Source: Thermus sediminis (GTDB taxonomy: Bacteria > Deinococcota > Deinococci > Deinococcales > Thermaceae). From it: a stretch of DNA of 64,000 nt. The stretch covers positions 434,001 through 498,000 of the forward strand of contig NZ_QURO01000004.1 in NCBI RefSeq assembly GCF_003426945.1, in the 5' to 3' direction. Positions 1 to 64,000 of this stretch are shown here, piece after piece (the stretch's first letter is position 1; every line of letters begins with the position of its first letter). The position numbers and the translations under genes are program-made. Under the pieces are notes generated by a model. The model did not search any database. It was not told the origin of the DNA and saw nothing but the letters and a program-made list of their open reading frames with translations.

Positions 1-1017
1 GAGCGGGAGGAGCGGTACGTGGAGAAGCTAGCCACCCCCGACACCACCGTGGCCGACCTCCTAGGGGACATGGACCCCATCAAGGCTGCCCGCAAGGGGA
101 TGGGGATGGCGGACTTGGAGAGCATCCACTACGGCCTTCTGCCCCGGGCCAACCGGGGAATCTTCGCCGTCAACGAGCTCGCCGACCTAGCCCCAAAGGT
201 CCAGGTGGCCCTCTTCAACATCCTCGAGGAGGGGGACATCCAGATCCGAGGCTACCCCCTCCGCCTTCCCTTGGACGTCTGGCTGGTCTTCACCGCCAAC
301 CCCCAGGACTACACCGCCCGGGGCCGGATCGTCACCCCCCTCAAGGACCGCATCGGCAGCGAGATCCGTACCCACTACCCCCGCTCCCTGGAGGAGGGGG
401 CCAGGATCAGCGCCCAGGAGGCCTTCCTGCCCCAGGGGGTGGAGGTGCCGGAGTGGGTCCGGCTCTCCGTGGAGGCCGTGGCCTTCGCCGCCCGGGAGGA
501 CCGGCGGGTGGACCAGACGGCAGGGGTCAGCCAGCGCCTGGCCATAAGCCTCCTGGAGGTGGTGGCGGCGAGCGCCGAGAAGAGGGCCCTCCTCCTGGGC
601 GGGAGGCCCGTGGCCCGGCCCCTGGACCTCTACGGAGGGCTTCCCGCCATCACCGGGAAGCTGGAGCTGGAGTACGAGGGGGAGCTCCAGGGAGCGGAGC
701 GGGTGGCCAAGGACCTGGTGCAGCGGGCCTTCGGCATGGTCCTCCCCCGCTACCGTCTGAAGACCGAGCCCATCGTGGCCCACTTTGAGGCGGGGAACCT
801 CCTCACCCTGCCCGAGGACCCCAAGGAAGCCCTCTCGGCCATGGCCGAGGTGCCGGGGCTTCTGGAGGCGGCCCGAGCCTTGGCGGGGGCGGAAGCCCCG
901 GAGGTCCTCCTCTCCGCGGGGGAGTTCGTCCTCGAGGGCCTGGTGGGCCGGAGGAAGCTCTCCCGGGGGGAGACGAGCTACCAGGCGGCGGAAAAGGCGA
1001 GGGGGTATGGGAACTAA
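1..1017 (+). CDS. MoxR/magnesium-chelatase-type AAA+ ATPase (5' partial)
   Basis: The reading frame is open from base 1 to the stop at 1015-1017, so the N-terminus, including the Walker A loop, lies outside the window. The visible part shows the family's Walker B/helix-2 region ([14 protein letters not shown], with NE in place of the usual DE), a sensor-1 stretch ending in TANPQDY, and a PLKDRIGS arginine-finger segment, then the helical lid. Proteins of this kind usually act as ATP-driven chaperones or metal-insertion motors with a VWA-domain partner. The next gene is such a partner and starts 11 nt before this stop, so the two are translationally coupled. The substrate is unknown. Using N for D in Walker B is unusual and could lower hydrolysis; this is inference. 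Confidence 0.8.
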
Positions 1018-2236
1018 GGGCGTCCGCTACAGCCGCTACGAGGGAGGCCTGGAGGACCTCTCCCCCGAGGAGATCCTCTCCCTCCTGGAGGACTTCCTCC
1101 TGGACTCGGGGTTTAGCGACCCCTTTCAGCGCTATGATCCCGACCCGAACCGCGCCCCTACCCTGGAGGATCTCTACGATGCCCTCCTCCAGGCCCTCCT
1201 CAAGAACGAGCTGGTCCCCGAGGACTGGCTGAGGGAGGCCCGCTTCGCCGACCGCAAGGAGGAAACGAGGCTGTACCAGGCCATCCAGGGGATGATGCGG
1301 AAGCTGGAGGAGGCGGGCTACCTCCGCGTTCCTGGCCAAGACCCCACGGAGCCCGCCCAGAAGGGGTATAGGGGGGAGGCCCAAGAGGTGCGCCTGGAAC
1401 TTACGGAAAAGGCCTCGGACTTCCTCGGCCTAAAGAGCCTGCGGGAGCTTCTAGGGGCCCTGGGCCGCAACCCCCCAGGCCTCCACCCCACCCCTCACCA
1501 CGCCCCCGGGGTGGAGAAGACCGGGGAGGTCAAGCCCTGGGAATGGGGGGAACCCTTGGAGCTGAACGTCCCCGAAACCTTGAAAAAGGCAGCGGCCAAG
1601 GGCCTGGAGAACCTGGACCAGGGGGATTTGGTCATCGACCTCGCCGAGTACACCGCCAGCATGAGCACTGCGGTCCTGCTGGACTGCTCCCACTCCATGA
1701 TCCTCTATGGGGAGGACCGCTTCACCCCCGCCAAGCGGGTGGCCCTGGCCCTGGCCCACCTCATCCGCACCCAGTTCCCCGGGGACCGGGTGCGCTTCAT
1801 CCTCTTCCACGACAAGGCGGAGGAGATCCCCCTCTCCAAGCTCCCCCTGGCCCAGGTGGGCCCCTACCACACCAACACCAAGGCGGGGCTGGAGTTGGCC
1901 CGCAGCCTCCTCAGGAAGATGGGGGGGGAGATGAAGCAGATCATCCTCATCACCGACGGCAAACCCTCGGCCCTCACCCTCAAAAGCGGGGAGGTCTACA
2001 AGAACGCCTGGGGCCTAGACCCCTTGATCCTGGCCGAGACCCTCAAGGAGGCCACCCTGGCCCGCAGGGAGGGCATCCCCATCCACACCTTCATGCTGGC
2101 GCGGGAGCCCGAGCTTCTGGCCTTCGTGAAAAAGCTCGCCCAGATCACCCGGGGCAAGGCCTATCTCACCCACCCCGGGAACATCGGCCGTTACCTCCTC
2201 CTGGACTTCCTCAACAAGAAGGTGCGGAGGAACTGA
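1007..2236 (+). CDS. VWA-domain protein, partner of the upstream AAA+ ATPase
   Basis: This 409-residue protein has an acidic helical N-terminal half (roughly 1-180) and a C-terminal von Willebrand A domain from about residue 220. The MIDAS metal site is visible as D-C-S-H-S at 226-230, with a later ITDGKPS acidic loop. The ATG at 1007 is chosen because coding-like sequence begins there; the same frame upstream only shadows the ATPase gene. It overlaps the ATPase stop, the classic arrangement of MoxR/VWA or BchI/BchD-like pairs in which the VWA protein presents a client to the ATPase. No cobalt or magnesium chelatase genes lie nearby, so I do not assign chelatase function. Confidence 0.85.
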
Positions 2237-2242
2237 TGCCAC

Positions 2243-2264
2243 CCTATCCTGGCGCCAGGATAGG
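2243..2264. repeat. Perfect 22-bp palindrome between VWA gene and small ORF
   Basis: The bases form an uninterrupted palindrome centred on GGCGCC, with outer arms CCTATCC and GGATAGG. It starts 6 nt after the VWA stop and ends 15 nt before the next possible start. It could fold as a 9-bp stem with a GCGC loop, or be bound by a dimeric protein as duplex DNA. No T-tract follows, so it is not a canonical terminator. Confidence 0.8.
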
Positions 2265-2282
2265 AGTCCGGAAAGGAGGGTG

Positions 2283-2528
2283 ATGGTCCCCGTCGCCTAC
2301 CGCCTCGCCCTCCTCCTGGAACGCTTGCGGACGCCCTACCGCCTCCCCAAGCCCCCGCCCGCATGGGTACGCGAATACCAGGAGGTACGCACCCCCCTCC
2401 GCCTGGACCTCCCCTACTACCCTGCCCAGGGACGGGGGGGCTTGACCCTCATCCCCTGGGATTCCTACATGGAAGAGGTGGAAGCCATCCTAACCACCCC
2501 GGGAAGGGCAGGCCCTCGAGGGGATTGA
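2283..2528 (+). CDS. Small hypothetical protein (81 aa)
   Basis: An unrecognised 81-residue frame with a start at ATG 2283; an in-frame GTG at 2280 is also possible. A purine-rich AGGAGG lies directly upstream at 2274-2279, although the spacing to ATG is short. The sequence is rich in proline, arginine and tyrosine and has no membrane segment. The C-terminus (GRAGPRGD) looks like low-complexity read-through. It is on the same strand as the AAA/VWA pair and could be a third member of that operon, but the palindrome at 2243-2264 separates them. A spurious frame in GC-rich DNA remains possible. Confidence 0.4.
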   Translation: MVPVAYRLALLLERLRTPYRLPKPPPAWVREYQEVRTPLRLDLPYYPAQGRGGLTLIPWDSYMEEVEAILTTPGRAGPRGD

Positions 2529-2606
2529 GGGGCTCCCTTCCGCCGTACACCCCCTTCGCACGGGAGCACTGGACCCCCTTTCAGACACCTCGGCGGGGCT
2601 CTAGGG

Positions 2607-2612
2607 TAAACT
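2607..2612 (+). promoter_or_regulatory. -10 element for a leaderless transcript upstream of bshA
   Basis: TAAACT is followed by exactly 6 nt and then ATG at 2619. This spacing puts the transcription start on or next to the A of the ATG, as in leaderless Thermus messages. No good -35 is seen at 17 nt. Confidence 0.45.
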
Positions 2613-2618
2613 CAGGGC

Positions 2619-2792
2619 ATGATTTTCCAAAGGCTGGAGGCAAAAAAGCCCTCCCCACCGGGCAAGGGGAGGCACCTGCCCCAAAGACCCCCGGAGGTTT
2701 CCGCCGCCGGCCTTGGTCCCGAAGACCGCCCCTCGGGCACCACCCCCCGGTCGGGGCAGCCCCGTTTCCCAGAAGGGGTGGTCCGGCGGTGA
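2619..2792 (+). CDS. Putative leaderless 57-aa ORF coupled to bshA
   Basis: Starting at ATG 2619, 6 nt after a TAAACT -10 element, a 57-codon frame runs to a TGA at 2790-2792. That stop overlaps the GTG start of bshA by the four bases GTGA. The peptide is basic and proline/glycine rich and I do not recognise it. It may be a real small protein, or a translated leader whose role is to deliver ribosomes to bshA. The promoter position at one end and the stop overlap at the other argue against pure chance, but amino-acid composition gives no independent support. Confidence 0.4.
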   Translation: MIFQRLEAKKPSPPGKGRHLPQRPPEVSAAGLGPEDRPSGTTPRSGQPRFPEGVVRR

Positions 2793-3883
2793 GGGCCTTG
2801 CGCCTAGGCTTGGTGGCCTACCCAGGGCTCGGAGGTAGCGGCATCGTGGCCACCGAGCTGGCCGACCGGCTGGCCCGGCTGGGCCATCGGGTCTACCTCT
2901 TCGCCACGGAGCGCCCCTTCCGGCTACCCCAGGAGAGCGCTGCGGTCCACGTGCCCGTGGACCTGCCCTTCTACCCCGTCTTCCCCGGGCCCCTCTACAC
3001 CCTGTCGCTGGCGGGCACCCTGGAGCGGGAGGTCAAGCGCCTGGGGCTGGACCTGGTCCATACCCACTACGCCATCCCCCACGCCGCCGCCGCCTACCTA
3101 GCCTTTGGGGAAGGCTTTCCCCAGGTCCATACCCTCCACGGCACCGATGTCTCCCTCCTAGGGCTAGACCCCGCCTTCCACGGGCCCACCAAAAGGGCCC
3201 TCCAGGCCGCCAGGGCCACCACGGCCGTGAGCCGGGCGCTGGCCAAGGAGGCGGAGAAGGCCTTCGGGGTGCGCCCCCGGGTCATCCACAACGCCGTGGA
3301 CCCCGGGCGCTTCCGCCCCCGCCCGGAGCGCAAACGGTTGTACGCAGACGAAGGGGAGTGGCTCCTCCTCCACGCCTCCAACTTCCGCCCCATCAAGCGG
3401 GTGCCGGACCTCGTGCGCGCCTTCGCAAAGGTACGAAGGAAGGTAAAGGCCCGCCTCCTCCTCCTGGGAAAAGGCCCCGAGGAGGCCGAGGCCCGAAGGG
3501 TGGCTGAGGAGCTGGGGGTAACCCCTTGGGTCACCTTCCACCCCCCCACCCCTTACCCCGAGGAGGTGCTGGGGGCAGGGGATCTCTTTCTCCTGGCCTC
3601 GGAGGAGGAGGCCTTCGGCCAGGCAGCCCTCGAGGCCTTGGCCTCCGGGGTGCCCGTGGTGGCCACCGCCGTGGGCGGGGTGCCCGAGCTGGTCACCCCG
3701 GAGGTGGGAAGGCTGGTGGAACTGGGGGATCTGGAGGGCTTCGCCGAGGCGGTCCTCTCCCTCTTGGCAAGCCCCCAACTCCCGCAAATGCGCCGCAGGG
3801 CCCGGGCCCACGCCGTGGAAGGCTTCCACCCCGAGAGGATCACCCGGCAGTACCTGGAAGTGTACGAAAAGGCCCTGGGGTAA
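2789..3883 (+). CDS. bshA: N-acetyl-alpha-D-glucosaminyl L-malate synthase (bacillithiol pathway)
   Basis: This 364-residue GT-B fold, GT4-family glycosyltransferase would join GlcNAc from UDP-GlcNAc to L-malate, the first step of bacillithiol synthesis. The N-terminal YPGLGGSGIVATEL loop is typical of BshA, HTLHGTDVSL follows near residue 115, and the C-terminal nucleotide-sugar domain has an EEEAFGQAALEALASG motif. GTG 2789 is chosen because it begins the conserved MRALRLGLVAYPG start. It overlaps the stop of the 57-codon ORF upstream. Bacillithiol is known in Thermus. A different GT4 malate or sugar acceptor cannot be excluded from sequence alone. Confidence 0.82.
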   Translation: MRALRLGLVAYPGLGGSGIVATELADRLARLGHRVYLFATERPFRLPQESAAVHVPVDLPFYPVFPGPLYTLSLAGTLEREVKRLGLDLVHTHYAIPHAAAAYLAFGEGFPQVHTLHGTDVSLLGLDPAFHGPTKRALQAARATTAVSRALAKEAEKAFGVRPRVIHNAVDPGRFRPRPERKRLYADEGEWLLLHASNFRPIKRVPDLVRAFAKVRRKVKARLLLLGKGPEEAEARRVAEELGVTPWVTFHPPTPYPEEVLGAGDLFLLASEEEAFGQAALEALASGVPVVATAVGGVPELVTPEVGRLVELGDLEGFAEAVLSLLASPQLPQMRRRARAHAVEGFHPERITRQYLEVYEKALG

Positions 3884-3903
3884 CCCCAGGCCCCTCGCTG
3901 GGG
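3874..3903. terminator. Hairpins around the bshA stop codon
   Basis: CCTGGGG (3874-3880), the TAA stop as loop, and CCCCAGG (3884-3890) make a perfect 7-bp stem. An alternative stem pairs CCCCAG 3884-3889 with CTGGGG 3898-3903, followed by a short TCCTT. It probably acts as a weak terminator or 3'-end stabiliser between convergent bshA and lon. Confidence 0.45.
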
Positions 3904-3984
3904 TCCTTAGGATGGGGCCCCTAGCGGTCCCCTAAACGCAGCCTCTCTCGTGCGGGGGAGGTTGAAGGATTCCGGAAAAGGGTA

Positions 3985-6408
3985 TCAGGCATGGGCCACC
4001 AGCTCCTTCTTGCCCCCAGCCCGCTTCTTGGGCCTGGGCTCCTGGGCGCGGGCCTCGAGGGCCTTCACCCCCCCCACCAGGGCCAGGTCCAGGACCCCGT
4101 CCAGGTGCTCCACGAAGTGGAAGGTCATGTTCTGCCTTAGGGGCCTGGGGATGTCCGCAAGGTCAGGCTCATTGGGCCTGGGCAGCATGACCTCCCGGAT
4201 CCCGGCGCGCCTCGCCCCCAGGACCTTCTCCTTGACCCCGCCGATGGGCAAAACCCTCCCCGTGAGGGTGATCTCCCCGGTCATGGCGATGTCGTGGCGC
4301 ACGGGAATCTCGGTAAGGGCCGAGACCAAGGCGCTCACCAGGGCCACCCCGGCGGAAGGGCCCTCCTTGGGGATAGCCCCCGCGGGCACATGGATGTGGA
4401 TGTCGCTCTTCTCAAAGCGCTCCAGGGGGATGCCGAAGCGCCCGGCGTTCCTCTTGGCGTAGGAAAGGGCCGCCCGGGCGGACTCCTTCATCACGTCCCC
4501 CAGTTGCCCGGTGAGGATCAGGTTGCCCTTGCCGGGCATCACGGAGACCTCCACGAACATGATGTCCCCGCCCACGGGGGTGTAGTACACCCCCGTGGCC
4601 ACGCCCACCTGGGGCTCCCGGGCCTCGGTCTCGGGGAGGAAGCGGGGCGGACCCAGGTAGCGCTCCAGGTCCTTCTCCGTAATGCGCACCCGCCCCTTGC
4701 CCGCCTCGAGGATCTGCCGGGCCGCCTTCCTGAGGAGGGACCCGATCTCCCGCTCCAGCTGCCTGACCCCCGCCTCGCGGGTGTAGTGGGTGATGAGGCG
4801 CATGAGGGCCGCCTCCGTCACCACGACTTGGCCCTCCACAAGGCCCGCCTCCCGCATCTGCCTGGGGAGGAGGTAGCGCTTAGCGATCTCCAGCTTCTCC
4901 TGCTCGATGTAGCTGGTGAACTCAATGGCCTCCATGCGGTCCATGAGGGGGCCGGGGATGTTCTGGGGGAAGTTGGCGGTGCAGACGAACATCACCTCAG
5001 AAAGGTCAAAGGGCACCCCCAGGTAGTGGTCCACGAACTCCTTGTTCTGGGCGGGGTCCAAGACCTCCAAAAGGGCCGCCGCCGGGTCCCCCTGGTAGGA
5101 GATGCCCAGCTTGTCCACCTCGTCCAGGAGGAAGACGGGGTTCTTGGTGCCCGCTTGCCTCAGGCCCTGGATGATGCGCCCCGGCATGGCCCCGATGTAG
5201 GTGCGGCGGTGCCCCCTGATGTCGGACTCGTCCCGCACGCCCCCCAAGGAGATGCGCACGTACCTACGGCCCAAGGCCTCGGCGATGCTCTTGGCGATAG
5301 AGGTCTTCCCCACCCCAGGCGGACCCACGAAGAGGAGGATAGGGCCCTTGTGGACCTCCTCCTGGGGGATCTCGCCCCGCTTGGCCCTCTCCGCCTTCAG
5401 CCTGCGCACCGCCAAAAACTCTAGGACCCGGTCCTTCACCTTATCCAGGCCGTAGTGGTCCCTCTCCAGGATCTCCTTGGCCCTCCCGAGGTCCAGGCTG
5501 TCCTCGGTGCGGGCGTTCCACGGCAGGTGGACGATCCAGTCCAGGTAGGTGCGGACCACGCTGGCCTCGGCGGAGTCGGGGTGCATGCGGGCGAAGCGGT
5601 TGAGCTCCCGCTCTACCTCTTGGCGCACCACGGGAGGAAGCTTTAGGGCCTCCACCTTCCTGCGGAACTCCTCCACCTCCTCGGCCCCCTCCTCGCCGTG
5701 GAGCTCCCGCTGGATGGCCTTCATCTGCTCCCGGAGGAAGTACTCCCTTTGGTTCCTGTCAATCTCCTCCTTGACCTGCTGTTGGATGCGCCTTTGCGTC
5801 TCAATGAGCTCAAGCTCCGCCTCCAGAAGGACCAGGGCCCGCTTCAGGCGCTCGGCCACATCGGCGGTCTCCAGGATGCGCTGCTTGTCCTCCAGACGGA
5901 AGTCCATGTGGAAGGCGGTGTAGTCGGCAAGCTGGCCGGGGTCCTCCAGGTTGAGGACGAACTGGGCCACCTCCGGGGGCAGGTACTTCCCCTCTTTGAG
6001 GAGGCCCTGGAAGCGGTCCTTCACCTCCCGCACCAGGGCCTTCACCGTGACGGGATCCCCGGACTCGTCAGCGAGCACCTCCCCCTTGGCCTCGAGATGG
6101 TCCCCCAGGTCCAGCCACTCCCGTACCCTGACTCGGGCAAAGGCCTGCACCAGGACCTGGACCGACCCATCCGGGTTCTTGCGCATCTTGAGGATATTGC
6201 AAGCAGTGCCCACCTCGTAGAGGTCCGAGGGCCTCGGGTTCTCCACCTCCTTGTCCCTCTGGCTCACGATGAGGAGGACCCGCTCGCGGGCCAAGGCCTC
6301 GTCGATGGCCCGGATGGAGATGGGCCGGCCCGCATCGATGGGCATGACCATGGTGGGGTAGATGACCGACCCTCTCACGGGGCATACGGGCAAGGTCTTC
6401 GGCAGCAC
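3985..6408 (-). CDS. lon: ATP-dependent protease La (Lon)
   Basis: This 807-residue soluble LonA-type protease has the three expected parts: an N-terminal substrate-binding domain (about 1-200) with a coiled-coil linker, an AAA+ module with Walker [10 protein letters not shown] near residue 360 and Walker [10 protein letters not shown], and a C-terminal peptidase domain with the catalytic dyad Ser685 (GPSAG) and Lys726. It degrades misfolded and regulatory proteins in the cytoplasm. The ATG at 6408 is preceded by a purine-rich AAAGGAGG-like site. Its promoter at 6474-6503 contains a dyad that may be an operator. The C-terminal tail is lysine/arginine rich. Confidence 0.97.
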
Positions 6409-6473
6409 GGTTTCCCTCCTTTCCTTGGCAAGCGTCCTCTACGTTCCTCCCTCGCCTAAGCCTACCTGTATCA

Positions 6474-6503
6474 AGTTTACTGCGAAACCCTTTCGCATGT
6501 AAA
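6474..6503 (-). promoter_or_regulatory. lon promoter with an inverted repeat in the spacer
   Basis: Reading the minus strand: -35 TTTACA (6503-6498), an 18-nt spacer and -10 TAAACT (6479-6474). The spacer contains TGCGAAA-GGG-TTTCGCA, a perfect 7-bp inverted repeat, and the flanking TTTAC/GTAAA extend the symmetry apart from one unpaired base. The position suits a repressor that blocks RNA polymerase. It is not the CIRCE sequence. Confidence 0.6.
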
Positions 6504-6555
6504 GGGGAAGGCCCACGGAGGGATTCCCCGCCCCCTTCCCCCACCGGGATGGACC

Positions 6556-8434
<1,879 letters not shown>

Positions 8435-8442
<8 letters not shown>

Positions 8443-8965
8443 GGATTGGGAAGCCTTTTACCAGGAGAGGGGGGAGGACCGGGCCCCCGCCTTCGTGGTG
8501 CGGGCCTACGGGCCCTTCCTGCCAGAGGGGCCAGTCCTGGACCTGGCGGGGGGGCTGGGGCGGAACGCCCGCTACTTCCTACGAAGGGGGCATCCCGTGG
8601 TCCTGGTGGAGAGGAGCCGAGAGGCCCTTAGGAGGCTTTCCGGAACCCCGGGGCTAAGCCTTTTGGAGATGGACCTCGAGGCCTTCCCCCTAAGCCTCCC
8701 CCAAGGCCCCTTCGCCGGAATCCTCATGAGCTACTACGTGAACCGCCCCCTTCTTTCCCTCCTCCCGCCCCTTCTCCTCCCCGGGGGGCTCCTCCTGGTG
8801 GAGGGCTTCAGCCGCAAGGAGGCCAGGAGGCGGGGCAGGCCCGATAGCCCCTTCTACTGGGAGCCCCTGGAGCTCCTCACCCCTCCCCCCGGCCTGGCCC
8901 TAAGGGCCTACGGGGAAGGGTGGATGGAGGGGTACTGGGTCTTTGCCGTCTACCTACGCCCTTAG
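8435..8965 (+). CDS. Class I SAM-dependent methyltransferase
   Basis: A 176-residue single-domain methyltransferase with an SAM-binding motif I LDLAGGLGRNARYF near residue 33, an acidic motif II region (VVLVERS) and LLEMDLEAFP. It resembles TehB/thiopurine-type small-molecule methyltransferases, but the substrate cannot be read from sequence. Its ATG overlaps the end of the esterase gene by 8 nt, so the two are co-translated. It overlaps the convergent Fe-S oxidoreductase gene by 12 nt. Confidence 0.8.
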
Positions 8966-10939
8966 GCCCCGGGCCAGAAGCTCGGCGATGTCCAGCACCT
9001 CGGGGGCCTCCCCATCCTGGGCCACCTCCACGTTCAGCATGGCCATGCAGAAGGGGCAGCCCGTGGCGATAACCTCCGCCCCCGTGCCCTTGAGCTCCAG
9101 GTAGCGGTTTTGTGAGACCCGCATGGCCCCAGGCTCCTCCTCCTTCCAGAACTGGGCCCCCCCAGCCCCGCAGCAGAAGCTCCGTTCCCGGTTCCTCCCG
9201 GGCTCGGTGAGGGCTAAGCCCACTCCCTTAAGCACCTCCCGGGGGGCGTCGTAGACCCCGTTGTGGCGGCCCAGGTAGCAGGGGTCGTGGAAGACGACCT
9301 TCCGGGTCTCCTCGCTCACCTTGAGCCGCCCTTGGCGCAGGAGCTCGGCCAGGAACTCCGAGTGGTGGACCACCCGGTAGTGGCCGCCAAAGGCCGGGTA
9401 CTCGTTCTTCAGGGTGTGGAAGCAGTGGGGGCAGGTGGTGACGATGGTCTTGGGGGCTACCCGGTTCAGGGTCTCCACGTTCTCCGCAGCTAGCTGGGAG
9501 AAGAGGTACTCGTTGCCCGCCCGCCGGGCGGTGTCCCCGGTGCACCGCTCCTCCGTGCCCAAGACCGCCCAGTCCACCCCGGCGGCATGGAGGATCTCCG
9601 CCATGCTCCGGGCGATCCTCTGGGCCCGGGGGTCGTGGCTGGCGGCGCACCCCACCCAGTAGAGGACCTCGGGGTGGGGCTTCTCCGAAACCCTGGGCAC
9701 GGAAAGCCCCTCGGCCCAGTCCAGGCGCTTCCCCTGGCCGATGCCCCAGGGGTTGCCCGCCCGCTCCATCCCCCGGAAGGCGTTGTTGAGCTGGGCCGGG
9801 AAGGCCCCCTCCATGAGGACCTTGGCCCGGCGCACGTCCAGGATGTGGAGCATGGGCTCGTTGCCCACGGGGCAGACCTCCACGCAGGCCAGGCAGGTGG
9901 TGCAGGCCCAGAGGGCCTCCTCGTTCAAGGCGAAGTCCATGAGGGGCCTCGGGCTCTCCTTCCCCGAGGCGAACTCGGGGAGGATCCCGTTCAGCTCGTA
10001 GCGCTCGGAGATGAGGATGGCGGCGGGGCTTAGGGCCTTGCCCGTGGCGTAGGCGGGGCAGGCCTCCTGGCAACGGTTGCACATGATGCAAGCGTAGGCA
10101 TCCAGAAGCCTTTTCCAGGAGAGGTCCTCAAGCCTTTCCGCCCCGAACTTCTCTTCCTCCTTTTCAAAGTCCAGGGGAGTTAAGGCCCCGGGCCTCTCCT
10201 TGCCGAAGGCCAGGTTGACGGGGGCCAGGAAGAGGTGGATGTGCTTGGAGCGGGGGAAGTAGGGCAGGAAGAGGAGGATGGAGCCCAGGGCCCCCCACCA
10301 GAAAAAGTGCTCAAAAAAGGTGAGCGCCTGGGGGGAAAGGCCGGCAAGGAGGCCCGCCACGGCGCTGGCCACGGGCTGGAAGGGGTCTTGGCCCTCCTTG
10401 GCCAGCCCAAAGGCCTTGGAGAGGAGGCGGCTGCCCACGTGGAAGGCGATGAAGGCCCCCACGATGGCGGAGTCCCGGGGGATGCCCTGGCGCACCTTTT
10501 CGTGCAGGGGGACCTGGGGGTTCCAGGTAAAGTCCCTGGGGGCCACCAGGTAGCGCCTTAGCATGAGGCCCAGGATGCCCACCAGGATGAGGGCGGTGAG
10601 GAGATCGGCGAGGAGGTTATAAGGGTTCCAAAGGCCTCCCCGGGTGTGGAGGCCAAAGAGGCCCTCGAGGAGGTCCACCAGGTTCACCAAGAGGTAGTAG
10701 ACGAAGCCGTAGAAGACAAAGGCGTGGAGTACGGCGACGAGGGGCCGCTCCCTGAAGACGGTCCCCTGGGTGAGGGTGAGCCAGAGAGCCCGCCCGATGC
10801 GCTGGGGCAGGTGGTCAAACCGCCCCTCGGGGCGGCCCCGCCTTATGGCGAGGTAGACCCGGCGGAAGCCGGTGTAGGCGTGGTAGAGGCTTACCGCCAT
10901 GAGGAGGAGGAAGAGGATTTTCTCCGGTAGGGTCAGCAT
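8954..10939 (-). CDS. Membrane-anchored iron-sulfur oxidoreductase (HdrD/GlpC-like, CCG domains)
   Basis: This 661-residue protein begins with about five membrane helices (residues 1-250) resembling a NarI/DsrM-type cytochrome b region. A dicluster ferredoxin segment (CIMCNRCQEACP and CTTCLACVEVCP) and two C-terminal CCG cysteine-rich domains (including SFCCGAGG) follow. Such proteins pass electrons between the membrane quinone pool and a soluble donor or thiol/disulfide. ATG 10939 is chosen over an upstream GTG because AAGGAGG lies 7 nt before it. No flavin or heterodisulfide partner is adjacent, so the donor is unknown. Upstream, GGTAAA-AG-TTTACC (10961-10974) forms a small dyad near the promoter. 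Confidence 0.85.
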   Translation of the reverse strand: MLTLPEKILFLLLMAVSLYHAYTGFRRVYLAIRRGRPEGRFDHLPQRIGRALWLTLTQGTVFRERPLVAVLHAFVFYGFVYYLLVNLVDLLEGLFGLHTRGGLWNPYNLLADLLTALILVGILGLMLRRYLVAPRDFTWNPQVPLHEKVRQGIPRDSAIVGAFIAFHVGSRLLSKAFGLAKEGQDPFQPVASAVAGLLAGLSPQALTFFEHFFWWGALGSILLFLPYFPRSKHIHLFLAPVNLAFGKERPGALTPLDFEKEEEKFGAERLEDLSWKRLLDAYACIMCNRCQEACPAYATGKALSPAAILISERYELNGILPEFASGKESPRPLMDFALNEEALWACTTCLACVEVCPVGNEPMLHILDVRRAKVLMEGAFPAQLNNAFRGMERAGNPWGIGQGKRLDWAEGLSVPRVSEKPHPEVLYWVGCAASHDPRAQRIARSMAEILHAAGVDWAVLGTEERCTGDTARRAGNEYLFSQLAAENVETLNRVAPKTIVTTCPHCFHTLKNEYPAFGGHYRVVHHSEFLAELLRQGRLKVSEETRKVVFHDPCYLGRHNGVYDAPREVLKGVGLALTEPGRNRERSFCCGAGGAQFWKEEEPGAMRVSQNRYLELKGTGAEVIATGCPFCMAMLNVEVAQDGEAPEVLDIAELLARGLRA

Positions 10940-10960
10940 GGGCGCCACCTCCTTATACTC

Positions 10961-10974
10961 GGTAAAAGTTTACC
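10961..10974. promoter_or_regulatory. Small dyad in promoter region of the Fe-S oxidoreductase gene
   Basis: GGTAAA, AG, TTTACC is a perfect 6-bp inverted repeat 22 nt upstream of the oxidoreductase ATG. On the minus strand it contains TAAACT, a plausible Thermus -10. It may be an operator or simply part of the promoter. Confidence 0.35.
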
Positions 10975-11013
10975 CCATCCCCCAGGCCTGACAAGAGCGT
11001 ACAATGACCTCCC

Positions 11014-11214
11014 GTGGAGACCGTGGCCCTCCTTGCCCTCCTCTTCTTCGGGCTTTTGAACCTCTACGTCTTTCACCGCTTCAAAAAGCCCCTCCTCCCC
11101 CTCATCCTGGTCCTCTTCCTGAGCTTCTTCGTCTTCTTCCTGAACCCGGCCCTGGGCCTTTTGGTCTTCCTGATGGGCCAGACCCTGGCCTTCTACGCCG
11201 CCGGGAAGAGGTAG
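11014..11214 (+). CDS. Small membrane protein (66 aa, two predicted helices)
   Basis: A 66-residue hydrophobic protein with membrane helices at about 3-18 and 27-60, the latter probably two tightly packed spans, separated by a basic HRFKKP loop. I do not recognise the family. GTG 11014 lies 8 nt after a TACAAT -10 element (11000-11005), consistent with a leaderless or nearly leaderless transcript. The 3' end overlaps the convergent PAP2-like gene by 22 nt. Coherent hydrophobicity and an independent promoter favour a real gene, but homology is unproven. Confidence 0.5.
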   Translation: METVALLALLFFGLLNLYVFHRFKKPLLPLILVLFLSFFVFFLNPALGLLVFLMGQTLAFYAAGKR

Positions 11215-11648
11215 TGGACCCCAAGGGCCACCAAGAGGCCCAGGAGGGCCCCCACGAAGACCTCCAGGTAGGTGTGGCCCAAAAGCTCCTTCAGGGGCTC
11301 CGGCTTAGGGCCCTTGCGCAAGACCTCCTGGAACTCCTGCACCAGCTGGTTCAGGAGCTGGGCGTGAAGCCCCGCCGCCCGACGGATCCCCGTGGCGTCG
11401 TACATGACGATGAGGGCAAGGATGGCGGCCACGGCGAAGAGGGGGCTATGGAAACCCTCCTTCAGGCCCACGGCCACCGCCAGAGCGCTCACGGTGGCGG
11501 CATGGCTGGAGGGCATCCCCCCGCTCTCCAGGAAGCGCTCCCACTGGAAGCGGCCCTCGAGGCGGTAGTAGAGGAAAAGCTTCAGGGCCTGGGCCAGGAA
11601 GTTCGCCAGGATGGCGGTCCAGAAGACCTGGTTAGCGAGGAGGTCCAT
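11193..11648 (-). CDS. Divergent PAP2-family membrane protein (DUF212)
   Basis: A 151-residue integral membrane protein of the divergent PAP2/acid phosphatase family. It shows the characteristic GGMPSSHAATVSALAVAVG segment near residue 43 and a late GHTYLEV motif (H-T-x-x-E-V). Family members are predicted lipid-phosphate phosphatases, but activity is rarely demonstrated. Its start lies inside the 3' end of folD (overlap about 17 nt), placing it as the last gene of the long minus-strand operon. Confidence 0.85.
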   Translation of the reverse strand: MDLLANQVFWTAILANFLAQALKLFLYYRLEGRFQWERFLESGGMPSSHAATVSALAVAVGLKEGFHSPLFAVAAILALIVMYDATGIRRAAGLHAQLLNQLVQEFQEVLRKGPKPEPLKELLGHTYLEVFVGALLGLLVALGVHYLFPAA

Positions 11649-12483
11649 GCCGCCTCAACAGGGCCGCCTTCACGGTGTTGGCCATGAGCATGGCCACGGT
11701 CATGGGCCCCACGCCCCCGGGAACCGGGGTGAGGGCCGAGGCCACCTCCGCCACCTCGGGGTGCACGTCCCCGAGGAGCCTTTCCCCCACCCGGTTCACC
11801 CCCACGTCCACCACCACCGCCCCCGGGCGCACCCATTCCTTGCGGACCAGGTGGGGCCGGCCCACGGCCACCACCAGGACCTCCGCCCGCCGGACCACCT
11901 CGGGAAGACTGGCCGTCTTGGAGTGGGCCAGGGTGGGGGTGGCGTCCTCCCGGAGGAGAAGGGCCGCCAGGGGCTTGCCCACGATGTTGGAGCGGCCCAG
12001 GACCACCACCTCCTTGCCCCTGAGGTCCACCCCGTAATGCCGGAGGAGGCGGACCACCCCCAAGGGGGTGCAGGGGAAAAGCCCCTCGCCCCCGCTCCAA
12101 AGCCGGCCTACGTTCACCGGGTGGAAGCCGTCCACATCCTTCTGGGGGGAGATGGCCTCGAGGACCCGCTCCACCCGGATGTGGGGAGGGAGGGGGAGTT
12201 GGACCAGGATGCCGTCCACGCCCTCATCGCGGTTGAGGACCCCAATCCTCTCCAGGAGGGCCTCCTCGGGGTAGTCCTCGGGATAGGCCTCCACCTGGCT
12301 CCTAAGGCCAAGTTCTCGAGCCCTTCTTTCCTTGAGGCGCACGTAGGACACGGAGGCGGGGTTCTCCCCTAGACGGATCACCCGCAAGGAAGGGACAAAG
12401 GGCAGGGCTTGGAGCCGCTTTCGCAGCTCCCCGTAAACCGCTTCCGCCACTTCGCGGCCCGAAAGGATCCGGGCTCGGGTCAT
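11632..12483 (-). CDS. folD: Bifunctional methylenetetrahydrofolate dehydrogenase/cyclohydrolase
   Basis: This 283-residue protein interconverts methylene-, methenyl- and formyl-tetrahydrofolate using NADP. The family signatures are visible: the Tyr/Lys pair in SVSYVRLKE near residue 50, QLPLPPH, DVDGFHPVN, the Rossmann loop VVLGRSNIVGKP and C-terminal PGGVGPMTVAMLM. The gene abuts nusB (start codon at 12483, nusB stop at 12484), so the two are co-transcribed. Length is normal. Confidence 0.95.
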   Translation of the reverse strand: MTRARILSGREVAEAVYGELRKRLQALPFVPSLRVIRLGENPASVSYVRLKERRARELGLRSQVEAYPEDYPEEALLERIGVLNRDEGVDGILVQLPLPPHIRVERVLEAISPQKDVDGFHPVNVGRLWSGGEGLFPCTPLGVVRLLRHYGVDLRGKEVVVLGRSNIVGKPLAALLLREDATPTLAHSKTASLPEVVRRAEVLVVAVGRPHLVRKEWVRPGAVVVDVGVNRVGERLLGDVHPEVAEVASALTPVPGGVGPMTVAMLMANTVKAALLRRHGPPR

Positions 12484-12939
12484 CTAGCCCTCCTTGGACA
12501 TGGCCTTCACTTCCCCCTCCTGGATGCGCCGATAAAGCCGCCCCAGCACCCCGTTCACGAAGGCTCCGGAGCGCTCGCCCCCGTAGCGGTTGGCGATCTT
12601 CACCGCCACCTCGATGAGGGGGGCGAAGGGGGTGGGCTCGTAGAGCATCTCGTAAGCGGCCAGGCGCAAGACGGTGAGGTCGGTCTTGGACATCTGGGCG
12701 AAGTCCCAGCCCTCTACGGTTTCCTGCAGGATGCGGTCCACTTCCTCCCGATGGGCCCCGTAGCCCAGGAGGAGCCCGTGGGCGAAGGCCACCCCCTCCT
12801 GGTCCAGGGGGTCACCATAGGGGTCGTCCTCCCCGTCCATCTCCTCCAGGGCGTGCCTGAAGGCCTCCTCCAGGTCCACGCCCCCCTGGGTGTGGGCGAA
12901 GAGGGCCCGCATGGCCAGCTCCCGCGCCCGCCTACGCAT
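12484..12939 (-). CDS. nusB: Transcription antitermination factor NusB
   Basis: A 151-residue all-helical RNA-binding protein with the N-terminal RRRARELAMRALFA motif and the C-terminal FVNGVLGRL motif of NusB. It binds boxA RNA with NusE (S10) to promote rRNA antitermination. A slightly long insert (GEDDPYGDPLDQ) sits between helices 2 and 3. The start overlaps the end of the Asp23-family gene by 8 nt. The order asp23-nusB-folD next to accBC is shared with many other bacteria. Confidence 0.93.
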   Translation of the reverse strand: MRRRARELAMRALFAHTQGGVDLEEAFRHALEEMDGEDDPYGDPLDQEGVAFAHGLLLGYGAHREEVDRILQETVEGWDFAQMSKTDLTVLRLAAYEMLYEPTPFAPLIEVAVKIANRYGGERSGAFVNGVLGRLYRRIQEGEVKAMSKEG

Positions 12940-13261
12940 GCCCCCCCGGGCGGTACTCCACCTGGGCCACGGTGACGTTCACCGCCCTGACCCTTTCCCC
13001 GATGGCCAAAAAGATGGCCTCGGAGACAGCCCTCTGCACCTCTTTGGCCAGTTCGGGGATGGCCACCCCGTAGTTCACGGAGAGGACCAGGTCCACGGAA
13101 AGCCCCTCTGGCAGACGCTCTACCTTGATGGGCTTCATACGGCGGAAGACCTCGCCCAAGGAGCGGGGAACCACCTCCAGGGGACGGACCCCCTCGAGGC
13201 CCGCGAGCGCGTGGGCCACCAGGCCCTCGAGGGCATGGTCGCTGATCTCGTAGTCCACCAT
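12932..13261 (-). CDS. Asp23/Gls24 family envelope stress response protein
   Basis: A 109-residue Asp23/Gls24-family protein. The conserved core runs from YEISDHALEGLVAHA through LSVDLVLSVNYGVAIPELAKEVQ to the C-terminal VNVTVAQVEY. Members of this family are small, abundant and often linked to envelope stress or membrane-associated scaffolds; the biochemical role is unclear. ATG 13261 is chosen over the GTG directly before it. It sits 12 nt downstream of accC and overlaps nusB, an order also seen in Firmicutes. Confidence 0.88.
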   Translation of the reverse strand: MVDYEISDHALEGLVAHALAGLEGVRPLEVVPRSLGEVFRRMKPIKVERLPEGLSVDLVLSVNYGVAIPELAKEVQRAVSEAIFLAIGERVRAVNVTVAQVEYRPGGHA

Positions 13262-13273
13262 CACACGCCCAGT

Positions 13274-14607
13274 CTACATCTCCATCCGCCGGGCCACGAA
13301 GTTGGTGTAGACGGCCCCCCGGCGGAAGAAGGCGTTCTGGAGGACCTTTTGGTGGAAGGGGATGGTGGTCTTGAGGCCGGGGCCTTCAATGACCGTCTCC
13401 CCCAAGGCCCGTTCCAGGCGCCTTATGGCCTCCTCCCGGGTGGGAGCCCAGGCGATGATCTTGGCGACGAGGCTGTCGTAGTGGGGAGGGATCTGGTAGC
13501 CCGCATAGAGGTGGCTATCCACCCGAATCCCCGGCCCCCCGGGGAAGAGCAGGGTCTCCACCTTGCCGATGGAGGGCCTGAAGCCCTTCTCCGGGTCCTC
13601 GGCGTTGATGCGCGCCTCTATGGCGTGGCCCCGGACCTCGATCTCCTCCTGCCTAAGCCAAAGCTTCTCCCCCATGGCGATGCGGAACTGGGCCTGCACC
13701 AGGTCCACGCCGGTGACCATCTCCGTGATGGGGTGCTCCACCTGGATGCGGGTGTTCATCTCAATGAAGTAGAAGTTCCCCTCCTTGTCCACCAAAAACT
13801 CCAGGGTCCCCGCGGACACGTAGCCCACGTGCTCCGCAAGCCTCCTGGCCGCCTCAGCGATGGCCCTTCGGGTCTCGTAGGGAAGGACACTCGGGGCCTC
13901 CTCCAAGAGTTTCTGGTGGCGACGCTGGATGGAGCAGTCCCGCTCCCAGAGGTGGACCACCCGCTCCCCGTCCCCCAGGACCTGGATCTCGATGTGCTTG
14001 GGCTCCTCAATGTACTTCTCCAGGTAAATGGCGGGGTTGCCGAAGGCGGCCCGGGCCTCCTCTTGGGCCTGGAGGACCGCCCATTCCAGGTCTTCCTCGG
14101 TGTGGACCACCCGCATGCCCCGGCCCCCGCCCCCGGCGGAGGCCTTGAGGATCACGGGGTAGCCGATCTCCAAAGCGGCCCGCTTGGCCTCCTCCACGCT
14201 CCCTAGCTCGTCCGTGCCCGGGACCGTGGGCACCCCCGCCTCCCGGGCCACCTTGCGGGCTGTGGCCTTATCCCCTAGGGCCCGCATGTTCTCCGGGGTA
14301 GGGCCGATGAAGGCGATGCCGTGCTCCTGGCACATCTCGGCGAAGGTGGCGTTCTCCGCCAGGAAGCCGTAACCGGGGTGGATGGCGTCCGCCCCGGTCA
14401 CGATGGCCGCGGAGAGGAGGTTGGGGATGTTGAGGTAGCTCTGGCCCGAAGGGGGAGGGCCAATGCAGATGGCCTCGTCGGCCAGGAGGACGGGAAGGCT
14501 CTTCTCGTCGGCGGTGGAGTGGGCCACCACGGTCTTGACGCCCAGCTCCCGGGCTGCCCGGATGATCCTTAAGGCGATCTCCCCCCGGTTGGCGATCAAG
14601 ACCTTCT

Positions 14608-14611
<4 letters not shown>
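13274..14611 (-). CDS. accC: Acetyl-CoA carboxylase, biotin carboxylase subunit
   Basis: The 445-residue ATP-grasp enzyme carboxylates the biotin carried by AccB, the first half-reaction of malonyl-CoA synthesis. Visible features are the N-terminal KKVLIANRGEIALRI motif, the glycine-rich ATP loop KASAGGGGRGMR, EKYIEEPKHIEIQV, the catalytic EMNTRIQVEHP and the C-terminal EARINAEDP. ATG 14611 overlaps the accB stop by 4 nt (ATGA), so the two are coupled. The carboxyltransferase subunits accA and accD are not in this window. Confidence 0.97.
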
Positions 14612-15099
<488 letters not shown>

Positions 15100-15209
15100 A
15101 GGGGCACCTCGCGGCATAGAGCTTACCCCAGGAAGGCCCAGGGAAAGCCTTGGACCTGGTCAAAGCCAAAGGCTCAGGTCAGGCCTCGAGCCCCCCTTGA
15201 GGAAGAGCC

Positions 15210-15764
15210 CTAGGCCCGGCCCACATAGGTCCCGGTGCGGGTGTCCACCTTGATCACCTCCCCCGGTTCCACGAAGAGGGGTACCTGGACCACGGCCCCA
15301 GTCTCGAGGGTAGCGGGCTTAGACCCTCCAGAGACCGTGTCCCCCCGAACCCCCGGGGGGGTGTCCACGATCCGGAGTTCCACCACCGTGGGCGGGGTGA
15401 TCTTGAGGGGGCGGCCCTCGTACATGTCCCCCAAGACGGTCATCCCCTCCTTGAGGAAGCGGGCCCCCTCCGCCCGGTCCTTGGGCACGTGGAACTGCTC
15501 GTAGGTCTCCAGGTCCATGAGGACCAGCTCCTCCCCCTCAGGGTAGAGGTACTGGAGCTCCCGCGTTTCCACGTAGATGTCCTCCAGCCGCTCCCCGGAG
15601 TTGAAGGTGCGCTCCACGGTGGCCCCCGTCTCCAGGTTCTTGAACTTGGCCACCACCTTGGCCCCGCCGCGGCCCAGCTTCTGGTGCTGGTACTCCACGC
15701 ACTCCCAAAGCCCGCCCTCCATCCTCACCTTGGTACCTGGGCGCAGGTCGGTCACGCTGATCAT
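15210..15764 (-). CDS. efp: Elongation factor P
   Basis: A 184-residue translation factor that relieves ribosome stalling at proline runs. It has the three-domain EF-P layout, an N-terminal KOW-like domain followed by two OB folds, and the C-terminal signature from about residue 145 (DTVSGGSKPATLETGAVV). The tip of domain I is KLGRGGAKV with Arg32, as in the Thermus structure, rather than the lysine used by EpmA. No modification enzyme gene is seen beside it. It overlaps the upstream gene's stop by 4 nt and is followed after about 110 nt by accB. Confidence 0.96.
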   Translation of the reverse strand: MISVTDLRPGTKVRMEGGLWECVEYQHQKLGRGGAKVVAKFKNLETGATVERTFNSGERLEDIYVETRELQYLYPEGEELVLMDLETYEQFHVPKDRAEGARFLKEGMTVLGDMYEGRPLKITPPTVVELRIVDTPPGVRGDTVSGGSKPATLETGAVVQVPLFVEPGEVIKVDTRTGTYVGRA

Positions 15765-16678
15765 GCCTCCTCCTCTTGTAGGGCCCGTTCCAGGTCCAGG
15801 ACCTGGGGCTTCAGCCCTAGTAGGTCAATATAGCGAAGGTAGTCCCCTTCCCCAAGTTCCCGCCCCGCTAGGGCCACGAGGAGGGCCTCCATCACGTTGG
15901 TGCCAAAGCCCCTTCCCCCAAGCCTAGGGGCGGTGGTGATGAGGTACCTGACCCCCCGGGCCCTCAAGAAGGCCACGTCTTCCTTGGTGATGGTGTTGGT
16001 GAGGACATCCTTGCCCCGCATATCCTCCGGCATGTGGCGCTTGAGGTAGTGCCAGTCCCCCGCCACCAGGTCCGCCCAGCGGTAGTAGCGGCTCCGCCAG
16101 TCCACCAGCTGCTTCTCCTGCCTCTCCCCGGTGGGATAGAGGAGGCCAAAGGGAAGCCGGGTCAAGAGGGGGAGGAGGAGGTGGGCTAGCTTCTGCAGAA
16201 AGGAAAGCCGGTAAAGGGGGATGGGAAGCCCCAGGGCGAAAATGAAGTCGCCGTAAAGCACCTTGGCCCCCACCCTGTCCAAGGCCTCCGCCATCCCGAA
16301 GCGGTCCACGGCAGAAGGGAGAAGCACCTTGGTCTTTTTCCAGTCAAAGAGGGAGGAGAGTTCGTACACAGCCCTGCGCTCCAGGGTGTGCTTCAGGCCG
16401 GAGCCATCCACCACCGGGGTCTTCTTGGCGGCCTCTTTCAGCCTCCTGGCATCCTGGATGACGTAGCGCCTTTTCCCCGCCACCAGGTAGAGGTCAATCC
16501 CCCCAAGGCCAATGGCATCCACCTTGCCGTCCAGCTGGCGAATAAGGCAGATGGCCTCCTGGAAGTCTCCGTCCGTACCCCGCCGCTCCAGGACCACCTT
16601 CTCCCCCAGAAGCTCCACCTCGGCCACGGAGTCGCGGTGGCGGCTGCCAAGGGAAACGGAAACCACGTGCCTGGCCAC
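15761..16678 (-). CDS. Conserved protein annotated in Deinococcus-Thermus as quinate 5-dehydrogenase-like
   Basis: A 305-residue protein. From memory, homologues in Deinococcus-Thermus are labelled quinate 5-dehydrogenase, but I see no clear classical shikimate-dehydrogenase signature, so the label should be treated with caution. Visible features are an N-terminal beta-rich region (VVSVSLGSRHRDS), a middle segment with VGAKVLYGDFIFALGLPIPLYR, and a C-terminal GKDVLTNTITKEDVAFLRARGVRYL reminiscent of a Rossmann-like fold with a nucleotide site. It is coupled to efp by a 4-nt overlap and follows a 54-codon membrane-protein ORF by 6 nt. Confidence 0.6.
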   Translation of the reverse strand: MARHVVSVSLGSRHRDSVAEVELLGEKVVLERRGTDGDFQEAICLIRQLDGKVDAIGLGGIDLYLVAGKRRYVIQDARRLKEAAKKTPVVDGSGLKHTLERRAVYELSSLFDWKKTKVLLPSAVDRFGMAEALDRVGAKVLYGDFIFALGLPIPLYRLSFLQKLAHLLLPLLTRLPFGLLYPTGERQEKQLVDWRSRYYRWADLVAGDWHYLKRHMPEDMRGKDVLTNTITKEDVAFLRARGVRYLITTAPRLGGRGFGTNVMEALLVALAGRELGEGDYLRYIDLLGLKPQVLDLERALQEEEA

Positions 16679-16684
16679 AGAGGG

Positions 16685-16849
16685 CTATTCTAGCTGGAGG
16701 AAGAGGGCGAGGAGGAGGAGGAGCAAGGCCAGGAGAAAAAAGGGCCAGGTCCGCTTGGCCCCGACGAGCCGGGCTAGAATCCCGAAAAGGGCCGCACCGA
16801 AGGCCAGGGAGAGGAAGAGGGCCGGAAGGTTCTCCAAAAAGGCTCGCAC
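16685..16849 (-). CDS. Leaderless 54-aa two-helix membrane protein
   Basis: A 54-codon frame encodes a protein with two strongly hydrophobic segments (about residues 8-25 and 33-52) joined by a basic VGAKRT turn. A -10 TAGACT at 16861-16856 ends exactly 6 nt before the GTG start, the leaderless geometry seen elsewhere here. Its stop is 6 nt upstream of the quinate-dehydrogenase-like gene, so it would be the first cistron of the efp-acc operon. No family is recognised. Confidence 0.5.
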   Translation of the reverse strand: MRAFLENLPALFLSLAFGAALFGILARLVGAKRTWPFFLLALLLLLLALFLQLE

Positions 16850-16861
16850 AGCGTCAGTCTA

Positions 16862-17309
16862 GCGCAACATGGGGCGCAAAAAAGCCAGGGCCCTCTGCCG
16901 CAAGAGCCCGTCCAGCTCCCCCTGCAAGGGGCGCCTCCCGGGTAGGCGAAGCCCCCTGCGGGGTTGCCCAGGGGCTTCACCCTTTAGCAAGGGGTGGCCG
17001 AGGGGGGCGATCCGGGAAGGGGAGGCCCGGGCGGGAAGGCCTTCCGAAGGGGGGTGGCCCTGGTTGGGGTGGAGGACCAAAAACCCCGTAGAGGACCCCC
17101 AAAGGGCCTCGGCCCCCAGGGAGGTTGGCCAGGCCCTAGGCCCGGAGGCCATCGGAAAGGTGGGAGAACTGGACCCGGGTGAAGCGGACGCCTTCCTCCA
17201 GGACCCGCTCCACCCGGACCCCTCCCCTTAGGGCCGGGTGGGGGAGGGCGAGGGCCTGGGGCCAGGCCCAGAGGGAAAGAAAGGCCTAGAAAACCCCAAG
17301 CCGGGACAC
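16862..17309 (-). pseudogene. Decayed gene, possibly a secreted metallophosphoesterase
   Basis: This stretch has no intact gene. Reading the minus strand from GTG 17309, MSRLGVF is followed by an in-frame TAG (17288-17286). The frame then encodes a signal-peptide-like AFLSLWAWPQALA and VRVERVLEEGVRFTRVQFSHLSD, which resembles the N-terminus of metallophosphoesterases, before a stop at 17138-17136. Coding-like segments continue in other frames to a plausible C-terminus (LQGELDGLLRQRALAFLRPMLR in two overlapping parts) ending near 16862. One nonsense change and at least one frameshift would be needed. The family assignment is tentative. Confidence 0.45.
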
Positions 17310-17349
17310 GCCATAAGCCCGCGGCCCCCAACGGGAGGGGGAATGTGGG

Positions 17350-18219
17350 CTAGGGAGGCGCAAGCCAGCCCGCCTGAAGCCCCTTGAGGCCGATGGCGTG
17401 GTAGACCAGCTGGGCGGCGGTCATCTCCGCGTGGAACTGGCCGGTCGGGGAAAGCTCCACGAAGTCCATTCCCACCACCTCCTTCTCCCCAAAGACGGCC
17501 TCGAGGAGATCCACCGCCTGGCGGTAGGAGAGCCCCCCGGGAAGCGGGGTGCCCACGCTGGGCATGAGGGAGGGGTCCAGGGCGTCGTAGTCAAAGGAGA
17601 TGTAGACCCTCCTCCCCAAAGCGGAAAGGATCTCCTCCAGGGGAAGCCCCTCCCGGTGGATCCGATGGGCGGGAAAGAGGGCCACGCCCCTCTCCCGGGC
17701 CAGGGCCAGGGCGTCCCGGTCCATGGCCCGAACCCCCACCTGCACCAGGGGAAACCCCTCCGTGAGGAGACGGTGGGAGGAGGAGGCGTGGGAGTAAATG
17801 GAGCCCTGCCACTCTGGGTAGAGGTCGGCGTGGGCGTCGATGTGGAGGATGGAGAACTCCCCCAAGGCCTCCCGGTGGGCCAGGACCAAGGGGTGGACGA
17901 TGGAGTGGTCCCCCCCCAGGGCCACCAGGAACTTGCCCGCCCTTAGGTGGCCGAGGGCCGCCTCCCGGATCAGGCGGTGGCTCTCTTCGGCGCTTCCCGC
18001 CACGAAGGGCACGGGCTCCGCCGCGTGGATCCCCACCTCCTCGGGGGCTACGGAAAGCTCCAGGAGGAAGGGCTCTAGCTCCCGGCTAGCCAGGAGGATG
18101 GCCTCCGGCCCCCGCCTTGCCCCGGGCAGGAAGGAGAGGGAAAGGTCGTAGGGCACGGGCAGGACCACCACCCGGGCCACCTCGTAAGGGGTGTCGCGCT
18201 CACCGAAGGGGAGGCGCAT
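17350..18219 (-). CDS. speB: Ureohydrolase SpeB (agmatinase / N1-aminopropylagmatine ureohydrolase)
   Basis: A 289-residue binuclear manganese hydrolase that removes urea from a guanidino compound. The metal motifs are GGDHS at 102-106, DAHAD at 128-132 and SFDYDALDP at 208-216. In Thermus the polyamine route runs from agmatine through N1-aminopropylagmatine to spermidine, and the close Thermus homologue serves that route, so this is the best assignment; arginase or guanidinobutyrase activity is less likely. ATG 18219 begins the conserved MRLPFGE start; a TATCCT -10-like hexamer lies 8 nt upstream. Confidence 0.88.
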   Translation of the reverse strand: MRLPFGERDTPYEVARVVVLPVPYDLSLSFLPGARRGPEAILLASRELEPFLLELSVAPEEVGIHAAEPVPFVAGSAEESHRLIREAALGHLRAGKFLVALGGDHSIVHPLVLAHREALGEFSILHIDAHADLYPEWQGSIYSHASSSHRLLTEGFPLVQVGVRAMDRDALALARERGVALFPAHRIHREGLPLEEILSALGRRVYISFDYDALDPSLMPSVGTPLPGGLSYRQAVDLLEAVFGEKEVVGMDFVELSPTGQFHAEMTAAQLVYHAIGLKGLQAGWLAPP

Positions 18220-18235
18220 ACCCCAAGAGGATACC

Positions 18236-19558
18236 CTAAACCCCGAAGAAGCGCTCCAAGAGGCGGAGGAGGGCCAGGGTGCCCCGCTCAAAGTCCCGGA
18301 TGCGGAGGTGCTCGTTGGGGCTATGGACCCGGTTCCCGGGGTAGCCCACCCCCAGGCCCACGGCGGGGGCCTTCAGGTGGTGGAGGAAGGGGTGCATGGG
18401 CCCGGAGCCCGGCATGTTGGGGTAGAGGACCGCCTTTTCCCCAAAGGTCTCCTCCAGGGCCTCCTTGACCAGGCGAACGAAGGGGTGGGCCAGGTCCGAG
18501 CGGGCCGGACGCTCCCCCCTCTCCAGGACCACCACCTCCACGTCGTGGATGCCCTGGGCCTCGAGGTGGCCCCTGAGGAGCCCGGGGATCTCCTCTGGGT
18601 CCTGGTCGGGCACCAGGCGGAAGTCTAGCTTGGCCATGGCCTCGGCGGGGAGGACGGTCTTGGTGCCGGGCCCCCCGTAGCCCGAGTGGAAGCCGTTGAC
18701 GTTCAGGCAGGGCTCGGCAAAAAGGCGCTGGTGGAACTCCAGGTCCCTGGCCCCGCCCAGGAAGTCCCGCACCCCAAAGGTGGCCTTTAGCTCCTCGGCC
18801 TCGTTGGGGATAGCCGAAAGGGCCTCCAGCTCTAAGGGGGTGAGGGGACGGACCCGGTCGTAGAAGCCAGGGATCAGGACCCGCCCCTCCTCGTCCCGCA
18901 AGGAGGAAATGGCCTTGCTGAGGCGGTAGATGGGGTTTTCCACCACCGCCCCGTAGGAGGAGTGGAGGTCAAAGGCCGCCGTGCGCACCCTGAGCTCCAA
19001 GGCCACGATGCCCTTGAGGCCCGCGTAGAGGTAGGGCCTGCCCTTGGCGTCCACACCCCCTGACTCCCAGACCACGGCCTCGGCCCTCAGGAGGTCCTTT
19101 TTGTCCGCTACGTAGGCCTCGAGGTGGGGGCTTCCCACCTCCTCCTCTCCCTCCACCACGAACTTGACCCGGGGTAGGAAGCCGTGTTTTTCCTTGAAAA
19201 GCCTCAGGGCCACCACCCGGGCCAAAAACTCCCCCTTGTCGTCGTGGGTGCCCCGCCCGTACCAGGCCCCCTCCCGCTCCACCAGGGTGAAGGGGTCCGT
19301 CTCCCAGAGGTCCAGGGGATCTGGGGGCTGGACATCGTAGTGGTTGTAGAAAAGAAGGGTCCTCTCCCCCACCCCGCCCTCGGCGTAGACCACGGGGGGG
19401 CCGTACCCCTCGTGCAGGGCGGCAGAAAGCCCTAGACCTTCCAAGATCTCAGCCACCTTCGCCGCTCCCTCCCTAAGGGCTTTGCCCTCGGCGCTCACGG
19501 TGGGAAGGGCCACCAGCTCCGCCAGGAGGGCCTTGGCCTGCTGCAAAAAGGGACTCAT
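18236..19558 (-). CDS. M20/M25 family metallo-dipeptidase
   Basis: A 440-residue di-zinc peptidase of the M20 family, closest in style to carnosinase-like dipeptidases. The metal ligands are seen in NHYDVQPP (His, Asp), GRGTHDDKGE (Asp), the catalytic glutamates in VEGEEEVGSP, and a final His in VHSPNEH. A dimerisation lid occupies roughly residues 190-310. It is cytoplasmic and probably cleaves short peptides. ATG 19558 is the first base after the 17-bp gap shared with mglB. A TACACT -10 ends 9 nt upstream. Confidence 0.9.
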   Translation of the reverse strand: MSPFLQQAKALLAELVALPTVSAEGKALREGAAKVAEILEGLGLSAALHEGYGPPVVYAEGGVGERTLLFYNHYDVQPPDPLDLWETDPFTLVEREGAWYGRGTHDDKGEFLARVVALRLFKEKHGFLPRVKFVVEGEEEVGSPHLEAYVADKKDLLRAEAVVWESGGVDAKGRPYLYAGLKGIVALELRVRTAAFDLHSSYGAVVENPIYRLSKAISSLRDEEGRVLIPGFYDRVRPLTPLELEALSAIPNEAEELKATFGVRDFLGGARDLEFHQRLFAEPCLNVNGFHSGYGGPGTKTVLPAEAMAKLDFRLVPDQDPEEIPGLLRGHLEAQGIHDVEVVVLERGERPARSDLAHPFVRLVKEALEETFGEKAVLYPNMPGSGPMHPFLHHLKAPAVGLGVGYPGNRVHSPNEHLRIRDFERGTLALLRLLERFFGV

Positions 19559-19575
19559 GGTAGACTGAGTGTACC
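19559..19575. promoter_or_regulatory. Divergent promoters in a 17-bp intergenic pseudo-palindrome
   Basis: The complete gap between two divergent ATGs is GGTAGACTGAGTGTACC, which matches its own reverse complement at 15 of 17 positions. Plus strand: TAGACT (19561-19566), 9 nt, ATG of mglB. Minus strand: TACACT (19573-19568), 9 nt, ATG of the peptidase. The geometry is symmetrical, as in the ldh/esterase gap. Confidence 0.55.
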
Positions 19576-20067
19576 ATGGTGGAACCCTCCTTGGTCCTCT
19601 ACGGGGCCCTTTACGAGCGGGCCTTGGGCCTCCTCGAGGACACCCTCCGGGAAACCGGGGCCCGCTACGCCCTCCTCACCGACCGCAAGGGCTTTGTCCT
19701 GGCCCACAAGGAAGCCCTCTGGGCCCCCAAGCCCCCGCCTTTGGACTCCCTGGCCACCCTGGTGGCGGGAAACGCCGCCGCCACCCAAGCCCTGGCCAAG
19801 CTCCTAGGAGAAACCAGCTTCCAGGAGCTGGTCCACCAGGGGGAGCGCGTGGGCCTCTACGTGGACGAAGCCGGGGAGCACGCCCTTCTGGTCCTGGTCT
19901 TTGACCAGAGCGCCCCCTTGGGCAAGGTCAAGCTTTACGGGAAGCGGGCGGCGGAGGGGCTGGCTAGGATCGCTGAGGAGGCCCTAGCCAAGCCTTCTAG
20001 GCCCAACCTGGACACCGAGTACCGCGAAGGGGCCAAGGCCCTTTTGGACCAGCTCTTCGGCAACTAA
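19576..20067 (+). CDS. mglB: Roadblock/LC7 protein MglB, GAP partner of MglA
   Basis: A 163-residue roadblock/LC7-fold protein. The core strand-helix pattern ([14 protein letters not shown], then [21 protein letters not shown], then [28 protein letters not shown]) fits MglB, which acts as a dimeric GTPase-activating protein for MglA. The C-terminal helical tail (about 135-163) is where MglB contacts its partner in other bacteria. The gene is immediately followed by mglA (1 nt gap). In Myxococcus the pair sets cell polarity; in Thermus it is linked by inference to pilus-related polarity. Confidence 0.88.
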
Positions 20068-20068
20068 C

Positions 20069-20659
20069 ATGAGCACCATCAACTTCGCCAACCGTGAGAT
20101 CAACTTCAAGATCGTCTACTACGGCCCCGGGCTCTCGGGGAAGACCACCAACCTGAAGTGGATCTACGGAAAGATCCCCGAGGGGCGCAAAGGGGAGATG
20201 ATCTCCCTGGCCACGGAGGACGAGCGCACCCTCTTCTTTGACTTCCTACCCCTGGACCTGGGGGAGGTCAAGGGCTTCAAGACCCGCTTTCACCTCTACA
20301 CCGTCCCCGGGCAGGTGTTCTACAACGCTAGCCGCAAGCTGATCCTGAGGGGCGTGGACGGGATCGTCTTCGTGGCGGACTCGGCCCCCAACCGCCTCAG
20401 GGCCAATGCGGAGAGCATGCGCAACATGCGGGAGAACCTGGCGGAGTACGGCCTCAAGGTGGAGGACCTCCCCGTGGTGCTCCAGGTGAACAAGCGGGAC
20501 CTTCCCGATGCCCTTCCCGTGGAGATGGTGCGGGCCGTGGTGGACCCCGAAGGCCGGTTCCCGGTATTTGAGGCGGTGGCCACCGAAGGCCAAGGGGTGG
20601 TTGAGACCCTGAAGGAAGTGAGCCGGCTGGTGTTGGCCCGGGTGGGAAGCACCACCTAG
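20069..20659 (+). CDS. mglA: Ras-like small GTPase MglA
   Basis: A 196-residue small G protein with P-loop GPGLSGKTT at 19-27, a switch II motif LYTVPGQ in which Thr78 replaces the usual aspartate (an MglA hallmark), and the guanine-specificity motif VNKRD. It cycles with MglB to define a cell pole. It follows mglB by a single base. The Thermus protein is the structural model for this family. Confidence 0.94.
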
Positions 20660-20754
20660 GTGGCCGAGTGCCCCAGAGTTTCCGTGCGGATGCTAGGCTG
20701 GGGCCAAAGGGTGGGGGCCCTGGGGCTCCGTTCGCTTCAGTATAGTTTGGTATA

Positions 20755-20800
20755 GGGACAAATGTCATACCCTACCCCCGTATACAGCGGGGACAAATGT
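20755..20800 (+). repeat. Direct repeats upstream of the cytochrome ba3 operon
   Basis: GGGACAAATGT occurs at 20755-20765 and again at 20790-20800, start-to-start distance 35 bp. The first copy contains GACA-AA-TGTC and is bracketed by GGTAT and ATACC. Two -10-like hexamers (TATAGT at 20741-20746 and TATAGG at 20751-20756) lie at or just before the first copy. Tandem sites near the promoter suggest a regulator of the low-oxygen oxidase; no regulator is identified. Confidence 0.5.
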
Positions 20801-20809
20801 ACTTTTCTC

Positions 20810-20860
20810 TACGGCAGATCTTTCGCTACCATGGGCTACGTGTACGGCAACCTGCCGTAA
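20810..20860 (+). promoter_or_regulatory. Attenuator-like leader with competing hairpins and a 9-codon mini-ORF before cbaD
   Basis: TGCCGTA (20853-20859) can pair with TACGGCA at 20843-20849 (7 bp, ACC loop). With the preceding C it can pair instead with TACGGCAG at 20810-20817 (8 bp, long loop). The two pairings exclude each other. A short frame ATG 20831 to TAA 20858-20860 (9 codons) covers the near stem, and its stop is 12 nt before the cbaD start. The cbaD Shine-Dalgarno begins right after the stem. Confidence 0.4.
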
Positions 20861-20872
20861 GGGAGGAAGGGT

Positions 20873-20977
20873 ATGCAGGAAAAACCGGTAGGCGCTTTAG
20901 CTGTGGTAGCCATCCTAGCGGTCGTGATCTTCGTCTTCTGGTTCGGGGTATTGGCCGTTTTCCTGGCCAGGGGGTAG
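20873..20977 (+). CDS. cbaD: Cytochrome ba3 oxidase subunit IIa
   Basis: A 34-residue single-span membrane protein, MQEKPVGALAVVAILAV onward, ending FLARG. It has the same length and pattern as the known Thermus CbaD, a lone helix that packs beside subunits I and II. GGGAGG (20861-20866) lies 6 nt upstream of the ATG. The gene is easy to miss because of its size. The stop is 2 nt before cbaB, so cbaDBA form one operon. Confidence 0.92.
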   Translation: MQEKPVGALAVVAILAVVIFVFWFGVLAVFLARG

Positions 20978-20979
20978 CC

Positions 20980-21492
20980 ATGTCCGAGCGGGAAGCCCAG
21001 CTCAAGAAGGCCATCTTGGAGTACGAGAAGAAGTGGATCGCCTTCTCCGTCTTTACCGTCCTCCTCTTCACGGCCATCATCGCCTTCACCTTGGCCAACC
21101 ACGGCCTTCGGGGGGTGATCCCCGTAGGCGAGCTGGAGCGGGTAGACCCCACCACGGTCCGCCTCGAGGGCCCCTGGGCTGACCCCGAACAGGCCGTCAT
21201 CCAGACAGGGCCCAACCAGTACACCGTTCACGTGCTGGCCTTCTCCTACGGGTACCAGCCCAACCCCATCGTGGTCCCCAGGGGGGCGGAGATCGTCTTC
21301 CGGGTCACCAGCCCCGATGTGCTCCACGGCTTCCACATCGAGGGGACCAACGTCAACGTGGAGGTCCTGCCCGGGGAGGTGACCACCGTGCGGTACACCT
21401 TCCAGCAGGCAGGGGAGTACCGGATCATCTGCAACCAGTACTGCGGCGTTGGGCACCACCTGATGTTTGGCAGGGTCGTGGTGGAGGAGTAA
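20980..21492 (+). CDS. cbaB: Cytochrome ba3 oxidase subunit II (CuA subunit)
   Basis: A 170-residue protein with one N-terminal membrane helix (about 19-38) and a periplasmic cupredoxin domain carrying the dinuclear CuA centre. Ligands are visible as His116, Cys151, Cys155, His159 and Met162, in the CNQYCGVGHHLM motif. It accepts electrons from cytochrome c552. ATG 20980 is 2 nt after the cbaD stop. The TAA is 1 nt before cbaA. Confidence 0.96.
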   Translation: MSEREAQLKKAILEYEKKWIAFSVFTVLLFTAIIAFTLANHGLRGVIPVGELERVDPTTVRLEGPWADPEQAVIQTGPNQYTVHVLAFSYGYQPNPIVVPRGAEIVFRVTSPDVLHGFHIEGTNVNVEVLPGEVTTVRYTFQQAGEYRIICNQYCGVGHHLMFGRVVVEE

Positions 21493-21493
21493 G

Positions 21494-23185
21494 ATGGCGG
21501 TGAAAGCTTTTCCCCAAGTCTACGCCGAAAACCCCGAGAAGAAGCTCACCCTTTACTACCTGGTCCTGGGCTTCGTGGCCCTCTTGGTCGGCAGCCTCTT
21601 CGGCCCCTTCCAGGCCCTGAACTACGGGAACGTGGACGCCTATCCCCTCCTAAAGCGCCTCCTGCCCTTCGTCCAGTCCTACTATCAGGGCCTCACCCTC
21701 CACGGCGTCCTGAACGCCATCGTCTTCACCCAGCTCCTGGCCATGGCGGTGATGCTCTACCTCCCCGCCCGGGAGCTCAGGGCCTACGGGGTCCAGCCCA
21801 ACCTCACCTGGGGCTGGGTGGCCTGGTGGATGGCCTTCCTGGGCCTCTTGACCGCAGCCTTGCCCCTCCTGGCCAACGAGGCCACCGTCCTCTACACCTT
21901 CTACCCCCCCCTTAAGGGCCACTGGGCCTTCTACGTGGGGGCCACGGTCTTCGTGGCCGCCAGCCTGGTGGTGGGGCTTTCGGTTATCGGCATGTGGCTG
22001 CGGTTCAAGAGGCGCTACCCCGAGCGCATCACCCCCCTGGCCACCTACATGGCGGTGACCTTTTGGCTCATGTGGCTCCTGGCCTCCTTGGGGCTGGTGG
22101 TGGAAAGCCTCTTCTTCCTCATCCCCTGGTCCTTGGGCCTTATCCAAGGGGTGGACCCCCTCCTGGCCCGGACCCTCTTCTGGTACACGGCCCACCCCAT
22201 CGTCTACTTCTGGCTCCTCCCCGCCTACGCCATCCTCTACCTGGTCCTGCCCAAGCTGGCGGGGGGGAAGCTCATCTCCGACCCCCTAGCCCGGGTGGTC
22301 TTCCTCCTCTTCCTCCTCTTCTCCGTCCCCGTGGGCTTCCACCACCAGTACGCCGATCCTGGGATTGCCCCCACTTGGAAGTTCGTGCACGCCGTCCTCA
22401 CCCTCTTCGTGGCCGTCCCCAGCCTGATCACCGCCTTCACGGTGGCCGCCAGCCTGGAGCTCGGAGGGAGGGCCCGCGGAGGCAAGGGCCTTCTGGGATG
22501 GATCCGCACCTTGCCCTGGGACAACCCCGCCTTCGCCGCCCCGGTGCTGGGCCTCATCGCCTTCATCCCCGGGGGAGCGGGGGGCATCGTGAACGCCAGC
22601 TACACCCTGAACTACGTGGTCCACAACACCGCCTGGGTCCCGGGCCACTTCCACCTGCAGGTGGGCACCCTGGTGACCATGACCATGATGGGGGCGGTCT
22701 TCTGGCTGGTGCCCCAGCTCACGGGCAAGCCCCTCACCGAGGGCATCCGCAAGGTGGGGCTTGCGGGGGTCTGGCTGTGGTTCGTGGGCATGATGATCAT
22801 GGCGGTGGGGCTGCACTGGCAGGGCCTCCTCAACGTGCCCCGGCGGGCCTATATCGCCCAGACCCCAGAGGCTTACGCCCATACGGCGGTGCCCATGGTC
22901 TTCAACGCCATCTCGGGGATCATCCTCCTCCTGGCCATCGTCCTCTTCTTCTACGCCTTCTTCGCCCTCTTGCTGCAGAGGGAACGCCGCATGGAGGTGG
23001 CAGCGGCGGAGGTCCCCTTCGCCGAGGCCCTCTCCGACGGAGGGGATAGCCCCGGCATGCGGCTTCTGGAACGCATTTGGTTCTGGTTCGCCCTGGCGGT
23101 CTTGTTGGTAGCCCTAGCCTACGGGCCCACCTTGGTGCAGCTCTTCGCCAACCAAAACCCCGTGCCCGGGTGGCGGCTCTGGTAG
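21494..23185 (+). CDS. cbaA: Cytochrome ba3 oxidase subunit I
   Basis: The 563-residue, about 13-helix catalytic subunit of the B-type heme-copper oxidase reduces oxygen to water and pumps protons. The low-spin heme b ligand is His70 (GLTLHGVLNA). The CuB histidine and cross-linked tyrosine are His234 and Tyr238 (HPIVYFW), with HH in VGFHHQYAD, and VPGHFHLQVG carries the heme a3 and second heme b ligands. It resembles the well-known Thermus ba3 enzyme throughout. A strong hairpin follows at 23198-23236. Confidence 0.97.
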   Translation: MAVKAFPQVYAENPEKKLTLYYLVLGFVALLVGSLFGPFQALNYGNVDAYPLLKRLLPFVQSYYQGLTLHGVLNAIVFTQLLAMAVMLYLPARELRAYGVQPNLTWGWVAWWMAFLGLLTAALPLLANEATVLYTFYPPLKGHWAFYVGATVFVAASLVVGLSVIGMWLRFKRRYPERITPLATYMAVTFWLMWLLASLGLVVESLFFLIPWSLGLIQGVDPLLARTLFWYTAHPIVYFWLLPAYAILYLVLPKLAGGKLISDPLARVVFLLFLLFSVPVGFHHQYADPGIAPTWKFVHAVLTLFVAVPSLITAFTVAASLELGGRARGGKGLLGWIRTLPWDNPAFAAPVLGLIAFIPGGAGGIVNASYTLNYVVHNTAWVPGHFHLQVGTLVTMTMMGAVFWLVPQLTGKPLTEGIRKVGLAGVWLWFVGMMIMAVGLHWQGLLNVPRRAYIAQTPEAYAHTAVPMVFNAISGIILLLAIVLFFYAFFALLLQRERRMEVAAAEVPFAEALSDGGDSPGMRLLERIWFWFALAVLLVALAYGPTLVQLFANQNPVPGWRLW

Positions 23186-23197
23186 CGGGGCAAGGGC

Positions 23198-23236
23198 CTC
23201 GAGGGCCAGGGACACCTGGCCCTTGAGGTTTCTTCT
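23198..23236 (+). terminator. Intrinsic terminator of the ba3 operon
   Basis: Arms CTCGAGGGCCAGG (23198-23210) and CCTGGCCCTTGAG (23215-23227) form a 13-bp stem with one G-T pair and a GACA loop. GTTTCTTCT follows. It ends 4 nt before the next gene's ATG, so that gene either depends on read-through or has a promoter inside this element. Confidence 0.7.
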
Positions 23237-23239
23237 GGG

Positions 23240-23737
23240 ATGGGGGAGACTGGGCCCGTGGGCTTCATCCCCGGCCGAGATCTGCCCTGGATCGCGGGCC
23301 TTTCCCTCCTGCCCTTCTTCCTCCAGTTCCTGGGTCTGGGGTTCGCCGACGTCCTAGGGGAAGGCCTTTGCGGGAGTGCCCTGGGGGTCTCGGAGGCCGA
23401 GGCCGTGCGCTACGGCCTGGTCTCGGAGTACTACCTCTACGGCCAGCTCTTCCTGGTCCTCTTGGCCCTCAAGGTCACCTACGCCCTGGGCCTTCTGATC
23501 CTCCGCTTCATGTACCCCGACCAGGACCCTCCCTTCACCCCCCTGGTCTGGCGCCTAGGGGTGGGGCTTTCCCTCACCCTTCTTCTCCTTTTCCTCCTCA
23601 CCCGCACCCTCCCCCTCCCCTTCCCCACCCCCTTAGGCCTGGCCCTCCTCTCCCCCGCGCCTTTGGACCCCCTTTCCCTCCTCATGGTCCTGCCCGAGCC
23701 CTTCCTCCTCGGGCTCCTCCTTAGGCACCGCCCGTGA
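23240..23737 (+). CDS. Hypothetical integral membrane protein downstream of ba3 oxidase
   Basis: A 165-residue protein with four predicted helices (about 15-35, 65-90, 100-122 and 135-160), the last two joined by a proline-rich loop. I do not recognise a domain. ATG 23240 lies right behind the ba3 terminator and lacks a ribosome site; GTG 23258 is an alternative start. Its stop overlaps the GTG of the MFS gene by 4 nt, so the two are translated together. Position suggests, but does not prove, a role in oxidase assembly or metal supply. Confidence 0.6.
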   Translation: MGETGPVGFIPGRDLPWIAGLSLLPFFLQFLGLGFADVLGEGLCGSALGVSEAEAVRYGLVSEYYLYGQLFLVLLALKVTYALGLLILRFMYPDQDPPFTPLVWRLGVGLSLTLLLLFLLTRTLPLPFPTPLGLALLSPAPLDPLSLLMVLPEPFLLGLLLRHRP

Positions 23738-24879
23738 GGCTTCCCCCTCTTGTCTACCTCTTGGGCCTCGTCAGCTTCCTCATGGACGTGGCGGGCGAGA
23801 TGGTCTACCCCCTCCTCCCCCTCTTTCTGGCGGGGCTTGGGGCCACCCCCACGGCCATCGGCCTGGTGGAGGGCGTGGCCGAGGCCACGGCCAGCCTCTT
23901 CAAGGTGGTGGGGGGGAGGCTCTCCGACCGCACGGGCAGGAGGCGGCCCTTTCTCCTCCTGGGCTACGGCCTCCCCGCCCTCTTCCGCCCCATCCTGGCC
24001 CTGGCGCAAAGCCCTTGGCACGTCCTCTTCTACCGCTTCTTGGACCGCACGGGGAAGGGCCTCAGGACCGCCCCCCGGGACGCCCTCATCGCCGAGAGCG
24101 TGCCCCAAGAGGCCTTGGGCCGGGCCTACGGCCTCCACCGGGGCCTGGACACCCTGGGGGCCACCCTGGGGCCCTTTCTGGCCTTTCTGCTTTTGCCCCT
24201 TGTGGGCACGCGGGGGGTCTTCTGGCTCTCCGCCCTCCCCGCCCTGCTGGCGGCGTTCATGCTCCTGTTTCTCAAAGAGGCGCCCCGGGCCCCCAGGCCC
24301 CTACCCCCCTTGCGCCTTTCCCGCATGGGCCGGGGCTACCGCCGCTTCCTCCTGGTCTCCGGGGTCTTCACCCTGGCCCTCTCCTCCAACGCCTTCCTCC
24401 TCCTCCGCCTAAAGGACCTGGGCCTAACGGAAGGCCAGGTGGCTTTGGCCTACACCCTCTACAACCTGGCCTACGCCCTCCTGGCCTACCCCTTGGGCAG
24501 CCTGGCGGACCGGGTAGGCCTGAGGCGGGTGGTGGCCCTGGGGTTTGGCCTCCACGCCCTGGCCTACCTGGGCTTTGCCGTGAGCGCCTCGGCCGCCATG
24601 GGCGTGGCCTTCCTCCTCATTTATGCCCTTCATTCCGCCGCCTTTGAGGGCACAAGCCGGGCCTACCTGGCCACCCTGGCCCCGGCGGAGGAAAAGGCCA
24701 GCGCCATCGGCCTTTACCACACCCTCATGGGCCTCCTCCTCCTGCCTGCGAGCCTCCTCTTTGGCCTCCTGTGGCAGGCCTTCGGGGCCCAGGTGGCCTT
24801 TTTGGCGGGGGCGGGGCTAGCCCTCCTGGCCCTCCTCCTCTTCCTGGTTGACGGGAAGGGCCAGCCCCCCTATCCTTAG
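23734..24879 (+). CDS. Major facilitator superfamily transporter
   Basis: A 381-residue protein with about twelve hydrophobic spans in two six-helix halves. MFS loop motifs appear at [13 protein letters not shown] (between helices 2 and 3) and, in the second half, [11 protein letters not shown]. The substrate is not evident. GTG 23734 overlaps the previous stop. Because the gene sits in the ba3 neighbourhood, copper or another oxidase cofactor is an attractive but unproven substrate. The 3' end carries the promoter of rpsO. Confidence 0.85.
24848..24876 (+). promoter_or_regulatory. rpsO promoter inside the 3' end of the MFS gene
   Basis: -35 TTGACG (24848-24853), 17-nt spacer, -10 TATCCT (24871-24876). 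The predicted start is near 24883, giving an rpsO leader of about 60 nt. Confidence 0.75.
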
Positions 24880-24881
24880 GA

Positions 24882-24944
24882 AGGCCCCAAAGGGCCTCTG
24901 AGGAGGAAGGGGCGTTAGCGCCTTCCCCCCTGACGGAGGGAAAC
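24882..24944 (+). promoter_or_regulatory. Structured rpsO leader, probable S15 autoregulatory site
   Basis: The leader has hairpin AGGCCC-CAAA-GGGCCT (24882-24897) and hairpin GGCG-TTAG-CGCC (24911-24922, extendable by G-U pairs), then GGAGG at 24936-24940. Published work on Thermus thermophilus shows S15 repressing its own mRNA through an rRNA-like three-way junction; these helices fit that idea. Confidence 0.55.
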
Positions 24945-25214
24945 ATGCCCATCACCAAGGAAGAGAAGCAGAAGGTCATAGAGGAGTTCGCCCGCTTCCC
25001 GGGGGACACCGGGAGCACGGAGGTGCAGGTGGCCCTCCTCACCCTGAGGATCAACCGCCTCTCCGAGCACCTCAAGGCGCACAAGCACGACCACCACTCC
25101 CACCGGGGCCTCCTCATGCTGGTGGGGCAGAGGCGGAGGCTTCTCCGCTACCTGGAACGGGAGGACCCCGAGCGGTATAGGGCCCTGGTTGAGAAACTGG
25201 GGCTGAGGAAGTAA
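24945..25214 (+). CDS. rpsO: 30S ribosomal protein S15
   Basis: The 89-residue primary 16S rRNA-binding protein of the small subunit platform. The S15 signature spans residues 14-80, including [21 protein letters not shown], the [11 protein letters not shown] motif and [11 protein letters not shown] 24945 follows GGAGG by 4 nt. It is followed by a hairpin and pnp, the conserved rpsO-pnp order. Confidence 0.98.
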
Positions 25215-25232
25215 ACTAAAGCTTAGGTCGGG

Positions 25233-25257
25233 GGCGGGGCCTTAGGGCTCCGCCTTT
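25233..25257 (+). terminator. Partial terminator/processing hairpin between rpsO and pnp
   Basis: GGCGGGGCC (25233-25241), loop TTAG, GGCTCCGCC (25246-25254) form a 9-bp stem with one G-T pair, followed by TTTCCC. It probably lowers pnp expression relative to rpsO or is a processing site, as in other rpsO-pnp operons. Confidence 0.6.
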
Positions 25258-25272
25258 CCCTTGAGGAACGCC

Positions 25273-27414
25273 ATGCCAGAAGCCACACCCAACACTCCAG
25301 AAGGCCATCGGTACGAAACGGAAGTCGCCGGAAGGAGGCTCATCCTGGAGACGGGCAAGTACGCCAAGCAGGCCTCGGGCTCCGTCCTGGTCCGCTACGG
25401 GGACACCCTCGTCCTCGCTACGGCCCAAGCCTCGGAAGAGCCCATAGAGGCGGACTTCCTCCCCCTCACGGTGGAGTTTGAGGAAAGGCACTACGCCGTG
25501 GGCAAGATCCCGGGGAGCTTCATGCGCCGGGAGGGCCGCCCCGGGGAGAAGGCCATCCTCTCCGCCCGCATGACCGACCGGCCCATCCGCCCCCTCTTCC
25601 CCAAGGGCTTCCGGCACGAGGTGCAGGTCATTCTCACCGTGCTCTCCGCCGACCAGAAGAACCCCCCGGATATCCTGGGGCCCATCGGGGCCAGCGCCGC
25701 CCTCATGCTCTCCGATATCCCCTGGGAAGGGCCCGTGGCCTGTGTGCGGGTGGGCCTCATCGGGGGACAGTTCCTCCTCAACCCCACCCTGCAGGAGCTG
25801 GAGGAGAGCGCCTTGGACCTGGTGGTGGCGGGGAGCCGGGAGGCCATCCTCATGGTGGAGGCCGGCGCCCAGGAGGTGGAGGAGGAGCTTTTGGTCCAGG
25901 CCCTGGAGTTCGCCCACCGGGAGATGGGGCCCATCCTGGAGCTTCAGGAACGGATGACCCGGGATCTAGGCAAGCCCAAGATGGCCTGGACGCCACCCGA
26001 AACCCTCCCCGAGGAGGAGAGGGAGGCCTTCTACCGCCTGGCCCTGGAAAGGGGCCTCTCCGGGGTGCTCCAGACCGCCAGCAAGGGGGAGAGGAGCCGG
26101 GCCCTTTCGGCCTTCGCCGAAAGCCTCATCCTCGAGGCCCTGCCCAGGCGGGAGGACGGCACCCCGGACGAGGGCAAAAAGCGCCTTTACGAGGGCGCCT
26201 TCGGGGAGGTGGTGCGGCGGGAGCTCAGGCGGCTCGTCTTGGAGGAGGGCAGGCGGGCGGATGGACGGGGGCCCAGGGACCTGAGGCCCATCTGGATTGA
26301 GGCGGACGTCCTCCCCCGGGCCCACGGCTCCGCCCTCTTCACCCGGGGAGAGACCCAGGTCCTGGGCACCGTGACCCTGGGCACGGGCCGCGACGAGCAG
26401 ATCCTCGACGACCTGGGCATCGACGAGACCGACCCCTTCCTCGTCCACTACAACTTCCCCCCCTTTTCCACCGGGGAGGTCCGGCGCCTCCGCGGGGTGT
26501 CCCGCCGGGAGGTGGGCCACGGCAACCTGGCCAAGCGGGCCCTGAAGGCGGTCCTCCCCCCCCAGGAAGCCTTCCCCTACACCATCCGGGTGGTGGGGGA
26601 CGTATTGGAGTCCAACGGCTCTAGCTCCATGGCCACGGTCTGCGCCGGGAGCCTGGCCCTCATGGACGCTGGGGTGCCCGTGAGGGCCCCGGTGGCGGGG
26701 GTGGCCATGGGCCTGGTCTGGGAGAACGAGAAGGCGGTGATCCTAACCGACATCTTGGGCCTCGAGGACGCCCTCGGGGACATGGACTTCAAGGTGGCGG
26801 GAACCCGTAGGGGGGTCACCGCCCTGCAGATGGACAACAAGGTGGGGGGCCTCCCCCGGGAGGTCCTGAAGGAGGCCCTCCTCCAGGCCCGGGAGGCCCG
26901 GCTCAGGATCCTGGACCTCATGGAAAGCGTCCTCCCCGCCTCCCGCCCGAGCCTCAAGCCCTTCGCCCCCCGGATCCTCTCCCTCAAGGTGCCCGTGGAG
27001 AAGATCGGCCTGGTCATCGGCCCCGGGGGCAAGAACGTCCGAGCCCTAGAGGAGTTGGGCGTGGAGGTGGACATCGAGGAGGACGGGACCATCCGCATCT
27101 ACTCCAGCGACTCGGAGGCGGCGGAGAAGGCCAAGGCCCGCATAGAGGAGCTCACCCGCGAGGCCAAGGTGGGCGAGGTCTACGAGGGCACCGTCACCCG
27201 GATCGCCCCCTTCGGAGCCTTCGTCAGCCTCTTCCCCGGCACCGAGGGCCTCCTCCACATCAGCCAGGTGGCCCCGGGCCGGGTGGAGCGGGTGGAGGAC
27301 CACCTCAAGGTGGGGGACGTGATCAAGGTCAAGGTCTACCGCATTGACGATAAGGGCAAGATTGACCTCATCCGCCCCGAGCTGGAAGGCAAGATCCCCC
27401 CGAGGCGGCGCTGA
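25273..27414 (+). CDS. pnp: Polyribonucleotide nucleotidyltransferase (PNPase)
   Basis: A 713-residue phosphorolytic 3'-5' exoribonuclease that also adds tails. It has two RNase PH-like domains (about 10-220 and 310-530) with an all-helical linker, a KH domain ([15 protein letters not shown], near 580) and an S1 domain ([18 protein letters not shown]) at the C-terminus. ATG 25273 is preferred over a TTG four codons earlier because of the GAGGA ribosome site and the known Thermus N-terminus ([14 protein letters not shown]). RNase J follows 49 nt later. Confidence 0.97.
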
Positions 27415-27463
27415 CCCTCGGGGGTAATCCGCTATCCCGGCCCGTCCGGGGAAAAGGAGGCCT

Positions 27464-29185
27464 ATGGAAAACCAGGAACGGAAACCGAGAAGGAGGCGGC
27501 GCAGGCGGCCGCAGGACGGACCTTCCCCACCGGGCCAGGACCCGGTGGAGATCATCCCCCTAGGGGGGATGGGGGAGATCGGCAAGAACATCACCGCCTT
27601 CCGCTACCGGGACGAGATCTTCGTCCTGGATGGGGGCCTGGCTTTTCCCGACGAGGGGATGCCGGGGGTGGATCTCCTCATCCCCCGGGTGGACTTCCTC
27701 ATAGAGAACCGCCACCGCATCAAGGCCTGGGTGCTGACCCACGGCCACGAGGACCACATCGGGGGGCTTCCCTTCATCCTACCCATGGTCTACGGCAAGG
27801 AAAGCCCGGTGCCCATCTACGGGGCCCGGCTCACCCTGGGCCTTTTAAAGGGGAAGCTGGAGGAGTTCGGCCTCCGGCCAGGAAGCTTCAACCTCAAGGA
27901 GGTTTCCCCCGACGACCGAATCGGGGTGGGCCGGTACTTCACCCTGGACCTCTTCCGCATGACCCACTCCATCCCCGACAACTCGGGGCTTTTGATCCGC
28001 ACCCCCGTGGGCACCATCGTCCACACCGGGGACTTCAAGCTGGACGCCACCCCCATTGACGGGAAGGTCTCCCATCTGGCCAAGGTGGCCCAGGCAGGAG
28101 CCGAGGGGGTCCTCCTCCTCATCGCCGACGCCACCAACGCCGAGCGCCCCGGCTACACCCCAAGCGAGATGGAGATCGCCAAGGAGCTGGACCAGGCGAT
28201 CGGCCGGGCTCCCGGGCGGGTCTTCGTGACCACCTTCGCCAGCCACATCCACCGCATCCAGGCGGTAATCTGGATTGCGGAGAAGTACGGACGCAAGGTG
28301 GCCATGGAGGGGCGGAGCATGGTGAAGTTCAGCCGCATCGCCATGGAGCTGGGCTACCTCAAGGTGAAGGACCGCCTCTACGCCCTCGAGGAGGTGGCGG
28401 ACCTCCCCGACCACCAGGTCCTCATCCTGGCCACGGGAAGCCAGGGCCAGCCCATGTCCGTCCTCCACCGCCTGGCCTTTGAGGGGCACGCCAAGATGGC
28501 CATCAAGCCGGGGGACACGGTGATCCTCTCCTCTAGCCCCATCCCCGGCAACGAGGAGGCGGTGAACCGGGTCATCAACCGCCTCTACGCCCTAGGGGCC
28601 TACGTCCTCTACCCTCCCACGTACAAGGTCCACGCCTCGGGCCACGCCTCCCAGGAGGAGCTGAAGCTGATCCTGAACCTCACCACGCCCAAGTTTTTCC
28701 TCCCTTGGCACGGGGAGGTGCGCCACCAGACCAACCTCAAGTGGCTGGCCGAGGGCATGAGCCGCCCCCCGGAGAAGACCCTGATCGGGGAGAACGGGGC
28801 CATTTACCGCCTCACCCCCACGAGCTTTGAGAAGGCGGGCTCGGTCCCCCACGGGGCCCTCTACGTGGACGGCCTGGGGGTGGGGGATATCACCGAGGAG
28901 ATCCTGGCCGACCGCCAGCACATGGCCGAGGAGGGCCTGGTGGTGATCGCCGCCCTGGCGGGGCGGGAACCCGTGGTGGAGGTGGTCTCCCGAGGGTTCG
29001 TGAAGGCGGGGGAGAGGCTTTTAGGGGAGGTGCGGCGGATGGCCCTCGAGACCCTCACCGCCGGAGTCCGGGAAAAGAAGCCCCTGGAGCGCATCCGGGA
29101 CGACATCTACTACCCGGTGAAGAAGTTCTTGAAAAAGGCTACGGGCCGCGACCCCGTGATCCTGCCGGTGGTCATCGAGGGGTGA
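27464..29185 (+). CDS. rnj: Ribonuclease J
   Basis: A 573-residue beta-CASP metallo-beta-lactamase nuclease with 5'-3' exo- and endoribonuclease activity. It starts with an arginine-rich extension (KPRRRRRRRP) that may bind RNA. The zinc motif is LTHGHEDHIGG, further ligands lie in HTGDFKLD and the beta-CASP motif SGHASQEEL. The order rpsO-pnp-rnj makes a compact RNA-decay cluster. GGAGG lies 7 nt before the ATG. The Thermus RNase J is the structural prototype. Confidence 0.95.
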   Translation: MENQERKPRRRRRRRPQDGPSPPGQDPVEIIPLGGMGEIGKNITAFRYRDEIFVLDGGLAFPDEGMPGVDLLIPRVDFLIENRHRIKAWVLTHGHEDHIGGLPFILPMVYGKESPVPIYGARLTLGLLKGKLEEFGLRPGSFNLKEVSPDDRIGVGRYFTLDLFRMTHSIPDNSGLLIRTPVGTIVHTGDFKLDATPIDGKVSHLAKVAQAGAEGVLLLIADATNAERPGYTPSEMEIAKELDQAIGRAPGRVFVTTFASHIHRIQAVIWIAEKYGRKVAMEGRSMVKFSRIAMELGYLKVKDRLYALEEVADLPDHQVLILATGSQGQPMSVLHRLAFEGHAKMAIKPGDTVILSSSPIPGNEEAVNRVINRLYALGAYVLYPPTYKVHASGHASQEELKLILNLTTPKFFLPWHGEVRHQTNLKWLAEGMSRPPEKTLIGENGAIYRLTPTSFEKAGSVPHGALYVDGLGVGDITEEILADRQHMAEEGLVVIAALAGREPVVEVVSRGFVKAGERLLGEVRRMALETLTAGVREKKPLERIRDDIYYPVKKFLKKATGRDPVILPVVIEG

Positions 29186-29188
29186 GGC

Positions 29189-29621
29189 GCGCACAAGAGC
29201 CCCTTCCCGCCCACGGGCGGCAGCGAGGCCGGTGAGGCGGGGGTGGAGGGGGGCCTGAGGCTAGGCAAGGGCGGCCTTCCTCCACGCCCTGGCGCCCTTG
29301 GGGCCCAGGCTCCTCCTACGCCCCAAGACCCTTCCCTATTACCGGGAGCTCCTGGAGGACCTGCGCTGGGAAGGCCTGCCCGCCCTGGGCCGGGCCGCCT
29401 GCCTGGCGGAGGAGCTGGGGGTGCCCTCTGCGGTCCGCCTCCTCGAGGGGCGGGCGGCGGAGGTGACCCCGGAGAAGGCGGGGAAGCGCGGCCGGGTGGT
29501 CATGGGCACCCACGGGTGCACGGGGCCGGACCGGCTCCCACCGGGAAGCAGGGCCCAGATGGTGGCCCGGAGAAGCCCCAAGCCCCTCCTCCCGGTGCCT
29601 CATCGCAAGGCGAGCCCATAG
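29189..29621 (+). pseudogene. Decayed universal stress protein (UspA family) gene
   Basis: In one frame from about 29193 the DNA encodes KSPFPPTGGSEAGEAG...GGLRLGK, an altered UspA N-terminus (normally K-x-I-L-x-P-x-D-G-S-E). Near 29270-29290 the coding signal moves to another frame, which gives LPYYRELLEDLRWEG, VPSAVRLLEG and the C-terminal VVMGTHGCTGPDRLPPGSRAQMVARRSPKPLLPV, matching the UspA ATP-binding motif G-x2-G-x9-G(S). The start codon is lost and the aspartate is replaced by glycine. The end overlaps the convergent exchanger gene. Confidence 0.72.
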
Positions 29622-30568
29622 GCCATGGCCAGGAGGTAAAGGAGGAGCACCCCCCAGTTGTCGTAAGAGAGCACCCAGAGCTTCCTTAAGCTCCGGTACA
29701 TGAGGCCCATCAGCACCACTCCGACCATGCCCTGAAGGATCAAGACCGTGGCCGCGTGGCCCTCCGCAACCACCCCTAGGAGGGGCTTGGGGTAGACCAG
29801 GTCTCCCACGCCCAGGAGAAAGGTGTTGAAGAGGACGCTCCCTACGGCGTTGCCCATGGCCAGGTCCACGGCTCCAAGCCGAGCCGCAGCCACCACCACA
29901 CTGGCCTCGGGTAGCGTGGTGATGAGACCCACCAGAAAAGTGCCCACCCAGCCACCCCCTAGACCCGTCTCCTGGGCCAGGCGGTTGGCCAATACGGGAA
30001 GGACCACGGCAGCCGCAACCAACACCAAGGCCCCTGCCCCGTAGCGCACCATGGCCAGACGCAGGGGCACATGGGCGTAGGCTTCCCTTTCCAAGGCCTC
30101 CTCCTGGGGAAAGCGCCGAGCGTAGCGGAAGGAAAGCCAAAGGGCAAATCCATAGAGCGGAACTAGGGCCGAGGCCGCAAGGCCCACCCGCCCTAGCCCC
30201 ACCTCCCTCAAAAGGCCGAGCCCCACCGTCGCCAGGAGGAGAAGGACCAGGCCCAAGGCCAGAGCATGCTTCTGGCTTGCCCGGGCGGTAACGGGATAGG
30301 GGTGGAATGCATCCAGAAAGACCAGCAGGAGGAAGTTGACCATATTGGCCCCCAGGATGTTGCCTACGGCGATCTCGGGCAGGTCTTGCAAGAGGGAGCT
30401 GGTGCTGCTGAAAAGCTCAGGAAGGCTAGTGGTGGCCGCCACCAGGACCAGGCCTATTACGCTGCGCCCCAGGCCGGTCTTCTCGGCCAGTACGTCGCCG
30501 TAGTAGGCCACCGCCCGTCCAGAGGTCACCACCACCAGGGCCACGAGGAGGAAGAAAAGCCAGGTCAT
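29600..30568 (-). CDS. Sodium/calcium exchanger-family membrane protein
   Basis: A 322-residue membrane protein with about ten helices in two inverted halves, each carrying the exchanger alpha-repeat: ATTSLPELFSSTSSLL near residue 45 and GLITTLPEASVVVAAAR near residue 212. These acidic-proline motifs bind Ca2+ and Na+ in the CaCA superfamily. The ATG overlaps the stop of the small upstream gene (ATGA), which in turn overlaps the P-type ATPase, so two cation transporters share a message. Confidence 0.9.
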   Translation of the reverse strand: MTWLFFLLVALVVVTSGRAVAYYGDVLAEKTGLGRSVIGLVLVAATTSLPELFSSTSSLLQDLPEIAVGNILGANMVNFLLLVFLDAFHPYPVTARASQKHALALGLVLLLLATVGLGLLREVGLGRVGLAASALVPLYGFALWLSFRYARRFPQEEALEREAYAHVPLRLAMVRYGAGALVLVAAAVVLPVLANRLAQETGLGGGWVGTFLVGLITTLPEASVVVAAARLGAVDLAMGNAVGSVLFNTFLLGVGDLVYPKPLLGVVAEGHAATVLILQGMVGVVLMGLMYRSLRKLWVLSYDNWGVLLLYLLAMAYGLALR

Positions 30569-30746
30569 CTATGCTCCGGGAGACCCTCCAAAAGCTCAAG
30601 GCAGGTGACGAAACCCGCGGTCCTCCCCGCTTCGCCTACCGCCAAGACGCTCCCCATTCGCCTTTCCACCCTAAGCCGAGCCACCCCTTCCGGGTTGATC
30701 CTAAGGAAAACGCTAACCGCCAGGCCCAACGGGAGGACTTCAACCT

Positions 30747-30768
<22 letters not shown>
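30565..30768 (-). CDS. Small conserved-looking protein (67 aa) between two cation transporters
   Basis: A 67-residue alpha/beta protein beginning MAEGGEVKVEVLPLGLAVSVFLR, followed by INPEGVARLRVERRMGSVLAV and a C-terminal helix with a single Cys (VTCLELLEGL). It resembles small Thermus DUF3248-type proteins by length and pattern, though I cannot confirm this. ATG 30768 overlaps the ATPase stop by 22 nt, and the TGA overlaps the exchanger ATG. Translation coupling on both sides argues that it is genuine. Confidence 0.6.
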
Positions 30769-33794
<3,026 letters not shown>

Positions 33795-34002
33795 GCTGTT
33801 GACAAAAAGCCCTGGGCTTGCCGGCTTACCAGTAAGCTAGGGGTTTCTCTACCCGAATGCCCTGGAGTACTTCTTCCGCGTCATCCGCGAAGAGCTTAAG
33901 AAAGATCCAGAGTCTTGCGGCGAGGGGCTAGACCTTTGCGACTGCGTTTGCCGATAAATAGCACATGGTAGACTGCCCTCGGGTTTTGGCCCGGAGGTGG
34001 GT
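33795..34002. other. Intergenic region with dyad, gene fragment and promoter
   Basis: This gap is less GC-rich than its surroundings. It holds GCTTAC-CA-GTAAGC (33824-33837, 6-bp inverted repeat) and an isolated frame (33841-33957) reading PNALEYFFRVIREELKKD then a cysteine-rich tail, which looks like a protein fragment of unknown origin. A promoter for the epimerase follows (-35 TTTGCC 33947-33952, 16 nt, -10 TAGACT 33969-33974). Confidence 0.5.
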
Positions 34003-34935
34003 ATGCGCGTACTGGTCACTGGCGGTGCGGGGTTCATCGGGAGCCACATCGTGGAGGGCCTTTTGGCGGAGGGCCTCGAGGTGGCGGTCCTGGACAACCT
34101 CTCCACGGGCAGGCGGGAAAACGTCCCCCAAGGGGTACCCTTCTACGAGGTGGACCTCCGGGACAAGGAGGGGGTGGAACGGGTCTTCCGGGAGTTCCGC
34201 CCCACCCACGTCTCCCACCAGGCGGCCCAGGCCTCGGTGAAGGTGAGCGTGGAGGACCCCCTTCTGGACTTCGCCGTGAACCTAGTGGGGGGGATGAACC
34301 TCCTCGAGGCCTCCCGCAAGTTCGGGGTGGAGAAGCTCCTCTTCGCCTCCACGGGTGGGGCCATCTACGGGGAGGTGCCCGAAGGGGAGGCCGCCGAGGA
34401 AACCTGGCCCCCAAGGCCCAAAAGCCCCTACGCCGCCAGCAAGGCGGCCTTTGAGGGATACCTCTCCGCCTACGGGCAGAACTACGGCCTCAAGTGGATC
34501 TCCCTCCGCTACGGCAACGTCTACGGGCCTAGGCAGGACCCCCACGGGGAGGCGGGGGTGGTGGCCATCTTCGCCGAGAGGGTCCTGAAGGGCGAGCCCG
34601 TGACCCTCTACGCCAGGAAGACCCCGGGGGACGAGGGGTGCGTGCGGGACTACATCTATGTGGGGGACGTGGCTGAGGCCCACGCCCTAGCCCTGAAGGG
34701 TCTGGAAGGGGTCTACAACGTGGGCACCGGGGAGGGGCACACCACCTTGGAGGTCCTAGAGGCCGTGGCGGAGGCCGCGGGGAGGACCCCCGAGGTGCGC
34801 CCCGCCCCCCCGCGCCCCGGGGACCTGGAACGGAGCGTCCTCTCCCCCCTGAGGCTGATGGCCCATGGCTGGCGGCCTCGGGTAGGGTTCCGAGAGGGGA
34901 TCCGGCGCACCGTGGACCACTTCCGCGCCCGTTGA
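34003..34935 (+). CDS. NAD-dependent sugar-nucleotide epimerase (GalE-like)
   Basis: A 310-residue extended short-chain dehydrogenase. The NAD motif TGGAGFIGSH is at 8-17, the catalytic Y-x-x-x-K in SPYAASKAAFEG near residue 147, and RYGNVYGPRQDP and the RDYIYVGDVAEAH motif follow. It most resembles UDP-glucose 4-epimerases of thermophiles, but UDP-GlcNAc or other sugars are possible. GGAGG (33993-33997) precedes ATG 34003 by 5 nt. It stands alone and converges on the lyase gene. Confidence 0.85.
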   Translation: MRVLVTGGAGFIGSHIVEGLLAEGLEVAVLDNLSTGRRENVPQGVPFYEVDLRDKEGVERVFREFRPTHVSHQAAQASVKVSVEDPLLDFAVNLVGGMNLLEASRKFGVEKLLFASTGGAIYGEVPEGEAAEETWPPRPKSPYAASKAAFEGYLSAYGQNYGLKWISLRYGNVYGPRQDPHGEAGVVAIFAERVLKGEPVTLYARKTPGDEGCVRDYIYVGDVAEAHALALKGLEGVYNVGTGEGHTTLEVLEAVAEAAGRTPEVRPAPPRPGDLERSVLSPLRLMAHGWRPRVGFREGIRRTVDHFRAR

Positions 34936-34987
34936 CCCGGGGAGCCGCCCCCAGAGAGGGGTGGTCCGGCGCCCGGAAGGGACATGC

Positions 34988-36394
34988 CTAGCGCCCCCCA
35001 CCCCCCACCCGCCCCCCCTCCAGGACCTCCTCCGGCTGGAGGCGTTGCAACCAGCGCCGGGCCAGGCGCACCCTAGCCCGCAAGGCGGCCAGGGCCTCGG
35101 TGTCCTTCTTGAGGCGCCGCTTGGCCCGGGAGAGGGCCTCGGCCCGGGCCCTCGGCCCCACACCCCCTAAGACCTCCCGCCGGGCGAAGAAGCCCTCGAG
35201 GCTCACCCAGGCCAGAAGCTCCTCCCGATCCACCCCGAGAAGCTCGGGCCGGAGGCCGGGAAGCGCCCCACGGACCCGGCGGTAGGCCTCGGGGAGGGGC
35301 ACCCCCTTCCGGACCAGGAGGTCCACGGCCTCGGAGGCCAGGACCTCAGGGGAGAGCTCCTCCAAAAGGCGCTCGGGAACGAACCGCCCCTCCTCCAGGG
35401 CCGCCCGGGTCAGTTCTAGGGCCGCCTCCCCCGCTTCCAGCATCCCGCCCAGGGGCTCCAGAATCCCCGTGGAGTGGTCGTTGAGGTCGGTGAAGGGGGT
35501 GTTGTGGTTGAGAAAGGCCAAGGGGTCCAGCCCCCCAATAAGCCGCCCCGCGTAGATGCGGGCGTGCTCCAGGACCACGGGGTTTTGCTTTTGGGGCATG
35601 AAGCTGGACCCCTGGGAAAGCCCCTCGCCCACCACGAAGGCTCCCCGGCCCGCCCAGAAGAGGAGATCGGTGAGGAGCCGGGAGAGGCTGGCCCCCAGGG
35701 CCTGGAGGGCGGCGGCTAGCCCCAGGGCGTAGTCCCCCGAGGCCACCGCGTCCAAGGCGTTCTCCACGGGGGCCTCAAAGCCGAGAAGAGCGGAGAGGCG
35801 GTGCCGGTCCAGGGGGTAGGGGGCTCCCGCCAGGGCGCTGGCCCCCAAGGGGGAGCGGTTCACGTGGGAAAGGGCCTGGAAAAGCCGCTCCGTGTCCCGG
35901 GAGAGGAGGCCCTCTATGCCCAAGAGGTAGTGGTCCAAGGTAGAGGGCTGGGCGGGACGGTAGTGGGTGTGGAGGACCACGGGTACGCCCTGGGTGCGCC
36001 CGGCCAAGCGGAGGCCTTCCCGCCTTAGGCGGAGAAGGTCGCCCAAGAGGGCCAGGACCCGGTCCCGGAGGTAAGCCCGAAAGACGGTGAGGTCCAGGTC
36101 GTTGCGGGAAAGCCCCCGGCGCACCACCCCGGCCACTTCCTCCCCCCAGTGCTCGGCGAGCTGGGCTTGGATGGAGAAGAAGACATCCTCCGCCTCCCCG
36201 GTGAAGCTGGGAAGGGGCAGGGTACGAAGCTCCCTCAGAGCGGCCACGGCCTCCTTGCTCCGGGGTAGGCCCAGGCGGGCGAGCTCCAGGGCATAGGCGG
36301 TGAGGGCGTCAAAGAAATAGGGGACCAAGGCCTCTCGGGCGAAGCGGTAGTGCCGGGCCAAAACCCAGCGGCGGAAGACCCCGTGCCAGCCCAT
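34988..36394 (-). CDS. Argininosuccinate lyase / fumarase superfamily protein
   Basis: A 468-residue aspartase/fumarase superfamily lyase. The signature loop GSSFMPQKQNP is near residue 267, with THYRPAQPS carrying the catalytic histidine region earlier. Length and order match argininosuccinate lyase, the last step of arginine synthesis. Conservation looks weaker than for a typical ArgH (the usual GSSIMPQKKNP is altered), and no argG is adjacent. A paralogue with another adduct substrate is therefore possible. It lies 9 nt downstream of plsY. Confidence 0.72.
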   Translation of the reverse strand: MGWHGVFRRWVLARHYRFAREALVPYFFDALTAYALELARLGLPRSKEAVAALRELRTLPLPSFTGEAEDVFFSIQAQLAEHWGEEVAGVVRRGLSRNDLDLTVFRAYLRDRVLALLGDLLRLRREGLRLAGRTQGVPVVLHTHYRPAQPSTLDHYLLGIEGLLSRDTERLFQALSHVNRSPLGASALAGAPYPLDRHRLSALLGFEAPVENALDAVASGDYALGLAAALQALGASLSRLLTDLLFWAGRGAFVVGEGLSQGSSFMPQKQNPVVLEHARIYAGRLIGGLDPLAFLNHNTPFTDLNDHSTGILEPLGGMLEAGEAALELTRAALEEGRFVPERLLEELSPEVLASEAVDLLVRKGVPLPEAYRRVRGALPGLRPELLGVDREELLAWVSLEGFFARREVLGGVGPRARAEALSRAKRRLKKDTEALAALRARVRLARRWLQRLQPEEVLEGGRVGGGGR

Positions 36395-36403
36395 ACCCTA
36401 AGG

Positions 36404-36958
36404 CTACTCTCGGTACCAGTCCCTTAGGTGGCGGAGGGTCACAGGAAGCCCCACCCCGAGGCCAAAGAGGAGGTGGGCCAAGGTGCGGTCCACCAGGGCG
36501 GCCAGGATGGGAAAGGCCAGGGCCACGGCCAAGACCGCCCGATAGGGCCTCCGGAAGAGGGCGTAGAGAAGGGCGAAGAGGAGGAGGGCAACGAGCAGGA
36601 GCCTGGGGTCCACGGCCAGGAGAACCCCTGCCCCCGGCGCCAGGGCCTTCCCGCCCCGGAAGAGGAGCCAGGGGGAATAGGCATGCCCCCACACCGCCCC
36701 CACGCCCCCCGCGAGCCCCCCGAGGGGGCTTCCGGAAACGGCCTCCCCCGCGGCCACGGCCAAAACCCCCTTGAAGAGGTCCAGGAGGAGGACCAAGAGC
36801 CCGGGCACCGGCCCCAGGACCCGGAAGGCGTTCAGGGCCCCGGGGTTGCCTGAGCCCTCCAGGAGGAGGTTCTTCCCCCTCAGGACTCCGAACCAGTAGG
36901 CCACGGGGAAGCTTCCCAAGAAGTAGCCCAGAAGGAAAGCGGGGAGCATCGCGCCCAT
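36404..36958 (-). CDS. plsY: Glycerol-3-phosphate acyltransferase PlsY
   Basis: A 184-residue membrane enzyme that transfers acyl groups from acyl-phosphate to glycerol-3-phosphate, starting phospholipid synthesis. The PlsY motifs are all visible: GSFPVAYWFG and EGSGNPGALNAFRVLG near the N-terminus, GHAYSPWLLFRGGKALAPGAG in the middle, with five or more helices. GKAL replaces the common GKGVAT. ATG 36958 gives a good N-terminal helix; ATG 36949 is an alternative. It is followed closely by the lyase gene. Confidence 0.93.
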   Translation of the reverse strand: MGAMLPAFLLGYFLGSFPVAYWFGVLRGKNLLLEGSGNPGALNAFRVLGPVPGLLVLLLDLFKGVLAVAAGEAVSGSPLGGLAGGVGAVWGHAYSPWLLFRGGKALAPGAGVLLAVDPRLLLVALLLFALLYALFRRPYRAVLAVALAFPILAALVDRTLAHLLFGLGVGLPVTLRHLRDWYRE

Positions 36959-37013
36959 CCTCCCTCTTCCAGGACCTCCCAGACCCCGACCAGAAAGGCG
37001 GGCCGGCGCCCCG

Positions 37014-37421
37014 TCAGAGGGCCCTGCGGACCTGGTCCTGCAGCCTCTGGAGGGCGGCCTCGAGGCCCCGAAGCCTCAAGGGGGTGAAAACCTCCTCCAG
37101 CCCCGCCCCCCGGTAGAAGCCCAGGGGGACGGCCAGGACCGCCTCCGGGGCCTCCCCCTCCAGCGCCTCCTTGAGGAGGCCGGCGAAGGCCTTCACCGTG
37201 GGGGCCTCGTCGGGCACGGCGAAATAAAGGCGCACCCCTCCCTCGGACACCTCCGCCCTAAGGAAGAAGGGGGTCTGGCACTCCGGCACCCGCTCCAGCT
37301 CCACCCCCTCTGGGGGCGGGGGCACCTTCTTGGCGTAGTCCAGGAGGACTTGGGCCTTGAGCTCCCTGGGCAGGGCACGGAAGAGGGAGAGGGCCTCCTC
37401 TAGGCGCTTGGGCACGCTCAC
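37014..37421 (-). CDS. sufE: Sulfur acceptor protein SufE
   Basis: A 135-residue SufE-fold protein. It accepts persulfide sulfur from the SufS cysteine desulfurase at Cys48, within VPECQTPFFL. The N-terminal helix (LSLFRALPRELKAQVLLDYAKKVP) and C-terminal LRLRGLEAALQRLQDQVRRAL helix are typical. It is not next to the suf operon here. Its stop is about 55 nt upstream of plsY and its start 9 nt after the SDR gene, so a minus-strand operon coaE-SDR-sufE-plsY-lyase is plausible. Confidence 0.9.
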   Translation of the reverse strand: MSVPKRLEEALSLFRALPRELKAQVLLDYAKKVPPPPEGVELERVPECQTPFFLRAEVSEGGVRLYFAVPDEAPTVKAFAGLLKEALEGEAPEAVLAVPLGFYRGAGLEEVFTPLRLRGLEAALQRLQDQVRRAL

Positions 37422-37430
37422 CCCTTAAGC

Positions 37431-38120
37431 TTACCCTTCGGCGGGCCGGGGCTGGGTGGGCCGGATCTCTATCTCGCTGACGAGAGCCCTTCCCGGCATC
37501 TCCAGGGCGAAGAGGATGGCCTGGGCCACGTCCTCAGGGGAAAGCTTCCAGCTCTGGCCCACGGGGTTCCCGGCGAAGCCCGTGTCCACGGAGCCGGGGA
37601 GGACGTTCACCACCCGTACCCCCTCCTCCCTAAGCTCCAGCATGGCCGCCCCCATGAGGCCCAGGAGGCCAAACTTGCTGGCATTGTAGGCGGCCCCGCC
37701 CTTGAAGGGGTTTTTGCCCGCCAGGCTCCCCACGTTGACCACCACGCCCCGGGAGCGCAGGAGGAGGGGAAGGGCCGCCTTCAGGCCCAGGAAGGGGCCC
37801 ATGAGGTTCACCTCCAAGACCTCCCGCACCTCCTCAGGGGAGAGCTCCGCCACGGGCTTCATGAGCCCGATCCCGGCGTTGTTGACCAGGGCGAAAAGCC
37901 CCCCGAAGGCCTCCTCCATCCGGGCCACGGCGCGCTCCCAGTCCTCCCGCCGCCGCACGTCCCCAGGAAGGGCGAGGGCCCCGGGGAGCTCCCGGGCCAA
38001 AGCCTCTAGCCTCGCCCCGTCCCGGGCGAAAAGCCCTACCCCATAGCCCCTGGCGTGGAAGAGGCGGGCCGTGGCCTCCCCGATACCCCTGCTCGCCCCC
38101 GAGATCAGGACCGCTCGCAT
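37431..38120 (-). CDS. Short-chain dehydrogenase/reductase
   Basis: A 229-residue classical SDR. NAD(P) binding is at [10 protein letters not shown] (7-16), the structural NNAG motif in LVNNAGIGL near residue 85, catalytic Ser in VNVGSLAGK and the Y-x-x-x-K in [10 protein letters not shown]. Arg after GAS suggests NADP preference. The substrate is unknown. It lies 4 nt downstream of coaE. Confidence 0.88.
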
Positions 38121-38124
38121 GCCC

Positions 38125-38730
38125 CTAGGATAGCCCGAAGCGGGACCGGATCTCCCCCAGAAGCCGCCAGACCTGGGCCCTCAGGGCCTCGAAGGTCCCC
38201 CGGTTCTCCAGGACCCAGGTGGCCCGCCGCCTCTTCTCTTCCTCGGGCATCTGGGCCCTCTCCCGGGCCAGGACCTCCTCCCGGGAAAGCCCGGAGCGGG
38301 CCATGACCCTCCTTAGGCGCTCCTCCAGGGGGGCCGCCACCAGGATGACCCCGTCAAGCCTCTCCTCCCAGCCCTTCTCCAAGAGAAGGGGGATCTCCAG
38401 GAAGACCAGGGGGGCGCCTAGGCGGGCAAGCTCCTCCCAAAGAAGCCGCCGGACCTCGGGGTGGATCAGGGCCTCCAACGCCCGAAGCCTTTCTGGGTCA
38501 GAGAAGACCACCTGGGCCAGCCTCCTGCGGTCCAGCTCTTCCCCGTGGAAGGCCTCGGGGAAAAGGGCCTTGAGCTCCGCCCTCTTCAGCTCCCTGGCCC
38601 TCTCCGCCAAGAGGTCGGCGTCCAGGACGGGGTAGCCCATCTCCCTGAGGAAGGCCGCCACCGTGCTCTTGCCGCTCCCGATGTTCCCGGTAAGGCCAAT
38701 AATGATGGGGTGCTTCGCCTCCTCGCCCAT
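38125..38730 (-). CDS. coaE: Dephospho-CoA kinase
   Basis: A 201-residue P-loop kinase performing the final step of coenzyme A synthesis. Walker A is [12 protein letters not shown] at 12-23, [10 protein letters not shown] follows, and [13 protein letters not shown] and [18 protein letters not shown] are CoaE hallmarks. ATG 38730 gives the expected N-terminus. Upstream on the minus strand a TATAAA element lies about 13 nt from the ATG. The start overlaps the divergent CCA-enzyme frame. Confidence 0.94.
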
Positions 38731-39981
38731 AGGGACTTCCCCTTTTATACCCCCAAGGGGGCCATCCCCATAGGGGGTGGGGTGCGGGACCTGCTTTTGG
38801 GGAGAAAGCCCCTGGACCTGGACTTCGCGGCCTTGGACCCGGAAGGGGCCGCCGAGGAGGCCAGGGGGCGCTACGGGGGGACCCTCTTTCCCCTGGACCG
38901 GGAACGGGGGCATTACCGCCTGGTGGCGGGCGGGCTTTCCCTGGACTTCACCCCTTTGCAGGGGAATCTGGAGGAAGATCTCCTCCAGCGGGATTACCGC
39001 CTAAACGCCCTCATCTGGATAAAAGGCAAGGTCTTGGGCCTGCCGGGGACGGAAGAGGACCTAAAGCGGCGCCATCTCGTCCCCGTGCGGGAGGAAAACC
39101 TCTACCAGGACCACCTGAGGAGCCTGAGGGGGGTGCGCCTCGCCGCCACCCTGGGCCTGGGGCTTCCCCAAAGGACCCGGGAGGCCCTCGCCCGCCACGC
39201 CCGCTTCCTCCGGGAAAACCCTGGGGCCCTCCCCGCCCGGGAAAGGGTGCGGGAGGAGCTAACCCGGCTCCTCCTCTCGGGGAGGGCCCCCTGGGGGCTT
39301 CACCTTTTGCAAAGGACGGGGCTTCTCGGGGTCTACCTGCCTGAACTCGCCCTCCTCGTGGGCCTGGACCAAGGCGGGGTCCACCACCTCCCCGCCTGGG
39401 AGCACACCCTCGCCGTCCTCTTCCACCTCCTCTGGCTCTGGCCCGAGGCCCCCCTCGAGGCCCGCCTGGCCGCCCTCTACCACGATGTGGGCAAGCCCCT
39501 CACCCGCCGCTTTGACCCTGAGGCGGGGCGGTACCGTTTCCTGGGCCACGCAGAGGTGGGGGCGGAGTTGGCGAGGGCGGCCCTCTCCTGGCTCCGCTTC
39601 CCCAAGGAGACGGTGGAGCGGGTGGCCGCCCTGGTCCGCCGCCACATGGACCGCCCTCCCGAGAGGGCCAGGGCCCTCCGCCGCTTCTACTTCCGGAGAA
39701 GGGACCTCCTCCCCGCCCTCCCCTACCTCATGGCCGCCGACCGCCTGGCCGCCCGGGGGGTGGAGGCCGAGGCCTGGCCCCTCCTGGAGGCCTACCAGGA
39801 GGCCCTCAAGGAGCCCCTCCCCCAAAGGCCCCTCCTCTCCGGGGAGGAGGTGATGGCCCTTCTCGGCCTGGAGCAAGGCCCCGGGGTGGGGGAGGCCCTA
39901 AGGGTCCTCCTCGAGGCCCAGGCGGAAGGCCGGGTGCGCACCCAGGAGGAGGCTCGGGCCTTTCTCCAGCACCTACCCTGA
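38710..39981 (+). CDS. CCA tRNA nucleotidyltransferase / poly(A) polymerase family with HD domain
   Basis: A class II nucleotidyltransferase. The metal and nucleotide motif IPIGGGVRDLLLGRKPLDLDFA (split here as GGGVRD and LDLDFA), then LSLDFTPL and the RRDY-type motif LLQRDYRLNAL are visible, and a C-terminal HD domain has LAALYHDVGKP. It probably adds or repairs tRNA 3' CCA. The start is uncertain. GTG 38710 (423 aa) keeps the essential GG motif but overlaps coaE by 21 nt. The next GTG would delete the motif, and no ATG exists between. Confidence 0.8.
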   Translation: MLRLLAHRDFPFYTPKGAIPIGGGVRDLLLGRKPLDLDFAALDPEGAAEEARGRYGGTLFPLDRERGHYRLVAGGLSLDFTPLQGNLEEDLLQRDYRLNALIWIKGKVLGLPGTEEDLKRRHLVPVREENLYQDHLRSLRGVRLAATLGLGLPQRTREALARHARFLRENPGALPARERVREELTRLLLSGRAPWGLHLLQRTGLLGVYLPELALLVGLDQGGVHHLPAWEHTLAVLFHLLWLWPEAPLEARLAALYHDVGKPLTRRFDPEAGRYRFLGHAEVGAELARAALSWLRFPKETVERVAALVRRHMDRPPERARALRRFYFRRRDLLPALPYLMAADRLAARGVEAEAWPLLEAYQEALKEPLPQRPLLSGEEVMALLGLEQGPGVGEALRVLLEAQAEGRVRTQEEARAFLQHLP

Positions 39982-39998
39982 GGGAGCGGCCATAGCGG

Positions 39999-40045
39999 TT
40001 GACAGGCCAGGGCCCGGTTGGTACCCTCGATTTAGGCATGCCTAA
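39999..40045 (+). promoter_or_regulatory. Metal-transport promoter with DtxR/MntR-type operator
   Basis: -35 TTGACA (39999-40004), 17 nt, -10 TACCCT (40022-40027), followed by the perfect 14-bp palindrome TTAGGCATGCCTAA (40032-40045) covering the predicted start site. TTAGG-x4-CCTAA is the half-site pattern of DtxR/MntR/IdeR repressors, which bind when metal is plentiful. Confidence 0.78.
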
Positions 40046-40085
40046 TCCTCCTGGGCAAGGGGGAGTGGCCAGAAGGAGGTCGGAA

Positions 40086-41060
40086 TTGCTAGAGGTCAAG
40101 CCCAGTCCAAAGCGCAACCTTTTGCTCCTGGCAGGCTTAGTCGTCGCCGTCGGCCTAGCCCTATCCCTCCTGGTCCGCCCGGGCGCGCCTGGGGTAGCGG
40201 ACCCCGGCGACCGCCGGGTCCTGGCCGTGGCCACCACCAGCATCGTGGCCGACGCCGTGCGCCAGGTGGGGGGGGATCGCGTGGAGGTGGTGGCCCTCAT
40301 GGGACCAGGCATTGACCCCCACCTCTACCAAGCCAGGGAGAGCGATCTCCGGGCGCTTCTGGAGGCGGACATCGTCTTCTACATCGGCCACTACCTGGAG
40401 GGCAGGATGGCGGATACCCTTGCCCGGGTCGGCCAGCAGAAGCCCTCCGTGGCCCTAGCCGAGCGGATTGACCCCGCCCTCCTGCGCCAGGCCGAGGAGG
40501 ACTTTCCCGGGGTGTACGACCCCCACATCTGGTTTGATGTGGGGCTTTGGATGGAGGCCGTGAGGGTGGTGCGGGATGCCCTGGCGGAGGTGGACCCCGT
40601 TCACGCCGAGGTGTACCAGGAAAATGCCCGGCGTTACCTAACCGAACTGGAGGAGCTGGACCGCTGGGTCCGGGAGCAGGTGGGACGGATCCCTCCTGAG
40701 CGGCGGGTCTTGATCACGGCCCACGATGCCTTTGGCTACTTCGGTGGGGCCTACGGTTTTGAGGTGTACGGGCTACAAGGGGTGACCACGGCCACCGAGG
40801 CCAGCGCCGCGGACGTGCGCGCCCTGGCGGAGCTCATCGTCCAAAGGCAGATTCCCGCCATCTTCGTGGAGGAGACCGTGCCCCCTCGCTTCATCCTGGC
40901 CCTGCAGGAGGCCGTGCTTGCCCGGGGTTTCACGGTGGAGGTCGGGGGTGAGCTCTACTCCGATGCCCTCGGCGCTCCTGGAACGCCCGGGGAAACCTAC
41001 CTGGGCATGGTGCGCCACAACGTGGAGACCATCGTGCGCGCCCTCGGGGGTGCGGAGTAG
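40086..41060 (+). CDS. Metal ABC transporter substrate-binding protein (Mn/Zn/Fe type)
   Basis: A 324-residue cluster A-I solute-binding protein. A hydrophobic N-terminal segment ([19 protein letters not shown]) exports or anchors it; no lipobox Cys is seen. Likely metal ligands are His in GIDPHLYQ, His in YDPHIWFD, Glu in FVEETVPP and Asp in LYSDALG. This 2His-Glu-Asp set is typical of Mn/Zn binders such as TroA/PsaA. TTG 40086 is chosen because AAGGAGGT lies 5 nt upstream. Expression is controlled by the DtxR-type operator. Confidence 0.88.
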
Positions 41061-41079
41061 GCGAGGGAGGGGTAGGGGG

Positions 41080-41880
41080 ATGAGCGAGCAAGCCCAGGGG
41101 TCGGTCTTGGCCCTCGAGGTCCGCGGCCTCACGGTGGCCTACCGCGAGCAGCCCGTCCTTTGGGACGTGGACCTCGCCCTTCCCCCGGGGACCCTCCTGG
41201 CCATCGTCGGGCCCAACGGCGCCGGGAAAACCACCCTGCTCCAGGCCATCCTGGGCCTCATCCGCCCGGTGACGGGCCAGGTCCGGATCTACGGCGAGCC
41301 CGTGGAGCGCCAGCGCCGCCGCATCAGCTACATACCCCAGCGTAACAGCGTGGACTGGGACTTCCCCATTAGCGTCTTGGACCTGGTCCTGATGGGCACC
41401 TACGGCAGGCTGGGCTGGTTCCGACGCCCGGGAAGGTGGGAGCGGGAGCGGGCCATGCAGGCCCTGGAGCAGGTGGGCCTGTCCCACCTCGGGGACCGGC
41501 AGATCGGCAAGCTCTCCGGAGGCCAGCAGCAGCGGGCCTTCCTGGCCCGCGCCTTGGTGCAGGAGGCAGAGATCTACCTGATGGACGAGCCCTTTCAAGG
41601 CGTAGATGCCCTCACGGAAGAGGTGATCGTCAAGCTGCTGCAGGGGCTCCGGGACCAGGGCAAGACCGTGGCCGTTGTCCACCACGATCTGCAGACCGTG
41701 CCCATCTACTTTGACTGGGTCCTTCTCCTGAACGTGCGCCCCATAGCCTTCGGGCCCGTGGCCCAGGTTTTCACCGAGGAAAACCTTCGGGCCACCTACA
41801 GCGGCCACCCCCTCGCCTCTCTGGCCCGGGACCAAGGGGGCCTGCCCCTCGGGAGAAGCCCATGGTCCATGAAATCCTAG
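41080..41880 (+). CDS. Metal ABC transporter ATP-binding protein
   Basis: A 266-residue ABC ATPase with Walker [10 protein letters not shown] near 44-52, Q-loop [13 protein letters not shown] (the W-D-F-P form typical of Mn/Zn importers), signature [10 protein letters not shown], Walker [13 protein letters not shown] and a switch histidine in VVHHDL. It powers the permeases downstream. It starts 19 nt after the binding protein and overlaps the first permease by 19 nt. Confidence 0.94.
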
Positions 41881-42752
41881 GGGATCCCACGCTGCGCACG
41901 GTGGCCCTTGGGGGGATGCTCCTGGGCCTTGGAAGCGGGGTGGTGGGGGTTTACGCCGTCCTCCGCCGCAGAAGCCTCCTGGGCGACGCCGTTTCCCACG
42001 CGGCCCTGCCGGGGATCGCCCTGGCCTTTTTGCTCACGCGCAGCAAAGAACCTTCGGTCCTCCTGGTAGGGGCCCTGCTTGCGGGCTGGGTCGGCTCCTT
42101 GCTGGTGGAGGGCATCACCCGGACCACCCGGGTCAAGCTGGACAGCGCCCTGGGCCTGGTCCTTTCGGTTTTCTTCGGCTTTGGCCTGGTCCTTCTCACC
42201 TTCCTGCAAAGGCATCCCGACGCAGGCCAGGCCGGCCTCCACCGTTTCTTGTTGGGCCAGGCGGCCACGCTGCGCCAACAGGACGTCCTGGCGATGGCCA
42301 TAGGCGCCGCCATCATCCTACTGGGAGTAAGCCTTCTTTGGAAGGAACTCAAGGTCATCGCCTTTGACCCCGGGTTCGCCCAGAGCCTGGGGCTTCCTGC
42401 CCGCACCCTGGCCTTCCTCCTGGACACCTTGACCGTCTTGGCGATCGTGATCGGCCTCCACATGGTGGGCGTGGTCCTGATGAGCGCCATGCTGGTGGCC
42501 CCGGCGGCGGCGGCGCGCCAGTGGACGGATCGGCTGGGGGTTATGGTCTTGCTCAGCGCCCTTTTCGGCGTCCTCGCTAGCGTCGGGGGGGCGCTGCTCA
42601 GCAGCCTGATCCCGCGCTTCCCCACCGGTCCGGCCATCGTGCTGGTCGTGGGCGCCTTCGTCCTCCTCTCCCTGCTCCTTGCCCCCGGCCGGGGCCTGGT
42701 GTGGAGGGCCTCCCGGAGGGCAAGCCTCCCCCCCCATAGGGAAGGGCCATGA
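41862..42752 (+). CDS. Metal ABC transporter permease 1
   Basis: A 296-residue ABC-3 family permease with about eight membrane helices. The conserved [24 protein letters not shown] segment lies at residues 35-58, and the cytoplasmic coupling helix region [17 protein letters not shown] is near residue 160. It would form a heterodimer with the second permease. Its TGA overlaps the ATG of permease 2 by 4 nt. Confidence 0.93.
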
Positions 42753-43891
42753 CCGGAGTGCAGGTCCAGGTGGAGATCCAGCTCATCGCCGCCTTCGCTG
42801 CGGCGGCCTGCGCCCTACCCGGCGCCTTTCTGGTGCTCCGCCGGATGGCCCTTCTTAGCGATGCCATCAGCCACTCGGTGGTCCTCGGCATAGCCGTGGG
42901 CTTCCTCCTGGCCCAGAACCTCAACTCGCCCCTCTTGATCCTGGGGGCTGCCCTGGTGGGCCTGCTCACCGCCTGGCTGGTGGAGCTTCTGCACCGCACG
43001 GGGCTCGTGCGCGAGGACGCCGCCATCGGGCTGGTCTTCCCTACGCTCTTTAGCCTGGGCGTGGTCCTCATCTCCCTCTACGCCAGGCACGTCCACCTGG
43101 ACACGGACTCGGTGCTCCTGGGAGAGTTGGCCTTCGCCCCCCTGAACCGGCTCGTGGTGGCGGGCAGGGACATCGGACCCCAGGCCTTGTACGTTAGCGC
43201 CGCCCTGTTTGTGCTCAACGCAACCTTCGTCGCCATACTTTACAAAGAATTGAAATTGGCTACCTTTGACCCAGGCCTCGCGGCCCTCCTGGGCTTTTCC
43301 CCGGCCGTCATCCACTACGGGCTCATGGGCCTCACCTCCCTGACCGCAGTGGGGGCCTTTGAGGTCGTGGGCGCCGTCCTCGCCGTGGCCCTGTTCATTG
43401 CCCCTGCGGCCACCGCCTACCTCCTCACCGACGACCTGGCCAGCATGCTGGTCCTCAGCGTGGTCACGGGGGTAGGGGCGGCCATCGGGGGTTACTGGCT
43501 GGCCCACCTCCTGGACGCCTCCATCGCCGGGTCCATGGCCACGACCGCCGGCCTTCTCTTTGCCCTCGCCTGGCTCCTTGCCCCGGAGCGGGGCCTCCTC
43601 GCTGCCCAAAGGCGGCGCGCCCGGCAACGCCTGGAATTCGCCCAAAGGATTCTGCTGGTGCACCTCCACCGCCAGGGCCAGCCGGGCGCGGAAAGGCAAC
43701 CCCACGAGGAGCACCTCTGGCAGGAGCTGGGCTGGAACCGGGGGTTCGCCCTACGGATCGTGGCCCTGGCGGAAAGGGAAGGACTGGTCATCCGCCAAGA
43801 GGGGCGGCTACGGCTCACCCAACGCGGCCGCCTTCTCGCCCAGGAGGCTCTGCTTCCGGGAGAGGCACCCGCGACTCCTGGGGAGGGGTAG
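42749..43891 (+). CDS. Metal ABC transporter permease 2 fused to a winged-helix domain
   Basis: A 380-residue protein. Residues 1-285 are an ABC-3 permease with VLRRMALLSDAISHSVVLGIAVGF and KELKLATFDPGLAALLG. Residues about 290-375 form a cytoplasmic winged-helix-like tail (QRILLVHLHRQG, then WQELGWNRGFALRIVALAEREGLVIRQEGRLRLTQRGRLLAQ) resembling the DNA-binding half of DtxR/MntR repressors. Such fusions are known in this permease family. The tail may sense metal or regulate transport; DNA binding is unproven. Confidence 0.88.
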   Translation: MTGVQVQVEIQLIAAFAAAACALPGAFLVLRRMALLSDAISHSVVLGIAVGFLLAQNLNSPLLILGAALVGLLTAWLVELLHRTGLVREDAAIGLVFPTLFSLGVVLISLYARHVHLDTDSVLLGELAFAPLNRLVVAGRDIGPQALYVSAALFVLNATFVAILYKELKLATFDPGLAALLGFSPAVIHYGLMGLTSLTAVGAFEVVGAVLAVALFIAPAATAYLLTDDLASMLVLSVVTGVGAAIGGYWLAHLLDASIAGSMATTAGLLFALAWLLAPERGLLAAQRRRARQRLEFAQRILLVHLHRQGQPGAERQPHEEHLWQELGWNRGFALRIVALAEREGLVIRQEGRLRLTQRGRLLAQEALLPGEAPATPGEG

Positions 43892-43908
43892 GTTTACACT
43901 TAGGGCTG

Positions 43909-45024
43909 GTGAAGGGGAGGTTCCGGTTGCGCCAACCCCAGATCGCCCCTATCGCGGGGGGTTTTCTGGTCTCTGACCCCTACGGGGTCTACGAAAAGCC
44001 TCTGGCCCTCACGGAAGGGGGGCTCCTCCTCTTCTCCCTCCTGGATGGCAAGACCCTGGAAGAAGTGCAGGAAGAGGTCTTCAAGGCCCACGGGGTCCTG
44101 GTCCCCAGAAAGGAGCTAGAGGACTTGGCCAAGGCCCTGGAGGAGGCGGGCCTCCTCCTCACGGAAGGGGTGGCCCAGAGGCTCAAGGAGGAGGAGGAGA
44201 AGCTCCGGCGGGAAAGGCCCATGCGCCTCGCAGGCCTCTCCTACCCCAAGGGGGAGAAGGAGGCCCGGGCCTTCCTGGAGGCCTTCCGGGCCGCCTACCC
44301 CGGCGAGGGGAGAAGAGCGGAGGCCCTCCTCCTCCCCCATCTGGAGCCCGCCCGCGTCCCCGAGGCCTACGGGGCGGCCCTGGCGGTTTTGGAAAGGACC
44401 CCTGAGCCCGAGAGGGTCTATCTGGTGGGGGTGGCCCACCGGCCCCTGGAGGAGAGGGCCGCCGCCCTCCCCGTGCCCTTCCACACCCCCTTCGGCCCCA
44501 TGGAGCCCGACCTCCCCGCCCTCCAGGCCCTGGACGCCCTCCTCCCCTACGAGCTCTTCAACACCCCCCTGGCCTTCCGGGAGGAGCACAGCCTGGAGCT
44601 TCCCCTCCTCTTCCTCAAGGGCCGCTACGGGAGGGCCCGGCTTGTCCCCCTCCTGGTGGGCAGGCGAGGCCCGGAGCTGGGGGAGGCCCTCAAGGTGGTC
44701 CTGGGGGAGTACCCCGGCCTCGTGGTCCTGGCCGTGGACCTTTCCCACGTGGGGCCCCGGTTTGGAGACCCGCCCCTAGGCCGCCCCCTGGCGGAGGAGG
44801 CCAGGCAGCGGGATCTCGGCTTCCTGGAGAGGCTCGCCCAGGGGGAGCCCGAGGCCGCCTTGGCCTTCCTGGGCCCAAATAACCCCACCCGCATAGACGC
44901 CACCGAGGTGGTGGCGAGCCTCGCCCCCCTCCTAAGGGGAAGGAAGGGGGAGGTCCTGGCCCACCGCCTGGACCTCGAGGCCCCCACCCTAAGCGCGGTA
45001 GGGGCCGGGACCCTTGCCCTCTAG
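43909..45024 (+). CDS. MEMO/AmmeMemoRadiSam-B-like protein with N-terminal extension
   Basis: A 371-residue protein. The first 100 residues contain a PqqD-like winged-helix pattern (LALTEGGLLLFSLLDGKTLEEVQEEVF) and a coiled coil. Residues about 105-371 are a MEMO-type dioxygenase fold, with LPHLEPARVPEAY, YLVGVAHRP, EEHSLELPLLFLKG and AVDLSHVG. Histidines matching three MEMO metal ligands are present, but the usual cysteine ligand is not seen. No AmmeMemoRadiSam partners lie nearby. GTG 43909 is 8 nt after a TACACT -10. It overlaps rnr convergently by 4 nt. Confidence 0.72.
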   Translation: MKGRFRLRQPQIAPIAGGFLVSDPYGVYEKPLALTEGGLLLFSLLDGKTLEEVQEEVFKAHGVLVPRKELEDLAKALEEAGLLLTEGVAQRLKEEEEKLRRERPMRLAGLSYPKGEKEARAFLEAFRAAYPGEGRRAEALLLPHLEPARVPEAYGAALAVLERTPEPERVYLVGVAHRPLEERAAALPVPFHTPFGPMEPDLPALQALDALLPYELFNTPLAFREEHSLELPLLFLKGRYGRARLVPLLVGRRGPELGEALKVVLGEYPGLVVLAVDLSHVGPRFGDPPLGRPLAEEARQRDLGFLERLAQGEPEAALAFLGPNNPTRIDATEVVASLAPLLRGRKGEVLAHRLDLEAPTLSAVGAGTLAL

Positions 45025-47264
45025 CGGCGCCGCCTCCGCTTGGGGCGGGTTTCCGCCGGGCGGTTTTCCTTAGGTTGCCACTCGCCGAAGTAGACCGTGT
45101 TCACCGTGGCCCGCTCGGGACGGGTATCCCGGGCCTTGTCCTTGGGAGGTCCCACCACTTTCCGCATGTCCACCTCCTCCTTTGCAGCGTCCCTTTGACG
45201 CTTCGTGGATGCCTCCACGTAGGGCACCAGGTCGATCTGCCTGAGCCTGGGGTTGGCGGCGGCGATCACCACCTCCATCTCGTCCCCCAGGCGGATCCTC
45301 TTCCCCTTGGGGCCCAGGAGGGCCAGGGCCTCCTCGCTGTAGGTGTAGGGCCCCAGGGCCTCGAGGCGCACCAAGCCCTCCACCCCGTTTCTCAGCATCA
45401 CGAAGGCTCCAAAATTGGCTACCCCCGTGACCCTCCCCCGGAAGCGCTCCCCCAGGTGGAGCTCCGCCCACTTGGCCATGTAGTACTTGGTGAGTTCCCT
45501 TTCTGCGGACTCGGCCTTGCGCTCCCTCTCCGAGGCGTGCTCGGCGACGGCGGGGAACTCCGAGAACCACCTGGCCTTCCGCTTCTGCGTGAGGGCGCGC
45601 CGCATGGTGGAGCGCAGAACCCGGTGGACCACCAGGTCGGGGTAGCGGCGGATGGGGCTGGTGAAGTGGAGGTAATGCTCCATGGCCAGGCCGAAGTGGC
45701 CCAGATTCTCGGAGGCGTAGCGGGCCAGGCGCAAGGAGCGGAGGACCAGATTGGCCACCACGGGCTCCTCGGGGCGGCCCTTGGCCTCCAGGAGGACCTT
45801 CTGTAGGGCCTTGGGGGAAATCTGCTCGGGCAGGGTGTAGCCTAGGCGAGCCAGGGCGGTGCGGAGCTTGCCGTAGGCCTCTTCTGGAGGCTCCTCGTGG
45901 ACCCGGAAAAGCCCAGGAAGCCCCCGCTTGACTAGACGCTCCGCCACGAGGCGGTTGGCGAGGAGCATGAGCTCCTCAATGAGGCTCCGGGCCTTGGGCT
46001 CTGCCTGGGGGATGAGGTGAAGGGTACCCTCCTCCACCTCCACCTTCACCTCGGGGAAGCTAAAGTCCAAGGAGCCCGCCTCCATGCGCTTTTTCCGCAT
46101 CCTCCCCGTGAGGTCAAGGAGAAGCGCCAAATCCTCGGCCAAAAAGGCGTGCTCCTCGGGAAGGCCAAACCCCTCGGCGAAGGCCTCCACCTCGGTGTAG
46201 GTGAGGCGGGCTACGCTCCGGATGACCCCCTCGGCGAAGCGGACCCGCTTCACCTCCAGATCCTCGCCCAGGTCCACCAGGACCGAGAGGACCAGGCGGT
46301 CCTCATGGGGCTTGAGGGAGCAGACCCCGTTGGAAAGCCTCTCCGGGAGCATGGGCAGGACCCGGCCCGGCAGGTAGACGCTGGTCCCCCTTTGGAAGGC
46401 CTCCCGGTCCAGGAGGCTTCCCTCCCTGACGTAAAAGGAGACGTCGGCGATGTGGACCCCGACCCGGTAGCCCTTGGGGAGGCGCTCTACATGGATGGCG
46501 TCGTCAAAGTCCTTGGCGTCCACCCCGTCTATGGTGAAGACCCTGAGGGCGCGGAAGTCCTCCCGCCTCCTAAGCTCCGCCTCGGGGATCTCCAGGGGGA
46601 TGGCCTCCGCCTCCTTCAGGACCTCCTCGGGGAACTCGGCCCTGAGACCGTACTTGGCGATGACGGCCTGGGTCTCGGTCTCCGGGGCCTCCCCCTCCCC
46701 CAGGTACTCCAGGAACTCCCCGTAGGGGCGCCTTTCGTAGTGGACCTGGGCCACGATGCGGCTTCCCCGCTTGAGGCCCTCTAGCCCTTTGGGAAGAAGC
46801 CTGAGCTCGGGAAGGCCGGGCTCATCGGGAAGGAGGACGGCGTACCCCCGCCTAAAGTCCAGGGTGCCCACCACCCGCTCCCGGGCCCGCTTCAAGACCC
46901 TCTCCACCACCCCCCAAGGCCTCCCATCCCGGCCCGGGGGCATGACCCTGGCCTCCACCAGGTCCTCGGGCCAGGCGTCCCCCGTGTACCCTGGGGGGAT
47001 GAAGAGGTCCTTCTCCGGGGTCGGCCCCCAAGGGGCTAGCTTGAGGCGCACGAAGCCGTACCCGTCCCGGCGCAGGCTGATGGGGCCCTGGACCCTGTTC
47101 GGAAGGGAGTACTGGCTCCCCTTCTTTTCCAGAAGCCCCTCCCGCACCAGAGCCTTCAGGTAGGCCTTAGCCTCCCGCTTGGAAAGCCCAAAGCGATGGA
47201 GGATCTCCTCCAGCCGGTGGGGCTTGCCCGTCTTCTTGAAAAACTCCAACAGGGTTTCCTGCAT
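45021..47264 (-). CDS. rnr: Ribonuclease R
   Basis: A 747-residue RNB-family 3'-5' exoribonuclease. It has an N-terminal winged helix (about 1-60), cold-shock/OB domains, the catalytic RNB domain with TIDGVDAKDFDDAIHV near residue 250 and IADVSFYV, and a C-terminal S1 domain (GRVTGVANFGAFVML). The tail is lysine/arginine rich (PKRRRRR), typical of RNase R. It degrades structured RNA. It follows the aminotransferase gene by 1 nt. Confidence 0.95.
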   Translation of the reverse strand: MQETLLEFFKKTGKPHRLEEILHRFGLSKREAKAYLKALVREGLLEKKGSQYSLPNRVQGPISLRRDGYGFVRLKLAPWGPTPEKDLFIPPGYTGDAWPEDLVEARVMPPGRDGRPWGVVERVLKRARERVVGTLDFRRGYAVLLPDEPGLPELRLLPKGLEGLKRGSRIVAQVHYERRPYGEFLEYLGEGEAPETETQAVIAKYGLRAEFPEEVLKEAEAIPLEIPEAELRRREDFRALRVFTIDGVDAKDFDDAIHVERLPKGYRVGVHIADVSFYVREGSLLDREAFQRGTSVYLPGRVLPMLPERLSNGVCSLKPHEDRLVLSVLVDLGEDLEVKRVRFAEGVIRSVARLTYTEVEAFAEGFGLPEEHAFLAEDLALLLDLTGRMRKKRMEAGSLDFSFPEVKVEVEEGTLHLIPQAEPKARSLIEELMLLANRLVAERLVKRGLPGLFRVHEEPPEEAYGKLRTALARLGYTLPEQISPKALQKVLLEAKGRPEEPVVANLVLRSLRLARYASENLGHFGLAMEHYLHFTSPIRRYPDLVVHRVLRSTMRRALTQKRKARWFSEFPAVAEHASERERKAESAERELTKYYMAKWAELHLGERFRGRVTGVANFGAFVMLRNGVEGLVRLEALGPYTYSEEALALLGPKGKRIRLGDEMEVVIAAANPRLRQIDLVPYVEASTKRQRDAAKEEVDMRKVVGPPKDKARDTRPERATVNTVYFGEWQPKENRPAETRPKRRRRR

Positions 47265-47265
47265 T

Positions 47266-48510
47266 CTATCCCAGTAGGCCCTCGAGGGCCTTCTCCGTGG
47301 CCTTAAGGCTCCCGGAAAAGGCCCGAAGGGCCTCGTCCGCGTGCTCCTGGCCGATGATGAGGGGGGGCTCGAGGCGCACCACCTTGGGGTTATTCAGGCC
47401 GAAGGCGGTGATCACCCCCCGCTCCGCCAGCTCCGCCACCACCAGGGCCCCGATGTCGGCGTCGGCGAACTCCACCCCCAGCATCAGGCCCCGCCCCCGC
47501 ACGTCCTCTATGAGGTGGGGGTACTGGGCCTGGAGCGCCCGAAGCCCCTCCATGAGGTAGCCTCCCACCTCCAGGGCCCTAGCCGGGAGGTCCTCCTCCA
47601 GGGTGACCTCAATGGCCGCCAGGGCCGCCGCCGCCGCCAGGGGGTTGCCCCCGAAGGTGGAGGAGTGGAAGAGGGGGTTTCCCTTGAAGACCTCAAAGAC
47701 CTCCCGCCGCCCCACGCAGGCCCCGATGGGCATGACCCCGCCCCCTAGGGCCTTGGCCAGGGTCATGAGGTCGGGGGCCACCCCTTCCCAGTCCACGCCA
47801 AAGAGCCGCCCGGTGCGGCCCAGGCCGGTCTGGACCTCGTCGGCGATCATGAGGACGCCCCTCTTCCGGGTGATCTCCCGCACCCCCCGGAGGTACCCCT
47901 CGGGGGGAACCCTTATCCCCCCTTCCCCTTGGATGGGCTCCACGATGACCGCAGCAGTCTCCCCGTCTATGGCGGCCTCCAAGGCCCCTAGATCCCCATA
48001 GGGGACCACCTTAATCCCCGGGAGGAGGGGCCTCGCCGGGTCCTGGTACTGGGGACGGGGGGTGAGGGAGAGGGCCCCCATGGTCTTGCCGTGGAACCCC
48101 CCTTGGGTGGTGATGATCCCCGGCTTGCCGGTGTAGGCCCGGGCCAGCTTGATGGCCGCCTCCACCGCCTCGGCCCCGGAGTTGCCGAAGAAGACCATCT
48201 CCAGGCCCTCGGGGGTGATCTCCGCCAGCTTGGCCGCCAGCCTCGCCGTGGGCTCGGAGACCAGGACCCTGACGGACATGGGCATGCGGGCGAGCTGGTC
48301 CACCACCGCCGCCACCACCTTCGGATGGCGGTGGCCCAGGTTCAGGGCGCCATAGAGGCCTAAGAAGTCCAGGTACCGCTTCCCCGTGGTGTCCCAGACG
48401 TAGGGGCCCTCGGCGTGGGACTCCACCCGGTCTAGCCCGGTGAAGCGGAGGAGGCCCGCGAGGCCTGGGTTGATGTGGCGTTCAAAGAGGGTGAAGGGGG
48501 AGAGGTCCAT
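47266..48510 (-). CDS. Class III PLP-dependent aminotransferase (ornithine/putrescine type)
   Basis: A 414-residue fold-type I aminotransferase. The phosphate-binding NSGAEAVEAAIKLAR, PLP-contacting EPIQGEGG, ADEVQTGLGRTG and the Schiff-base lysine in LAKALGGG are present. The N-terminal NLGHRHPKV and PMSVRVLVSEP sections look like putrescine or acetyl-lysine/ornithine aminotransferases. The exact donor is not determinable. It lies directly upstream of rnr and 9 nt after the thioesterase gene. Confidence 0.88.
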   Translation of the reverse strand: MDLSPFTLFERHINPGLAGLLRFTGLDRVESHAEGPYVWDTTGKRYLDFLGLYGALNLGHRHPKVVAAVVDQLARMPMSVRVLVSEPTARLAAKLAEITPEGLEMVFFGNSGAEAVEAAIKLARAYTGKPGIITTQGGFHGKTMGALSLTPRPQYQDPARPLLPGIKVVPYGDLGALEAAIDGETAAVIVEPIQGEGGIRVPPEGYLRGVREITRKRGVLMIADEVQTGLGRTGRLFGVDWEGVAPDLMTLAKALGGGVMPIGACVGRREVFEVFKGNPLFHSSTFGGNPLAAAAALAAIEVTLEEDLPARALEVGGYLMEGLRALQAQYPHLIEDVRGRGLMLGVEFADADIGALVVAELAERGVITAFGLNNPKVVRLEPPLIIGQEHADEALRAFSGSLKATEKALEGLLG

Positions 48511-48519
48511 GCCCCAATG

Positions 48520-48918
48520 CTACCCTGAGTGTAGCACACGCAAGGCCTCCAGGATGTCCTCGGGAATGCGGGAGGCCTTCTCCCCCACCTGGCAGAGGTG
48601 GCGGGTGAACCCCTCGGCGAGGAGCACCCCCTCCCGCAAGACCTGGTAGCGGAAGCGGAGGGCCCGGGAGGAGACCTCAGCCAGGTGGGTCCTCACCTCC
48701 ACCGCCTCGCCGAAGCGGGCGGGCCTCTTGAAGGTGAGGCCAAGCTCCACCACGGGGAAGCGGACCCCCCTGGCCTCCACCAGGTGGTAAGGGAGGCCCG
48801 CCTGCTCCAGGAAGTCCACCCGGGCCGCCTCCAGATAGACGGCGTATACGGCGTGGTGGACCACCCCCATCTGGTCCGTCTCGGCGTAGCGCACCTTTAG
48901 GAGGGTTCGGGTCTCCAT
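48520..48918 (-). CDS. YbgC-family acyl-CoA thioesterase
   Basis: A 132-residue hot-dog fold thioesterase of the 4-hydroxybenzoyl-CoA/YbgC group. The catalytic Asp lies in RYAETDQMGVVHHAVYAVYLEAARVDFLEQ (residues about 10-40). It hydrolyses acyl-CoA esters in the cytoplasm; the chain length is unknown. Its ATG overlaps the rbfA stop by 22 nt, so the genes are coupled. Confidence 0.9.
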   Translation of the reverse strand: METRTLLKVRYAETDQMGVVHHAVYAVYLEAARVDFLEQAGLPYHLVEARGVRFPVVELGLTFKRPARFGEAVEVRTHLAEVSSRALRFRYQVLREGVLLAEGFTRHLCQVGEKASRIPEDILEALRVLHSG

Positions 48919-49184
48919 GGCAGAAACTCTAGCCGGGGCAAGCGCCTTAGGCGCACCCGCCTCCCCAGGGCAGAAACCAGCCGCCCTTCGGCGTGGGCCA
49001 GGGCCTTCAGGGCCCCCTCTTCGTCCCCGAAGGCCTCCACGTACACGAAAAGGACAGCCCCGTCCGGGGAGAGGCGGGCGGCCTCCACGGTGAGGAGGAA
49101 GAGGCGGGGGTCCTCCAGGGCCTGGATCTCCTCCGCCAAGACCCGCCTGAGCCGCTCCTCCAGGTGGGCTTTCCCGTAGCTCAC
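48897..49184 (-). CDS. rbfA: Ribosome-binding factor A
   Basis: A 95-residue KH-like fold protein needed for 30S subunit maturation (16S 5' end). [21 protein letters not shown] is the RbfA N-terminal signature, and the C-terminus ends RLRRLPRLEFLP. Its compact length equals that of the Thermus RbfA studied structurally. It lies 9 nt downstream of glmM. Confidence 0.9.
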   Translation of the reverse strand: MSYGKAHLEERLRRVLAEEIQALEDPRLFLLTVEAARLSPDGAVLFVYVEAFGDEEGALKALAHAEGRLVSALGRRVRLRRLPRLEFLPWRPEPS

Positions 49185-49193
49185 GCCCCTAGC

Positions 49194-50495
49194 TCACCCC
49201 CGGTCCAAGGCTTCCACCACCTGGGCCAGGGCCCTCGCCACCTCCTCCGCCCCCTCCTCCGCCTCCACCATGACCCGGACGAGGGGCTCGGTGCCCGAGG
49301 GGCGGACGCTCACTCGGCCCCGACCTAAAAGGCCCTCCTCCGCCCTCCTCACGGCCTCCCCAAGCCTGGGGTCTTCCATGACCCGGGCCTTGTCCCGCAC
49401 GCGGACGCCGAGGAGGACCTGGGGGTACAAGGGGAGCCCCTCGTACCAGTCGGCGAGGTCGCCTCCCATGATCCGCAAGGCCTTCAGGGTGAGGAGGGCG
49501 GAGAGGAGGCCGTCCCCCGTGGTGTGGTGGCGGCGGAAGATGACGTGGCCCGAGGGCTCCCCCCCGAGGTGGAGGCCCTTCGCCTTCAGCATCTCCAGGA
49601 CGTAGCGGTCCCCCACTTGGGCCCGGTGGAAGGCGAGGCCCTTTGCCTTCAGGGCCACCTCGAGGCCCATGTTGCTCATCACCGTGCCCACCACCCCCTC
49701 CTCCCCGAAGGCGAGGGCGGTGAGGTAGAGGATGTGGTCCCCGTGGAAGAGCCGGCCCTTGCGGTCTATGAACTGGACCCGGTCCCCGTCGCCGTCAAAG
49801 GCGATGCCGAGGTCTAGGCCAAGCTCCAGCACGAAGCGGGAGAGGGCCTCAGGGTGGGTGGAGCCGCACGCCTTGTTGATGTTCCTCCCGTCCGGGGTGT
49901 TGAAGAAGGCCATGACCTCGGCCCCCGCCCTCTGGAAGAGCCTGGGCCCCATCCGGTAGGTGGCCCCGTGGGCCAGGTCCAGGCCGATCCTGAGGCCCGT
50001 GAGGTCGGGGGCGTATCCCAGGAGGAAGTCCAGGTACATCCGCTCCGCCTCCCGGAAGTCCCCCACGGTGCCGATGCCCCGGGTGGGGTGGTCCTCTTCC
50101 AGAAGCCTTTCTATTTCCTCCTCGGTCTCGTCGGGGAGCTTCTCCCCCGTGGGGCCGAAGAACTTGATGCCGTTGTCCCGGTAGGGGTTGTGGCTGGCGG
50201 AGATCACCGCCCCCGCCGTGGCCTTAAGGGCCTTGGTCAGGTAGGCCACCCCCGGGGTGGGCAGGACCCCCAGGTGCTCCACCCGCACCCCCTGGCTCAT
50301 GAGGCCCGCCGCCAGAGCGGCTTCCAGGAGGTCCGAGGACTCCCGGGTGTCCTTGGCCAGGAGGACCACAGGCCTGGGGCTTTCCTGGCGGAAGTAGGCC
50401 CCCGCTGCCTGGCCGAGCCTGAGGACGAAGTCCGGGGTCAGGGGGGGCTTCCCCGCCTCCCCCCGCACCCCGTCGGTGCCGAAGTAGCGCCTCAC
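49194..50495 (-). CDS. glmM: Phosphoglucosamine mutase
   Basis: A 433-residue alpha-D-phosphohexomutase that converts glucosamine-6-P to glucosamine-1-P for cell-wall UDP-GlcNAc. The active serine is in ISASHNPYRDNGIKFF near residue 97, the metal loop DGDGDR near 240, the sugar loop GEPSGH near 320 and the phosphate loop RPSGTEPLVRVM near the end. A TATAGT -10 (50509-50504) overlaps an upstream GTG, so GTG 50495, 8 nt further on, is preferred. Confidence 0.95.
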   Translation of the reverse strand: MRRYFGTDGVRGEAGKPPLTPDFVLRLGQAAGAYFRQESPRPVVLLAKDTRESSDLLEAALAAGLMSQGVRVEHLGVLPTPGVAYLTKALKATAGAVISASHNPYRDNGIKFFGPTGEKLPDETEEEIERLLEEDHPTRGIGTVGDFREAERMYLDFLLGYAPDLTGLRIGLDLAHGATYRMGPRLFQRAGAEVMAFFNTPDGRNINKACGSTHPEALSRFVLELGLDLGIAFDGDGDRVQFIDRKGRLFHGDHILYLTALAFGEEGVVGTVMSNMGLEVALKAKGLAFHRAQVGDRYVLEMLKAKGLHLGGEPSGHVIFRRHHTTGDGLLSALLTLKALRIMGGDLADWYEGLPLYPQVLLGVRVRDKARVMEDPRLGEAVRRAEEGLLGRGRVSVRPSGTEPLVRVMVEAEEGAEEVARALAQVVEALDRG

Positions 50496-50566
50496 AGCGG
50501 CCACTATACCAGGACCCCTGGGGCGGGTTGCCGTTGCCCGGGGTGGGGAGGCCCTTCCGATCTTGA

Positions 50567-50588
50567 TTTACTCAATGCACTGAGTAAA
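50567..50588. promoter_or_regulatory. Inverted repeat operator candidate upstream of the AAA/DUF4143 gene
   Basis: TTTACTCA (50567-50574), ATGCAC, TGAGTAAA (50581-50588) is a perfect 8-bp inverted repeat ending 10 nt before the GTG at 50599. It overlaps the expected -35 region (TTTACT) and adjoins AT-rich AATACT. The area is AT-rich compared with its surroundings. Confidence 0.6.
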
Positions 50589-50598
50589 AATACTAGTT

Positions 50599-51786
50599 GT
50601 GCTGAGCAAAACCCCCTTCACCCGTCCCCAGGCCCAGGAACTGCTAAGGCGGCTCAAAGCACCCCGCCACCTGCTCCAGGTGGTCCTAGGCCCCAGGCAG
50701 GTGGGCAAGACCACCCTCGCCCTGCAGGTGGCCCAGTCCTCCGGCCTCCCCTACCACTACGCCTCCGCCGATGAGCCCACCCTCAAGGAAGCCCCCTGGC
50801 TGGAAACCCAGTGGACCCTGGCCCGCCGCCTGGCCCAGGGAGGGGAGGCTCTCTTGGTCCTGGACGAGGCCCAGAAGGTGCTGGGCTGGTCGGAGACTCT
50901 GAAGCGCCTCTGGGACGAGGACACCCTCCAGGGCCTTCCCCTCAAGGTGGTCCTCCTGGGCTCCTCGCCCCTGCTCCTGCAAAAGGGCCTTTCCGAAAGC
51001 CTCGCCGGCCGCTTTGAGGTCCTTCACCTCCCCCACTGGACCTTTTACGAAATGGAGCAGGCCTTCGGGTACACCCTCCCCGAGTACCTCTACTTCGGGG
51101 GGTACCCTGGCGCGGCCCCCTTGCGTGAAGAACCGGAGAGGTTCGCCCGCTACATCAAAGACGCCCTTCTAGAAACCACCCTGGGCCGGGACATCCTGCT
51201 CCACACCCGGGTGGAGAAGCCCGCCCTCCTGCGAAGGGTCTTGGAGCTGGGCCTCCTCTACAGCGGCCAGGTGCTCTCCTACACAAAGATGCTGGGGCAA
51301 CTCCAGGATGCCGGCAACACGGTGACCCTGGCCCATTACCTAGAGCTCTTAGAAGGGGCAGGTCTTCTAGGCGCCCTGCAAAAGTACGCCGCCGAGCCCT
51401 TCCGGCGCCGCGCCTCGAGCCCCAAGCTCCTCGCCCTGAACACGGGGCTCATCACCGCAGTCCTGGGGCTTTCCCCGGAAGAGGTGTGGGAGGACGCCGC
51501 CCTCATGGGGCGGCTTGTAGAAACCAGCATGGGCGCCCACCTTCTAGCCCACGCTCCTCGCGGGGGCTTTGAGGTGTACTATTGGCGGGAGAAGGACCAG
51601 GAGGTTGACTTCGTCCTAAAGAAGGGGAAGCGCCTCCTGGCCCTGGAGGTCAAAAGCGCCCCATCAAAGAGGACCAAGGGCCTGGAAGCCTTTACCCGGG
51701 CCTTTGGCGGGAAAGGCCTGCTCCTGGGCCCAGGGGGCATCCCCTTGGAAGCCTTCCTCCGGGAGGACCCCCTGGCCTTCCTTTAG
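50599..51786 (+). CDS. AAA_14/DUF4143 ATPase with C-terminal nuclease-like domain
   Basis: A 395-residue protein. Walker A GPRQVGKTTL lies at 31-40, Walker B LVLDEAQKV near 88, and a DUF4143 region from about 190 contains PD-(D/E)xK-like spacing (VDFVLKKGKRLLALEVKS, about 335-352). Proteins of this family are common, often patchily distributed in prokaryotes, and have no well-established role; toxin, defence or mobile-element links have been suggested. The gene is alone between glmM and polA, with its own operator-like repeat. GTG 50599 is the start; no ribosome site is seen. Confidence 0.85.
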   Translation: MLSKTPFTRPQAQELLRRLKAPRHLLQVVLGPRQVGKTTLALQVAQSSGLPYHYASADEPTLKEAPWLETQWTLARRLAQGGEALLVLDEAQKVLGWSETLKRLWDEDTLQGLPLKVVLLGSSPLLLQKGLSESLAGRFEVLHLPHWTFYEMEQAFGYTLPEYLYFGGYPGAAPLREEPERFARYIKDALLETTLGRDILLHTRVEKPALLRRVLELGLLYSGQVLSYTKMLGQLQDAGNTVTLAHYLELLEGAGLLGALQKYAAEPFRRRASSPKLLALNTGLITAVLGLSPEEVWEDAALMGRLVETSMGAHLLAHAPRGGFEVYYWREKDQEVDFVLKKGKRLLALEVKSAPSKRTKGLEAFTRAFGGKGLLLGPGGIPLEAFLREDPLAFL

Positions 51787-51792
51787 GCACCC

Positions 51793-54291
51793 CTACCCCT
51801 TGGCGGAGAGCCAGTCCTCCCCTATCCCCACCTCCACCACCAGGGGCACGGCCAAGGGGTAGACCCCCTCCATGACCTCCTTGGCCATCTGGGCCACGGC
51901 CTCCGCCTTCTCCCTGGGGGCCTCGAGGACCAGCTCGTCGTGCACCTGGAGGAGCATCCTGGCCCCCATGGCCTCAAGCCTAGGGAAGAGCCTCACCATG
52001 GCCAGCTTCATGAGGTCGGCGGCCGTGCCCTGGACGGGCATGTTGAAGGCCATGCGCTCGGCAGCCTCCCGCACGCTCTTGACCCGGGCGTTGAGGTCGG
52101 GCACGTAGCGGCGGCGGCCAAAGAGGGTCTCCACGTACCCCCGCCTCCTCCCCTCCTCCAGGGTCCCCTCGATCCAGGCCCGCACCCTGGGAAAGCCCCG
52201 GAAGTACCGCTCAATGAAGGCCTGGGCCTCCTCGTAGGGGATGGCGAGCTCCTGGGAGAGGCGGTGGGCGGACATGCCGTAGAGGACACCAAAGTTGACC
52301 GTCTTGGCCGCCCGGCGCATCAGGGGGTCCACCGCCTCCCGGGGGACGCCGAACATCCAGCTCGCCGTCTCCGTGTGGATGTCCCGGCCCTCCCGGAAGA
52401 CCCGGATCAGGTTTTCGTCCCCGGAGAGGTGGGCCAGGACCCTGAGCTCTATCTGGCTGTAGTCCAGGGCCACGAGGACCCACCCCTCCTCGGCGAGGAA
52501 GGCCCGGCGGATCCTTTGGCCCAGGGGGGTGCGGATGGGGATGTTCTGCAGGTTGGGGTCGGAGCTAGAAAGCCTTCCCGTGGCCGTGGCCGTCTGGTTG
52601 AAGCGGGTGTGGAGGCGGCCCGTCCTCGGGTGGATCAGGTCCGGGAGGGGGTCTATGTAGGTGCTCTTCAGCTTGGTGAGCTCCCGGTACTGGAGGATCT
52701 TCTCCACGATGGGGTGGGCCTCCCGCAGGGCCTCGAGGACCTGGGCGCTCGTGGAGCGCTTCCCCGTCTTCTCCGTCTTGCCGATGGCGGGAAGCCCTAG
52801 CTCATCAAAGAGGACCCTCTCCAGCTGGTCCCGGGAGTTCAGGTTGAAGGGGCGGCCCGCCAGGCGGTGGATCTCGGCCTCGAGGCGGGCGATTTCCTCA
52901 GAAAGCTCCAAGGAGAGGGCCTTCAGGTAGGGTACGTCCAGCCTGACCCCCGTGGCCTCCATGTGGGCGAGGACGAGGGAGAGGGGCCTTTCCACCTCCC
53001 GGTAGAGCCAAAGGAGCCTTTCCTCCCCCTGAAGCCTCTCCCAGAGGTTGGCGAAGAGCCTCTCCGAAAGGGCCGCCCGCTCCCCCGCCTCCTCCGTCCA
53101 ATCCCCCCCGTACCGCCGGGCCACGCCCTCGGGGGTGGTGTTGGAGGGGTCCAGGAGGTAGGCGAGGAGCAGGGGGTCGTCCCCCGGGGGGAGGCCAAAG
53201 CCCTCCCTCAGGGCCAGGACGGCCAGGTCCTTGGCGAGAAGCCCCCGGACCCCCTTTAGGTCCCCCAGGGCGGCGAGGGGCTCAGGGGCCCGGTGGACCC
53301 TGCCCCCCTTGGCGGCGGCCAGGGCCAGGAGCTCCGCCCACATGGGCTCCTTGCGGGAGAGGAGGAAGCCCACGAAGGCCCCTTCCGGCGGGGGCCAGGG
53401 GGCCTCCTCCCAGGCCTTGGGGCCTTCCAGGAGGCCGAACTCGTGGAGGAGGCTCCCAAACTCAAGCCCCTCCAAAAAGGCCTTGAGCCCCTCCCGGTCG
53501 GGCTTCCGCCTCTTGGCGAAGTCCACCTCCAGGGGGAGATCGGTGCGCAACCGGACCAGGTCCCAGGCGCGCTTCAGGTCCTCCATGTGGGCCTGGATCC
53601 TCTCCCTTGGGGCGGGCCTCAACTGGTCCAGGTTCTGGAGGAGGTTTTCCAGGCTTCCCCACTCCTCTATGAGCCTCCTCGCCGTCTTCTCCCCGATGCC
53701 CCTGACCCCGAGGAGGTTGTCGGAAGGGTCCCCGGAAAGGGCCCGGTAGTCCGCCCACTGCTCCGGCCTAAGGCCGTACTTTTCCCAAAGCCAAGCCGGG
53801 GTGAGGAGGTGCCCCTCGGGGTGGAGGATGGCGATGCGCTCGGAAAGGAGCTGGTAGAGGTCCTTGTCGGCGGTGAGGATCCGCACCTCATAGCCTTCCC
53901 CCTCCGCCTTTTTGGCCAGGGTGGCCAGGACATCGTCCGCCTCGTAGCCCGGGACCTCGAGGCGCTCTAGCCCCAAGAGGTCCACCAGCTCCTTGATGAG
54001 GGCAAGCTGCCTGGGGAAGTCCTCCGGCGTGGGGGCCCGGCCCGCCTTGTACCCCTCGTAGGCCTCGTGGCGGAAGGAGGGGGCCTTGGCGTCAAAGACC
54101 ACGATCACCGCGTCCCCGTCCTCCTTGAGGGCCTTGAGGAGGCTCTTGGCGAAGCCGTAGACCGCCTGGACGGGCTCGCCCCGGCTGGTGGTAAGGCCCC
54201 TTAGGGCAAAAAAGGCGCGGTAGGCCAGGTGGTGGCCGTCCACCAGGAGGACCCGGCCCTTGGGCGCAAAGAGGGGCAGCATCCCCTCCAT
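51793..54291 (-). CDS. polA: DNA polymerase I (Taq-type)
   Basis: An 832-residue family A polymerase in register with Taq numbering. Residues 1-290 are the 5'-3' flap nuclease (YEADDVLATLA), 290-422 a vestigial 3'-5' exonuclease lacking its metal acidic residues, and 423-832 the polymerase. Motif A is DYSQIELRVLAHLSG (Asp610), the O helix RRAAKTVNFGVLYG (Phe667) and motif C VHDE (Asp785). It lacks proofreading, as is known for Taq. GGAGG lies 7 nt before ATG 54291. Confidence 0.98.
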   Translation of the reverse strand: MEGMLPLFAPKGRVLLVDGHHLAYRAFFALRGLTTSRGEPVQAVYGFAKSLLKALKEDGDAVIVVFDAKAPSFRHEAYEGYKAGRAPTPEDFPRQLALIKELVDLLGLERLEVPGYEADDVLATLAKKAEGEGYEVRILTADKDLYQLLSERIAILHPEGHLLTPAWLWEKYGLRPEQWADYRALSGDPSDNLLGVRGIGEKTARRLIEEWGSLENLLQNLDQLRPAPRERIQAHMEDLKRAWDLVRLRTDLPLEVDFAKRRKPDREGLKAFLEGLEFGSLLHEFGLLEGPKAWEEAPWPPPEGAFVGFLLSRKEPMWAELLALAAAKGGRVHRAPEPLAALGDLKGVRGLLAKDLAVLALREGFGLPPGDDPLLLAYLLDPSNTTPEGVARRYGGDWTEEAGERAALSERLFANLWERLQGEERLLWLYREVERPLSLVLAHMEATGVRLDVPYLKALSLELSEEIARLEAEIHRLAGRPFNLNSRDQLERVLFDELGLPAIGKTEKTGKRSTSAQVLEALREAHPIVEKILQYRELTKLKSTYIDPLPDLIHPRTGRLHTRFNQTATATGRLSSSDPNLQNIPIRTPLGQRIRRAFLAEEGWVLVALDYSQIELRVLAHLSGDENLIRVFREGRDIHTETASWMFGVPREAVDPLMRRAAKTVNFGVLYGMSAHRLSQELAIPYEEAQAFIERYFRGFPRVRAWIEGTLEEGRRRGYVETLFGRRRYVPDLNARVKSVREAAERMAFNMPVQGTAADLMKLAMVRLFPRLEAMGARMLLQVHDELVLEAPREKAEAVAQMAKEVMEGVYPLAVPLVVEVGIGEDWLSAKG

Positions 54292-54434
54292 GTTACCCCT
54301 CCGCCGCCTGACCCCGGGCAGCGTCCAGGAAGGCCTTTAGAACCCCCTTCTTGCAGGGCCGGCCGGAACTCCTTCGGGCAGCAAGGACCCCTCCTGCCGG
54401 GAAATCCCGGCCCTGGGCCCTCAGAGGGGGAGGC

Positions 54435-55232
54435 TCACTGGGCCTCCCCCAGGGCCTCGAGGGCCGCCCGCTCCATCCCCTTTGGGTCCGGGAGGAGGCC
54501 CGTCCAGATTTGCAAGGCCAGGGCCCCCTGCCAGGCCAGCATGGGAAGCCCCGTCTGCACCAAAAGTCCCTTGGCCTTGGCCTCCCTCAGAAAGCGGGTC
54601 CAAAGGGGGCGGTAGACCAGGTCCACCGCCGCCCCCGCCTCGGGGAAGAGCTCGGCGGGAAGGGGGGTTTCCTCGGGGGCGTGGAGGCCTACGCTGGTGG
54701 CGTTCACCAGGAGCCTGGCCTCCTTGGCCCTTTCCAGGGGCACGGCCTTTAGGCCCAGCTCCGCCGCCAGGGCCTGGGCTCTCTCCGGGGTACGGTTCCA
54801 AATCCAGACCTCTAGCCCCGACCCCCGTAGGGCGAAGGCCACCGCCCGGGCCGCCCCCCCGGCCCCCAGGACCAGGGCGGGGCCCTGAAGGGGAATCCCT
54901 CCTGCCTTTAGGGCCTCCAGGAAGCCGGGGGCATCGGTGTTGAAGCCAAGGAGGCAACCCCCTGCGGATAGCACCGTATTCACCGCCCCGATGGCCCTGG
55001 CCTCCGGCGAGACCCAGTCCAGGAGCTCCCAAGCCCTCTCCTTCAAGGGGAGGGTGAGGTTTACCCCCCGGTAGACCTGGCGCACCTCCTCTAGCCGCTC
55101 AGGAAGCCTCTCCAGGGGGGTCTCCAGGGCCCGGTAGACGCCCCTCAGGCCTAGGCTCCCAAGGGCGTGGCGATGGATGGCCGGGGACAGGGAGTGGGTC
55201 ACGGGGTGGCCCAGGACAGCAAAGCGCAGCAT
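54435..55232 (-). CDS. aroE: Shikimate dehydrogenase
   Basis: A 265-residue NADP-dependent enzyme reducing 3-dehydroshikimate in aromatic synthesis. GHPVTHSLSPAIHRHAL at 8-24 binds shikimate, the catalytic lysine is in NLTLPLKERA, NTVL and GFNTDAPGF follow, and the cofactor loop LGAGGAARAV with WNRTPERA indicates NADP. A TATCCT -10-like element is 7 nt before the ATG, facing the nfeD promoter. The 143-nt gap to polA has no clear gene. Confidence 0.95.
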   Translation of the reverse strand: MLRFAVLGHPVTHSLSPAIHRHALGSLGLRGVYRALETPLERLPERLEEVRQVYRGVNLTLPLKERAWELLDWVSPEARAIGAVNTVLSAGGCLLGFNTDAPGFLEALKAGGIPLQGPALVLGAGGAARAVAFALRGSGLEVWIWNRTPERAQALAAELGLKAVPLERAKEARLLVNATSVGLHAPEETPLPAELFPEAGAAVDLVYRPLWTRFLREAKAKGLLVQTGLPMLAWQGALALQIWTGLLPDPKGMERAALEALGEAQ

Positions 55233-55285
55233 CCCTTCCAGGATAGCGTGACCCAGGACCCACCTTGACAGGTAAACGATATAGA

Positions 55286-56560
55286 ATGGAGGTGGTGGTC
55301 AGGCTACTCTTGGCTCTCCTCCCCCTCCTCCTTCCCCTAGCCCTGGGGAAAACCTACCTGGTGCCCATCCAGGGGGAGATCGATCCGGCCTTGGCCGTCT
55401 TCGTGGACCAGGCCCTCTCCCGGGCCGAGCGGGAGGGAGCCAGTGGAGTGGTCTTCCTCATAGACACCCCAGGGGGCAGGGTGGACGCCGCCATAAGGAT
55501 CTCCGACCGGATCCTGCAGACCCCCCTGCCCACCCTGGCCGTGGTGCAAAACGCCTTCTCCGCCGGAGCCCTTATCGCCCTCTCCTGCCGCCAGATCGCC
55601 ATGCTCCCGGGTTCGGAGATCGGGGCCGCCCTCCCCGTGGTGGCCCTGCCCCTGAGCCAGCCCCAGCCGGCGGACGCCAAGGTGATCTCCGCCCTCCGGG
55701 GCAAGTTCCGCTCCGTGGCCGAGGCCCGGGGGAGGCCGGTCCAGCTGGCGGAGGCCATGGTGGACCCCAACATAGAAATCCCCGGCCTCACCGCCAAGGG
55801 AGAGCCCCTGACCCTCTCCGCGGACAGGGCGGTGGAGCTAAAGGTGGCGGACTTCAGGGCAGGAAGCCTTCCTGAGGCCCTTAGGCAGGCGGGCTTCAAC
55901 CCGGAAACCGAGAGGCTCACCCCCGGTCCCCGGGTCCAGGTGGCCCGCTTCCTCACCAGCTCCGCGGTGGCGGGCCTTCTCCTAGCCCTGGGGCTCCTTT
56001 TCCTCCTCTTGGAGCTCTTCACCCCCGGGTTTGGGGTCCTGGGGGCCTTGGGCCTGGGCCTTCTGGGGCTGTACTTCGCCGGGGGGTGGCTGGCGGGGCT
56101 TTCCGGGGCTTTTGAACTCCTCCTCTTCTTCCTAGGGGTGGCCCTCCTCCTGGCCGAGGCCTTCGTCTTTCCTGGGTTCGGCGTGGCCGGGGCCTTGGGG
56201 GTGGGAGCCATTTTGGCCTCCGTCTACTTCACCTTTGGGGAAAACGCCCTCATGGTGATCGCCATCGCCGTCATCGCCTTGGGGCTTGGCCTGCTTTTGG
56301 TGTTCCGCTCTCTCCCCAGGACCCGCCCCGCCCGGGCTCTGGTCCTGGAAAGCGCCATCGAGGCCCATGCCACCGGGGACCAGGTGGAGGTGGGCATGGT
56401 GGGCACCGCCCTCACGGACCTGCGGCCTGGGGGGGTGGCCCGTTTCGGCGCCAAGCGCGTGGACGTGGTAGCCAACCGTGGGTTCATCCCCAAGGGCACC
56501 ACCATCCGGGTGGTGGAGGTGCGGGGGCCCACGGCGGTGGTAGAACCGTTGGAGGAATAG
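55286..56560 (+). CDS. NfeD-family membrane serine protease-like protein (ClpP-class)
   Basis: A 424-residue NfeD1b-type protein. After a signal peptide (about 1-22), residues 23-220 form a ClpP/SppA-like domain with [14 protein letters not shown] and the presumed nucleophile serine in [11 protein letters not shown]. Four or five membrane helices follow (about 225-345), and a C-terminal OB fold contains [26 protein letters not shown]. It works with FloA in membrane microdomains. ATG 55286 follows a TATAGA -10; GTG 55292, exactly 6 nt after it, is a possible leaderless start. Confidence 0.87.
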
Positions 56561-56561
56561 T

Positions 56562-57539
56562 ATGGAAGGAATCGGCGTACTCTTTTTGGCTTTTGTCGTC
56601 CTTATCCTGGTCTTCCTCTTCTTCAGCTTCATCCCGGTGGGCCTCTGGATCTCCGCCTGGGCGGCGGGGGTGCGGGTGCCCCTCATCACCCTGGTGGCCA
56701 TGCGCCTACGGCGCGTGCCCCCAGCCAAGATCATCTACCCTCTGATCAAGGCCACCAAGGCGGGATTGGACGTGCGCCTGGACCGCCTCGAGGCCCACTA
56801 CCTGGCGGGGGGCAACGTGGACCGGGTGGTGGACGCCCTCATCGCCGCCGACAAGGCGGGCATCCGGCTCACCTTTGACCGGGCGGCGGCCATCGACCTG
56901 GCGGGCCGGGACGTGCTGGAGGCGGTCCGGGTCTCCGTGAACCCCAAGGTGATCCAGACCCCCATGGTGGCCGCGGTGGCCAAGGACGGGATCCAGCTCC
57001 TCGCCACCGCCCGGGTCACGGTCCGGGCCAACATCGATCGCCTGGTGGGCGGGGCCGGGGAGGAGACCATCATCGCCCGGGTGGGGGAAGGCATCGTGAC
57101 CACCATCGGCTCCTCCACCTCCCATAAGGAGGTTCTGGAAAACCCCGACCGCATCTCCAAGACCGTCTTGGAAAAGGGCTTGGACGCGGGCACCGCCTTT
57201 GAGATTCTCTCCGTGGACATCGCCGACGTGGACGTGGGCAAGAACATCGGGGCCCAGCTCCAGATCGACCAGGCGGAGGCCGACAAGAAGATCGCCCAGG
57301 CCAAGGCGGAGGAGCGGCGGGCCATGGCCGTGGCCGCGGAGCAGGAGAACCGGGCCCTGGTGGAGGCCATGCGGGCCAAGCTGGTGGAGGCCCAGGCCCA
57401 GGTGCCCCAAGCCCTAGCGGAGGCCCTGAAGACAGGCAACCTGGGGGTCATGGAGTACTACCGCTTGAAGAACATCGAGGCGGACACCGACATGCGGGAG
57501 TCCATCAGCCGGGCGGCCAGGCCCGTGGGTGAGGAATGA
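56562..57539 (+). CDS. floA: Flotillin-like protein FloA
   Basis: A 325-residue membrane scaffold protein with an N-terminal membrane hairpin (residues 3-45), a PHB/SPFH-like region (about 60-200) and a C-terminal coiled coil rich in Ala-Glu repeats ([27 protein letters not shown]). FloA organises lipid microdomains with NfeD proteins. It starts 1 nt after nfeD, and its stop overlaps the next gene. Confidence 0.93.
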
Positions 57540-57934
57540 GCCTAGGCGACCTCTTGGGCCTCCTCTTCCTCCTCTTCTTCGTCATCATCCCCATCCTCCA
57601 GGGTCTAAGCCGCCGTCCCACCCCTACGCCCCCGGTCTTCCCCGAGGAGCCACCCCCCCCCGAGCCTCCTCCCGAACCCAGGCCCAAGGCCAGGCCCAAA
57701 CCCCGGCCCAAATCCCCACCCGCCCCCCTTCCCCAGCAAAGGCCGGAGGCGAGGGGCCCCGAACAGCGCCCCTCCCTTGAAAGGGTCCCCCTCGAGGTGC
57801 GCTTCCGGGAGGAGGTGGAGAAAGAGACGCCCCTTCTGCAAAGAAAACCCCGGCGGCTGGTGGCCGCTGACCGGGAGAGCCTGTTGAAAGGGGTGATATG
57901 GCACGAGATCCTGAAGCGGCCCAAAGGCTTTTGA
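57536..57934 (+). CDS. Small membrane protein with proline-rich stalk
   Basis: A 132-residue protein with one N-terminal helix (residues 5-24), a proline/arginine-rich low-complexity linker (about 27-75) and a C-terminal helical segment ending [21 protein letters not shown] do not recognise a domain. The ATG overlaps the floA stop (ATGA) and the end overlaps phoH, so it belongs to the same operon and may tether another protein to flotillin domains; this is inference from position. Confidence 0.65.
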
Positions 57935-58893
57935 TCCCCTTCAGGCCCGAGGAGACCCTGGCCTTTTTGGGCCAGGCGGACAAGAACCTGAAGAAGCTCC
58001 GCGCCCTCCTCCGAGAAGCCTTCGGCGAAAACCTCAGGCTGGTGGTGCGGGGGGACCAGGTGGAGCTTTCCGGGGAGCCCGAGGCGGTGGCGGTAGCCGA
58101 GCGGGCGGTGCGGGACCTCCTGGCCCTCCTCCGCCAGGGGGCGGAGCTGGACGAGCCCACCCTGGAGCAGGCGGTGGCCCTGGCCCAGGAGGGGCAGGGC
58201 CTCTATCAGGCCACCACCCCGGAGGCGGAGCTAAGCCTCCCCGGGCGCCTCCGCCCCAAGACCCCGGGGCAGAGGCGCTACGTGGAGGCCATCGCTAAGC
58301 ACGACATCACCTTCGGCATCGGCCCCGCCGGGACGGGCAAGACCTACCTGGCCGTGGCCATGGCCGTGAGCCACCTCCGCGCCCGCAAGGCGAAGCGCAT
58401 TGTCCTCACCCGGCCTGCGGTGGAGGCGGGGGAGAAGCTGGGGTTTTTGCCGGGGGACATCCAGGCCAAGGTGGACCCCTACCTCAGGCCCCTCTACGAC
58501 GCCCTCTTTGACATGATCGACGCTGAGCGCTTTGAGCAGTACCTCCAGTCCGGCATCATTGAGGTGGCCCCTCTGGCCTTCATGAGAGGCCGCACCCTCA
58601 ACGATGCCTTCATCATCTTGGATGAAGCCCAAAACACTACGCCGGAGCAGATGAAGATGTTCCTCACCCGGATGGGCTTCAGCTCCAAGATGGTCATCAC
58701 AGGGGACGTGACCCAGATCGACCTGCCCAAGCACCAAAAGTCGGGCCTCATCGAGGCCACCCGCATCCTGAAGGGGATCGAGGGCATCGCCTTCATCTAC
58801 TTCAAGGAGTCCGACGTGGTCCGCCACCCCCTGGTGGCCCGCATCATCAAGGCCTACGAGGAGGCCGAGCTTGGTGGTGGTCCTGGCCCATAA
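57898..58893 (+). CDS. PhoH-family ATPase
   Basis: A 331-residue PhoH-like protein. A KH-like N-terminal region (about 1-90) precedes a P-loop ATPase core with Walker A GPAGTGKTYLAV near residue 141, TRPAVEAGEKLGFLPGD, and Walker B AFIILDEAQNTTPEQMKMFLTRMG. PhoH proteins are RNA-associated and usually adjoin ybeY, as here. ATG 57898 lies in the end of the previous gene. It overlaps ybeY by about 23 nt. Confidence 0.92.
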   Translation: MARDPEAAQRLLIPFRPEETLAFLGQADKNLKKLRALLREAFGENLRLVVRGDQVELSGEPEAVAVAERAVRDLLALLRQGAELDEPTLEQAVALAQEGQGLYQATTPEAELSLPGRLRPKTPGQRRYVEAIAKHDITFGIGPAGTGKTYLAVAMAVSHLRARKAKRIVLTRPAVEAGEKLGFLPGDIQAKVDPYLRPLYDALFDMIDAERFEQYLQSGIIEVAPLAFMRGRTLNDAFIILDEAQNTTPEQMKMFLTRMGFSSKMVITGDVTQIDLPKHQKSGLIEATRILKGIEGIAFIYFKESDVVRHPLVARIIKAYEEAELGGGPGP

Positions 58894-59290
58894 GCGCCCC
58901 AAGAGGGGCCTGGTCCCCCGGCTCCGGCGGGCCCTCGCCGCCCTCATGGACGAGCTTGGGGTGGGGGACAAGGCGGTCACGGTGATCCTCACGGGAGACC
59001 GCCGCCTGAGGGCCCTGAAGCGGGCCTGGTGGGGGGAGGATGAGGCCACGGACGTCCTCTCCTTCCCCCATTACGAGCCCGGGGACCCCTTCGTGCCCCC
59101 GCATCTGGGGGACATCTGGATCAGCCTGGACACCGCCCAGCGCCAGGCGGAGGCCCGGGGGGCTTCCCTGGAGGAGGAGGTCCTGGTCCTGGCGGCCCAC
59201 GGGCTTTGGCACCTCCTGGGCCACGACCACGGGAGGGAGGAGGGTTGGGAAGGCTTCCGCCAAGTCCAAGAGAGGATCCTCGCCCTGTGA
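58871..59290 (+). CDS. ybeY: Endoribonuclease YbeY (16S rRNA maturation)
   Basis: A 139-residue metal-dependent RNase. The zinc motif HGLWHLLGHDH is near residue 110, and DEATDVLSFPHYEPGD is the other family signature. It processes the 16S rRNA 3' end and supports ribosome quality control. TTG 58871 or GTG 58874 is the start; both give sensible N-termini. Its TGA overlaps the dgkA start. Confidence 0.93.
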   Translation: MVVVLAHKRPKRGLVPRLRRALAALMDELGVGDKAVTVILTGDRRLRALKRAWWGEDEATDVLSFPHYEPGDPFVPPHLGDIWISLDTAQRQAEARGASLEEEVLVLAAHGLWHLLGHDHGREEGWEGFRQVQERILAL

Positions 59291-59643
59291 AGGGGCTGGT
59301 GCGCTCCTTCGCCTACGCCCTTGAGGGCCTGGCCTACGCCTGGCGGGTGCAGCGGAACTTCCGCCTCGAGGCCTACCTGGGCCTTTTCGCCCTCCTCCTC
59401 GCCCTATGGCTAGGGGTGAGCCTGGTGCCCGTCCTCCTCCTCATCGCCCTGGTCCTCTCCCTGGAGCTCCTGAACACCGCCCTCGAGGCCCTCACCGACC
59501 TGGCGAGCCCCGTCTACCACCCCCTGGCCAAGCGGGCCAAGGACACCGCTGCGGCCGCCGTCCTCCTGGCCAGCCTCCTGGCCCTCCTCACCGGCCTCTA
59601 CCTCTTCCTTCCCCCCTTCCTCTCCCGGCTTGGGCTAAGCTAA
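59287..59643 (+). CDS. dgkA: Diacylglycerol/undecaprenol kinase
   Basis: A 118-residue membrane kinase with three helices. The signature ELLNTALEALTDLASPVYHPLAKRAKDTAAAAVLL (split here: ELLNTALEALTDL and AKRAKDTAAAAVLL) holds the catalytic Glu and Asp. It phosphorylates diacylglycerol or undecaprenol; the Gram-positive-like form is usually the latter. GTG 59287 overlaps the ybeY stop. Confidence 0.9.
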   Translation: MKGLVRSFAYALEGLAYAWRVQRNFRLEAYLGLFALLLALWLGVSLVPVLLLIALVLSLELLNTALEALTDLASPVYHPLAKRAKDTAAAAVLLASLLALLTGLYLFLPPFLSRLGLS

Positions 59644-59647
59644 GGGC

Positions 59648-60010
59648 ATGGACTACGAAGAAAGGGAGTTGATCCTGGAGCTCTTTCCAGGCACCTCCCC
59701 TGACCTCCTCCCCCTGGGGGAGATCCTCTACTACCGGGACGAGGAGGGGCGGGTGGTGATCGCGGAAAAAGGCCCCCCTGAGCTCCGCCTGGCCCTCGAG
59801 CCCCTCCCCGGGCCCGTGGTCGGCCCCCAGGTGTGCGAGGCCTGCCGCCGCCACCTCTCGGGGAGCGCCTTGGGCTTCTTCCGCCACCCGGTGGGGGGCA
59901 AGGAGACCCACCTCCGCTACCTCCTCCTCTGCCGGGACACCGCCTCCTGCGCCGGCCACGCCGAGCCCGAGCGTTTGAGGGGAATCCTCCTTCGGGGTAT
60001 ACTTACCTGA
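59648..60010 (+). CDS. Hypothetical protein with four conserved-looking cysteines
   Basis: A 120-residue soluble protein. [11 protein letters not shown] (near 62) and [11 protein letters not shown] (near 93) supply C-x2-C and C-x5-C pairs, suggesting a treble-clef zinc finger like the C-terminal domain of FusB/FBP proteins; this link is weak. The gene ends just after the gfh1 promoter -10. ATG 59648 is 4 nt after the dgkA stop. Confidence 0.6.
59975..60003 (+). promoter_or_regulatory. Promoter of gfh1-lysS
   Basis: -35 TTGAGG (59975-59980), 17-nt spacer, -10 TATACT (59998-60003). Both lie within the 3' end of the previous gene. The predicted start near 60010 leaves a 64-nt leader that can fold around GGAGGTCGGC/GGCCGGCCTCC. 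Confidence 0.65.
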
Positions 60011-60073
60011 GAAGGAGGCCCTTGGGCCAAGGAGGTCGGCTTTGGCCGGCCTCCATGACTTACGAGGTGAGCT

Positions 60074-60544
60074 ATGGCGCGCGAAGTGAAGCTGACCAAG
60101 GCCGGCTACGAGCGGCTCATGAGGCAACTGGAGCAGGAAAGGGAGCGCCTGCAGGAGGCCACCAAGATCCTGCAGGAGCTGATGGAGTCCAGCGACGACT
60201 ACGACGACTCGGGGCTAGAGGCGGCCAAACAGGAGAAGGCCCGGATCGAGGCCCGGATCGACAGCCTCGAGGACGTCCTGTCCCGCGCGGTGATCCTCGA
60301 GGAGGGCTCGGGCGAGGTCATCGGCCTGGGCTCGGTGGTGGAGCTGGAGGACCCCGCCACGGGGGAGCGCCTCGAGGTCCAGGTGGTCTCCCCCGCCGAG
60401 GCCAGCGTCCTGGAAACCCCCATGAAGATCTCCGACGCCTCCCCCATGGGCAAGGCCCTCCTGGGCCACCGGATGGGGGACGTCCTCTCCTTGGAGACCC
60501 CCAGGGGCAGGAAGGAGTTCCGGGTGGTGGCGGTCCACGGATGA
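60074..60544 (+). CDS. gfh1: Transcription inhibitor Gfh1 (anti-Gre factor)
   Basis: A 156-residue GreA-like protein with an N-terminal coiled-coil finger (1-75) and a C-terminal FKBP-like domain. The finger tip reads SSDDYDDSG, with acidic residues at 41, 42, 44 and 45, instead of GreA's DLSENAEY loop. This is the hallmark of Thermus Gfh1, which plugs the RNA polymerase secondary channel and inhibits rather than rescues transcription. GAGGTG precedes the ATG. Its TGA overlaps lysS. Confidence 0.93.
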
Positions 60545-62025
60545 GCGAGCAGACGCGCCAACGCCTTCTCAACCTGGAAGCCCTGGTGGAGGCGGGCTTT
60601 GCCCCCTACCCCTACCGCTTCCCCAAGACCCACAGCGCCGGGGAGATCCTCAAGGCCAAGGCCGGGGCCCCCCCGGAGACGGAGTGGCCCGAGGAGGTGG
60701 CCCTGGCGGGCAGGGTGACGGCCCTAAGGCGCATGGGCAAGATCACCTTCGCCCACATCCTGGACGAAACGGGCAGGATCCAACTCTACTTCCAGAAGGA
60801 CCTCACCCCGGGCTACGAGCTTTTGAAAAAGCTGGACGTGGGAGACCTCCTGGGGGTGAGGGGCACCCCCTTCACCACCAAGACCGGGGAGGTCACGGTC
60901 AAGGTCCTCTCCTGGACCCCCCTGGCGAAAAGCCTCCGCCCCCTCCCCGACAAGTGGCACGGCCTCAAGGACAAGGAGGTGCGCTACCGCCAGCGCTACC
61001 TGGACTTGATCGTCAGCCCCGAGGTGCGGGAGGTCTTCAGGAGGCGCTCGGAGATGGTGCGCTACATCCGGCGCTTCTTTGAGGAGAAGGGGTTTTTGGA
61101 GGTGGAAACCCCCATCCTCCAGGCCACCACCGGGGGGGCCGAGGCCCGCCCCTTCAAGACCCATCACCACGCCCTGAACGACGAGTTCTACCTGCGCATC
61201 TCCCTGGAGCTCCACCTGAAGCGCCTCCTGGTGGGGGGGTACGAAAAGGTCTTTGAGATAGGCCGGGTCTTCCGCAACGAGGGGATGGACCACAACCACA
61301 ACCCCGAGTTCACCATGCTGGAGGCCTACTGGGCCTACGCCGACTACCAGGACATGGCCCTTCTGGTGGAGGAGCTCCTCTCCGGCCTCGTCCTCCACCT
61401 CTTCGGGGGCTACGAGGTTCCCTACGGGGGCCGCCTCCTCAACTTCAAGCCCCCCTTCCGCCGCCTCTCCTTCGTGGAGACCCTGAGGGAAAGGGCGGGC
61501 CTACCCTTTGACCCTTTGGACCTGGAGAGGCTCCGCCTCTGGGCCGACGCCCGCCATCCCGAGCTCGCCCAGGTGCCGAGCTACAAGCTCCTGGACAAGC
61601 TCTTCGGCCTCTACGTGGAGCCCGAGCTCCAGGACCCCACCTTCGTCTTCGACTTCCCCCTGGCCATCAGCCCCCTGGCCAAGCGCCACCGGGAGAGGCC
61701 CGGCCTCGCGGAGCGCTGGGACCTCTTCGCCGGGGGGATGGAGCTCGCCCCGGCCTACTCCGAGCTCAACGATCCCCTGGACCAGAGGGCGCGGTTCCTG
61801 GAGCAGGCGAGAAGGCGCAAGGAAGGGGACGAGGAGGCTCCGGAGCCCGACGAGGACTTCCTCCTGGCCCTGGAGCACGGCATGCCCCCGGCGGCGGGCC
61901 TGGGCCTGGGGATAGACCGCCTGGCCATGCTCCTCACCGACCAGCCCTCCCTGAGGGACGTCCTCCTCTTCCCCCTGATGAAGCCCAAGCGGGAAGCCCA
62001 GGAAGAGGCCTTGGAAGGGGCGTAG
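60541..62025 (+). CDS. lysS: Lysyl-tRNA synthetase (class II)
   Basis: A 494-residue class IIb synthetase. It has an N-terminal OB-fold anticodon-binding domain (about 55-150; [19 protein letters not shown]) and a catalytic domain with motif 1 ([10 protein letters not shown]), motif 2 ([22 protein letters not shown]) and motif 3 ([13 protein letters not shown]). It charges tRNA-Lys. ATG 60541 overlaps the gfh1 stop by 4 nt. The CDF gene starts directly after its stop. Confidence 0.96.
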
Positions 62026-62891
62026 GTGGCCGAAAGGGCCGCGCGGACCAGCCTGCTCGTGGCCCTCGTCGTCCTGGGGCTCAAGCTCCTGGCCTACCTC
62101 CTCACCGGTTCGGTGGCCCTGCTCTCCGATGCCCTCGAGTCCACCCTGAACGTGGCCGCGGCCCTCATGGCCCTCCTCGCCATCCGCTTCGCCCGCCGCC
62201 CCCCGACGCCACCCACCCCTTCGGCCACACCAAGGCGGAGTACCTCTCCGCGGTGCTGGAGGGGGTCCTGGTGGTCCTGGCCGCCCTCCTTATCGTCCGG
62301 GAGGCCCTGCCCCGCCTCCTCCACCCCACCCCCTTGGAGGGCCTAGGCCGGGGGCTTCTGCTCAACCTCCTGGCCTCCCTTTTGAACGGGCTCCTGGCCT
62401 ACCACCTCCTAGCCGAGGGCAGGCGCCTCCGCTCCCCCGCCCTCACCGCCGACGGCTACCACGTCCTAAGCGATGTCCTCACCTCCTTGGGCGTCCTCCT
62501 GGGGCTGGGCCTGGCCTCCCTGACGGGGTTTTGGATCCTGGACCCCCTCCTGGCCCTCCTGGTGGCGGGGAACATCCTCCTCATGGGCTTCCGCCTGGTG
62601 CGGGAGTCCCTTGGGGGGCTTCTGGACGAAGGCCTTTCCCCGGAGGAGGTGGCCAAGATCCAAGCGATCATCGCCCGGGAGCTTGGCGGAAGGGCCCTCG
62701 AGGTCCACGACCTTAGGACCCGCAAGGCGGGGTACCGGGCCTTCTTGGAGTTCCACCTGGTGGTGCCGGGAAGCCTCTCCGTGGCCGAGGCCCATGGCCT
62801 TTGCGACCGCCTGGAAAGGGCCTTGGAGGAGGAGCTTCCCGGGCTTAGCGTCACCATCCACGTGGAGCCGGAGAGCGAGCGCAAAACCTAA
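62026..62891 (+). pseudogene. Cation diffusion facilitator transporter split by a -1 frameshift
   Basis: Two frames together encode one CDF-family Zn/Cd/Mn/Fe exporter. The first (from GTG 62026) reads [32 protein letters not shown] through RFARR. The second continues [21 protein letters not shown] through TADGYHVLSDVLTSLGV and a cytoplasmic C-terminal domain. They join at the C-run 62199-62204: re-reading one C restores the family's normal D-x-x-H-P-F-G-H motif. Metal ligands occur in both parts (SDALES, YHVLSD). It may be a recent null mutation, a sequencing error in a homopolymer, or programmed slippage. Confidence 0.8.
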
Positions 62892-62896
62892 CGCAC

Positions 62897-62925
62897 TTTT
62901 CCCACTCGGCAAAAAAGCGTAAACT
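62897..62925 (+). promoter_or_regulatory. Promoter of the methylmalonyl-CoA mutase gene
   Basis: -35 TTTTCC (62897-62902), 17 nt, -10 TAAACT (62920-62925). An AAAGGAGG ribosome site follows shortly before ATG 62945. Confidence 0.6.
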
Positions 62926-62944
62926 GGAGGGCAAAGGAGGGCCC

Positions 62945-64000
62945 ATGCGGAAGAAGCACGACTGGCTCAGGGAGACCTACCAGAAGAGCCTGGAAAAGAT
63001 GCCGGAGAGGCCCGTGGCCCACCGCACCCTCTCGGACATCGCCCCCGAACCCCTCTACACCCCCGAGGACATCGGGGTCCTGGACCCGGAGTACGGGGAG
63101 AAGCGGGGCTTCCCCGGGGAGTACCCCTACACCCGGGGGGTTTACGGGTCCATGTACCGGTCCAAGCTCTGGACCATGCGCATGTTCGCGGGCTTCGGCA
63201 CCGCGGAGCAGACCAACGCGCGCTTCAAGAAGCTCCTCCAGGCGGGGCAGACGGGGCTTTCCGTGGCCTTTGACCTCCCCACCCTCATGGGCTACGACTC
63301 CGACCACCCCCTCGCCAAGGGCGAGGTGGGGAAGTGCGGGGTGGCCGTGAGCAGCCTGGCGGATATGGAGATCCTCTTTGACGGCATCAACCTCGAGGAG
63401 GTCACCACCTCCATGACCATCAACTCCCCCGCCAACGCCATCTGGGCCATGTACCTGGCGGTGGCCAAGAAAAGGGGCTACGACTGGAAGAGGCTTGGGG
63501 GGACCATCCAGAACGACATCCTCAAGGAGTTCATCGCCCAGAAGGAGTACATTTTCCCCCCCGAGCCCAGCGTGAAGCTGGTCATCGACACCTTTGAGTG
63601 GGGGCCCAAGAACGTCCCCAAGTGGAACTTCATCTCCGTCTCGGGCTACCACATCCGGGAGGCGGGCTCCACGGCGGTCCAGGAGCTGGCCTGGACCCTG
63701 GCCGACGGCTTTGAGTACGTGGAAGCCGCCCTCAAGCGGGGCCTGGACATCGACGAGTTCGCCCCCAGGATCAGCTTCTTCTTTGACGTCCACAACGACT
63801 TCTTTGAGGAGATCGCCAAGTTCCGGGCGGCCCGGCGCATCTGGGCCAAGGAGATGCGCCACCGCTACGGGGCCAAGAACCCCCAGAGCTGGGCCCTCCG
63901 CACCCACGCCCAGACCGCCGGGGCCTCCCTCACCGCCCAGCAACCCCTGAACAACATCGCCCGGGTGGCCATCCAGGCCTTGGCGGCGGTCCTTGGGGGC
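62945..64000 (+). CDS. Methylmalonyl-CoA mutase large subunit, catalytic domain (3' partial)
   Basis: The first 352 codons run off the window. The sequence shows the catalytic TIM barrel of B12-dependent mutases: [79 protein letters not shown] and [16 protein letters not shown]-like segments (each read in short pieces). It interconverts succinyl-CoA and methylmalonyl-CoA. Whether it is fused to a B12-binding domain cannot be seen here. The strong ribosome site supports the ATG. Confidence 0.95.

Follow-up and report, generated by a model that had tools for sequence, protein, structure and literature searches.

The window analyzed here, a 64,000-nucleotide stretch of the genome of Thermus sediminis, contains two genes of this heat-loving bacterium that point apart with 17 letters between them: one encodes an M20 family peptidase, and the other, mglB, is probably co-transcribed with the small GTPase gene mglA (Table 1). 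Both start codons appear believable, since the open reading frames match known families and none of the 27 Thermus genomes compared departs from the 17-bp distance. A sequence-only reading had described this spacer as a palindromic divergent promoter between two ATGs, with both -10 elements 9 nt from their starts, and had pointed to a second example at 7489-7503 of the window; the sequence, the coordinates, the two -10 elements and the description of the second example all proved accurate.

Table 1. Features of the divergent spacer and of the sibling site, in coordinates of the window
Feature	Position	Strand	Remarks
M20 family peptidase, 440 aa	18236-19558	-	Pfam Peptidase_M20 and M20_dimer
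Start codon of M20 peptidase, CAT	19556-19558	-	Read from the sequence
Candidate extended -10 (TGn) of mglB, TGG	19558-19560	+	T doubles as part of the M20 start codon CAT
Intergenic spacer GGTAGACTGAGTGTACC, 17 bp	19559-19575		Both putative promoters inside; 17 bp in 27/27 Thermus genomes
Putative -10 element of mglB, TAGACT (TANNNT)	19561-19566	+	Exactly 9 nt before ATG; all 27 Thermus genomes have TANNNT at this distance
Putative -10 element of M20 peptidase, TACACT (TANNNT)	19568-19573	-	Exactly 9 nt before ATG; the remaining 26 Thermus genomes have TATGCT
Candidate extended -10 of M20 promoter, TGG	19574-19576	-	T pairs with A of the mglB start codon; seen in T. sediminis alone, the remaining 26 Thermus genomes having TAG
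Start codon of mglB, ATG	19576	+	Read from the sequence
mglB, Roadblock/LC7 protein, 163 aa	19576-20067	+	Pfam Robl_LC7; aligned from residue 1 in 50/50 Thermaceae
mglA, small Ras/Arf-like GTPase	20069-20659	+	Pfam Arf; starts 1 bp past the mglB stop
Sibling spacer GGGTAAAGTATACCC	7489-7503		ldh on minus strand, ATG at 7488; esterase-like gene on plus strand, GTG at 7504
Putative sibling -10, esterase-like side, TAAAGT	7492-7497	+	6 nt from GTG start
Putative sibling -10, ldh side, TATACT	7500-7495	-	6 nt from ATG start

The two TANNNT hexamers are adjacent, with one base between them and zero overlap. No TTGACA-like hexamer was seen by eye 16 to 18 bp from either of them; 22 bp upstream of the mglB -10 element there is a run of TTGG. 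The spacer, which holds both hexamers, is devoid of a GGAG-like run, and at 17 bp it leaves no room for a Shine-Dalgarno leader. The spacing of TANNNT was surveyed in 2.46 Mb of stretches from six Thermus genomes, including that of T. sediminis with the window; gene starts were taken from a home-made codon-usage caller that uses no upstream signal, so that single starts may be wrong. Among 2,466 sampled genes, TANNNT ends 6, 7, 8, and 9 nt before the start in 314, 167, 58, and 64 cases, respectively, compared to roughly 10 to 20 genes per position further upstream (10 to 18 each for gaps of 13 to 16 nt). This excess far above background at 6 to 9 nt supports a leaderless promoter reading; the 9-nt spacing, 2 to 3 nt over the preferred 6 to 7, represents a minor but enriched class. 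A TGn triplet is likewise enriched before the leaderless -10 elements of this class (9/44 versus 2.5 at control positions).

Taken at face value, these elements make it quite probable that the 17 bp hold two separate, back-to-back sigma-A promoters driving leaderless or nearly leaderless mRNAs, whose activity, start positions and mutual exclusion we infer from the sequence; the divergent promoter first proposed, with its pair of -10 elements, is still the best reading. RNA polymerase carrying the housekeeping sigma factor would bind in either orientation via the -10 element, without a recognizable -35 element; a candidate TGn extension belongs to the mglB promoter and, in the T. sediminis genome, to the M20 promoter too. 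The plus transcript would be mglBA and the minus transcript the M20 peptidase mRNA, both leaderless or nearly so; with initiation assumed, as is usual, 7 nt past the final T of each -10 element, the starts are predicted at 19573 (plus) and 19561 (minus), 12 bp apart, with A as the first nucleotide and a 3-nt leader (ACC-AUG). Because the hexamers are one base apart, a single RNA polymerase would occupy the site at a time, in one orientation. The relevance of this exclusion depends on promoter strength, given that the basal activity of bidirectional promoters in Escherichia coli was too low for competition (PMC12825309). When one side of such an E. coli promoter is strengthened, output from the opposite side reportedly drops (PMC12825309). 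A more elaborate version, in which start codons and promoters of T. sediminis are reciprocally nested, each codon giving the T of the opposite TGn, and exclusive, so that polymerase competition couples mglBA and peptidase expression, seems improbable to us.

We compared the site across 27 Thermus genomes, all of which encode MglB. In every one the spacer is exactly 17 bp, flanked by CAT and ATG, and carries a TANNNT hexamer on each strand, always at the same place. The commonest spacer is GGTAGACTGAGCATACT, with similar sequences in the 26 genomes other than that of T. sediminis, and a version common in the genus reads GAGCATACT. The inner bases of the -10 elements vary (TAGACT, TACACT, TAAACT, TAGGAT), with both TANNNT frames constant. 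Mean pairwise identity of the spacer among Thermus species is 94%, compared to 71% at four-fold degenerate sites of mglB, which indicates that the spacer is under selection, but not for symmetry. This conservation of the whole spacer exceeds the need of two bare TANNNT hexamers and in that respect speaks against the two-promoter reading.

The effect of gene loss was then followed in 50 Thermaceae genomes, in 14 of which the roughly 1 kb upstream of mglB contains no M20 gene. All 14 retain TGnTASACT on the mglB side, 9 nt before the ATG, and its TG is kept in 48 of the 50 genomes, even where M20 is absent and its former start codon reads CGT instead of CAT, as in several of the 14; this retention suggests that the TG is kept for its own sake. 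Of the 36 genomes that have M20, 34 show the M20-side TANNNT at its fixed register, compared to 4 of the 14 that lack the gene; in the two M20-bearing exceptions, TANNNT stands 7 nt from the M20 start instead, as read from the sequences. The four M20-less genomes with a persisting hexamer count against two promoters. They could be accommodated if only the mglB promoter operated at the site, with the M20-side TANNNT a by-product of the mglB discriminator and M20 transcribed from elsewhere, and the mglB -10 element is indeed the better conserved of the two. We nevertheless regard this arrangement as unlikely: the M20-side hexamer accompanies M20 in nearly all genomes and is mostly lost without it, and what lies upstream of it is mglBA coding sequence, on the opposite strand.

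The sibling site provides a second case for the reading of two separate promoters. Its spacer pairs at 6 of 7 positions, and its anatomy differs, with 6-nt spacing and hexamers overlapping by 3 bp (TAAAGT/TATACT) at 7489, compared to 9-nt spacing and adjacent hexamers at 19559. The esterase-side -10 element is present in 26/26 genomes, and the ldh-side TATACT is found in 12/12 genomes with full ldh, 2/2 with an ldh fragment, and 0/12 without ldh. In the two genomes with a fragment (G011 and G012; L155, L156), the remnant beside the esterase gene matches ldh residues 2 to 48, with the TATACT -10 element intact, and the loss of ldh is apparently recent. In two others (G017 and G018; L145, L148), the ldh start codon occurs a second time, in frame, through a 15-bp direct duplication, CTCTACCCATGAAGG, which possibly adds a second leaderless start for the gene.

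When gene presence and absence were mapped on the mglBA tree, the M20 label changed three times and the ldh label five times (three on well supported branches). The hexamer never changes contrary to the gene label, with events too few for a significant sign test. Altogether, the comparative data favor two independent promoters at the level of sequence, the counts being underlain by few independent events. Separately, in a sister genus (L160, L162-L167, L169, L171-L178), TAATTCGTCACAGGGG-N-GGGTAACG is conserved about 20 to 50 bp upstream of mglB, even in genomes without M20; with GTTACACT it yields an inverted repeat, GTAAC...GTTAC, that a regulator may bind.

The symmetry of the 17-bp spacer was assessed against two expectations. 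Around an unpaired central G, 7 of the 8 possible pairs of GGTAGACTGAGTGTACC are self-complementary, and its reverse complement agrees with it at 14 of 17 letters, so the 15/17 first reported was a slight overcount; with both start codons, the dyad reads CATGGTA...TACCATG. For a site picked for its symmetry, at least 7/8 pairing has a P value of 0.0009 under a base-composition null and, uncorrected, of 0.03 under a null of two facing leaderless promoters with 9-nt spacing. The Thermus consensus spacer pairs at 5 of 8 positions (P = 0.44 under the two-promoter null), and the 7/8 palindrome is private to the T. sediminis genome among the 27. Its private right end, GTGTACC, amounts to three substitutions, which convert the M20-side TATGCT to TACACT and the upstream triplet TAG to TGG. 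In the 27 genomes, CATGGTA-N9-TACCATG occurs exactly once, at the site described here, and with one mismatch the pattern recovers only orthologues of the site and one further position (G016:C5:2325). Degenerate-pattern matches outside Thermus, in two metagenome-assembled genomes (L204, L209), were set aside as chance, having no M20 or MglB homologue.

Could the palindrome be the operator of a dimeric regulator of both genes, with the likeness to -10 elements secondary? The 7/8 dyad symmetry and a spacer conserved beyond TANNNT are what such an operator would look like. The symmetry itself, however, is not conserved in the genus, the two halves change independently upon loss of one gene, and a regulon would need further copies of CATGGTA-N9-TACCATG, of which the 27 genomes hold no second one; we judge an operator quite improbable. 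From sequence comparison, the near-palindrome is likely two mirror-image promoters plus the three private substitutions and not a member of a special palindrome family.

Divergent pairs in the sampled stretches, to which this test is limited, comprised 30 non-redundant pairs with spacers of 6 to 25 bp. TANNNT lies 5 to 9 nt from both starts in 16 of the 30, from one start in 11, and from none in 3. Summed over the 30 spacers, 93 self-complementary pairs were counted, compared to 63 ± 6.8 in their own shuffles, and 0 of 5,000 shuffles reached 93. A two-promoter null was built from column compositions of promoters outside close divergent pairs; against it, the 93 observed pairs stand beside 90.0 ± 7.0 expected, and the 16 spacers with both hexamers yield 66 observed versus 59.0 ± 5.3 expected. 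The simple shuffle is too weak a null because facing leaderless promoters, with a fixed TANNNT and G-rich towards the start, are symmetrical by construction. The predicted excess of palindromy was borne out against shuffles, then, but vanished against the two-promoter null.

The sequence-only reading had also proposed a recurrent promoter class in Thermus, and close divergent promoters do recur. A class defined by GGTA...TACC palindromes, suggested by two examples within one window and by compact spacers more palindromic than simple shuffles, is very hard to credit and was rejected, as the excess is gone under the two-promoter null, one of the 30 spacers (19559-19575 itself) begins with GGTA and ends with TACC, and the genus holds a single exact match. 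What recurs in Thermus, as read from these spacers, is the compact, putatively bidirectional leaderless promoter, not the palindrome.

The hexamers of compact divergent pairs usually overlap, and the 19559 site, with adjacent hexamers and a predicted start-site separation of 12 bp, is an exception. The separations predicted for the 16 pairs are 23 bp (7 pairs), 18 bp (3), 21 bp (2), 16 bp (2), 17 bp, and 12 bp (L032-L111, L212-L251). At 18 and 23 bp the two TANNNT hexamers share bases, so these arrangements need the fewest specified letters, and the sample cannot separate selection from economy. A side observation from the same survey concerns the spacer GCCTCCAAGTCTACCTTGGAGGG between genes for an ABC transporter ATPase and a membrane protein (L036:3190-3212; G000:C4:83190-83212). 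It holds the near-perfect inverted repeat CCTCCAAG/CTTGGAGG, and the spacer as a whole forms 8 of 11 pairs (P = 0.003 against the two-promoter null, uncorrected); the repeat is exact only in G000, and G006 and G026 have CCTCCAAGTCTACCTTGGGAG.

A -10 motif adjoining the open reading frame of leaderless genes is a known mode of expression in Deinococcus-Thermus (Zheng et al. 2011, PMC3160421; Zhong et al. 2025, PMC12340547). Experiments in Deinococcus radiodurans and transcript profiles of Thermus thermophilus agree with TANNNT near starts (PMC12340547), and TACACT is the commonest -10 variant of leaderless genes in D. radiodurans (PMC3160421, PMC12340547). Like these genes, the 19559 site has TANNNT a few base pairs from the start and no Shine-Dalgarno sequence; unlike them, its spacing is 9 nt, compared to the modal 6 to 7, and it serves two genes with two motifs back to back. 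Zhong et al. 2025 (PMC12340547) do not use the words divergent, bidirectional or palindrom-, and a literature search of incomplete coverage found no paper on compact divergent leaderless promoters in Deinococcus-Thermus and no genome-wide start-site map for Thermus.

Bacterial bidirectional promoters are short, roughly symmetrical stretches active on both strands, with start sites 7 to 25 bp apart (PMC10268837, PMC12825309); in E. coli, separations of 18, 10, and 23 bp are common and the -10 positions coincide on both strands (PMC12825309). The 12-bp separation predicted from the -10 positions of the 19559 site would fall in this range, and other compact Thermus pairs fit the 18 or 23 bp of E. 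coli in their predicted separations. In contrast to the preferred E. coli arrangement, the hexamers at 19559 share no base, leaving no reciprocal -10 overlap, and both predicted products are leaderless coding mRNAs, unlike those of the bidirectional promoters described. Altogether, the sequence evidence suggests that the site is likely a well conserved case of the known leaderless, -10-adjacent promoters, here placed back to back.

For studies of this kind, palindromy in short divergent spacers needs a two-promoter null and not a shuffle. The decay of a promoter half once its gene is lost amounts to a natural experiment, usable genome-wide, that tells true bidirectional promoters from chance palindromes. 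For Thermus, the finding shows how, under leaderless translation, a spacer of 14 to 25 bp with no leader can serve two divergent genes.
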